NCBI GenBank assembly: GCA_015063585.1
Contig: SVTW01000022.1
Coordinates: 1 to 32,715, forward strand
Direction: 5' to 3'
DNA from: Oscillospiraceae bacterium
GTDB taxonomy: Bacteria > Bacillota > Clostridia > Oscillospirales > CAG-272
DNA: 32,715 bases
Shown: in pieces, positions 1-32,715 of the stretch
How positions within the stretch are numbered: position 1 is the first letter of the stretch
Layout: each line of letters starts with the position of its first letter
Program-made: the position numbers and the translations under genes
The notes under the pieces: model-generated
The model's input: only the letters and a program-made list of their open reading frames with translations
Database searches by the model: none
Told to the model about the DNA's origin: nothing

Positions 1-93
1 GTTGTGAATATTCGTTATGCATCCTCTGCCGTTATGCAGGGAGCTGCAGAGGTTATTGTATATGGCACTGCTGTCAAATTTATTGACAAGTAA
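1..93 (+). CDS. C-terminal end of an unidentified protein (truncated by window edge)
   Basis: Frame 1 is open from the first base to a TAA at 91-93, giving 30 residues that end in AAEVIVYGTAVKFIDK. The piece is too short to assign to a family. The coding sequence stops just before the first copy of the 50-bp repeat at 115, so it is probably the last gene before the left accessory patch. The start lies outside the window. Confidence 0.45.
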   Translation, partial: VVNIRYASSAVMQGAAEVIVYGTAVKFIDK

Positions 94-114
94 GCAAATT
101 CCAATTTTTCGAGT

Positions 115-164
115 AGAACAGCGTTGCATGTTGGTGTGATCTTGGTGCAAATTTGGTGCAACAC
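115..164 (+). repeat. 50-bp dispersed repeat, copy 1
   Basis: This 50-bp sequence is identical to 930-979, and a 39-nt shortened form lies at 2436-2474. It contains an internal direct repeat (TTGGTGCAA twice) and inverted ends (GTTGCA and TGCAAC). It follows the stop of the first gene by about 20 bases. Confidence 0.85.
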
Positions 165-173
165 TTTATGCGA

Positions 174-263
174 CGATACTCACGATATTCACAATATCGC
201 ACGAAAACATACGAGAAATGCACGATATCACACGTATTTCCACGATATTCACGATATCAAACG
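174..263 (+). repeat. Degenerate short tandem repeats (CACGATAT-type)
   Basis: About 90 bases are built from imperfect 9-nt units such as ACGATACTC and ACGATATTC, with shorter echoes (CACGATAT, ACGATATC). The matching place in the second spacer (after 979) has only a few bases, so this looks like a local expansion. No coding signal is seen here. Confidence 0.55.
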
Positions 264-320
264 GCGTTGCTAAAACTCCAAGAGATAAGTTATTATTTCA
301 TCGGATTATCTTCGAAAATT

Positions 321-355
321 ACAGCATTCACTTCGGTGGGTGCTGTTTTTCTTTT
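321..355 (+). terminator. Rho-independent terminator with UUCG-type tip
   Basis: The hairpin ACAGCA...TGCTGT (321-326 with 341-346) has an inner CAC-TTCG-GTG tip and is followed by a T-rich run. It would stop transcripts entering from the first gene. Confidence 0.7.
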
Positions 356-405
356 GTAGGGGAGACCTGCGGTCTCCCGCGGGCGAACGCAGTTCGCCCC
401 TACAA
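354..405. repeat. Double-hairpin palindrome, copy 1
   Basis: The outer inverted ends TTGTAGGGG and CCCCTACAA enclose two adjacent hairpins (AGACC-tgc-GGTCT, then CGAAC-gca-GTTCG) joined by CCCGCGGG. The same architecture with different stem bases is at 1071-1122, which suggests that the fold rather than the sequence is kept. Confidence 0.8.
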
Positions 406-444
406 TAAAGGGCGGTTCAATTTGTAAAGAATTGAGCCGTCCTA

Positions 445-473
445 TTTACTTTTCACCGTTTTTATGGTATAAT
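445..473 (+). promoter_or_regulatory. SigA-type promoter for the 516 gene
   Basis: TTTACT, a 17-nt spacer and TATAAT, ending about 42 bases before the start codon. The flanks resemble the promoter at 1177-1205. Confidence 0.65.
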
Positions 474-515
474 ACAACTAATCGGTAAACTTGAATTTGA
501 CAGGAGGTTGACAAT

Positions 516-875
516 ATGAAGCAAAGTATTTTAACATTAATAAATAACAACTTAAAGAAGTGCTTGATAATCTTGATTTTTCTGTCTGCCTTGGATGTTG
601 CCGCATTTGTTATAGCTCTTGGTTATTCATCTGCAGTTTGTGCTTCATCATTTTTAGCATGGATGACTGCTATATATACCATATCAAATGTTAGCGGTGC
701 CAAATTTGGTCGATTATTTAATATGCATATCATTCGCTGGTATTATTTAAAAAATCATGACAAGGAAAGCACATATCAAATAAGTTGCTTAAAATATATC
801 GCCGTATTGTTGCCTATTAGTGCAATGTGGTCCATTGTAAATGCTTTTGTAGCAATTGTCACAAAAATTATTTGA
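516..875 (+). CDS. Small hydrophobic membrane protein, unknown function
   Basis: This is a 119-aa protein with about three hydrophobic stretches (residues ~17-36, ~40-56 and ~92-117) separated by a short basic loop, so an inner-membrane location is likely. AGGAGG lies 8-9 bases before the ATG and a good promoter precedes it. I do not recognise the family. The gene is AT-rich compared with the core genes further right, and it stands alone between two related repeat-bearing spacers, which suggests a recently acquired or mobile cassette. Its function cannot be given from sequence. Confidence 0.7.
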   Translation: MKQSILTLINNNLKKCLIILIFLSALDVAAFVIALGYSSAVCASSFLAWMTAIYTISNVSGAKFGRLFNMHIIRWYYLKNHDKESTYQISCLKYIAVLLPISAMWSIVNAFVAIVTKII

Positions 876-929
876 CAATAAATCTCGCGTTCCGAGTAAA
901 GCATTTCACCCCATTTCAAATTGCCCTAC

Positions 930-979
930 AGAACAGCGTTGCATGTTGGTGTGATCTTGGTGCAAATTTGGTGCAACAC
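930..979 (+). repeat. 50-bp dispersed repeat, copy 2
   Basis: Identical over 50 bases to 115-164. It lies about 55 bases after the stop of the 516 gene and is followed, as in copy 1, by a related AT-rich stretch, a terminator, a double-hairpin palindrome and a promoter. Confidence 0.85.
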
Positions 980-1038
980 GATTCACGCGATCAAACAGCG
1001 TTCTGAAAACGCCAAGCGATCATTTTTATCTTCTACAT

Positions 1039-1073
1039 AAGGCTCTCGCCACGGTGGGAGCCTTGTTGTTTTG
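1039..1073 (+). terminator. Rho-independent terminator
   Basis: The stem AAGGCTC (1039-1045) pairs with GAGCCTT (1058-1064) and is followed by a T-rich run. It occupies the same place in its spacer as the terminator at 321-355, although the stem sequence differs. Confidence 0.65.
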
Positions 1074-1122
1074 TAGGGGCGACCACCGGTCGCCCGCGGG
1101 CGTTCGATGAACGCTCCTACAA
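1071..1122. repeat. Double-hairpin palindrome, copy 2
   Basis: TTGTAGGGG and CTCCTACAA ends flank the stems CGACC-acc-GGTCG and CGTTC-gat-GAACG around CCCGCGGG. Compared with copy 1, both stems have changed on both sides so that pairing is preserved. Confidence 0.8.
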
Positions 1123-1176
1123 GAAAACCGAATATACGAATCGTGCGGTTCCATTTGCAAAAACGTACTTCCCCTA

Positions 1177-1205
1177 TTTACAATTGCTGAAAATTATGAT
1201 ATAAT
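1177..1205 (+). promoter_or_regulatory. SigA-type promoter for the chrA pair
   Basis: TTTACA, 17 nt, TATAAT. It shares CCTATTTAC and TATAATAC context with the 445-473 promoter, in line with duplication of the whole spacer. Confidence 0.7.
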
Positions 1206-1255
1206 ACGTCTGTTAGATAATCTTGAATTTAACAATGGGATCAATGGAGGCTCTT

Positions 1256-1843
1256 GTGAAGAAAATAAAAGGTTGCCTCGCGCTCTTTTTGACAATGCTG
1301 AAAATAGGGCTGTTCACTTTTGGTGGTGGATATGCTATGATAGCGCTGCTTGAAAATGAGTTCGTAGAAAAAAAGAAATGGCTTGATAAAGATGAATTTT
1401 TGGATATTGCGGCAATTGCTGAATCTACGCCCGGTCCGATTGCTATCAATGCAGCAACTTACATAGGATACAAAAATACCGGAATGATCGGCTCAATGAT
1501 GGCGACTCTTGGCATTTGTATTCCGTCGTTTGTTATTATCTACGCTATTTCGCTGTTTTTTGATGCGTTTCTTTCGTTGACATTGGTTGCATACGCTTTC
1601 AAGGGAATTCAGATATGCGTGGTGTATCTGATCCTTACAGCAGGGCTGAAGATGCTGAAGCAGATGAAGAAGTCTGCATTTAACGTGATCATTATTTCGA
1701 TGACACTGATCTGTATGGTCGTGTTTTCCTTGTTCGCGGTGAAGTTTTCAACGATATTTTACATACTGATCAGTGGAATCTGCGGTGTAGTGGTATATCT
1801 TATCGGCAAAGTCAGAAGGGAGAAAAAACATGATCTATCTTGA
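1256..1843 (+). CDS. chrA: Chromate transporter family protein, first half (short-chain ChrA)
   Basis: This is one half of a CHR-family transporter. The protein carries the family hallmarks FGGGYAM near residue 20 and ESTPGPIAINAATYIGY near residue 60, followed by several membrane segments. I chose the GTG at 1256 because GGAGG lies 5 bases before it; an in-frame TTG at 1223 and ATGs at 1235 and 1244 lack as good a site. The 195-aa length fits a short-chain CHR protein, which works as a pair with its neighbour, and the downstream gene overlaps by 14 bases. The family is linked to chromate efflux in some bacteria, but the substrate in gut Clostridia is uncertain. Confidence 0.88.
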   Translation: MKKIKGCLALFLTMLKIGLFTFGGGYAMIALLENEFVEKKKWLDKDEFLDIAAIAESTPGPIAINAATYIGYKNTGMIGSMMATLGICIPSFVIIYAISLFFDAFLSLTLVAYAFKGIQICVVYLILTAGLKMLKQMKKSAFNVIIISMTLICMVVFSLFAVKFSTIFYILISGICGVVVYLIGKVRREKKHDLS

Positions 1844-2402
1844 ATTGTTCTTAACCTTCCTTCAAATTGGTGCGTTTTCCTTTGGCGGTGGATATGGAAT
1901 GATCTCGCTGATACGGGAAAAGGTCTTGCTGTACGGTTGGCTTACCGAGGAAGAAATGCTGAATATGATTGCTGTGGCAGAGTCCACACCGGGACCGATC
2001 GCGGTCAATATGGCAACCTTCGTCGGCTCGTCACAAGGCGGTTTTCTCGGTGCGCTCCTTGCTACGCTTGGGGTGGTATTGCCATCGTTTATTATCATTC
2101 TCATCATCGCAGCTTTGATACGAAACTTACTGAAATATGCAGGTGTAAAGGCATTTCTCGGCGGTATCCGTCCGTGCGTTGTTGGGTTGATACTCGCAAC
2201 GGCTATCACGATGTTTATGGGTACGGCAATCGGCTTCAGTAGCATGGGCGATACACTTACCATGGATTTTAAGGGCATTGTCATATTTGCCATATTGATC
2301 GGAATCAGCATCGTAGCAAAGCTTACACTTAAGAAAAAACCAACTCCAATACTGATGATACTCATATCGGCAGGGCTTGGTATGCTGATGTATTCATTAT
2401 AA
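1830..2402 (+). CDS. chrA: Chromate transporter family protein, second half (short-chain ChrA)
   Basis: A 190-aa partner of the upstream CHR protein, with the same motif order: FSFGGGYGM at about residue 16, then ESTPGPIAVNMATFVG at about 50, then hydrophobic segments to the end. AAGGGAG precedes the ATG, which lies inside the upstream gene (14-base overlap), so the two are translationally coupled. The pair is known in Firmicutes as separately encoded halves of the longer ChrA protein, probably forming a heterodimer in the membrane. The gene ends 33 bases before the third, shortened copy of the left-end repeat. Confidence 0.9.
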   Translation: MIYLELFLTFLQIGAFSFGGGYGMISLIREKVLLYGWLTEEEMLNMIAVAESTPGPIAVNMATFVGSSQGGFLGALLATLGVVLPSFIIILIIAALIRNLLKYAGVKAFLGGIRPCVVGLILATAITMFMGTAIGFSSMGDTLTMDFKGIVIFAILIGISIVAKLTLKKKPTPILMILISAGLGMLMYSL

Positions 2403-2435
2403 AAACCTTGATAAGCAAGTTCCAATTTGCCCTAC

Positions 2436-2474
2436 AGAACAGCGTTGCGTGTTGGTTTGATTTTGGTACAACAC
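2436..2474 (+). repeat. Dispersed repeat, copy 3 (11-nt deletion)
   Basis: This matches 115-164 and 930-979 but lacks one 11-nt internal segment and has several base changes. It lies directly upstream of the truncated NUDIX coding remnant, so it may mark a recombination joint. Confidence 0.75.
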
Positions 2475-2516
2475 GGTTCACGCTATCAAACCAAATTTCC
2501 AAATAAAATAAACGTG

Positions 2517-2696
2517 ATGAAACGGTCGGTATATTTTCTTGGAAAATACAAATCAGGACAGCTTATCTGTCAAGCATCTGAGATTGCCGACGCAGAGTTT
2601 CTTCCGCTCGATTCATCACTCGAACGCTTATCTTTCGAAGATACAAAGAACGTTTTGAAAGAGGCAGATGTTTACCTTAATAATATAATAACATAA
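2517..2696 (+). pseudogene. C-terminal remnant of a NUDIX hydrolase
   Basis: The 59 codons from ATG 2517 resemble the end of a bacterial NUDIX (Ap4A-pyrophosphatase-type) protein: MKRSVYFLGKY, then a FLPLDSSLERLSFED segment and a final NVLKEADVYL helix. The NUDIX box (GX5EX7REUXEEXGU), which should lie upstream, is absent, and the sequence before it is repeat copy 3. No clear ribosome binding site is seen. I read it as a gene whose 5' part was replaced or deleted. The assignment rests on pattern recognition of the C-terminal half only. Confidence 0.6.
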
Positions 2697-2730
2697 TTGA
2701 TAAAATCTCATTTTTATGGAGTGTAACAGC

Positions 2731-3405
2731 ATGAATATCAAAACCTATCCGCACAACGAAAACCGCCACGGCATCAATTTTGTTGTCGCTTACCCAAACG
2801 ATTATCGGGATCTGTCGCTGATCGTCTATCTCCACGGTGCGGGAGAACGCGGTGAAAACGTCTCGCATTTGTATCGGCACGGCATTCCAAAACTGATCCA
2901 AGACGGGCGCGAGATCCCAGCCGTGGTGCTCTTTCCGCAATGCCCTGCCTGGGCGGTTTGGGACAACATTGTAACGCTTTTGAAGGCGGTGATCGACGAC
3001 GTGGTTGCGGAATTCGGTATTCGCCCCGATCGCATCTCGATCACGGGATCGAGCATGGGGGGATTTGGCACCTGGATGATGGGCGTAACCTACCCTTCCT
3101 TTTTCGCCGCCATTGCCCCCGTTGCAGGCGGCAACATGTCATGGCGTGCGCTGCGGCTCGTCAACACGCCTGTCCTCGCTTATCACGGCACCAATGACAC
3201 CGCCGTTCCCCCCATCTATTCCCAGCTGATGGTGGACGCGGTCAACCAAAGCGGCGGCAACGCGCGGCTTGTTATGCTGGAGGGCTTCGGCCACAACGAC
3301 GGAATTAACTATGCCTATCGCGAAACCGAGCTGATCGAGTGGCTTGCGGCGCAGCGCAGAACAAACTTTGACCGCATTCCCGACGCGTTTGAAAAATATT
3401 TTTAA
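2731..3405 (+). CDS. Alpha/beta hydrolase (esterase / prolyl-oligopeptidase-like)
   Basis: A 224-aa cytoplasmic serine hydrolase of the compact esterase/phospholipase type often called a dienelactone- or LpqC-like hydrolase. The oxyanion motif HGAGERG is at residues 35-41, the nucleophile elbow GSSMGG places Ser108, the acid is Asp156 in HGTNDTAVP, and the base is His188 in GFGHND, so the full triad is present. ATG 2731 is preferred because GGAGTG lies 7 bases upstream; the ATG at 2716 overlaps that site. There is no signal peptide. Substrate unknown; a carboxylic ester, possibly on plant carbohydrate, is an inference. Confidence 0.85.
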   Translation: MNIKTYPHNENRHGINFVVAYPNDYRDLSLIVYLHGAGERGENVSHLYRHGIPKLIQDGREIPAVVLFPQCPAWAVWDNIVTLLKAVIDDVVAEFGIRPDRISITGSSMGGFGTWMMGVTYPSFFAAIAPVAGGNMSWRALRLVNTPVLAYHGTNDTAVPPIYSQLMVDAVNQSGGNARLVMLEGFGHNDGINYAYRETELIEWLAAQRRTNFDRIPDAFEKYF

Positions 3406-3495
3406 CGCATTTTGTTCAAAATTCAATATCAGTTCATATTTATGTGATAGAATGGCAAAGTAACTTCTCGATATCTACATTTAAGGAGAACTCTT

Positions 3496-4356
3496 ATGAG
3501 CGAAAAAATTATCATCGCAAGCGACAGCACCTCCGATCTCAGCCCCGAACTGATCGCGCGCTACAACGTGCAAATTCTCCCTCTCGGCGTGGCCCTCGGT
3601 GACAAGCAATACACCGACGGTGTGGACATTGACCCCGATTTCATCTACGCATATTATGAAAAAAACGGCGAGCTCCCCAAAACCTCAGCCATTAACCTCG
3701 CCGCTGCCTCCGCCTTTTTCAAAAAACTGACGGCGGACGGCAGTACCGTAATCTTTTTTGCCATCAGCTCGCAAATGTCCTCCACCTTCCAAAACGTGCG
3801 CTTGGCAGCACAGGATTTCGACCGCGTGTTTGTGGTTGACACCCAAAACCTTTCCACGGGCGGCGGTCTGCTGGTTATCAAAGCGGCAGAGATGGCTGCG
3901 GCGGGTAACAGCGCGGAGGAGATCGTTTCCGCCTGTGAGCAAGCGGTTCCCTGCGTGGACGCCTCCTTTGTAATTGACAGTCTGGAGTTTCTACATAAGG
4001 GCGGAAGATGCTCCGCGGTTGCGGCATTTGGTGCAAACCTGCTCCGTCTCAAGCCCTGCATCGTAGTACGCAACGGAAAAATGGGCGTTTCCAAAAAGTA
4101 TCGCGGCAACTATGCCGAGGTTCTCAAGAAATACGTTGCCGAGCAGATCGGTGACGCGTCCGACATTGATCTTTCGCACGTCTTTATCACACACGCAGGC
4201 TGTGACGCGGCAGTTTACGAGGCTTGCATAGAAACCGTAAAGCAGCTCGCGCCCGTTCAGGAGGTTCACCTCACGCGTGCGGGATGCACGATTTCGTCAC
4301 ACTGCGGCAGAAACACGCTCGGCGTGCTGTTCATTCGCAACCACCCGATCGCCTGA
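3496..4356 (+). CDS. DegV family fatty-acid-binding protein
   Basis: A 286-aa DegV-family protein. Such proteins bind a single fatty acid and, in the FakB branch, present it to the kinase FakA to feed phospholipid synthesis. Seen here: the N-terminal SDSTSDLSPELI motif, the TSAINLAAA segment around residue 60, an SSQMSSTFQNVRLAA helix near 93, and GGRCSAVAAFGANLLRLKPC at about 172-191, all typical of the family. AAGGAGA precedes the ATG. Length is normal. No fakA homologue is in the window, so which kinase it serves is unknown. A strong terminator follows. Confidence 0.93.
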   Translation: MSEKIIIASDSTSDLSPELIARYNVQILPLGVALGDKQYTDGVDIDPDFIYAYYEKNGELPKTSAINLAAASAFFKKLTADGSTVIFFAISSQMSSTFQNVRLAAQDFDRVFVVDTQNLSTGGGLLVIKAAEMAAAGNSAEEIVSACEQAVPCVDASFVIDSLEFLHKGGRCSAVAAFGANLLRLKPCIVVRNGKMGVSKKYRGNYAEVLKKYVAEQIGDASDIDLSHVFITHAGCDAAVYEACIETVKQLAPVQEVHLTRAGCTISSHCGRNTLGVLFIRNHPIA

Positions 4357-4363
4357 CCCAACA

Positions 4364-4408
4364 AACGCGAACGCATTGCCATGCTGCAAAATGCGTTCGC
4401 GTTTTTCT
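4364..4408 (+). terminator. Rho-independent terminator of degV
   Basis: A 14-bp perfect stem, AACGCGAACGCATT with AATGCGTTCGCGTT, is followed by a T run. The T run merges into the -35 box of the next promoter. Confidence 0.85.
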
Positions 4409-4436
4409 TGACATTTTCCATATTTCGCGCTATAAT
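4408..4436 (+). promoter_or_regulatory. Consensus SigA promoter for the NUDIX gene
   Basis: TTGACA, 17 nt, TATAAT, both boxes perfect. It starts where the degV terminator ends and lies 37 bases before the start codon. Confidence 0.85.
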
Positions 4437-4473
4437 AAAAGCAAGAATGAAGCGCCGAGAAAGGACACGTATC

Positions 4474-4944
4474 ATGAAATCCACCACACTTTGCTACCCG
4501 GAACGCGACGGAAAATATCTGATGCTCCACCGCACCAAAAAAGAAAATGACGCCAACCGCGACAAATGGCTTGGCGTAGGCGGTCATTTCGAGGAGGGAG
4601 AAAGCCCCGAGGACTGCATGCGGCGCGAGATCTTTGAGGAAACGGGTCTGACGGTTACAAAATTCCGCTATCGCGGCATTGTCACCTTCGTTTCCGACGT
4701 TTGGGAGGGCGAATACATGCACCTGTTCACCTGCTCGGATTGGACGGGTGAGATTGGAGACTGCAACGAGGGCGACCTCGAATGGATCGACAAACGGCGG
4801 CTCTATGACCTGACGATGTGGCAAGGCGACCGCATTTTTTTGGAGCTGCTTGATACCGAGCGTCCGTTTTTCTCACTCAAGCTGACCTATCGCGGCGAGG
4901 AGTTGGTCTCTGCCGTACTCGACGGTGAGCCGCTTCCCATATAA
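4474..4944 (+). CDS. NUDIX hydrolase, MutT/8-oxo-dGTP diphosphatase-like
   Basis: A 156-aa NUDIX protein with a complete catalytic box at residues 37-59 (G37, E43, R51-E52, E55-E56, G58), the Mg-binding helix that cleaves nucleoside diphosphates linked to another group. The N-terminal CYPERDGKYLMLHRTKK strand and the C-terminal extension match the MutT-like group that sanitises oxidised dGTP. AAAGGA precedes the chosen ATG; an upstream ATG at 4381 would lie before the promoter and is rejected. It is a single-gene unit with its own promoter and terminator. The exact nucleotide substrate is not readable from sequence. Confidence 0.9.
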   Translation: MKSTTLCYPERDGKYLMLHRTKKENDANRDKWLGVGGHFEEGESPEDCMRREIFEETGLTVTKFRYRGIVTFVSDVWEGEYMHLFTCSDWTGEIGDCNEGDLEWIDKRRLYDLTMWQGDRIFLELLDTERPFFSLKLTYRGEELVSAVLDGEPLPI

Positions 4945-5007
4945 ACAGAAGTATCACAAAAAAGCAGGCAAAAACGAACGTTTGATCAGAATGTTTGCAT
5001 TTTCCTT

Positions 5008-5050
5008 GTAGGGAACGGCGTAGCGAAGCGACGCCGTTCCCTACTTTTTT
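5008..5050 (+). terminator. Strong terminator, related to the GTAGGG palindromes
   Basis: A perfect 14-bp stem (GTAGGGAACGGCGT with ACGCCGTTCCCTAC) and a 9-nt loop are followed by seven T. It serves the NUDIX gene, and its complement may also serve the convergent gene at 5109. The GTAGGG/CCCTAC ends resemble those at 354-405 and 1071-1122. Confidence 0.85.
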
Positions 5051-5108
5051 TAATCTTCCCCATGAAAAGGCACGAAAAGTCTGCTTTTTATGGATAACCC
5101 ATCGGAAA

Positions 5109-5897
5109 TCAGATGCGCAGATCCTCCCACAGCGCGCGCGGGATCTGTGCGGGGGTCAGGCAGAGATGCTCATCGGTTCTGGAATAGATGGCAAGCAGGA
5201 CGTCACGACACGCGCGAGCGTCCACCACGCGAACCTCCGCGTCGCCAAGCCGTGCGTATTTCATGACGCCAAGCGTCGCAAATGCCTCCTCGAAATTTCC
5301 GAAATTGTCGCTTCCCGTATTGGCATGTCCGCGGAAGGGATGCACGTACTCCTGCCCCGCGGCATCCACCACGGTAACCTCCCATTCGCCCTTGTCGCTC
5401 AGTCGGCCAAGCGCAGCGATCTCATCCACCGCATGAATGTAGGTGTTGCGCTCAAGCCCCACTCCAATGAGCAGAATTTTCACACCAAGCTCTCCAAAGC
5501 GCCACCACGTTCCGCCAACCGGAGCCGGTGTGCGCGCCAGCTCTTCCCCACGAACCAGCTCCTCCGCTCCAACACCGTGCGCCCAAACCGAGTGGGTTGG
5601 GTGAAGCGAGCGAATGCCGTCGCGTCGGACCGCGGCAAGGCGGGGGATCAGACCGATGCAAGGAACCGTCTCATGGACGCGATAAACCGGATTTTGGCGG
5701 TTGACGTTTGCCCACGTATGTGTCGGCACGATCAAAAGCCCCTCTGAGAGATATTCGCAAAAGGCATCGAGAAAGGCATCGGGACCGCCCTCGATCTCCC
5801 CCACGGATTTGTATGACGTGTGGATCAAAACGCGATCGGTTGGAGTGATCCCCATCTGCGCGAGCTGTGCTTTCAGATCCTGTTTTGTATATGACAT
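5109..5897 (-). CDS. Aminoglycoside N(3)-acetyltransferase-like protein
   Basis: A 262-aa protein of the AAC(3) family, which uses acetyl-CoA to acetylate an amine. Seen: the N-terminal LKAQLAQMGITPTDRVLIHTSYKSVGEIEGG region, the acceptor-site PTHTWAN segment near residue 64, and HPTHSVWAHG near residue 105. GGAGG lies 8 bases before ATG 5897; a TTG at 5912 overlaps the Shine-Dalgarno and is unlikely. Length is normal. It follows ddh on the same strand after a terminator. Chromosomal members (for example YokD-like) need not give resistance, so an antibiotic substrate is not implied. Confidence 0.85.
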   Translation of the reverse strand: MSYTKQDLKAQLAQMGITPTDRVLIHTSYKSVGEIEGGPDAFLDAFCEYLSEGLLIVPTHTWANVNRQNPVYRVHETVPCIGLIPRLAAVRRDGIRSLHPTHSVWAHGVGAEELVRGEELARTPAPVGGTWWRFGELGVKILLIGVGLERNTYIHAVDEIAALGRLSDKGEWEVTVVDAAGQEYVHPFRGHANTGSDNFGNFEEAFATLGVMKYARLGDAEVRVVDARACRDVLLAIYSRTDEHLCLTPAQIPRALWEDLRI

Positions 5898-5910
5898 GGT
5901 ATGTTCCTCC

Positions 5911-5950
5911 AAAAAAGCGGAGACATCGCGTTTGTCAACGACATCTCCGC
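5911..5950 (-). terminator. Terminator of ddh (minus strand)
   Basis: On the minus strand GCGGAGA pairs with TCTCCGC and is followed by TTTTTT. It sits between ddh and the AAC(3)-like gene, whose Shine-Dalgarno begins only a few bases later, so expression of that gene may depend on read-through. Confidence 0.7.
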
Positions 5951-5976
5951 ATCAATAAAGACAAGGTTACTTTGCG

Positions 5977-6963
5977 TCAAAGCATTGTAGCGAGCAATTC
6001 CTCATACGAACGCGCGGTAAGATACGCGGGCGGAACGTCAAAAACCGTTTTGCAGCCGTACGCACCCTCACATGCCAACCGATGAGCGGCACGCGCGTAA
6101 GCCACGATCACGGATGCGGTAAATTCGGGATTGGAATCAAGCTTTAAGCTATATTCGATCACGTGCTTGTGCTCCGCGTTCGCGCCTGTTCTGCCGGTTC
6201 GGATCACAAAGCCGCCGTGCGGGATCTCGCTATGGTCACGCCGAAGCTCCTCCGCGGAAATAAAATGCACCGTGGTGTCGTAATCGGCAAAATAATTAGG
6301 CATCTCCTTGATCTCACGCTCGATCCTTGCAAGATCGGCATCGGGCGCGGCAACCACAAAGCACTCTCTCAAATGCTTTTGACGCACGCTAAGCTGCGGT
6401 GCAGAGCCGCTTCGTACCGCATCGAGCGCCGCCTGTACGGGAATGGTGTATTGCTTGGCATCTACCACACCGTCAATACGGCGGATCGCGTCCGAGTGCC
6501 CTTGGCTGACGCCCTTGCCCCAAAAGGTGTAGTCCTCACCGTCGGGCAGGATCGCCGATGCGAGCAAACGGTTGAGTGAGAACATGCCGGGGTCCCAACC
6601 AACCGAGATCATGGCAACGTGGTTTGATTCCTTTGCCGCAGCATCTACAGCAGCAAAATGGGCAGGGATCCGCGCGTGTGTGTCAAAGCTGTCCACTACC
6701 GTAAACAAACGCGCCAATGCCGGTGTTTGCTCGGGCAGGTCGGTCGCGCTACCGCCGCACAGGATCATCACGTCAATTTTCCCAACAAAGGACGCCACCT
6801 CGGAGGCAGCACAGACCTGCGCGTTGGGGGTGTTGATTTTCAACGTGGCGGGATCGCGGCGCGTGAATACCGCAACAAGGGACAGATCCGGATTTTGGCG
6901 GATCGCGTTCTCCACACCTCTGCCAAGATTGCCGTAACCGAAGATACCGATTCTGATTTGCAT
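5977..6963 (-). CDS. ddh: meso-Diaminopimelate D-dehydrogenase
   Basis: A 328-aa NADPH-dependent enzyme that makes meso-diaminopimelate from tetrahydrodipicolinate and ammonia in one step, supplying peptidoglycan and lysine. The N-terminal Rossmann motif GIFGYGNLGRG is at residues 6-16, followed by the FTRRDP segment that contacts NADPH, the ILCGGSATDLPEQ and VVDSFDTHARIP blocks, and SVGWDPGMFSLNRL, all characteristic of Ddh. GAGGA precedes ATG 6963; the longer reading frame upstream lacks a site. Length agrees with the family (~326). Its presence points to the dehydrogenase variant of the DAP pathway; asd, earlier in the pathway, lies at 25668. Confidence 0.95.
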   Translation of the reverse strand: MQIRIGIFGYGNLGRGVENAIRQNPDLSLVAVFTRRDPATLKINTPNAQVCAASEVASFVGKIDVMILCGGSATDLPEQTPALARLFTVVDSFDTHARIPAHFAAVDAAAKESNHVAMISVGWDPGMFSLNRLLASAILPDGEDYTFWGKGVSQGHSDAIRRIDGVVDAKQYTIPVQAALDAVRSGSAPQLSVRQKHLRECFVVAAPDADLARIEREIKEMPNYFADYDTTVHFISAEELRRDHSEIPHGGFVIRTGRTGANAEHKHVIEYSLKLDSNPEFTASVIVAYARAAHRLACEGAYGCKTVFDVPPAYLTARSYEELLATML

Positions 6964-7042
6964 ATTTGATGTCCTCTTTCTGTTTGAAAGGCTTGCGATC
7001 TCACGCTCACCCATGAGGGACCGACCGCAAAATCACAAAAAT

Positions 7043-7071
7043 ATTATAGCACAATTGCGCCCTTGTTGCAA
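7043..7071 (-). promoter_or_regulatory. SigA-type promoter for ddh
   Basis: On the minus strand: TTGCAA, 17 nt, TATAAT, about 80 bases before the ddh start. Confidence 0.75.
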
Positions 7072-7276
7072 TAGGTTCTGCAATCTTTTTTTCAAAAAAA
7101 CAGAATGCCGCCAACGCAGGAAAAAGAAGGCAGAGTCTCCCTCCAATTCCCTGTCTACCGCGCGAGACGCATCCTTTGCAAAGCCACTTTTCTTGCAGAA
7201 TGGCATCATTCCGTGCGAAATCCGCAATACGCCCACGCACAAATATTCTATCAGAAAGGAGGATGTTCTCGCCTAC

Positions 7277-7696
7277 ATGGCAAAGAGCGAACGAGAAAAG
7301 CGAAAAGAAATCCCCATTGGTATATTCAACGCAAAAAAGACAAATAACCCTCGCAGAACCGAGTCGCCTGACTCGGACTGTGGGGGTTATTTTGATGATA
7401 CAAATTATAAGCTCCGTGGCAAGGAGCGAGCGCGGTTCAAGGAAATGCTCGAGAATCTTCTTTCTGCCGTACCCGATACGCTCACCGTGGACGATGTCGC
7501 CGAACTGACAGGCTACAGCAGAAAAACAATCCTTCGCTATGCGCAGAGAAAATACATATACGGAGTGAATTTGATGGGTAAGTATTACATCTCAAAGCAT
7601 AGCATTATTAACTATCTCGCAACCGATAAAGCATTTAAGAATACGCAGAAATCGGAGTGGCACGAGAAATTGATTGCTAAATATCAGCAGCATTAG
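7277..7696 (+). CDS. Excisionase-like helix-turn-helix DNA-binding protein
   Basis: A 139-aa protein whose C-terminal half holds an HTH_17/excisionase-type domain: LTVDDVAELTGYSRKTILRY (about residues 74-93), then KYYISKHSIINYL and a basic tail with QKSEWHEKLIAKYQQ. Similar small proteins occur in integrative elements of Clostridia and bind DNA to regulate or assist excision. The first ~50 residues are low in complexity and include a terminator-like hairpin (7350-7393) in the coding DNA. AAAGGAGG lies 14 bases before ATG 7277, rather far. The true functional start may be downstream. Its end overlaps the convergent gene at 7693 by 4 bases. No integrase is in the window. Confidence 0.75.
   Translation: MAKSEREKRKEIPIGIFNAKKTNNPRRTESPDSDCGGYFDDTNYKLRGKERARFKEMLENLLSAVPDTLTVDDVAELTGYSRKTILRYAQRKYIYGVNLMGKYYISKHSIINYLATDKAFKNTQKSEWHEKLIAKYQQH
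7350..7393 (+). terminator. Terminator-like hairpin inside the HTH gene
   Basis: AATAACCC pairs with GGGGTTATT at the outside and CCGAGTC with GACTCGG at the inside (GCCT loop), followed by TTTGATG. It lies within codons ~25-39 of the HTH gene. It could terminate early transcripts or be a palindrome that inserted and stayed in frame. Confidence 0.5.
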
Positions 7697-8403
7697 TTGT
7701 TATATGATTTTTTTAGTAATTTTCTTCTTTCCTCTGGTGGAATTTGTTTACTTTCCTCCAAGAAATCGTAAGGTGCATTTATGGGTTGTTCCCAATAGTT
7801 TTTATCAAAATCTTTAAGAACAAGCGTAATAGGATTGCAGAAAGAATCGCCATATACATGTTCTTTGTGATACCATAATCTTAAAAGTAACATATCACCT
7901 TTATGAATTCTTCGTCTTTGATATTTTGCGTGAGAGTTCATAATCAAATATTTGGGAAACGAAGTGCTATGTTCATTTAGGTCAATGACATATAAACCTG
8001 TAGTTTGAGAAAAAACCTCAACTGAGTACAGCGATTGAGTTCCGATATTTCTCAAAGCATATTCACAATGAACCCATTCATCTCTTTCAAATACCTTTTT
8101 CATTTCCTCATCACTTTTACCAGTATCATAACACATAAAAACATCAATATGAGGAGTAGTATTTAAGTCTAATTCTGTATAGCCACATTCTTTTGTGACA
8201 GGAGAATAACTTACTATTTCTAATTCCGGACGATTATGAATAAGCTTTTTGCCTTTTTCGATTTCGAGTTGCTTCTTTTGTTCTTCGAACATTATTTGTG
8301 TCTGCTTGAGTTGTTTCTTCATACTTGATGTCGAAAAAATCCCTGCTATTGTCGCAGCAATTATTGAAGATAGTAATGTTATTATTATGTTAGGCCAATC
8401 CAT
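7693..8403 (-). CDS. Membrane-anchored coiled-coil protein, unknown function
   Basis: A 236-aa protein with one N-terminal membrane segment (IIITLLSSIIAATIAGIF, about residues 6-23), a charged coiled coil (about 29-60, rich in K, Q and E) and a ~170-residue soluble domain that I do not recognise. AAAGGAGG lies 7 bases before ATG 8403. The gene begins only 23 bases after the tRNA-Ser terminator, with almost no room for its own promoter, so it may depend on tRNA read-through. It is AT-rich compared with the core genes and convergent with the excisionase-like gene, consistent with an acquired segment beside a tRNA. Confidence 0.75.
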   Translation of the reverse strand: MDWPNIIITLLSSIIAATIAGIFSTSSMKKQLKQTQIMFEEQKKQLEIEKGKKLIHNRPELEIVSYSPVTKECGYTELDLNTTPHIDVFMCYDTGKSDEEMKKVFERDEWVHCEYALRNIGTQSLYSVEVFSQTTGLYVIDLNEHSTSFPKYLIMNSHAKYQRRRIHKGDMLLLRLWYHKEHVYGDSFCNPITLVLKDFDKNYWEQPINAPYDFLEESKQIPPEERRKLLKKSYNN

Positions 8404-8426
8404 TCATTTTCCTCCTTTTATTGTCG

Positions 8427-8451
8427 AAAAAAGCCCCGAAAATCGGGGCTT
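8427..8451 (-). terminator. Terminator of tRNA-Ser
   Basis: On the minus strand: AAGCCCCGA, TTT loop, TCGGGGCTT, then a T run. It lies 3 bases after the tRNA 3' end. Confidence 0.88.
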
Positions 8452-8454
8452 GGT

Positions 8455-8543
8455 TGGCGGAGGGTGTGGGATTCGAACCCACGTGAGATTGCTCTCAAAC
8501 GGTTTTCAAGACCGCCTCGTTATGACCGCTTCGATAACCCTCC
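8455..8543 (-). tRNA. tRNA-Ser (anticodon UGA)
   Basis: An 89-nt tRNA with a 7-bp acceptor stem (GGAGGGT with ACCCTCC), discriminator G and encoded CCA. The anticodon loop is CTTGAAA (anticodon TGA, reads UCA) on the stem GCGGT/ACCGT. A long class II variable arm (TTTGAGAGCAATCTCAC) fits serine. The T arm has GTGGGTTCGAATCCCAC. Its own promoter (8710-8738) and terminator are present. Confidence 0.95.
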
Positions 8544-8591
8544 GTATAAAAATATTCAATTGTTGTGCTTGTTTGGAGTAAACCTCGTGGG

Positions 8592-8692
8592 GTTCAAAGC
8601 TCCTGTGCTTCCAAAAACACAGTTGAAAGACATGCCAATCCCGAACCGCCCTTCTTGCGCTTGATTTCGGGAGTCGCCCGACCACTTTGAAC
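8592..8692 (-). other. Structured leader region between promoter and tRNA-Ser
   Basis: On the minus strand an outer 8-bp stem (GTTCAAAG 8692-8685 with CTTTGAAC 8599-8592) encloses a 7-bp hairpin (TCCCGAA with TTCGGGA, 8672-8666 and 8645-8639) and a 5-bp hairpin (CTGTG with CACAG, 8622-8618 and 8607-8603). It would be the 5' part of the tRNA-Ser precursor, or a separate small RNA. I could not match it to a known RNA family. Confidence 0.4.
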
Positions 8693-8709
8693 GCTCTCCG
8701 AATACGAAT

Positions 8710-8738
8710 ATTTTATCATAAATGGGGTCGATTGTCAA
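8710..8738 (-). promoter_or_regulatory. SigA promoter for tRNA-Ser
   Basis: On the minus strand: TTGACA, 17 nt, TAAAAT. It lies 167 bases upstream of the mature tRNA 5' end, leaving an unusually long leader. Confidence 0.8.
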
Positions 8739-8750
8739 GTGCTTTCCCGA

Positions 8751-8810
8751 AAAAAGGAGTGCATTGACAGAAAAAGGAGTGCATTGACAGAAAAAGGAGT
8801 GCATTGACAG
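8751..8810. repeat. Three tandem copies of a 20-bp unit
   Basis: The unit AAAAAGGAGTGCATTGACAG is repeated three times with no change. Each unit contains TTGACA on the plus strand. The A-tracts recur every 20 bp, about two helical turns, directly upstream of the tRNA-Ser promoter. The surrounding 8739-8900 holds no gene that I can support. Confidence 0.9.
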
Positions 8811-8902
8811 AAAACGGGCGATGCGATGTCTAAAAAGGAAGTGTAATACCGAACAAAAAGCAGGACATTCAAAAAAACAAGCGCGATTCAAAACAGAAAC
8901 AT

Positions 8903-9074
8903 GAGGCTGCGTCATTGGCGCAGCCTCTGCTCAAAAAAGCCGACGGTAGGCTTTTTTGTAGCACGGAATTTGCGGTTTTCGACTGCAAAGCAGTCGAAAA
9001 TTGCGGTGTTTCGCCGCAAAGCAAAAACGTCGGGGGTGAGTACCAAATGCATTTTTGCATTTGACTCACCCCCT
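8903..9074 (-). repeat. ~172-bp five-hairpin element, copy A
   Basis: Near-identical (only a handful of differences) to 30993-31164 in opposite orientation. Read on the minus strand from 9074: hairpin 1 with GGGGGTGAGT/ACTCACCCCC and inner CAAATGCA/TGCATTTG; hairpin 2 TTGCGG/CCGCAA; hairpin 3 TTTTCGACTGC/GCAGTCGAAAA with TTT loop; hairpin 4 AAAAAAGCC/GGCTTTTTT; hairpin 5 GAGGCTGCG/CGCAGCCTC. It starts 3 bases after the stop of the glycosylase gene and probably terminates that transcript. Confidence 0.9.
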
Positions 9075-9077
9075 TTC

Positions 9078-9575
9078 TTAAAATGCGTCCTTCAGAATTT
9101 GCCACGCCGCGTCAAGTCGGTCCTGCCCCCATGCGGCATTGGCAGGACTGGTGGACGGCAAACAGGTGGCTTCCCTTCCCGTTTGCGGCAAAAGATGCTG
9201 TTGATAGAGGCGGTGCGCGGTCTTTCCATTGGTGAAGATTCGCGCGATCGGTGCCGCCTGTAAAATAAGATGCACGTCGTTTGGAACAACATTGCGGATC
9301 GTGCTGTCCGATGAGCCCTCGATCTCGCAGGAGGCGATCACGTCCCATAGCGCCACGTGATGACGCAATAGGAATTCCCGCTTTTCTTCTATTGTGTGCG
9401 GTTCCCGATCCTCAAAAACGTGCGATAGGGTGCGCCAAAAGCGATTTTGCGGATGCCCATAAAAGAAGCCTTCCTCACGCGAGCGCACCGACGGAAAGCT
9501 CCCCAAAATCAGAATGCGGCTATCCTCGTGGTACACGGGCTTGATTGGATGCAGAATCAAAGTGTGTCCTCCCAT
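9078..9575 (-). CDS. DNA-deoxyinosine glycosylase (uracil-DNA glycosylase superfamily)
   Basis: A 165-aa base-excision repair enzyme of the UDG superfamily, hypoxanthine/deoxyinosine glycosylase branch. It would remove deaminated adenine from DNA. Seen: RILILGSFPSVRSREEGFFYGHPQNRFWRTL near the N-terminus (motif 1 plus the GHPQNRFW signature), LWDVIASCEIEGSSD in the middle, and LPSTSPANA near the end (motif 2). The ATG lies 2 bases after the stop of the upstream lipoprotein gene; a TTG at 9560 has a better-placed GGGAGG and may be the real start. It is cotranscribed with the lipoprotein. The five-hairpin element follows immediately. Confidence 0.88.
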   Translation of the reverse strand: MGGHTLILHPIKPVYHEDSRILILGSFPSVRSREEGFFYGHPQNRFWRTLSHVFEDREPHTIEEKREFLLRHHVALWDVIASCEIEGSSDSTIRNVVPNDVHLILQAAPIARIFTNGKTAHRLYQQHLLPQTGREATCLPSTSPANAAWGQDRLDAAWQILKDAF

Positions 9576-9577
9576 CC

Positions 9578-11146
9578 TTACGGTGTATCGCTGTTTGAGG
9601 AGGCAGCATTATCAAAACGATAGATACGATTCGCTCCGTCGTGAAACACCACAAGAATAATTGCGTTTTCAGTTTCGATCACATCTTCGATATAATAGTG
9701 GAGACTATTTACAGGCGAAAGTTTGATCGTTATCACGCAGTCTCCTTTTGCATTATAAAACCGATAAAAGTCCCCCGAAACCTCTATTCCATAGATTTGG
9801 TACAGCGTGGTGCAATCCCTTATGGTATAATACCTTTTATAATTCGTTTCCTTTTCCAGAACGACCTCAATTTTTCCATCATACAGACGGGCATATTCCT
9901 TTCCCTTTTCGGTTTTCCTGGTGAGAATGATAAAATCCGATCCGAGAGTCTCAATGCTGTAGCCGGTTTCCTCATAATCGACAAGCTTATTCAGTGCGAG
10001 GTCATAAACCCCACCCTCATCGCTGTAAAAGCCGTTTGCAAAGCTGTATTTTGACGGAAGAACGGCACGCGCCGCACCGCTCCAATCGAGATAATGATAC
10101 ATTCCGTAGTGATCCAATACCACGAATCCCTCTTCATGATACTCTACAACGTCCTTCGCTCCGTTTACAAGCTCGTTCAGCCGCCCCTGTATTTTCAGCT
10201 CCCCGTCGAGCAAAACGTACTCTGTTTTGTGAAGATCGTAGCATTTGTTTTCAATGGGTGCCAAGCAAACCCACGTCCACGGACAATCGGCTTTCAGCGG
10301 GAGAATCTGCTCACTCCCACGGATCACATAATCAAACGGAATCTCGGTAACGGTTTTCGTAGCGGGATCCAGCAAATAGGTGTGAAGCGTGTACTTTTTC
10401 TCATCACTCAGATACAAATCAAACTCTTGACTGTCGGCAGGCAACACCTGCATCTTTTGGTACAGCAGCTCTCCGTTCTTTAATATGACACGGACTGCCC
10501 CTGTTTGATAAGACGGAACCGGATGTCCCATTATAAATTGCGCGTTACGGTCAAATATAGTGAATCCGGAAGAGGAATAATCATACAAATATTTTTCGCT
10601 CTGCTCGTTCACGTCGGGAAACTGCTTCTCCTCACATATTGCGTCCACCTGCTCGCCGTCAATCCGATAAACCATATTGCCAAAAGAAAAATATCCCTTC
10701 ACACTCTTTTTTCTTGTCAGTATCAGCCCGTTTTTTTCCGCAAGCACGGCACCGTCCGATGCCCGAATCAATTGGGTCCGATTTTGCTCATCGTATTGAA
10801 AAGCCAAAACGGGAACCAATTCCTCATCCCACTCTACGATATAATATTTGTCATTGATCGTTAAATCTGTCCGATAGGTTATCTTGTCGTTTAAAATGTC
10901 ATATATAACACACGCTCTCAATTCCTCGTCGATTGCCTTGGAAAACACGGTATACCGACCGCCGATTAAATCCTTTTCAGCCCAGTAACCCCTCAATTCC
11001 TCAATCTCCTGCGCCTCGCCCGCCAGGAACGCCTCTTCTTGCGGCGGCTCAATCACATCGAGAAAGGAGGTCTTCTCCTCTTTGGTCTGACAAGACGACA
11101 ACACACACAACAACAGCAGGCAAAGCATTCCTTTCAAAAGCTTCAT
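9578..11146 (-). CDS. Large lipoprotein, unknown function
   Basis: A 522-aa exported lipoprotein. The N-terminus has two Lys, a hydrophobic stretch and a lipobox LSSC with the lipidated Cys19, so it should be anchored on the outer face of the cytoplasmic membrane. The rest is rich in short beta-prone segments (repeated Tyr/Asp/Gly patterns such as YRIDGEQ and RLYDGK), suggesting a propeller-like fold, but I see no named domain. AAAGGAGG precedes the ATG. A consensus promoter and a palindromic operator-like site lie upstream, and the gene is divergent from the GH42 beta-galactosidase, which hints at shared control. Confidence 0.8.
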   Translation of the reverse strand: MKLLKGMLCLLLLCVLSSCQTKEEKTSFLDVIEPPQEEAFLAGEAQEIEELRGYWAEKDLIGGRYTVFSKAIDEELRACVIYDILNDKITYRTDLTINDKYYIVEWDEELVPVLAFQYDEQNRTQLIRASDGAVLAEKNGLILTRKKSVKGYFSFGNMVYRIDGEQVDAICEEKQFPDVNEQSEKYLYDYSSSGFTIFDRNAQFIMGHPVPSYQTGAVRVILKNGELLYQKMQVLPADSQEFDLYLSDEKKYTLHTYLLDPATKTVTEIPFDYVIRGSEQILPLKADCPWTWVCLAPIENKCYDLHKTEYVLLDGELKIQGRLNELVNGAKDVVEYHEEGFVVLDHYGMYHYLDWSGAARAVLPSKYSFANGFYSDEGGVYDLALNKLVDYEETGYSIETLGSDFIILTRKTEKGKEYARLYDGKIEVVLEKETNYKRYYTIRDCTTLYQIYGIEVSGDFYRFYNAKGDCVITIKLSPVNSLHYYIEDVIETENAIILVVFHDGANRIYRFDNAASSNSDTP

Positions 11147-11174
11147 AATTGTCCTCCTTTTTGGTTCTTATTTT

Positions 11175-11187
11175 GTTCAAATTGAAC
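11175..11187. promoter_or_regulatory. Perfect operator-like palindrome in the lipoprotein leader
   Basis: GTTCAAATTGAAC (6+1+6) lies just downstream of the expected start of the minus-strand transcript. This is a position where a bound repressor would block transcription. Confidence 0.5.
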
Positions 11188-11199
11188 ACCCGCAAGTTC

Positions 11200-11228
11200 A
11201 GTATAGCAAACGAAATTGGGGTTGTCAA
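11200..11228 (-). promoter_or_regulatory. SigA promoter for the lipoprotein-glycosylase operon
   Basis: On the minus strand: TTGACA, 17 nt, TATACT. Confidence 0.85.
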
Positions 11229-11264
11229 CCATATTTTTACAAATTTACAAACTCCTAACACATT

Positions 11265-11298
11265 CGCAATAAAATATAAAAATTCCGCAATAAAATAT
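11265..11298 (+). promoter_or_regulatory. Two direct 13-bp operator-like repeats, 21 bp apart
   Basis: CGCAATAAAATAT occurs at 11265-11277 and 11286-11298. The 21-bp period is two helical turns, and the second copy ends 17 bases before the -35 box of the GH42 gene. This layout is typical of AraC/XylS activator sites. Confidence 0.6.
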
Positions 11299-11315
11299 GA
11301 GATTTCGGTTTCATA

Positions 11316-11344
11316 TTGACAAAGCCAAAACAATGTGGCATAAT
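11316..11344 (+). promoter_or_regulatory. Promoter for the GH42 gene
   Basis: TTGACA, 17 nt, CATAAT, directly downstream of the paired 13-bp repeats. Confidence 0.8.
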
Positions 11345-11374
11345 GAAAACAAAAGAAACAGGAGGGGATCTGCA

Positions 11375-13408
11375 ATGAAAAAACAGTTTATCAATGAAAG
11401 CTTCCCGCATATGCTGCACGGAGGAGACTATAACCCCGATCAGTGGCTTGACCGCCCCGATATCCTTGCCGAGGACATGCGCCTGATGAAGCTTGCGGGC
11501 TGCAACGCGATGACGGTTGGCATTTTTGCCTGGGCTGCGCTTGAACCCGAGGAAGGAAAATTTGATTTTTCCTTTTTGGATCAAACGATCAACGACGTCT
11601 ACCAAAACGGCGGCAGGATCGTGCTCTCCACCCCCAGTGCCGCGCGTCCCGCTTGGCTGAGCATGAAATACCCCGAAATTTTGCGCACGGGAGAGGACGG
11701 CATCCGAATCTCGCACGGCAGAAGAGCAAACCATTGCTATACCTCACCGATCTACCGCGAGAAGGTGGCAACGGTCAACCGCCTGCTTGCCGAACGTTAC
11801 GCGCATCACCCTGCCGTGATCGCGTGGCACATTTCCAATGAATATAACGGGAAATGCTACTGCGAGCTCTGCAAAGAGGCTTTTCGCCTGTGGCTTCGCA
11901 AAAAATACGGCACACTCGACGCGCTGAACCATCAATGGTGGACATCTTTTTGGGCGCATACCTACACCGATTGGAGTCAAATCGATCCCCCCATGCCGCA
12001 CGGTGAAACCTCGTCCAATGGACTGACGCTTGATTGGAAACGCTTTGTCACCCACCAGACAACCGATTTTATGAAAGCCGAGATTGCACCTCTCCGCGCG
12101 GCAAATCCCGCGATTCCCGTCACCACCAATATGATGGGAACCTATGACGGGCTCGACTACCGCGTGCTTGCCAAGGAGCTTGACGTGATCTCCTGGGACA
12201 GCTATCCGAAATGGGAGGACAACGAAACCGATATCCAAAAAGCCTCCGACACAGCGCTTGTGCATGATTTGAACCGTTGCTTCTTGCATAAGCCCTTTAT
12301 GCTGATGGAATCCACGCCAAGTGTTGCCAATTGGCACGAATACAGCAAGCTCAAGCGCCCCGGTGTGCATATGCTCTCCTCTTTGCAAGCGGTGGCGCAC
12401 GGCTCAGACACCGTTCAATATTTCCAATGGCGAAAGGGTCGAAACGGTATCGAAAAATATCACGGCGCGGTGGTGGATCACGTGGGGCACGAGCACACAC
12501 GCGTCTTCCGCGACGTTGCTTCGGTTGGCGCACGGCTTGCAAAGCTTGACGGCATTGTGGGAACCGGAACGGTTAGCCGCGTTGCCGTGATTCACGAGTG
12601 GGCAAACCGCTGGGCTTTGGAGGCGGCAAACGGATTCCAGCTCAGGGATAAAAAGTACGGTAAAACACGCAACGCCTATTATCACGCGCTTTGGAAACGC
12701 GGCATTAATACCGACGTGATCGGATATGAGGACGTTTTTTCCAAGTACGATCTCATCATCGCCCCCATGCTCTATCTGGTGAGCGACGAACTGATCGCGA
12801 AAATGGAAGCCTACGTCAAAGAGGGCGGCACAATCCTTTGCACCTACACCACGGGCATGGTCAACGAAAACGATCTTGCCTATCTCGGCGGGTTTCCGGG
12901 CGGCAAGCTCCAAGAGGTGTTCGGAATTTGGAACGAGGCGATCGACTCGCTCTTCCCAACCGACGTCAACGGCGTTTCCTACCGCGGGCGAACCTATCAG
13001 GCAGTGGATTATTGCGAGATCATTCATGCGCGCGGTGCCGAGGTGCGCGGAACCTACACATCGGATTTCTATGCGGGCGGTGCGGCGTTCACGGTAAACA
13101 ACTACGGCAAGGGCAAAGCCTATTATCAGGCATTCCGCGATACGGGTGATTTTTGCGACGATCTGATCGGCGAGATCCTTCAATCGCTCGGTATTCGCTC
13201 GGATTTCGACGGTCCCCTGCCCTACGGGGTCACGGCACACTCCAGAACCGACGGAGAATCGGTTTTTGTCTTTCTTGAAAACTACTCAAAAACCGAAAAG
13301 AAGACGCGAACCGCCCAACAATGGCAAACGGTTGAGGACGGTACCCCGATTACGGGAGAGATCACGCTCGCCCCGCACGAGACGTTGATCCTGCAACGCC
13401 CCTGCTAA
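11375..13408 (+). CDS. Beta-galactosidase, glycoside hydrolase family 42
   Basis: A 677-aa cytoplasmic GH42 enzyme that releases galactose from beta-galactosides such as oligosaccharides from plant galactan. The N-terminal GGDYNPDQW starts the TIM barrel. The acid/base is Glu156 in WHISNEYNG and the nucleophile is Glu312 in LMESTPSV. The family zinc cluster is complete: Cys121, Cys161, Cys163 and Cys166 (CYCELC). The trimerisation and C-terminal beta domains follow, so length is normal. GGAGGGG precedes ATG 11375. There is no signal peptide, so substrate must be imported; no transporter is next to it. Paired operator repeats suggest AraC-type control. Confidence 0.95.
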   Translation: MKKQFINESFPHMLHGGDYNPDQWLDRPDILAEDMRLMKLAGCNAMTVGIFAWAALEPEEGKFDFSFLDQTINDVYQNGGRIVLSTPSAARPAWLSMKYPEILRTGEDGIRISHGRRANHCYTSPIYREKVATVNRLLAERYAHHPAVIAWHISNEYNGKCYCELCKEAFRLWLRKKYGTLDALNHQWWTSFWAHTYTDWSQIDPPMPHGETSSNGLTLDWKRFVTHQTTDFMKAEIAPLRAANPAIPVTTNMMGTYDGLDYRVLAKELDVISWDSYPKWEDNETDIQKASDTALVHDLNRCFLHKPFMLMESTPSVANWHEYSKLKRPGVHMLSSLQAVAHGSDTVQYFQWRKGRNGIEKYHGAVVDHVGHEHTRVFRDVASVGARLAKLDGIVGTGTVSRVAVIHEWANRWALEAANGFQLRDKKYGKTRNAYYHALWKRGINTDVIGYEDVFSKYDLIIAPMLYLVSDELIAKMEAYVKEGGTILCTYTTGMVNENDLAYLGGFPGGKLQEVFGIWNEAIDSLFPTDVNGVSYRGRTYQAVDYCEIIHARGAEVRGTYTSDFYAGGAAFTVNNYGKGKAYYQAFRDTGDFCDDLIGEILQSLGIRSDFDGPLPYGVTAHSRTDGESVFVFLENYSKTEKKTRTAQQWQTVEDGTPITGEITLAPHETLILQRPC

Positions 13409-13456
13409 GACTTGCGGGTGAGGAAAAGCCCTCCATTCAGAACAGAACCATTTCAT

Positions 13457-13510
13457 AAGCAGAACCCACGGAAAGCGCGATGCTTCCCGCGGGTTCTGCT
13501 TGTGTTTTTG
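13457..13510 (+). terminator. Terminator of the GH42 gene
   Basis: AAGCAGAACCC pairs with GGGTTCTGCTT around an inner GGAAGC-like stem, followed by GTGTTTTT. Confidence 0.8.
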
Positions 13511-13581
13511 CCCGATTTGTGGGGAAAATTCACCACTCGGAGGCAAAAAAACAGCTCTATAAAAAACTTTACCCCACCCTA

Positions 13582-13610
13582 TTGACAAGCCCTTTTTCCT
13601 ATGCTATACT
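13582..13610 (+). promoter_or_regulatory. SigA promoter for the first BNR-type lipoprotein
   Basis: TTGACA, 17 nt, TATACT, 34 bases before the start codon. Confidence 0.85.
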
Positions 13611-13644
13611 GACCTCAGAACATTCATTTAAAAGGAGATTTTTT

Positions 13645-14718
13645 ATGAAAAAACGCCTGCTTGCCTTGATTTTGTCCGCACTGCTATTGATCAATGCAGT
13701 TGCTTGTAATATAAATTCAACCCCTAGGAACGGTGACGGAACGGTTGAGGAAACAGAATCCTTTGAAATGTCCGACACGAATGAGGATACACAGCACGCC
13801 ACCGAGACAGACACAAGCACCGATGAGACGAGCGCGGATGAGATCCTGCGTGACGTACCGGGGGTAGGACAATTGAAACTTCTTCGCTCTTGCAATATTT
13901 CGACAAATGCATCCCTATGGCGATCAGACGAAAAAAGAGAGTATTATATATACATCAATGAATGGGATGCCTATCGGCCTCTGCGAGAGTTATCCTCTTA
14001 TCACTATTGGAGTTTTGGAGATAACGCCATTGCAATTGATGGCGAAACAGCCACTTTTTCCATGATAGAGCAAGATGGAAAATGGGATGAACCCTTACTC
14101 ATTACCTATCACTTTCATAGAAGCAATAGCCTTGTCGAGTTGCATGCCGTACCGTTGAACATTAAGGCAAGCTCGGAGTATGATTTGTTTCTTGTCAATA
14201 TGCTTGACACGGATCACGGATATTATTTTTTGACTTCACGCATGGATGGAGACATGGATGATCGCATAGACGGTATCCGCGAATGGCCATTGTTTATGTT
14301 TGAAACAACTGATGGAGGGAAAAGTTGGAATCAGATTTCGACAAATACTTTTTCTCCCGGTGCAAGCGATTACATCAATATTCTCAAATTTGTTTCGCCA
14401 CAAGTAGGCATTATCAGTTTTCGATATATAGAGATGGAAGATCTTTGTGATCGTACTTATTTGACCCTTGACTGTGGATTGACGTGGACTCAACTTTCGC
14501 ATTTGCCTTATCCATTTGATCTTAATAAACCACGCACTTGGTATTCAGAGATCATTGATTTTGATCAAAATGATGATCGTTATTATCTAACAGTGGAAGT
14601 ACACGGTACACTTGAGGCAGTCGAGGGTTCAGATTACGCTTTCCCTTCAGAGTGCACTGAGATAAGATTTAGTTTTGAGTCAAAAGATTTAATAAATTGG
14701 AGCTTAATCGAGGATTAA
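13645..14718 (+). CDS. Lipoprotein with BNR/sialidase-like repeats (paralogue 1)
   Basis: A 357-aa exported lipoprotein: signal MKKRLLALILSALLLINAVAC with Cys21 as lipid anchor, a Thr/Asp/Glu-rich linker (about residues 30-70), then a beta-rich domain with two Asp-box-like motifs, TTDGGKSWNQI and TLDCGLTWTQL, of the kind found in BNR/YCF48 propellers. Such repeats are structural, so no enzyme activity is implied. AAAGGAG precedes ATG 13645; the longer frame starting at 13480 has no site. It is paralogous to the gene at 15154 (near-identical signal region and shared layout) and lies across the small peptide gene at 14776 from it. Confidence 0.85.
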   Translation: MKKRLLALILSALLLINAVACNINSTPRNGDGTVEETESFEMSDTNEDTQHATETDTSTDETSADEILRDVPGVGQLKLLRSCNISTNASLWRSDEKREYYIYINEWDAYRPLRELSSYHYWSFGDNAIAIDGETATFSMIEQDGKWDEPLLITYHFHRSNSLVELHAVPLNIKASSEYDLFLVNMLDTDHGYYFLTSRMDGDMDDRIDGIREWPLFMFETTDGGKSWNQISTNTFSPGASDYINILKFVSPQVGIISFRYIEMEDLCDRTYLTLDCGLTWTQLSHLPYPFDLNKPRTWYSEIIDFDQNDDRYYLTVEVHGTLEAVEGSDYAFPSECTEIRFSFESKDLINWSLIED

Positions 14719-14733
14719 TCCCATTATTTCAAA

Positions 14734-14758
14734 AGGGCGGCAGAAATTCTGCCGCCCT
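14734..14758. terminator. Shared terminator hairpin between convergent genes
   Basis: A perfect 11-bp stem, AGGGCGGCAGA with TCTGCCGCCCT and an AAT loop. T follows on the minus strand, so it suits the peptide gene best, but it may stop both directions. Confidence 0.75.
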
Positions 14759-14775
14759 AACTGATATATCAGATA

Positions 14776-14934
14776 TCAGTTGATGCCTATTGCTGTTTCT
14801 TTGGTGTTGGAATCAAGGCATTCGGAACAGGTCTCGCTTGCGGCACTCATCATAGCCGCTTCGTTCCCATGCAGATTCCTCATTTCTTCGGGTGTAAGGT
14901 TCATTCCCTCTGCGCCCATTTTGTTTTCTTTCAT
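14776..14934 (-). CDS. 52-aa Cys-containing peptide, possible modified-peptide precursor
   Basis: AAAGGA lies about 10 bases before ATG 14934, and the frame ends at TGA 14776. The first ~23 residues (MKENKMGAEGMNLTPEEMRNLHG) look like an acidic, helical leader. The rest is small-residue rich (AAMMSAAS), then has Cys36 and Cys39 (CSEC) and a Ser/Thr-rich tail ending in AIGIN. This leader-plus-core look is seen in ribosomally made modified peptides, but no modifying enzyme is adjacent. A sporulation or signalling peptide is another option. I do not recognise the family. It lies opposite and between two paralogous lipoprotein genes. Confidence 0.6.
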   Translation of the reverse strand: MKENKMGAEGMNLTPEEMRNLHGNEAAMMSAASETCSECLDSNTKETAIGIN

Positions 14935-15023
14935 TTTTGTTTTTCCTTTCTTGTTTAGAAATTTATTTATTTTTTGTTTCAAAATTGTTTGTCCTTCGAG
15001 AGACAACAGCATTATAAAACAAA

Positions 15024-15050
15024 ACCCCGACAAAACCTGTCAGGGTTTCC
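15024..15050. other. Hairpin upstream of the 52-aa peptide gene
   Basis: On the minus strand CCCTGACA pairs with TGTCGGGG, with one G-U pair and flanking AAA/TTT, followed by a T-rich run and TATAAT. It could be an attenuator or terminator just upstream of the peptide gene. No good -35 box is spaced correctly before that TATAAT. Confidence 0.4.
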
Positions 15051-15090
15051 AAAAATATTTTTAGGATTTTATAATTCGACATTTTTCGTG

Positions 15091-15119
15091 TTGACATCCA
15101 TTTTTTAGCATGATATAAT
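15091..15119 (+). promoter_or_regulatory. Consensus SigA promoter for the second BNR-type lipoprotein
   Basis: TTGACA, 17 nt, TATAAT, 34 bases before the start. The spacing to the start is the same as for the paralogue at 13645. Confidence 0.88.
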
Positions 15120-15153
15120 AATATTACAGAACAAAAAAGAAAAGGAGAACCCT

Positions 15154-16110
15154 ATGAAAAAACGCCTGCTTGCCCTGCTACTCTCTGCCCTTTTGCTGAC
15201 AACCGCAACCGCTTGCAAGATTGTTCCCGCACCCGAACAGGACGGCGACGGAACGCTTGAAAATACAGACACCGAAGCCGAGAGTGCGTCCGCAGGCAGT
15301 ACCACCGATACAGGCACCTCGGGTGAAAATCAAGATACTACAGAATCCGATACGGAGGAATCCTCGCCGTCCGATCCGTTCAACGGGCTGACACTTGATG
15401 AATACCAAGAAATGGTTGGCTGTTACGTCAAAACCGAAAGCGGCAACCGTTTGGAGAATCTGATGAAAGAAGACCTAGACAAATTACGGGTGAGCCACGA
15501 GGACTACGGCTCCAATATGTTTCACATCACGGTGATCCGCGATAACACGGAATACAAAACCACGGTTTCTCTTTCCGAAGGCGTCCGAGTTCCCGATATA
15601 TACAGCGGCTTTATCAACGATCTGGACGGTTACGTGATCATTTTTCACATGGAAGGTCACGCGGTGAGCCCTCTGGATGATATTGAATTGGCATGCGTTT
15701 TAAAAACTGCTGACGGCGGCATCACCTGGGATAAAATCGAATACCAAGATTTTCAAGTATCGAGCAGCCGGGATTATATCATTGGTGCCTGCTTTTTTAC
15801 CGATCAGATTGGATTTTTGACAGCCCGATATTGCAACTCGGAGCATTTCGGACCTCGCACGCTTTGGACTCTTGACGGAGGAAAAACGTGGGAGCGCATG
15901 CCTGCCTTGGAATTTCCCAAGATGCTTTCCCCTTTTGGATTGCCGGGATATAATTTCGCATCCGAGGTCTCCGATGTGCAAGTGGTGGACGGAACCTACC
16001 TGCTTACCGTTCGAATCTGCTGTGGGTATCGCTTGCCTTGGGATTCGATATACGTTCAATTTGCGTCCACCGATCTGCGCAACTGGGAGCTTTTGAAAGA
16101 GCCCTTGTGA
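15154..16110 (+). CDS. Lipoprotein with BNR/sialidase-like repeats (paralogue 2)
   Basis: A 318-aa lipoprotein: signal MKKRLLALLLSALLLTTATAC with Cys21, an acidic Thr/Ser-rich linker to about residue 75, and a beta-rich domain with Asp-box-like motifs TADGGITWDKI and TLDGGKTWERM. The signal region and Shine-Dalgarno (AAAGGAGAA) closely match the gene at 13645, while the C-terminal domains are more divergent. It should be attached to the outer face of the membrane. Role unknown; binding of an extracellular glycan or protein is possible. A short coding remnant follows within 5 bases of its stop. Confidence 0.85.
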   Translation: MKKRLLALLLSALLLTTATACKIVPAPEQDGDGTLENTDTEAESASAGSTTDTGTSGENQDTTESDTEESSPSDPFNGLTLDEYQEMVGCYVKTESGNRLENLMKEDLDKLRVSHEDYGSNMFHITVIRDNTEYKTTVSLSEGVRVPDIYSGFINDLDGYVIIFHMEGHAVSPLDDIELACVLKTADGGITWDKIEYQDFQVSSSRDYIIGACFFTDQIGFLTARYCNSEHFGPRTLWTLDGGKTWERMPALEFPKMLSPFGLPGYNFASEVSDVQVVDGTYLLTVRICCGYRLPWDSIYVQFASTDLRNWELLKEPL

Positions 16111-16115
16111 AGTAA

Positions 16116-16259
16116 CAGGGGGACCACGGAATCGGATCAACAGAGACGCTTCTTGACACGCTGCACCCATCCAAAGCGCTTACGTCGGCAGAGCTTGCCA
16201 TACGCGATTGGTGGAAAACGGGATTTCCGTATCCCGACAGCGAAAACGACGGGAAATAA
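16116..16259 (+). pseudogene. Coding remnant, family not recognised
   Basis: After a TAA at 16113, the frame stays open for 47 codons to TAA 16257-16259 and reads like real protein: LLDTLHPSKA, then LTSAELAIRDWWKTGFPYP. No start codon or Shine-Dalgarno is present. It looks like the C-terminal stub of a gene whose front was lost, perhaps when the lipoprotein gene was duplicated into this site. I cannot name the family. Confidence 0.4.
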
Positions 16260-16275
16260 AAACAGAATCACCTAC

Positions 16276-16324
16276 AAAACGGGCATGCGTCATCTGCTCT
16301 TGCATTTGACGCACGCCCGTTTTG
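16276..16324. terminator. Bidirectional terminator
   Basis: AAAACGGGC and GCGTCA pair with TGACGC and GCCCGTTTT across a short loop. It lies between the plus-strand lipoprotein unit and the end of the minus-strand tldE gene and suits both. Confidence 0.8.
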
Positions 16325-16361
16325 ATATCAAATTATGTCAATCCCGCAAAAATGCCGGAAA

Positions 16362-17705
16362 TTATTTTCCCGCAATGCTCATGTCTCGCACCAGCACGTC
16401 GGGCGAGCCAAACACGGTAAATCCACCGGGAATACCCCATTTCACGTCATTTCCGAGCGCGTCGATCTGCCTCAGCAGGTCAAAGAAATTGCCCGCAACG
16501 GTAAAGGATTTGATCGGCTCGGCACGCTTGCCGCCGCGGATCATAAAGCCCGCGCTCTCGATCGAAAAGTCTCCCGTTACAGCATTGGCACCCGCATGGA
16601 AGCCCTTACATTCGGTAATATAAACACCGTCACCAACCGCCGCGAAAAGCTCCTCTTGCGTTTGCTCACCGGCAGCGATGCCAAAATTGTAAGGCGCGAT
16701 GGACACAGGCGAGGCATAACCGCCCTTTTGACCGTTGCCCGTGGACTCCACACCCGCTTTTTTGGCGGTGGTGAGGTCATAGAGCAGGGTTTTCAGCACT
16801 CCGTTCTCAATCACGTTGCGGCGAGCCGTTGCAACACCCTCGCCGTCAAACGGCGTTTGCATCGGACAGCCCTCCCGCATGGGGTCATCTACCAGATTCA
16901 CGCAATCCGACGCGATCTTCTCGCCCTCTTTTCCCGCCAAAAGCGACAATCCGAGCTGAGCGTTCTTTGCGGAGAACACGGGAGAGAAAGTGGAAAGAAA
17001 ACTGCGGAACTGTCTGCCATCGAACACAACGGAATACTTGCCCGACGCCACCGTGGTAGCACCGATCTTGTCAAGTGCGCCGCGCACAGCACGCTTGGGC
17101 AGGTCTGCAAAATCCTCCAACGTACTGCCCAAACCGAACTCAAAGTTCTCCTGTGCTTCCTCGCCCTCACGCACAACGGGGGCGGCATACGCGCCGCTAA
17201 AGCCCACGCGGTTGGAAAGCTCCAGACCGTTGGAGTTATAAAGCTTGCGTTCCTCTACCGCGGAGAGCATCATGCTCTGCGTGCCGTCGCCAACCTTTTC
17301 ACTCTCGGCATAGGTCCGCTTTTGCAGCTCCAATGCGGTATCGCGGATCACGCCCGCGTCAAGCAGAGAAACCTCTCGCGGTGCAAGCTTTGCGTAGGAC
17401 GGTGAGCCTGCGAAAATAAAGACCTCGTCCTCGCTGTCAATGCACTTCGCGTTGGAGATAGCGCTGATCACCAGCTCCTCCATTGCCGCCTCGGTCATCA
17501 ATTCGCCCGACGCGTAGCCCATTTTGCCGTCCACGATGCAACGGAAGCAAATGCCGCCGCCAACGCTCGACGAAAACGAGCTGATCTCATTCTTGAGCGT
17601 TTCGGCACTCACGCTCTCCTCACGCTGATAATAGATCTCATACTGATCCAGCCCCGCACGCTCTGCGGCGGCGATCAATGCCTGTTTCATAGCTTCAAAT
17701 ATCAT
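16362..17705 (-). CDS. tldE: TldE/PmbA-type metalloprotease partner subunit
   Basis: A 447-aa subunit of the TldD/TldE protease, which in E. coli trims the leader of microcin B17 and degrades unfolded peptides. TldE has the same fold as TldD but no zinc site, and none is seen here. Family marks: the N-terminal EIYYQREESVSAETLKNEI, the central FDGEGVATARRNVIENGVLKTLLYDL, and the C-terminal IESAGFMIRGGKRAEPIKSFTVAGN. GGAGG inside the end of tldD serves ATG 17705; the intergenic gap is 1 base, so the pair is translationally coupled. Length is normal. Confidence 0.93.
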   Translation of the reverse strand: MIFEAMKQALIAAAERAGLDQYEIYYQREESVSAETLKNEISSFSSSVGGGICFRCIVDGKMGYASGELMTEAAMEELVISAISNAKCIDSEDEVFIFAGSPSYAKLAPREVSLLDAGVIRDTALELQKRTYAESEKVGDGTQSMMLSAVEERKLYNSNGLELSNRVGFSGAYAAPVVREGEEAQENFEFGLGSTLEDFADLPKRAVRGALDKIGATTVASGKYSVVFDGRQFRSFLSTFSPVFSAKNAQLGLSLLAGKEGEKIASDCVNLVDDPMREGCPMQTPFDGEGVATARRNVIENGVLKTLLYDLTTAKKAGVESTGNGQKGGYASPVSIAPYNFGIAAGEQTQEELFAAVGDGVYITECKGFHAGANAVTGDFSIESAGFMIRGGKRAEPIKSFTVAGNFFDLLRQIDALGNDVKWGIPGGFTVFGSPDVLVRDMSIAGK

Positions 17706-17706
17706 T

Positions 17707-19086
17707 TCAGCGACCTCCTACGGTAATGGTGGAAACACGGATCAGCGGCTGTCCTACGTCGGTGGGTACGCTTCCGCTGCTCGATCCGCACATGCCCTGC
17801 GCGGTTGCGAGATTTTGTCCGACCATATCAATATTTTGCAGGATCTCAGAGCCCGTTCCAATCAGCGATGCGCCGCGTACCGGCTCACAGATCTTTCCGT
17901 TTCTGACCAGATACCCTTCTCTGACCGAGAAGTTGAACGCACCCGTGAGCGGATTGACCGATCCGCCGCCCATCTTGCGGCAGTAGAGTCCGTTTTCCAT
18001 TGACGCGATAATGTCCTCATTCCGATCGGGACCGTTTGCGATAAAGGTGTTGGTCATGCGCGACGTGGTCTCAAACGTATAGCTCTGTCTGCGTCCGTTT
18101 CCGGTTCTGGGCAGCCCCATGCGGCGCGCGCCGAGACGGTCGATCATATAGCTCTTGAGCACACCGTTTTCAATCAGCACGTTTCTCTGCGTGGGCATAC
18201 CCTCGTCATCGATATTGACCGAACCCCACGCGCCCGCGATGGTTCCGTCGTCAATTGCCGTAACCTTCGGGTTGGCGATCTGCTGACCGAGCTTACCCGC
18301 CATCTGCGACGCGCCGATTGCAACCGAGCTTGCCTCAAGCGAGTGTCCGCACGCCTCGTGGAAGATCACGCCGCCGAAGCCGTTCTCAATGGCAACCGTC
18401 ATCGTACCGGCGGGACAGTAATCGGCACGGAGGTTCACCATTGCCTGACGCGATGCCTCGCGTCCTACCTCACGCGGATCAACGGTATCAAACAGCTCCA
18501 GTCCAACACCGGCTCCGGGAGAATCCGAGCCCTCCTGATTCACGCCTGCCGCGCTTGCAACCGACGAGATGGCGATCCGGGTACGAATATGGCGGTCGGT
18601 GGTGAACAGCCCCTCGGTGTTTGCAACCCAAATACTGTGATCCACACCGATCAACGAACCCGTTACCTGCGAGATGGCGGGGTCATATTCCTTTGCGGCA
18701 AAGCAACCCGCGCGGAGCAGGTCGGCGCGGATCTTTGCGTCCACGCTCGAGGGAATGATCTTTGCGGGGTGGATATTGGGGAACATGCGCTCCGTCAGAG
18801 CAATATGCTCCACTGCGCGAAGCTCGCCCATTGCCGCCGCTACCGAGCGCGCGCATGCCATCAGACCCTCTCGCGAAGTGTCCGAGGTGGACGCGAACAC
18901 GGTTCGTGTGCCAAGAAATGCGCGGATTCCCACGCCCGATACGAGATTATCGCCTACGCGGTCGATCTTTCCGTCCACCATGGAAACCGAATTATTGCGG
19001 GTGATCTCGCCAAACAGCTCAACGAAATCGGCGCCGCCCTCCATGGCACAGGTCAAAACCGCCTCTGCCAATGCTTTTGTGATCAT
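17707..19086 (-). CDS. tldD: TldD zinc metalloprotease
   Basis: A 459-aa catalytic subunit of the TldD/E heterodimer. The zinc motif HEACGH places His243, Glu244 and His248, and the third-ligand-type Cys is in MCGSSSGSVP near the C-terminus. The SQMAGKLGQQIANPKVTAIDDGTI and DDEGMPTQRNVLIENGVLKSYM segments are typical. GGAGG precedes ATG 19086. It has its own promoter and is followed directly by tldE. Known roles are processing of ribosomally made modified peptides and general peptide turnover; the window also holds a PqqD/kinase cassette and a small peptide gene that could be linked to it, which is inference. Confidence 0.95.
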   Translation of the reverse strand: MITKALAEAVLTCAMEGGADFVELFGEITRNNSVSMVDGKIDRVGDNLVSGVGIRAFLGTRTVFASTSDTSREGLMACARSVAAAMGELRAVEHIALTERMFPNIHPAKIIPSSVDAKIRADLLRAGCFAAKEYDPAISQVTGSLIGVDHSIWVANTEGLFTTDRHIRTRIAISSVASAAGVNQEGSDSPGAGVGLELFDTVDPREVGREASRQAMVNLRADYCPAGTMTVAIENGFGGVIFHEACGHSLEASSVAIGASQMAGKLGQQIANPKVTAIDDGTIAGAWGSVNIDDEGMPTQRNVLIENGVLKSYMIDRLGARRMGLPRTGNGRRQSYTFETTSRMTNTFIANGPDRNEDIIASMENGLYCRKMGGGSVNPLTGAFNFSVREGYLVRNGKICEPVRGASLIGTGSEILQNIDMVGQNLATAQGMCGSSSGSVPTDVGQPLIRVSTITVGGR

Positions 19087-19120
19087 AGTTTTTCCTCCGT
19101 TCTCAAACTATATTGTTTTT

Positions 19121-19149
19121 ATTTTACCACAGCGGCTCCAAAAATGCAA
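19121..19149 (-). promoter_or_regulatory. SigA-type promoter for tldD-tldE
   Basis: On the minus strand: TTGCAT, 17 nt, TAAAAT, 35 bases before the start. Confidence 0.7.
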
Positions 19150-19307
19150 CGGTTTTGCCAAACTTTTGTCACCTGTGCCAAAAAAGATGTGTTTTTCTTC
19201 GTCGCGAATCGCCGTATTTCAACCGTGCGCGCCACAAAACGCCGCCTTCCGTCAAAAGCCTTGGCGATGGGAGACTTTTTGCGTCGTTTTTTGGTTCACA
19301 CTTTTGC

Positions 19308-19336
19308 TTGACGGACATGCGAAAACATGTCATAAT
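19308..19336 (+). promoter_or_regulatory. SigA promoter for the LRR_5 protein gene
   Basis: TTGACG, 17 nt, CATAAT, 34 bases before the start. Confidence 0.75.
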
Positions 19337-19370
19337 AAATTATACGGAAGAAAAAAGAAAGGAACTGCCT

Positions 19371-20087
19371 ATGAAATCACAATCGCAATTTCTGATGGTG
19401 GCGCTTGCCATTTCGTTTACGATGGTGCTTGCTCTGATCGTTGCTCTGATCTGCCTGCATGCCGTAGATGAGGAATATCCGCCCGAGGACGAAAGCGGCG
19501 GCTTGGATTCGATCTTTCCGCTTGCCACCACCGACACCGAATCGGCAAGTGAGCCGAGCCAAACCGAGCCCCCAACACCGCCCGAAGGGCTTTGGTTTCT
19601 CTCAAACGGCGACGGGACCTGCCGCTTGGCGGGAATCGGGAGCTGTAGTGATGCCTGCGTGGTGATCCCCGAATACGCGCCCTCGGGAGAGTGCGTGGTG
19701 GAGATCGATGAACGTGCCTTTTACGGCTGCGCAAGCGTGACAGCCATTCAGATCCCCGCCTCGGTGCATTCGATCGGCGACCTCGCCTTTGCCGATTGCC
19801 CAAACCTGATCTACATCTCGGTCAATCCGCAAAACCGAAGCTACCGCGATGACGACGGGATCCTCTACACCGCTGATCTGCGCCGCCTGATCCTCTATCC
19901 GCCCATGCGCGCGGGGAGTACCGTAACGCTGCGCGGCATTACGACCGAGATCGCGGAGATGGCGTTTTACCGTTGCGCCTATCTTTCACACGTTGCCTAT
20001 CTCGGCTCGCCGGAGGATTGGGAGGCAATCAAAATCGGATCCAAAAACTACAGTCTTACCGCCTCATCGAAAACATTTTTAGAATAA
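19371..20087 (+). CDS. Membrane-anchored LRR_5 (BspA-like) surface protein
   Basis: A 238-aa protein with an N-terminal membrane segment (about residues 8-30), an acidic Pro/Thr-rich linker, and a C-terminal domain with LRR_5-type repeats (CVVEIDERAFYGCASVTAIQIPASVHSIGDLAFADCPNLIYISV, given here as consecutive blocks AFYGC, IPASV, LAFADC). Such repeats form a curved beta sheet used for binding to host or glycan in gut bacteria. The segment is probably a signal anchor, as no lipobox is seen. AAAGGAA precedes ATG 19371; the longer frame upstream has no site. It is a single-gene unit. Confidence 0.82.
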   Translation: MKSQSQFLMVALAISFTMVLALIVALICLHAVDEEYPPEDESGGLDSIFPLATTDTESASEPSQTEPPTPPEGLWFLSNGDGTCRLAGIGSCSDACVVIPEYAPSGECVVEIDERAFYGCASVTAIQIPASVHSIGDLAFADCPNLIYISVNPQNRSYRDDDGILYTADLRRLILYPPMRAGSTVTLRGITTEIAEMAFYRCAYLSHVAYLGSPEDWEAIKIGSKNYSLTASSKTFLE

Positions 20088-20152
20088 GAATTGTTTTTAA
20101 TTTAAATTATTAGGCATAGAACGGTTGTAAAAGCGCAAAAGCAGGCAAAAAA

Positions 20153-20182
20153 GCATAAAAACGCGTGGGTCCTCACATACTA
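20153..20182 (+). promoter_or_regulatory. SigG-like forespore promoter
   Basis: GCATA, 18 nt, CATACTA fits the Bacillus SigG consensus (GHATR-18-CATNHTA). It lies 32 bases before the start of a SpoVAF/GerA-type gene, which is SigG-controlled in Bacillus. No SigA-type promoter is seen here. Confidence 0.65.
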
Positions 20183-20214
20183 TTGCCGATCTCATTTTTG
20201 GAAAGGACTTGGCA

Positions 20215-21723
20215 ATGTTGGAGCTTTGTAAAAATTATCGCGAAAACGTCAAGCGCGTGGACAAGGCGTTTCGTGTGCAGGAAAATTTTGATCTGATCAA
20301 AAAGGTGCTGTATTTGGGGGAGGAGGAGATCACGCTTTATTATATCGACGGCTTTGTAGACGGCGGTTCGATGAATAAGCTGATGATCTATTTTCTCTCC
20401 CTCCAAGGTCTTGGGAAACCCACGGTTGCGGGGGGCGAAGCGGCGGCGCGATTTTTCGTGGAGCATCACCTGCCCTACGTGGAAGGCGAATACACCGCCG
20501 ATACCGCGCTCATGGAGCAGATGCTTCTATCGGGAACCACGCTCATTCTCGGCGAAACCTTTGAAAACTACGCGGTAATCGTGGATTCCCGCACCTATCC
20601 CACGCGCTCGGTCGCGGAGCCGGAAAGCGACCGCGTGATGATGGGCGCGCGCGACGGATTTGTGGAAACCATTGTGTTTAATACCGCGCTGATCCGACGA
20701 CGGATCCGGGATCCCGCACTGACCATGCAATATCTGACGGTGGGAAAGCGCAGCCGAACCGACGTGGTGCTGTGCTATCTGGAAGGACAAGCCGATCCAA
20801 AATACGTTGCCGACCTGCAAAAGAAGCTGTCGTCGATCGATACGGGCGCGTTGACGATGGGGCATGAATCGCTTGCCGAGCTTTTGATCTCCGACCGCTG
20901 GTACAACCCCTTTCCCAAGATCCGCTACACCGAGCGCCCCGACGTTGCGGCAGCTCAGATCATGGAGGGGAGCGTTGCGATCCTATGCGACAACAGCCCC
21001 GAGGTTATGATCCTTCCCAGCTCCTTTTTCGATTTCACACAGGAGACCAATGATTTCTATTTTCCGCCGCTTACGGGAACCTATATCCGCATTGTGCGGC
21101 AGATCGTTTTTTGGGCAACCCTGCTCCTTGTTCCGATCTGGTTCCTGCTCACACGCAATCCACAGGATACGCCGACGTGGCTCCGCTTTGTGCTCCCCGA
21201 ATCACAGGGCAAAATTTCGATCTTCGCGCAATTGATGCTGGTGGAATTTATGATTGACGGCTTGCGTATGGCATCTATGAACACCCCCAGCATGCTCTCC
21301 AATTCGCTCGCCGTGGTGGGCGGACTGATCCTTGGGGATTTCGCGGTGGATATCGGGTGGCTGATCCCCGAGGTGATCGTTTATATGGCGTTTGTTGCCA
21401 TTGCCAATTTTTCGCAACGCTCCTATCAGCTTGGCTATGCCTTTAAATTTTTGCGGATCGGATTGATCATTCTGATCCGTCTTTGGAACTACACCGGTCT
21501 GGCGATCGGTTGTGTGGGGATCCTTCTCTTGCTCGCCACCAATAAGACCGCCAACGGCAGACGCGGCTATCTCTATCCCCTTCTGCCCTTCGACGGAAAA
21601 GCGTTGCTCTCGCTCTTTGTCCGACTCCAAAAGGATCGCGTGGCAGGTGCGGACGGCGTTCGAAAGGACGGCACATCGAAGAAAGATGCGCCGCCTCCAA
21701 CACACACAAGCAAAACCGAATAA
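20215..21723 (+). CDS. Spore protein of the GerA/SpoVAF family
   Basis: A 502-aa protein of the GerA A-subunit family. The soluble N-terminal half (to about residue 280) and a C-terminal part with about five membrane segments match the family. Marks include YIDGFVDGG near residue 45, PKIRYTERPDVAAAQIMEGSVAIL near 230, and DFYFPPLTGTYIRIVRQ near 280. It would sit in the spore inner membrane. No GerB or GerC partner is nearby, which favours SpoVAF (accessory to calcium-dipicolinate release and germination) over a full nutrient receptor. AAAGGA lies 7 bases before ATG 20215. The C-terminal tail is charged and Thr/Pro-rich. Confidence 0.88.
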   Translation: MLELCKNYRENVKRVDKAFRVQENFDLIKKVLYLGEEEITLYYIDGFVDGGSMNKLMIYFLSLQGLGKPTVAGGEAAARFFVEHHLPYVEGEYTADTALMEQMLLSGTTLILGETFENYAVIVDSRTYPTRSVAEPESDRVMMGARDGFVETIVFNTALIRRRIRDPALTMQYLTVGKRSRTDVVLCYLEGQADPKYVADLQKKLSSIDTGALTMGHESLAELLISDRWYNPFPKIRYTERPDVAAAQIMEGSVAILCDNSPEVMILPSSFFDFTQETNDFYFPPLTGTYIRIVRQIVFWATLLLVPIWFLLTRNPQDTPTWLRFVLPESQGKISIFAQLMLVEFMIDGLRMASMNTPSMLSNSLAVVGGLILGDFAVDIGWLIPEVIVYMAFVAIANFSQRSYQLGYAFKFLRIGLIILIRLWNYTGLAIGCVGILLLLATNKTANGRRGYLYPLLPFDGKALLSLFVRLQKDRVAGADGVRKDGTSKKDAPPPTHTSKTE

Positions 21724-21764
21724 GCATGAGAGGCACTCTTGTACGGAATCCTGTCAAAAAAACA

Positions 21765-21792
21765 AAAAAGCTCTTGCAATTGCAAGGCTTTT
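21765..21792 (+). terminator. Inverted repeat between spoVAF-like and kinase genes
   Basis: The palindrome CTTGCAATTGCAAG is flanked by AAAAGC and GCTTTT. It can terminate the upstream transcript, but it also covers the -35 box of the next promoter, so it could act as an operator. Confidence 0.5.
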
Positions 21793-21802
21793 ATGTTAAA
21801 AT
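21774..21802 (+). promoter_or_regulatory. Promoter for the kinase-PqqD-peptidase operon
   Basis: TTGCAA, 17 nt, TAAAAT. The -35 box lies inside the inverted repeat 21765-21792. Confidence 0.7.
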
Positions 21803-21831
21803 GATATGGAAGAACGTGAAAGGAGTGCCTT

Positions 21832-22530
21832 ATGTTCCTGATTGAGCTGGCAGGCGTGCGCGTCCGCGTGGAAAACCGCTTTCCCTACGTGGAGGCGCAG
21901 TGCAAGGATTTTCTTTGCGCGGGAGAGCAGTATGATTTTTCGGTCTCGGTTTCTCCCGAGGAAATTGCCGAGGAGCGCACAACGGGTGATTTTTCCGACG
22001 GATACTGCGAAAGCATCTGCACCTATCGCCATATTTGTGACCGCATTTCGGATTATAACGTCTTTTTGCTCCATTCCTCGGTAATCGAGGTGGACGGCTA
22101 CGCCTACGCGTTCACGGCAAAGAGCGGCGTTGGAAAATCAACGCATACCGCGCTTTGGCTCAAAAACGTTCCGCACGCGCGTGTTCTCAACGGTGACAAA
22201 CCCCTCTATCGCCTCGAAGCCGACGGCTCGCTGACTGTTTTCGGCACACCGTGGAACGGAAAAGAGGGTTGGGGACAAAATATCTCCGCGCCGCTCGCGG
22301 CGATCTGCTTTATTGAGCGCGGTACGGAGAACACGATCCGCAAAGCCGAGGAGATCGAGGTCGTAAGCCGCCTGGTGCATCAACTCTACCTGCGCGGAGA
22401 ACGCAGGTCGGTTGACCAAAAGCTGATGCTCATGGACGGACTTGTCCGCGCGGTTCCCTATTATGTTCTTGCCTGCACGATTTCGGACGAAGCTGCGCAT
22501 CTTGCATGGAGCACCATGCGAAAATCTTAA
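21832..22530 (+). CDS. HprK-like P-loop kinase (peptide-modification type)
   Basis: A 232-aa protein with the HPr-kinase/PEPCK-like core: HSSVIEVDGYAYAFTAKSGVGKST, where the P-loop is at residues 98-104 with Lys102 and Ser103, followed by a GDKPLYRLE segment and a GTPWNGKEGWGQNISAPL block. It lacks the N-terminal domain of true HprK. Related proteins in lasso-peptide clusters phosphorylate a Ser in the peptide; HPr-kinase activity is therefore unlikely. AAAGGAG precedes ATG 21832. It is the first gene of a three-gene operon with a PqqD-like protein and a signal-peptidase-like protein. The substrate is unknown. Confidence 0.75.
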   Translation: MFLIELAGVRVRVENRFPYVEAQCKDFLCAGEQYDFSVSVSPEEIAEERTTGDFSDGYCESICTYRHICDRISDYNVFLLHSSVIEVDGYAYAFTAKSGVGKSTHTALWLKNVPHARVLNGDKPLYRLEADGSLTVFGTPWNGKEGWGQNISAPLAAICFIERGTENTIRKAEEIEVVSRLVHQLYLRGERRSVDQKLMLMDGLVRAVPYYVLACTISDEAAHLAWSTMRKS

Positions 22531-22549
22531 CACAAAAGGAGAAAAACCC

Positions 22550-22816
22550 ATGCAGATCAATCGCGATTTCACAATTCAAAAGGTAGGCGCGTCCTACGTG
22601 GCTGTCCCCGTTGGAAAAACCAGCATCACCTTTCACGGCATGATCCGTCTCAACGAAACCGGCGCGTTTCTTTGGAAGCAGATGGCACAGAAGGATTGCA
22701 GCGAGGAAGATTTGGTGGAGGCATTGCTTGCCGAATATGACGTGGACCGCGAAACCGCCGCGCGTGACGTTCATGCCATCGTTGCAAAGCTTGCGGAGCA
22801 TAAAATCCTGATATGA
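22550..22816 (+). CDS. PqqD-like peptide-binding protein
   Basis: An 88-aa protein of the PqqD family (RiPP recognition element). It has the beta-strand start and the winged-helix pattern SITFHGMIRLNETGAFLWKQM, then EEDLVEALLAEYDVDRETAARDVHAIVAKLAEHKIL. Proteins of this type bind the leader of a ribosomally made peptide and present it to a modifying enzyme. AAAGGAG precedes ATG 22550, and the stop overlaps the next start as ATGA, so the two are coupled. No precursor is adjacent. The nearest candidate is the 52-aa peptide at 14776, which is a guess. Confidence 0.85.
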   Translation: MQINRDFTIQKVGASYVAVPVGKTSITFHGMIRLNETGAFLWKQMAQKDCSEEDLVEALLAEYDVDRETAARDVHAIVAKLAEHKILI

Positions 22817-23250
22817 ACACCAGCATTGAAAACCAACTGCGCGAGCAGGGATTTCACGTCAGCACCACGGTGGGACACAGTATGCGCCCCATGCTGCGCG
22901 ACCGATGCGACCGCGTGATCATCAAGCCGCTCGGAACCGAACGGCTCAAAAAATATGATCTCCCACTCTACCGCCTGCCCGACGGCAGATACGTGTTGCA
23001 CCGCGTTGTAGGCGTGCGGGACGACCATTATCTGATCCGCGGCGACAATACCTATCAGCTTGAAAAAATTCCCGACGCGTGGATCCTTGGCGTGGTAACC
23101 GAATTTTACCGAAACGACCGCCACTATTCCGCCACCGACAAGCGCTATCGCCGCTATGCCGCCCTTTGGAACACGATCTATCCCATTCGTTTCGCGTGGG
23201 TTCGTTTTCGCACCGCGGCTTCCAAGATCAAGCATAAAATTTTGAAATAA
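22813..23250 (+). CDS. Soluble S24/S26 signal-peptidase-like protein (Ser/His type)
   Basis: A 145-aa protein with the S26 active-site boxes: GHSMRPML with Ser23, YVLHRVVGV with His63 where bacterial type I enzymes have Lys, and IRGDN with Asp78. This Ser/His/Asp layout is that of the ER-type (SipW-like) branch. There is no membrane segment, unlike a true signal peptidase, so it may act in the cytoplasm on a small peptide. ATG overlaps the PqqD stop. Position in the operon suggests a processing step after leader binding; that is inference. An S24 (LexA-like) role is less likely since no DNA-binding domain is present. Confidence 0.75.
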   Translation: MNTSIENQLREQGFHVSTTVGHSMRPMLRDRCDRVIIKPLGTERLKKYDLPLYRLPDGRYVLHRVVGVRDDHYLIRGDNTYQLEKIPDAWILGVVTEFYRNDRHYSATDKRYRRYAALWNTIYPIRFAWVRFRTAASKIKHKILK

Positions 23251-23252
23251 AA

Positions 23253-23307
23253 AAAACGTGCCCCCGTCGATCGCGCATTCGCATCGGTTGGAGCACGTTT
23301 CTTTTTT
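23253..23307. terminator. Bidirectional terminator
   Basis: AAACGTGC (plus inner pairs) pairs with GCACGTTT and has T runs on both strands. It separates the kinase operon from the minus-strand NUDIX gene. Confidence 0.8.
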
Positions 23308-23310
23308 GCA

Positions 23311-23797
23311 TTACGCCCTATGAACCAAATGTACAATTCCGTTGGGCAGGTTGATAATATGCGCTTTTGCCTCGGTGGGATAAACGGTAACGTTGGGAAT
23401 TTTTTCTCGTGAAAGCCAACACATATCCAGGTCGATCCGTTCCTTTCCAAGCTCGTCCACCGCGTGGAAAACGCCGTCAAGCGGGATTTGCCGCTCGTCA
23501 ACAAGCGACACCAGATAGAAAAGATTGATCTGATGGCAGGGGCGGTGTCCCCAATCGAAAAAAATTCTCCGCTACCATTAAAAGCCGTTCCACCTTGACG
23601 TTGGCTCCGATCTCCTCCCAAAACTCGCGTACCAAGGTCTCCTCGGTCGTTTCTCCAAACGCAACGTGTCCGCCGATAAAAGCGTAGCCGTCATCGCCCG
23701 CCGCCCGTTGCAACAGAATTTTATCGCGGTGTATCAATATGCCGCCGACACGGTACGAAAAAACAAAATCGTCGGTTTTAAAAAGAATGTCTTTCAT
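23311..23797 (-). pseudogene. NUDIX hydrolase broken by a one-base frameshift
   Basis: From ATG 23797 the protein reads normally through the NUDIX box (GGHVAFGETTEETLVREFWEEIG, with G, E, RE and EE in place) to AENFF. There a run of seven T on the coding strand (plus coordinates 23558-23564) is one base too long. Removing one T restores a full C-terminus: ENFFDWGHRPCHQINLFYLV, then SLVDERQIPLDG, ending at 23311. The result is about 161 aa, which fits the family. It may be a real mutation, an assembly or read error, or a case of transcriptional slippage. GAGGAG precedes the start; the gene follows the 24322 gene by 9 bases. Confidence 0.8.
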
Positions 23798-23806
23798 CTT
23801 ATCTCC

Positions 23807-24322
23807 TCAAAAAACAGATCCTCTCAGTCTCGACAGTAAAAATGTGGGCGGCTCCCCTACCCGCACCGAATCGGTAACGTCCAAAACCGCATATCCGTTT
23901 GATTCATACGCCCGCACCAATTCCAACTCATTCTCATATACAATTTCCTTCCCGTACCACGGTTTTGAAAATTGTGGGGTAAGCTCCAGATACACCGTTT
24001 TTTGTTCGGCAGAAAAGGTCAGGATCGTATGGGCTTTATTCTTTTCCAAATGATGCAGCAGCCATATTTTGCTCCCCACTCCTTCACAGGTGAGCAGATC
24101 GCGCATCAGCAAAACCGCATCTATACAGGTGCCGATCCGCTCGCGCCGCGTAAGAGAAGGCGCCTGCACGCGGTACTGCGTTTTTAAAAGGCGATCGAAA
24201 TTCGCGTCAAATCCGCCGTCGCCGTCGGGCTTGTATATTACACCGTTTGCAACAAACCCATACGAAAAGCCCGTGTGAAACAGCAGGGCTCTCAATTTGT
24301 CGCATATATGTGTGATCGTCAT
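23807..24322 (-). CDS. Transglutaminase-like protein (putative Cys/His hydrolase)
   Basis: A 171-aa protein with a transglutaminase-like pattern: Cys66 in RIGTCIDAVLLMRDLL, His98 in KAHTILTF, and an acidic residue in VYLELTP, which fits a Cys-His-Asp/Glu triad. Such proteins include leader proteases of lasso peptides, but many are general. GGGAGG precedes ATG 24322. It lies 25 bases after the methyltransferase gene and 9 bases before the broken NUDIX gene, in one minus-strand operon. No signal peptide. Function is uncertain and the family call is moderate. Confidence 0.6.
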   Translation of the reverse strand: MTITHICDKLRALLFHTGFSYGFVANGVIYKPDGDGGFDANFDRLLKTQYRVQAPSLTRRERIGTCIDAVLLMRDLLTCEGVGSKIWLLHHLEKNKAHTILTFSAEQKTVYLELTPQFSKPWYGKEIVYENELELVRAYESNGYAVLDVTDSVRVGEPPTFLLSRLRGSVF

Positions 24323-24347
24323 GGGGCTGCCTCCCTTGTTTGAATTC

Positions 24348-25490
24348 TTATTTCTTCTTCGGACGGTCCTCTCTCGGCTTAAAATACTGATACAGGTTGC
24401 AGGGGATCATGCCGTTATAGAGCTTGCGCACCTTGTCGGCACGTCTGCCGTAGAGCATTTCAAACGCGGGGTGCGAGGTGATAATATAGATCTGCCACGG
24501 CGCGAGATCGGCAAAGGCTCTGCCCATGTCACGGTAAAGCTGCTCCGCTTCGGCGAGGGTGAGAAGCCGCTCGCCGTAGGGGGGATTGCAGACCACTGTG
24601 CCACGGCGGTCCTCTTTTTTGATCGCGCGCACGTCCGCCGCGAAAATATTCATGTGCTCTTCCACACCCGCGCGCAGAGCATTTTCATAGACCACGTCGA
24701 GAATATCCTCATCGATATCCGACGCATATACTTCAAATGACGCGTCGCGTCGGATCGCCGCCTCTGCCGCGTCCCGCGCGTCTCTCCACACCTCTGAGGG
24801 GATCTGTGCAAAGGATTCCGCCGCAAAGCTGCGTCCAAGACCGGGTGCGCGGTTGGCAAGGATCAAAGCCGCTTCGATCGCGATGGTCCCCGATCCGCAC
24901 ATGGGATCCCAAAACAGGATATCCTCGCGCGGGCGTGCTGTGAGTGCCAGAGCGGCGGCAAGCGTCTCCCGCAAAGGCGCGGGTCCCGATGCGGGACGGT
25001 ATCCGCGCTTGTGCAACGGAATACCCGAGGTGTCGATCATAATGGAGACTACGTCCTTAAAAAGGAAAAACTCGATCTGATATTTGGTTTCGGTCTCGGC
25101 AAACCAACGCACCCCATAATGCGCAGAAAGCCGTTCAACAATGGCTTTTTTCACGATGCTCTGGCAATCGGGAACCGAATAGAGCTTGCTTTTGATCGCG
25201 TGCCCCTTCACGGGAAATGCATCGAGCTTGCCAATCCAATCCTCCCACGGAAGTGCCTTTACGCCGTCAAAGAGCTCGGTAAAGCTTTGCGCGGGAAAAC
25301 GGCCGAGTAAAAGAAACACGTGCTCGGCACAGCGCAGGTGCAGATTCGCGCGCGCGATGTCGGCAAGCGTTCCCCGAAAGAACACGCGTCCGTCCATGGT
25401 TTCGGTCCGCTCCAGCCCCAGAGCGTCCAGCTCCTCGCCAAGCAATTTTTCCAATCCAAACAAGCAGGTTGCAACCAGATCCAGCTTCAT
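24348..25490 (-). CDS. THUMP-domain 23S rRNA guanine-N2 methyltransferase (RlmL-type)
   Basis: A 380-aa class I SAM-dependent RNA methyltransferase. An N-terminal ferredoxin-like and THUMP region (to about 165) is followed by a Rossmann domain: the motif I WDPMCGSGTIAIEAAL at about 207-222 binds SAM, SDIDEDIL is motif II, and CNPPYGERL is the catalytic NPPY motif of guanine-N2 enzymes. It matches the shorter Firmicutes RlmL/YpsC proteins, which modify 23S rRNA. AAAGGAG precedes ATG 25490; the 10-residue extension upstream has no site. A consensus promoter is upstream. Two small genes follow in the same operon. Confidence 0.9.
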   Translation of the reverse strand: MKLDLVATCLFGLEKLLGEELDALGLERTETMDGRVFFRGTLADIARANLHLRCAEHVFLLLGRFPAQSFTELFDGVKALPWEDWIGKLDAFPVKGHAIKSKLYSVPDCQSIVKKAIVERLSAHYGVRWFAETETKYQIEFFLFKDVVSIMIDTSGIPLHKRGYRPASGPAPLRETLAAALALTARPREDILFWDPMCGSGTIAIEAALILANRAPGLGRSFAAESFAQIPSEVWRDARDAAEAAIRRDASFEVYASDIDEDILDVVYENALRAGVEEHMNIFAADVRAIKKEDRRGTVVCNPPYGERLLTLAEAEQLYRDMGRAFADLAPWQIYIITSHPAFEMLYGRRADKVRKLYNGMIPCNLYQYFKPREDRPKKK

Positions 25491-25544
25491 AACTCTCCTT
25501 TTTTTGCCCTGTTTCGGCATTTCGTCTAAAATTCCTTGCTTTTT

Positions 25545-25573
25545 ATTATACTATTTCCTCAAAAAAAAGTCAA
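25545..25573 (-). promoter_or_regulatory. SigA promoter for the methyltransferase operon
   Basis: On the minus strand: TTGACT, 17 nt, TATAAT. Its -35 box is 7 bases from that of the divergent asd promoter. Confidence 0.82.
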
Positions 25574-25580
25574 GAAGCTA

Positions 25581-25609
25581 TTGCAAAATCTCAAAAATTA
25601 TGTTATAAT
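25581..25609 (+). promoter_or_regulatory. SigA promoter for asd
   Basis: TTGCAA, 17 nt, TATAAT, back-to-back with the methyltransferase promoter. Confidence 0.8.
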
Positions 25610-25667
25610 TGATGAATAAAAATTCATTTTTTATGTTACCGATTTTGATACGGAAAGGACCATTGCT

Positions 25668-26744
25668 ATGAGTAAAATGAAAGTTGGCGTGATCGGCGCC
25701 ACCGGTATGGTGGGTCAGCGTTTTCTGACCCTTTTGGAGGACCACCCCTATTTTGAGGTCACGGTGTTGGCGGCATCTGCCCGCTCGGCAGGAAAGACCT
25801 ACGAGGAGGCTGTTGGCGCACGCTGGAAAATGACTACCCCGATGCCCGAAAAATTTAAGGGTATGACCGTTCTTGACGCGGCACAGATCGAGGAGGTTGG
25901 CAAGCAATGTTCCTTTGTATTCTGCGCGGTTGATATGAAGAAGGACGAGATCCGTGCGCTGGAGGAGGCTTACGCCAAGGCAGAGATCCCCGTGGTTTCC
26001 AACAACTCGGCAAACCGCTGGACGCCCGACGTTCCTATGGTGATCCCCGAAATCAATGACGCGCACCTGGAGGTGATCGCGGCACAGAGAAAGCGCCTCG
26101 GTACTAAGCGCGGATTTATCGCCGTAAAACCCAACTGCTCGATCCAATCCTACGTTCCCGCACTGACCCCTCTGCGCAAATTTGGGATCAAGGAAGTGGT
26201 TGCAACCACCTATCAGGCAATTTCGGGTGCAGGCAAGACCTTCCGCGAGTGGCCCGAAATGATCGACAACGTGATTCCCTTCATTGGCGGCGAGGAAGAA
26301 AAGAGCGAGCAGGAGCCCCTTCGCGTTTGGGGTAAGGTGGAAAACGGCGAGATCGTGAAAGCCGACGCGCCGATTATCACCACGCAGTGCATTCGTGTTC
26401 CCGTAACCGACGGTCACACTGCCGCTGTGTTCGTTCGCTTTGAAAATAAGCCCACCAAGGAAGAAATTCTGGAGGCTTGGAAGAATTTCTCGGGCAAGCC
26501 GCAGGCTCTCGGTCTGCCGCACGCACCGGAGCAGTTCATTACTTATTTTGAGGAAGACAACCGTCCGCAGGCAAAGCTCGACCGCGACATCTACGGCGGC
26601 ATGGGCGTTACCGTGGGCAGACTCCGCGAGGACAGCGTTTACGACTATAAATTTGTCGGACTTTCTCACAACACGCTGCGTGGCGCGGCAGGCGGTGCGG
26701 TTCTGATCGCCGAGCTGCTCTACAGAGAGGGTTATTTCAACTAA
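25668..26744 (+). CDS. asd: Aspartate-semialdehyde dehydrogenase
   Basis: A 358-aa NADPH enzyme that reduces aspartyl phosphate to aspartate semialdehyde for lysine, diaminopimelate, threonine and methionine. The N-terminal GVIGATGMVGQRF binds NADP. The active-site Cys157 is in VKPNCSIQS and His250 is in VPVTDGHTA. Length and motifs are those of the archaeal/fungal-type Asd. AAAGGA precedes ATG 25668, and a strong terminator follows. It works in the same pathway as ddh at 5977, though far away. The protein is complete with no odd residues. Confidence 0.97.
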   Translation: MSKMKVGVIGATGMVGQRFLTLLEDHPYFEVTVLAASARSAGKTYEEAVGARWKMTTPMPEKFKGMTVLDAAQIEEVGKQCSFVFCAVDMKKDEIRALEEAYAKAEIPVVSNNSANRWTPDVPMVIPEINDAHLEVIAAQRKRLGTKRGFIAVKPNCSIQSYVPALTPLRKFGIKEVVATTYQAISGAGKTFREWPEMIDNVIPFIGGEEEKSEQEPLRVWGKVENGEIVKADAPIITTQCIRVPVTDGHTAAVFVRFENKPTKEEILEAWKNFSGKPQALGLPHAPEQFITYFEEDNRPQAKLDRDIYGGMGVTVGRLREDSVYDYKFVGLSHNTLRGAAGGAVLIAELLYREGYFN

Positions 26745-26763
26745 ACAGTATACGTATACACAT

Positions 26764-26812
26764 AAAAGCGAGCGAGGATCCCTGTTTTAGCGGAGTCCTC
26801 GCTCGCTTTCTC
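26764..26812 (+). terminator. Terminator of asd
   Basis: AAAGCGAGCGAGGA pairs with TCCTCGCTCGCTTT. The T-rich run leads into the -35 box of the next gene. Confidence 0.85.
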
Positions 26813-26841
26813 TTGACAAACGCCTTTGTGGGGAGTATAAT
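26813..26841 (+). promoter_or_regulatory. Consensus SigA promoter for the first AraC regulator
   Basis: TTGACA, 17 nt, TATAAT, starting at the end of the asd terminator. Confidence 0.88.
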
Positions 26842-26901
26842 ACAGATCAAGAAATCCGCATTTACCGATCCCCTCGTGATCCCATGCAAAGGAGAGCCCT
26901 T

Positions 26902-27696
26902 ATGTATATCGTTTCCGCTCATGAGCAACAGCGTTGCTCCATTTTACCGATCTACGTGACCACAGCGGGCTGTGGCCATAATCAGGAACGCAAGATTCGT
27001 CCGCGCGGCGCGCCCTTTCATCACCTTTTTTACGTAGAGGACGGCGAAGGCGTGTTTGAGACCGCCACCGAACGCCACGTCATTCAAAAAGGCACCATGC
27101 TCTTTATTCAAAAGGACACACCGATCACTTACTACGCGCGCACCGATCCATTTCAAACCGCTTGGGTCACCTTTGACGGAAACAGCGTTGCCGATATTCT
27201 TCGCTATTTCGGTGCTGAAAGTTTTTCCTTCTGTAACGGCACAGCGCTTTATCCGAGCCTTCTTTCCTGCATCAAGCTCTGCATGATGCGGCAGACCGCA
27301 CCTGAACATCTCTCAAGCGCGATCTACGAGCTGCTCGTTGCCTATTTTTCCTCGCAGTGCGCAACAAACACGCTTCCCCCCATTGAAAAAGCGCGTGAAT
27401 TCATTGAAAAAAATTATGCGCACGACATTTCGATCACCGAGCTGGCTCGCGTGGCAAGAATTTCGCAATCTCTGCTCTTTCGGCTTTTCAGAGAGCAGGA
27501 AAAACGCACACCGATTGAATATTTGCGAGACGTACGGCTGAAGCATGCAAAAGAGCTGCTTCTCTCCAACCCCGACCTGCGCATTGGCGAAATCGCAGCC
27601 CTCTGCGGCTTCTCGGACTTTGCCTATTTTTGTAAAGTATTCAAAAACGAAAACGGTATCACGCCAAACGCCTTTCGTGATACCTACGGGATTTGA
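26902..27696 (+). CDS. AraC-family transcriptional regulator
   Basis: A 264-aa regulator: an N-terminal cupin-like sensor (about 1-150) with H-x-L-F-Y and HVIQKGTMLFI patterns, and a C-terminal double HTH (about 168-264): ISITELARVARISQSLLFRLFREQ and LRIGEIAALCGFSDFAYFCKVFKNENGITP (in two blocks). It would bind a small sugar-like ligand and activate a carbohydrate gene. AAAGGAG precedes ATG 26902; the ATG at 26884 overlaps that site. No target gene follows; the next 970 bases are repeats. It is a candidate for the paired sites upstream of the GH42 gene. Confidence 0.92.
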   Translation: MYIVSAHEQQRCSILPIYVTTAGCGHNQERKIRPRGAPFHHLFYVEDGEGVFETATERHVIQKGTMLFIQKDTPITYYARTDPFQTAWVTFDGNSVADILRYFGAESFSFCNGTALYPSLLSCIKLCMMRQTAPEHLSSAIYELLVAYFSSQCATNTLPPIEKAREFIEKNYAHDISITELARVARISQSLLFRLFREQEKRTPIEYLRDVRLKHAKELLLSNPDLRIGEIAALCGFSDFAYFCKVFKNENGITPNAFRDTYGI

Positions 27697-27852
27697 TAAA
27701 ATGATGTGCGGGACGCAGGGGGACGCGGGGACGCAGAGACGCGATTTATGCGGGGTCTTTTTGAAAAAAGGCCCCTGCACCCCAAAAACTTTTCCGAACG
27801 ATTTCTATAGTGTGATGGGGTGTCTGTCGACTCAGGGCTTAGGTACTGCCGA

Positions 27853-27886
27853 TTGCCGTCAGGCACCGCCAAGACCCTGCCGGCAC
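27853..27886 (+). repeat. 34-bp direct repeat, copy 1
   Basis: Matches 28249-28282 with one difference, and the similarity extends about 9 bases to the left. The pair brackets the 29-bp inverted repeat. Confidence 0.85.
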
Positions 27887-27913
27887 TGCCGATAAAGAAA
27901 AAACAACCCATGT

Positions 27914-27942
27914 CTTGTAGGGACCGGCGTCCTCGACGGTCC
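27914..27942 (+). repeat. 29-bp inverted repeat, left arm
   Basis: A perfect reverse complement of 28212-28240. It begins CTTGTAGGGACC and contains a small GGACCG/CGGTCC hairpin. The GTAGGG end recalls the palindromes at 354, 1071 and 5008. Confidence 0.9.
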
Positions 27943-28007
27943 AAATGCGATTATGTTAAGCACTGCCACCCCCATCGGCACTCGCGGAAAAGTGAGATTT
28001 CCAACAG

Positions 28008-28026
28008 CCTCCCTCCGGGAGGGAGG
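28008..28026. repeat. Perfect palindrome with following hairpin
   Basis: CCTCCCTCC-GGGAGGGAGG, followed by TTTTGC-GTA-GCAAAA at 28031-28045. Part of the repeat-rich interval. Confidence 0.65.
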
Positions 28027-28211
28027 TGGGTTTTGCGTAGCAAAAGCCGGAAGGAGCCGGCGATGGCTATGCCTTGTAATTCCCAAAAACAGGAATGACA
28101 TGACTCATACGCATGCTCTTTCCGTCACGACTTCGTCGTGCCACCATCTCACTGCGGCTCGGTCACGCTCGCGTTCTGACACCACACCGTGGAGTCATTC
28201 ATTCCTTCTTT

Positions 28212-28240
28212 GGACCGTCGAGGACGCCGGTCCCTACAAG
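28212..28240 (-). repeat. 29-bp inverted repeat, right arm
   Basis: Reverse complement of 27914-27942, 269 bases away. Together with the direct repeats it outlines a ~330-430 bp unit of unknown origin. Confidence 0.9.
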
Positions 28241-28248
28241 ACTGCCGT

Positions 28249-28282
28249 TTGCCGTCAGGCGCCGCCAAGACCCTGCCGGCAC
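28249..28282 (+). repeat. 34-bp direct repeat, copy 2
   Basis: Matches 27853-27886 with one difference, immediately right of the inverted-repeat arm. Confidence 0.85.
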
Positions 28283-28321
28283 TCGCGAAAAAAACGAAAG
28301 CTCATTCGGAAAAGTTTTGGT

Positions 28322-28385
28322 CAAGCTTTTTCAAAAGCTTGCGAGGTCAAGGGCGAGTAGCCCTTGGCGCGCTCCGCAGAGCGCG
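28322..28385. repeat. Three consecutive perfect hairpins
   Basis: CAAGCTTTT/AAAAGCTTG (28322-28341), CAAGGGC/GCCCTTG (28348-28366) and CGCGCTC/GAGCGCG (28368-28385) stand in a row with no gene. The style is like the larger five-hairpin element but the sequence is different. Confidence 0.75.
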
Positions 28386-28508
28386 AAATCCCCTGATCGG
28401 CGTTTCTTTTTGATCGATTTTTCTTTGCGCCTCCTTCCTGCAAAGAAAAATCGGCTGTGGAGTGCCGAAAGCAACGCGGGGACGCGATTTTGCGGGGACG
28501 CGGTTTTT

Positions 28509-28561
28509 GAGGCTGAGTCAAAAGCTTTTTAGAAGGCGATTGACTCAGCCTCCTTTTTTTG
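28509..28561 (+). terminator. Strong terminator left of the CE4/GH28 pair
   Basis: GAGGCTGAGTCAA pairs with TTGACTCAGCCTC and is followed by a run of seven or more T. The stem resembles hairpin 5 of the five-hairpin element. It shields the next genes from upstream transcription. Confidence 0.82.
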
Positions 28562-28594
28562 GTGAAAAACATATATTTATTGCTGAATATCATA

Positions 28595-28623
28595 TAGTTT
28601 TATGCTTTTTGATATGGTATAAT
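28595..28623 (+). promoter_or_regulatory. Promoter for the CE4/GH28 operon (weak -35)
   Basis: TAGTTT, 17 nt, TATAAT. The poor -35 box suggests that an activator may be needed; an AraC regulator lies on each side of the operon. Confidence 0.5.
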
Positions 28624-28664
28624 GATATCATGGAATTATACTATGCTAATAGGAGGACTATATC

Positions 28665-29501
28665 ATGCGCAAATGTATTTATATGCTGTTCCCGGAGGGA
28701 AAACCCAAAGCACTGACACTGAGCTATGATGACGGTGTTGTACAGGATGTCCGGTTCATGAAGATTCTGGATCGTTACGGAATCAAATGCACCTTCAATC
28801 TCAACAGCGGCAGATTTCCGACAGAAACTCCGGCAGAAATGCCACCACGCGGTAATCTTTGTGTGCAGGCAGCAAAAGAACTGTATGCAAATTCCGGTCA
28901 TGAGGTTGCGGTACATTCGCTGACACATCCGTTTCTTGAAAAGATTCCTCCGCATCTCGCGTGCCTTGAGGTTCTGGAGGATCGCCGCAATCTGGAAGCC
29001 ATTTTCGGCGGTATTGTACAGGGTATGGCATACCCGCAGGGAACCTACAGTGACAGTGTTGTGGAATGCCTTCGTCTGTGCGATGTTGCTTATGCCCGGA
29101 CAACGGTGACAACGGAATCCTTTGCTGTTCCGACAGATTGGTTGCGTCTGCATCCGACGTGTCATCACAACAATCCCCGTCTGTTTGAACTGGTGGATCG
29201 TTTCCTGAATTCCGCACCGTTCCTGGAACCGTGGTTGTTCTATCTGTGGGGTCACAGCTATGAATTTGATGACGATAACAACTGGGATCGTATTGAAAAA
29301 TTCTGTGAATCAATCGGCGGCAGAGATGATATCTGGTATGCAACAAACATAGAAATTTTTGACTATGTGCAGGCGTATCGGCGCCTTGTATACAGCAGCT
29401 CCGCAGACCTCGTATATAATCCGTCGGTGATTCCCGTATGGATCAATTATAACAAACAACCGCTGTTGATCGGAGCCGGTGAATATAAAGTATTAAACTG
29501 A
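28665..29501 (+). CDS. Polysaccharide deacetylase (CE4, NodB-like)
   Basis: A 278-aa carbohydrate esterase of family 4. The metal and catalytic motif SYDDG gives Asp22-Asp23 and the HxxxH motif is His84/His88 in HSLTHP, with AYPQGTYSD matching motif 3. It removes acetyl groups from a polysaccharide. No signal peptide is seen, so the substrate may be an imported oligosaccharide. AGGAGG precedes ATG 28665. It lies 39 bases upstream of a GH28-type gene, forming a two-gene unit. Codon choice (more CTG, CCG and GTT, fewer of the CGC-rich triplets common in neighbours) looks different from the core genes. Confidence 0.88.
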   Translation: MRKCIYMLFPEGKPKALTLSYDDGVVQDVRFMKILDRYGIKCTFNLNSGRFPTETPAEMPPRGNLCVQAAKELYANSGHEVAVHSLTHPFLEKIPPHLACLEVLEDRRNLEAIFGGIVQGMAYPQGTYSDSVVECLRLCDVAYARTTVTTESFAVPTDWLRLHPTCHHNNPRLFELVDRFLNSAPFLEPWLFYLWGHSYEFDDDNNWDRIEKFCESIGGRDDIWYATNIEIFDYVQAYRRLVYSSSADLVYNPSVIPVWINYNKQPLLIGAGEYKVLN

Positions 29502-29540
29502 GCTGAAATCATTGTCAAAACACAGGAAAGGAAATTGAGA

Positions 29541-30986
29541 ATGGCATATAGAATCTATCCATTCCCGGATGGAGAACCGTTTTCCGATCTCTATACGGTC
29601 TCTGTGGAAGGAAATGAAATACCATGTTATACTGCCCGTGTGTCTGCTATCCCCTTTAATCGTTCATGGCCGGGTATGGAACGCTCTTTGGATCAAACCG
29701 AGATGGCTGCTTTTGTGACTCTGCAGTCAGACACTGCCGTTGCGCTGGCAATCAAGCCGTCACACGCCTTCACACAGGCAATTGTTCGTCCTCAGTCCGC
29801 AAATATTTGTCCTCGGATTTCAGGTGATCTAATCCATCTGACCGTCGGTCCCGGGCAATATTCACTGGAACTGGATGGTCGACATTGCAATCTGCAGATT
29901 TTTATTGATCCGCCGTCCCCTTACATCCGGAATGAGGATACTCTGTATTTTGGTCCCGGTATCCATGATATTGATCATCTGATGCTGCATTCCGGTCAGA
30001 CTGTTTATGTAGATGCCGGCGCTGTGGTATACGCCAGAACCATCCGTGCGTATGATGCGGAAAATATCCGAATCATCGGTAACGGTATTCTGGATTTTTC
30101 GCGGTATCAGCGTACCGTTAAGGATGTCTTTGTTGAGGAAGACAGCGGTTCTGTATCCTTTATCCGATGCAAAAATATTCATGTAGATGGTGTAATTCTG
30201 CGGGATGCCACATGGTGGACAATGACTGCAATCAACTGTACCGATATTTGCTATAACAACGTGAAAGTCATCGGTATGTGGCGATACAATGCGGACGGTC
30301 TGGACTTTGTGAATTCCGAGCATGTAACCGTTACAAACTGCTTTATTCGCAGCTTTGATGACAGCATTGTTCTGAAAGGTCTGAATAAGCGCAAAAACGG
30401 TGAGTGCCTGGCGCATTATGACTATATGAATGTCTGTCACTACCGTATTGAGCACTGTGTCGTCTGGTGTGACTGGGGCGGCGCATTGGAAATCGGAGCA
30501 GAAACCGTTGCCGATGAATATACAGATATTGTTTTCCGCGATATTGATATCATTCGCAATGCAGACGGCGGGATGCGGATTCACTGCGGTGACCGCGCCG
30601 AAATCCATGATGTTCTGTATGAACATATCCGCGTGGAATATACCGCATGGGACCGTGATTCCGTTTTTCAGCAGTCGGATGATACGGTATATACAGAATC
30701 CTCCTCCCCGCATACACCTCCGTTTATCCGGAACTGGATGTACTGGGGACCGTGGACACCCGGGGCGCCCAACCCGCACTCCATTCATCATATCACGTAC
30801 AGAGACATCCAAATCATCGCGGATGCAGGTATCCCCACCCCGTGTGCTTTATTCCACGGCACCGACGCAGACCACGGTATTTCAGAGATCCTCATGGAAA
30901 ATATCACATACAACGGAATAAAACTGAACGCTGACACGCTTCCCATCAATCAAAATCTCTTTGCTGAAAATATCACCGTAAAATAA
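29541..30986 (+). CDS. GH28-type polygalacturonase-like right-handed beta-helix protein
   Basis: A 481-aa protein with a beta-sandwich-like N-terminus (to about 120) and a parallel beta-helix with GH28 marks: NADGLDFVNS at 250-259 (Asp252), FDDS at 272-275 (Asp273/Asp274), GGALEIGAE near 320 in the place of GHG, and DGGMRIH in the place of RIK. GH28 enzymes cut galacturonic acid chains of pectin. The His motif is altered, so activity on another sugar is possible. AAAGGAAA precedes ATG 29541. There is no signal peptide. It pairs with the CE4 gene, which fits acetylated pectin-like substrate; that link is inference. The five-hairpin element begins 6 bases after its stop. Confidence 0.85.
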   Translation: MAYRIYPFPDGEPFSDLYTVSVEGNEIPCYTARVSAIPFNRSWPGMERSLDQTEMAAFVTLQSDTAVALAIKPSHAFTQAIVRPQSANICPRISGDLIHLTVGPGQYSLELDGRHCNLQIFIDPPSPYIRNEDTLYFGPGIHDIDHLMLHSGQTVYVDAGAVVYARTIRAYDAENIRIIGNGILDFSRYQRTVKDVFVEEDSGSVSFIRCKNIHVDGVILRDATWWTMTAINCTDICYNNVKVIGMWRYNADGLDFVNSEHVTVTNCFIRSFDDSIVLKGLNKRKNGECLAHYDYMNVCHYRIEHCVVWCDWGGALEIGAETVADEYTDIVFRDIDIIRNADGGMRIHCGDRAEIHDVLYEHIRVEYTAWDRDSVFQQSDDTVYTESSSPHTPPFIRNWMYWGPWTPGAPNPHSIHHITYRDIQIIADAGIPTPCALFHGTDADHGISEILMENITYNGIKLNADTLPINQNLFAENITVK

Positions 30987-30992
30987 TCAGCA

Positions 30993-31164
30993 GGGGGTGA
31001 GTCAAATGCAAAAATGCATTTGGTACTCACCCCCGACGTTTTTGCTTTGCGGCTATACACCGCAATTTTCGACTGCTTTGCAGTCGAAAACCGCAAATTC
31101 CGCGCTACAAAAAAGCCTGCCGTCGGCTTTTTTGAGCAGAGGCTGCGCCAATGACGTAGCCTCG
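30993..31164 (+). repeat. ~172-bp five-hairpin element, copy B
   Basis: Reverse complement of 8903-9074 with about six changes, the five hairpins being kept (one pair mismatched in hairpin 5; hairpin 2 loop varies). It starts 6 bases after the stop of the GH28 gene and reads in the same sense as that gene, as copy A does with its own upstream gene. Confidence 0.9.
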
Positions 31165-31196
31165 CATTAACCGCGTCCCCTCGCGTCCTCGCGACC

Positions 31197-32105
31197 TCAG
31201 TCTCCTCTGCGAGTCCAATGTGAGGGCAGACAGCCTTTTACACGGCGGAAGGAGGACGAAAATGCTGACATACTTCCAAATCCCACCGCATAGCAGGTTT
31301 CCGTCACGCTCTTGCCCGCTTCGAGCAACTCAACGCTTCGCGCGATGCGGTAACGCGTGAGATATTCGGCAACCGACATGTTAAAATATTGCTGGAAGAG
31401 CCGCGAAACATGCTCTCTGCTGTAAAAGAATCGCGCGGCAACCTCACGTACCGAGGAAATGCTTTGATAATGCTCCTCTACGTAAAGCTTGAGGTCCAAC
31501 ACGTTTTGCGGCAGCCGTTTTGACGCCTCACGCGGAAGATCGGCAATGCGATCCAGAAAATCCATCAGCCGAATAAAAAGCGCGCGTGCCAACAAACGGT
31601 TTTTCCGCGTCCCCTCAAAGCACGCGTCTATTTCGGAAAGCATGCGCTCCAGCTTACTTTGATGCAACGCTCCAACCTCAAAAAATCCACCGCCAGCCGA
31701 GGTAAAACCGAGCGTTGCATAATCCTGCCCCTCATAGAGGAATACGTCGGGTTCAAAACGGAACACGTAGCGCTCGTAACAGCTCTCTCCAAGCAGGCGC
31801 GCGTTATGATATTCTCCCGGACAGCTCCAGATCACCGACATCTGCGGCGGCTTTAAAATACTTTGGTTGCATATAAAATCCACGTCACCGCGCAGATAAA
31901 CGATCAGCTCATAAAAGGAATGCGCGTGGTAGGCCTCGTCAAACTGGTCGCGTTTGAAATCGGTGACGCGGTGCGAATACAATAGCCCCTGCCCCGCCGT
32001 GTGGTTCGTCCACCCCAGCACGTGCCGATAGGATCGCCCTCCGCACCCTTCAATGGGAAGATACTTCCCGCTTTTTAAATATTTGCTTATTTCTTGTTCA
32101 ATCAT
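31197..32105 (-). CDS. AraC-family transcriptional regulator
   Basis: A 302-aa regulator with an N-terminal cupin-type sensor (HAHSFYELIVYLRGDVDFI at about 60-80) and a C-terminal AraC double HTH: ISSVREVAARFFYSREHVSRLFQQYFN and KSVTETCYAVGFGSMSAFSSSFRRVKG (each given as adjoining blocks). It probably senses a sugar and controls the divergent oxidoreductase gene or the CE4/GH28 genes. The Shine-Dalgarno is weak (GGATT region). Its stop lies 33 bases from the end of repeat element B, which reads toward it. Confidence 0.92.
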   Translation of the reverse strand: MIEQEISKYLKSGKYLPIEGCGGRSYRHVLGWTNHTAGQGLLYSHRVTDFKRDQFDEAYHAHSFYELIVYLRGDVDFICNQSILKPPQMSVIWSCPGEYHNARLLGESCYERYVFRFEPDVFLYEGQDYATLGFTSAGGGFFEVGALHQSKLERMLSEIDACFEGTRKNRLLARALFIRLMDFLDRIADLPREASKRLPQNVLDLKLYVEEHYQSISSVREVAARFFYSREHVSRLFQQYFNMSVAEYLTRYRIARSVELLEAGKSVTETCYAVGFGSMSAFSSSFRRVKGCLPSHWTRRGD

Positions 32106-32165
32106 ATCACAAATCCGTAATTTTAATCACATAACAAGGAGTATTTCGCCTTTTTGTGTGGTACA

Positions 32166-32194
32166 ATTATATCACAAAACAAAAAGATTGTCAA
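32166..32194 (-). promoter_or_regulatory. SigA promoter for the second AraC regulator
   Basis: On the minus strand: TTGACA, 17 nt, TATAAT. The region also has an imperfect dyad (TTTTGTG...CACAAAA). The plus-strand direction has only a TACAAT -10 with no good -35, as expected for an activated promoter. Confidence 0.78.
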
Positions 32195-32212
32195 GAAAGG
32201 AAGCAAAAAACC

Positions 32213-32715
32213 ATGATTCGTGACAGCAAACTTGTAAAAGAAACACACAATGCCGACCTGTGCGTCGTTGGAGGCGGCCTCGCGGGTGTGCTTGCGGCAG
32301 TCAGCGCGGCAAGACACGGTGCCAAGGTCGTTTTGATGCAGGACAGACCCATGCTCGGCGGCAACTCCTCCTCCGAGATCCGCATGTGGGTATCAGGCGC
32401 GGGAACCCGTGTTCGCCACCTGCAGGAAACCGGACTGATGGAAGAAATTTTGCTCGATAATATGCACCGCAACCCCGAGCGCAACTTTTCGATCTGGGAC
32501 TCGGTTCTCTATGAAAAGGTAAAGGCAGAGCCCAACATTGAGCTTCTGCTCAATTGCTCCTGCTGCTCGGCGGAAATGGACGGCAGCTCGATCGTCTCGA
32601 TCACGGGCTTCCAGCTTACCACCTACAAATGGCACACCGTAAACGCCAAGCTCTTTGCCGACTGCTCGGGCGACAGTATCCTTGCCGAGCTGACGGGTGC
32701 CGAATATATGGTTGG
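32213..32715 (+). CDS. FAD-dependent oxidoreductase (FAD_oxidored family), truncated by window edge
   Basis: The first 167 residues are present. The dinucleotide motif VVGGGLAGVLAAVSAARHGA lies at about residues 18-37, followed by LMQDRPMLGGNSSSEIRMWV, the signature block of the PF12831-type FAD oxidoreductases common in carbohydrate loci of gut bacteria. AAAGGAA precedes ATG 32213. It is divergent from the AraC gene, which may activate it. The rest of the protein is outside the window, so substrate cannot be judged. Confidence 0.88.
   Translation, partial: MIRDSKLVKETHNADLCVVGGGLAGVLAAVSAARHGAKVVLMQDRPMLGGNSSSEIRMWVSGAGTRVRHLQETGLMEEILLDNMHRNPERNFSIWDSVLYEKVKAEPNIELLLNCSCCSAEMDGSSIVSITGFQLTTYKWHTVNAKLFADCSGDSILAELTGAEYMV

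Follow-up and report, generated by a model that had tools for sequence, protein, structure and literature searches.

The stretch of DNA analysed here (the window, 32,715 nucleotides) carries two copies of a 172-nt element with five hairpins. We consider it probable (about 0.7) that this element is a mobile DNA repeat of the REP/BIME or MITE kind, non-coding and non-autonomous, which acts as a bidirectional terminator. Copy number, placement relative to genes, flank composition, a conserved structure and the terminators of relatives at four loci were observed directly; mobility and termination are what we infer from them. The features of the window are as follows.

8903 to 9074, minus strand: copy A of the element, 172 nt, two bases off the consensus of the aligned copies of its own genome
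9032 to 9073, minus strand: hairpin 1 of copy A (left end), 18 pairs in the fold; occurs as a bare palindrome elsewhere in the genome
8969 to 9025, minus strand: three-way junction of copy A, from the fold, with covariation in hairpins 2 and 3
9025-9021 paired with 8973-8969, minus strand: closing stem of this junction, from the fold, enclosing hairpins 2 and 3
9019 to 9001, minus strand: hairpin 2 of copy A, from the fold
9000 to 8976, minus strand: hairpin 3 of copy A, from the fold
8929 to 8962, minus strand: hairpin 4 of copy A, palindrome A6-GCC/GGC-T6, slightly extended at its base
8903 to 8927, minus strand: hairpin 5 of copy A (right end), from the fold, with a T-rich stretch after it
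9078 to 9575, minus strand: gene of the uracil DNA glycosylase superfamily (PF03167), upstream neighbour of copy A
8458 to 8543, minus strand: tRNA, downstream of copy A and in the same direction
30992 to 31163, plus strand: copy B of the element, 172 nt, 97% identical to copy A
30993 to 31034, plus strand: hairpin 1 of copy B, from the fold
31041 to 31097, plus strand: three-way junction of copy B, closing stem 31041-31045/31093-31097
31047 to 31065, plus strand: hairpin 2 of copy B, from the fold
31066 to 31090, plus strand: hairpin 3 of copy B, from the fold
31104 to 31137, plus strand: hairpin 4 of copy B, from the fold
31139 to 31163, plus strand: hairpin 5 of copy B; the scanner found no T-run terminator behind it
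29535 to 30986, plus strand: glycosyl hydrolase family 28 (GH28) gene (PF00295), upstream neighbour of copy B
31197 to 32105, minus strand: gene of an AraC-type regulator (PF12833, PF00165, PF02311), convergent neighbour of copy B

A sequence-only reading of the window had described two nearly identical copies, each right behind a stop codon and each with five stems. This was borne out. The identity of 97% extends over the 172 nt without a gap, copy A begins 3 nt behind the stop of the glycosylase gene and copy B 5 nt behind that of the GH28 gene, and the minimum-energy folds of both copies contain all five stems. Copy B is real and in register at 30992-31163, one base off the position given earlier (30993-31164). 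The arms of hairpin 4 are AAAAAAGCC and GGCTTTTTT in the window copies. The GCAAA behind hairpin 3 had been proposed as a competitor for hairpin 2; in the folds it pairs instead with a TTTGC located 5' of hairpin 2, and TTTGC/GCAAA is the stem which closes the three-way junction around hairpins 2 and 3. The fold energies were -88.8 kcal/mol for copy A and -85.6 kcal/mol for copy B, corresponding to z-scores of -10.2 and -9.6, and none of 200 shuffled sequences folded equally well. Folded as single-stranded DNA, copy A had a z-score of -11.6.

The window is contig C46 of the genome G000 (2.24 Mb, 99 contigs, 86.5% complete). A search of this genome with the 172-nt sequence, in which the best 40 of 153 candidates were scored, gave at least 45 places among the matches listed, 40 of them near full length with 97-100% identity. 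Hairpin 1 with both 10-nt arms exact occurs at 84 places (reversed-pattern control, 0), and a 14-nt half-site 99 times (control, 0). In 98 stretches, i.e. 319 kb of G000, we counted 108 hits of the element: 56 full copies, 28 partial copies and 24 cut by true contig ends. This confirmed that it is a dispersed repeat. The assembly breaks at its copies. Full copies had a median identity of 97.7% (minimum 80.7%), boundaries were sharp and flanks unrelated. Partial hits began with hairpin 1 in 24/28 cases, and the mosaic and partial forms in G000 comprised hairpin 1 alone, 1-2-5, 1-2-4-5 and 1-4-5, plus one tandem pair; a form with hairpins 1 and 5 was seen in other species. High-copy extragenic palindromes, mosaics and placement at gene ends are REP/BIME-like traits in the broad sense, and all are present here. 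Dispersion, near-identity within the genome, sharp ends and mosaic forms suggest mobility.

Two further kinds of repeat were seen. One begins with GGGGCTGATTCATTAAGATGCAG or a similar sequence and forms a long hairpin around GCGTAC; in G000 it is joined to the element behind hairpins 1-2, and a related stretch takes the place of hairpin 5 in the MAG RGIG6228 (L095 from 1530 onward, L320, the right end of L084, and L101). The other consists of bare hairpin-1-like or GGGGTGTCACAAATGC-type palindromes (L092 after 1588 in G000:C50, C37:18301, C15:42573 and C92:11306), several with A/T feet. These lone palindromes are apparent bidirectional terminators, and the element may have arisen from them as its ancestral unit.

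Next, the placement of the copies relative to genes was determined. Genes were called with a home-made codon-usage caller trained on G000, which misses some genes and all RNA genes. Both neighbours were called for 51 full copies; placement could not be assigned for 5 of the 56. Of the 51, 36 lay between convergent genes and 1 between divergent ones; the remaining copies had both neighbours in one direction, antisense to the element in 11 cases and sense in 3. The generalisation that the element reads in the direction of its gene is thus contradicted by the non-convergent copies. In the background 52 of 277 gene pairs were convergent (Fisher p = 8e-13). The background pairs were loci of relatives fetched for other genes, and their convergent share errs high because many of the relatives' convergent thrC loci are included. 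None of the 56 full copies overlapped a called gene. The nearest gene 3' end was at a median distance of 12.5 nt, and at 30 nt or less in 40/50 copies. Placement relative to genes, proposed earlier as a check, is accordingly non-random. A recount of the 51 copies which included tRNAs and chose the nearest neighbour according to its end gave 37 convergent, 10 antisense, 3 sense and 1 divergent; copy A moved from convergent to sense because of the same-direction tRNA downstream. In other genomes placement was looser, which speaks against the main reading: 57 copies with both neighbours called, low-scoring matches included, were 21 convergent, 16 sense, 15 antisense and 5 divergent, and 4/79 copies overlapped a called gene.

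How might such an element move? The two end hairpins share a short core behind a leading G-run. In 28 genomes, each represented by one element with its ends aligned at TG, the cores agreed in 6.36 of 8 positions within an element vs 4.96 when ends were shuffled among genomes; none of 5000 shuffles was as high, a p-value which is generous because the genomes are related. Paired cores are plain in several genomes (TGTCTCAAAT, TGTTGCA, TGTTAAAAA, TGTAAAAAA, TGTTTCATTTG) and differ more between the two ends in others, e.g. G012 and G113. The terminal inverted repeats of a MITE are thus represented by short co-changing end cores. The flanks of G000 copies have no fixed end motif. Target duplications were absent in 47 copies, with a mean shared end length of 0.30 vs 0.32 in shuffled controls. 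Insertion into a palindrome which leaves complementary flanks was rejected as well (2.87 vs 2.70 shuffled, p = 0.16). In genomes none of which was a close strain, no insertion was caught in the act, a point against the main reading.

The element might be the MITE of an ordinary DDE insertion sequence, the parent of which is missing from the incomplete assembly. The inverted, co-varying ends of the type GGGGNTG..CA would agree with this, and in an assembly of 99 contigs and 86.5% completeness an insertion sequence could be missing; no transposase with the ends of the element was found in G000. IS1182 elements insert into palindromes, which made them a lead for the mobiliser. IS1182 was absent from G000, however, and matched in 4/35 genus genomes, never above the family cut-off. 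Nine of the 12 IS1182 loci in the genus were inspected. At one of them, in G030 (L307 at about 412, G030:C10), an IS1182 transposase fragment which starts at the contig end is followed after about 220 nt by a GGGGCTGTCGCA-type palindrome; in the other 8, end patterns framing a transposase piece were not found. Furthermore, 98 of the 99 half-sites in G000 were read, and all are inside hairpin-1-like palindromes; in two cases the partner arm has one changed base. Together with the absence of target duplications this makes a DDE parent unlikely.

A Y1/RAYT transposase was another candidate for the mobiliser and was rejected. Y1_Tnp is absent from G000, as far as its 86.5% completeness goes, and does not track cleanly with the element in the genus. 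It matched in 6/35 genus genomes. Both Y1_Tnp and the element are present in G003, G018 and G020. G012 and G013 have the element without Y1_Tnp, G017 combines Y1_Tnp with weak element matches only, and G014 has a Y1_Tnp fragment and no element. Around the Y1 loci the element matched only once and weakly, next to a Y1 match that did not reach the cut-off. The test is limited because the MAGs are incomplete. That no mobiliser emerged from these searches counts against the main reading. Plasmids and phages gave no match to the element, nor did viral contigs with one pattern. In G003:C123 (L184, 410-863) a copy which is split by about 325 nt adjoins, as judged by eye, the apparent 3' end of a tyrosine-recombinase gene. 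Possibly it is folded DNA which takes part in the movement of the element.

The relatives were searched with a covariance model, R1, built from an alignment of 14 rows (with one wrong letter of 185 in row L056). It matched in 24 of the 35 genus genomes, G000 included, and in none of the other 11. At least 40 matches each were obtained in G000, G012, G003, G013 and G018, at least 74 of them in G000. In the sampled family 45/246 genomes from 26/71 genera had matches; the best E-value was 1e-10 or better in 21 genomes of 13 genera, and chance could account for the weaker matches. Such a patchy spread in genus and family speaks for the main reading. Twelve elements from other genomes, one of which has an end coordinate that cuts hairpin 5, were 51-71% identical to copy A in global alignments, and their folds read as the same five-stem plan. 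Among named GTDB records the exact core of hairpin 1 was present in 27 stretches of six MAGs labelled Oscillospiraceae and Clostridia (SIG678, SIG689, RGIG4028, RGIG6228, RGIG3976 and RGIG1023). According to their names the RGIG MAGs come from roe deer, sheep and dairy cattle; no source is named in the SIG titles. The elements of SIG678 (L098-L123) and SIG689 (L108, L110 / L242) are identical or one base apart, for which a close relationship, transfer or a binning error are possible.

Covariation in the stems had been proposed as a further check, and double changes were counted against shuffles. The alignment of 14 sequences, in which L101 was kept though its hairpin 5 is not alignable, contained 21 double-changed pairs vs 8.3 in shuffles; with the partners slid, 5-7 were counted. 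The stems thus co-vary, as seen in hairpins 2 and 3. The closing stem of the junction forms in 91.4% of the alignment cells, with 0/5 pairs changed on both sides. Helix 2 of the given structure, i.e. the outer three junction pairs, is poorly supported (65.9% of cells). In G000 we compared 81 sequences, 48 full copies and 33 pieces of at least 60 nt. They differed from the consensus at 1.64% of paired sites (153/9334) vs 3.50% of unpaired sites (105/2999), and contained 15 double changes which restore a pair, some perhaps co-inherited.

The stable fold, the covariation and a three-way junction retained through near-complete sequence change in the family would all be expected of a strand-specific structured RNA, be it a small RNA or a 3'-UTR element for stability or regulation, that had been repeated by chance. 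Mispairs should then reveal the strand. Yet an excess of G-U over A-C was not clear: 28 vs 20 in the genome's own copies, 31 vs 26 in 36 rows and 18 vs 32 in the 14-row alignment. Therefore, it is more likely that the structure is preserved in the form of paired DNA, or of RNA made from the two strands alike. Such a reading agrees with a bidirectional terminator or a substrate of folded DNA, and it speaks against a small RNA specific to one strand. In addition, copies occur in both orientations relative to genes, and in Rfam 15 neither window copy A nor one divergent relative reached a gathering score; the best permissive scores were 21 bits (48 needed) and 20.9 bits (191 needed). On these three counts the suggestion of a small-RNA family found no support, and we regard a structured RNA of any such kind as quite improbable.

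Does the element have the properties of a terminator? At least five T within 8 nt were present behind hairpin 5 in 29/47 copies vs 11/141 control windows, and at least five A within the 8 nt before hairpin 1 in 25/48 copies vs 10/144. Either tract was found in 37/47 copies. A bidirectional terminator has a GC-rich stem, an A-tract before and a T-tract after it, and lies between convergent genes; here this is a property of the population, not of every copy. A simple terminator scanner reported a terminator at hairpin 5 of copy A and none at copy B. That copy B lacks a T-run behind hairpin 5, and that both tracts are combined in only 16/47 copies, counts against the main reading. Of the earlier proposal of a mobile 3'-UTR or terminator module, the terminator part is supported, as the element is dispersed, repeated and located at gene ends like a terminator; a strand-specific 3'-UTR does not agree with copies in both orientations.

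A comparison with relatives was made at four loci. Behind thrC and behind an oadA-like gene most relatives have ordinary single intrinsic terminators, as read by eye, and G000 has the element. Without the element the convergent stops in the thrC gap of G000 would be only 22 nt apart (12 + 10). The V-ATPase D gene is likewise followed by ordinary terminators in most of the relatives' rows and by the element in G000. At the fourth locus, C25:38739, most relatives have a terminator and in G000 the native terminator persists beside the element, which counts against the main reading. Some of the relatives' rows at these loci have no clear terminator, and L283 (G012) has a different element-like hairpin. 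We then examined 33 convergent sites in G000 for other hairpins. Five had another one of -20 kcal/mol or stronger, one of these being a second element copy, 25 had none at this level, and at 3 one side was unscanned (gap above 400 nt). Therefore, most of the 33 sites probably have no terminator other than the element. At C48:22855, as at C25:38739, a terminator hairpin of native type has stayed intact next to the element. Both the sites with and those without a native terminator would agree with an insertion after which the old terminator was lost. Replacement may well extend to loci beyond the four compared.

The element stands in the place of terminators, without target duplication, in mosaic forms and once as a tandem pair. 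This would be in line with recombination or gene conversion between terminator hairpins with common AAAAGGGG...CCCCTTTT feet, without a transposition enzyme. However, many flanks have no such A/T feet, the intact native-type hairpins at C25:38739 and C48:22855 look as they would after an insertion, and the identity of the copies across many loci requires an efficient donor process, so that such an origin, too, has a low probability. A signal for chromosome organisation or DNA uptake (compare gyrase-binding REPs and uptake sequences which form terminators) is highly improbable: high copy number, palindromes and gene-end placement would be in line with it and such double use is known (PMC1852404), yet uptake sequences as described there have about 9-11 nt and generally at least 1,000 copies, compared here to a structure of 172 nt which, its parts included, has about 100 copies, and the element is patchy even within the genus.

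The mobile repeat with terminator function which we favour has relatives in several known systems. REP, BIME and REPIN sequences likewise are non-autonomous, high-copy intergenic palindromes and hairpin mosaics, and REP/BIME repeats are described as frequent between convergent genes (PMC1525189). The element differs from them by its length of 172-205 nt, five stems and a three-way junction. It also differs from GTAG-tagged, RAYT-mobilised REPs, palindromes of 20-40 bp with an unpaired GTAG at one end, in that hairpins 1 and 5 of the window copies have no GTAG foot, and from REP/RAYT systems, where repeats flank the Y1 transposase, in that a linked Y1 transposase was not found in G000 or at the Y1 loci of the genus genomes. 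In the main text of a REP survey the terms 'Firmicutes' and 'Clostridi' have 0 occurrences (PMC3733652). The same survey describes palindromic CGTC-tagged REPs for which no dedicated transposase is known, with stems of 8-9 bp, from Proteobacteria, Chlorobi, Bacteroidetes, Spirochaetes and Thermotogae (PMC3733652). CGTCG is present right behind hairpin 1 in 7/14 aligned rows, whereas the G000 element has GACG at this position, and the five-stem plan has no counterpart in the passages of that survey which were consulted.

The pneumococcal repeats BOX, RUP and SPRITE are typically shorter than 200 nt, and BOX is modular (PMC3049150); SPRITE is characterised as terminator-like (PMC10969869). They are enriched between convergent genes as is the element, with 15/30 SPRITE, 23/88 RUP and 16/86 BOX compared to 149/1949 repeat-free intergenic regions (PMC3049150, Table 1, two columns summed). 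Architecture and host are different, the convergent share of the element is higher (36/51), and a target duplication was not detected for it. The bcr repeats of Bacillus cereus are not known to have a transposase of their own. Bcr1-bcr18 comprise 100-400 nt, show features of mobile elements and include bcr1, with about 39 copies per strain, in the account of PMC6542083, a copy number similar to that of the element; the mobility of bcr is tied there to a TTTAT motif, whereas the element has no fixed end motif. Ordinary bidirectional intrinsic terminators have an A-tract, a GC stem and a T-tract between convergent genes (PMC1852404, PMC5381666). They are single, locus-specific hairpins, in contrast to one dispersed multi-stem sequence which takes the place of many of them. 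The element works like REP/BIME, CGTC REP, BOX/RUP/SPRITE and bcr1 repeats, yet fits neither the GTAG/RAYT definition nor a MITE defined by target duplication. It would be a small non-autonomous mobile palindromic repeat, the notable feature of which is a probable takeover of terminators.

We propose the following. The element consists of two end hairpins with a common short core, a central three-way junction and an internal palindrome flanked by A and T, and a putative enzyme would recently have spread it to many sites per host genome. Copies would persist mostly between gene 3' ends because there the element would be a strong terminator in both directions: the A-tract before hairpin 1 would serve one strand, the T-tract behind hairpin 5 the other, and hairpin 4 would bring its own A6/T6 tracts. 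At many convergent sites the element now appears to be the sole strong hairpin, and the ancestral intrinsic terminator would therefore have been replaced. A repeat which looks mobile would thus assume a central regulatory function at many loci of one genome, and the earlier signal can still be seen in its relatives, which offers a natural experiment on terminator replacement. The full-text literature searches listed no account of an element of this kind from these hosts. Conserved fold and free sequence point to a putative structure-recognising mobilisation system in uncultured gut Clostridia. A further-reaching idea is tentative and rather doubtful. The element may represent a family-wide mobile class defined by DNA structure, in which the five-stem fold with its three-way junction is kept while nearly every base is turned over, the end hairpins co-evolve with a putative non-Y1 enzyme that moves a folded single strand, and insertion occurs at host terminators, which are then displaced. 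If true, each species would use a version of its own to remake a portion of its termination landscape.

The window contains other repeats. Between copy A and the tRNA, at 8738-8817, about four head-to-tail units of the 20-nt repeat AGTGCATTGACAGAAAAAGG were observed, the first of them imperfect. They are abutted by a strong match to a sigma-70-type promoter (8738-8710, minus strand, 11/12). Near the start of the window a 67-nt direct repeat occurs at 98-164, 913-979 and 2419-2485, the latter two copies being 88% and 67% identical to the first. Finally, the stretch from 27845 to 28299 carries a pair of 59-nt direct repeats close to a perfect 34-nt inverted repeat.
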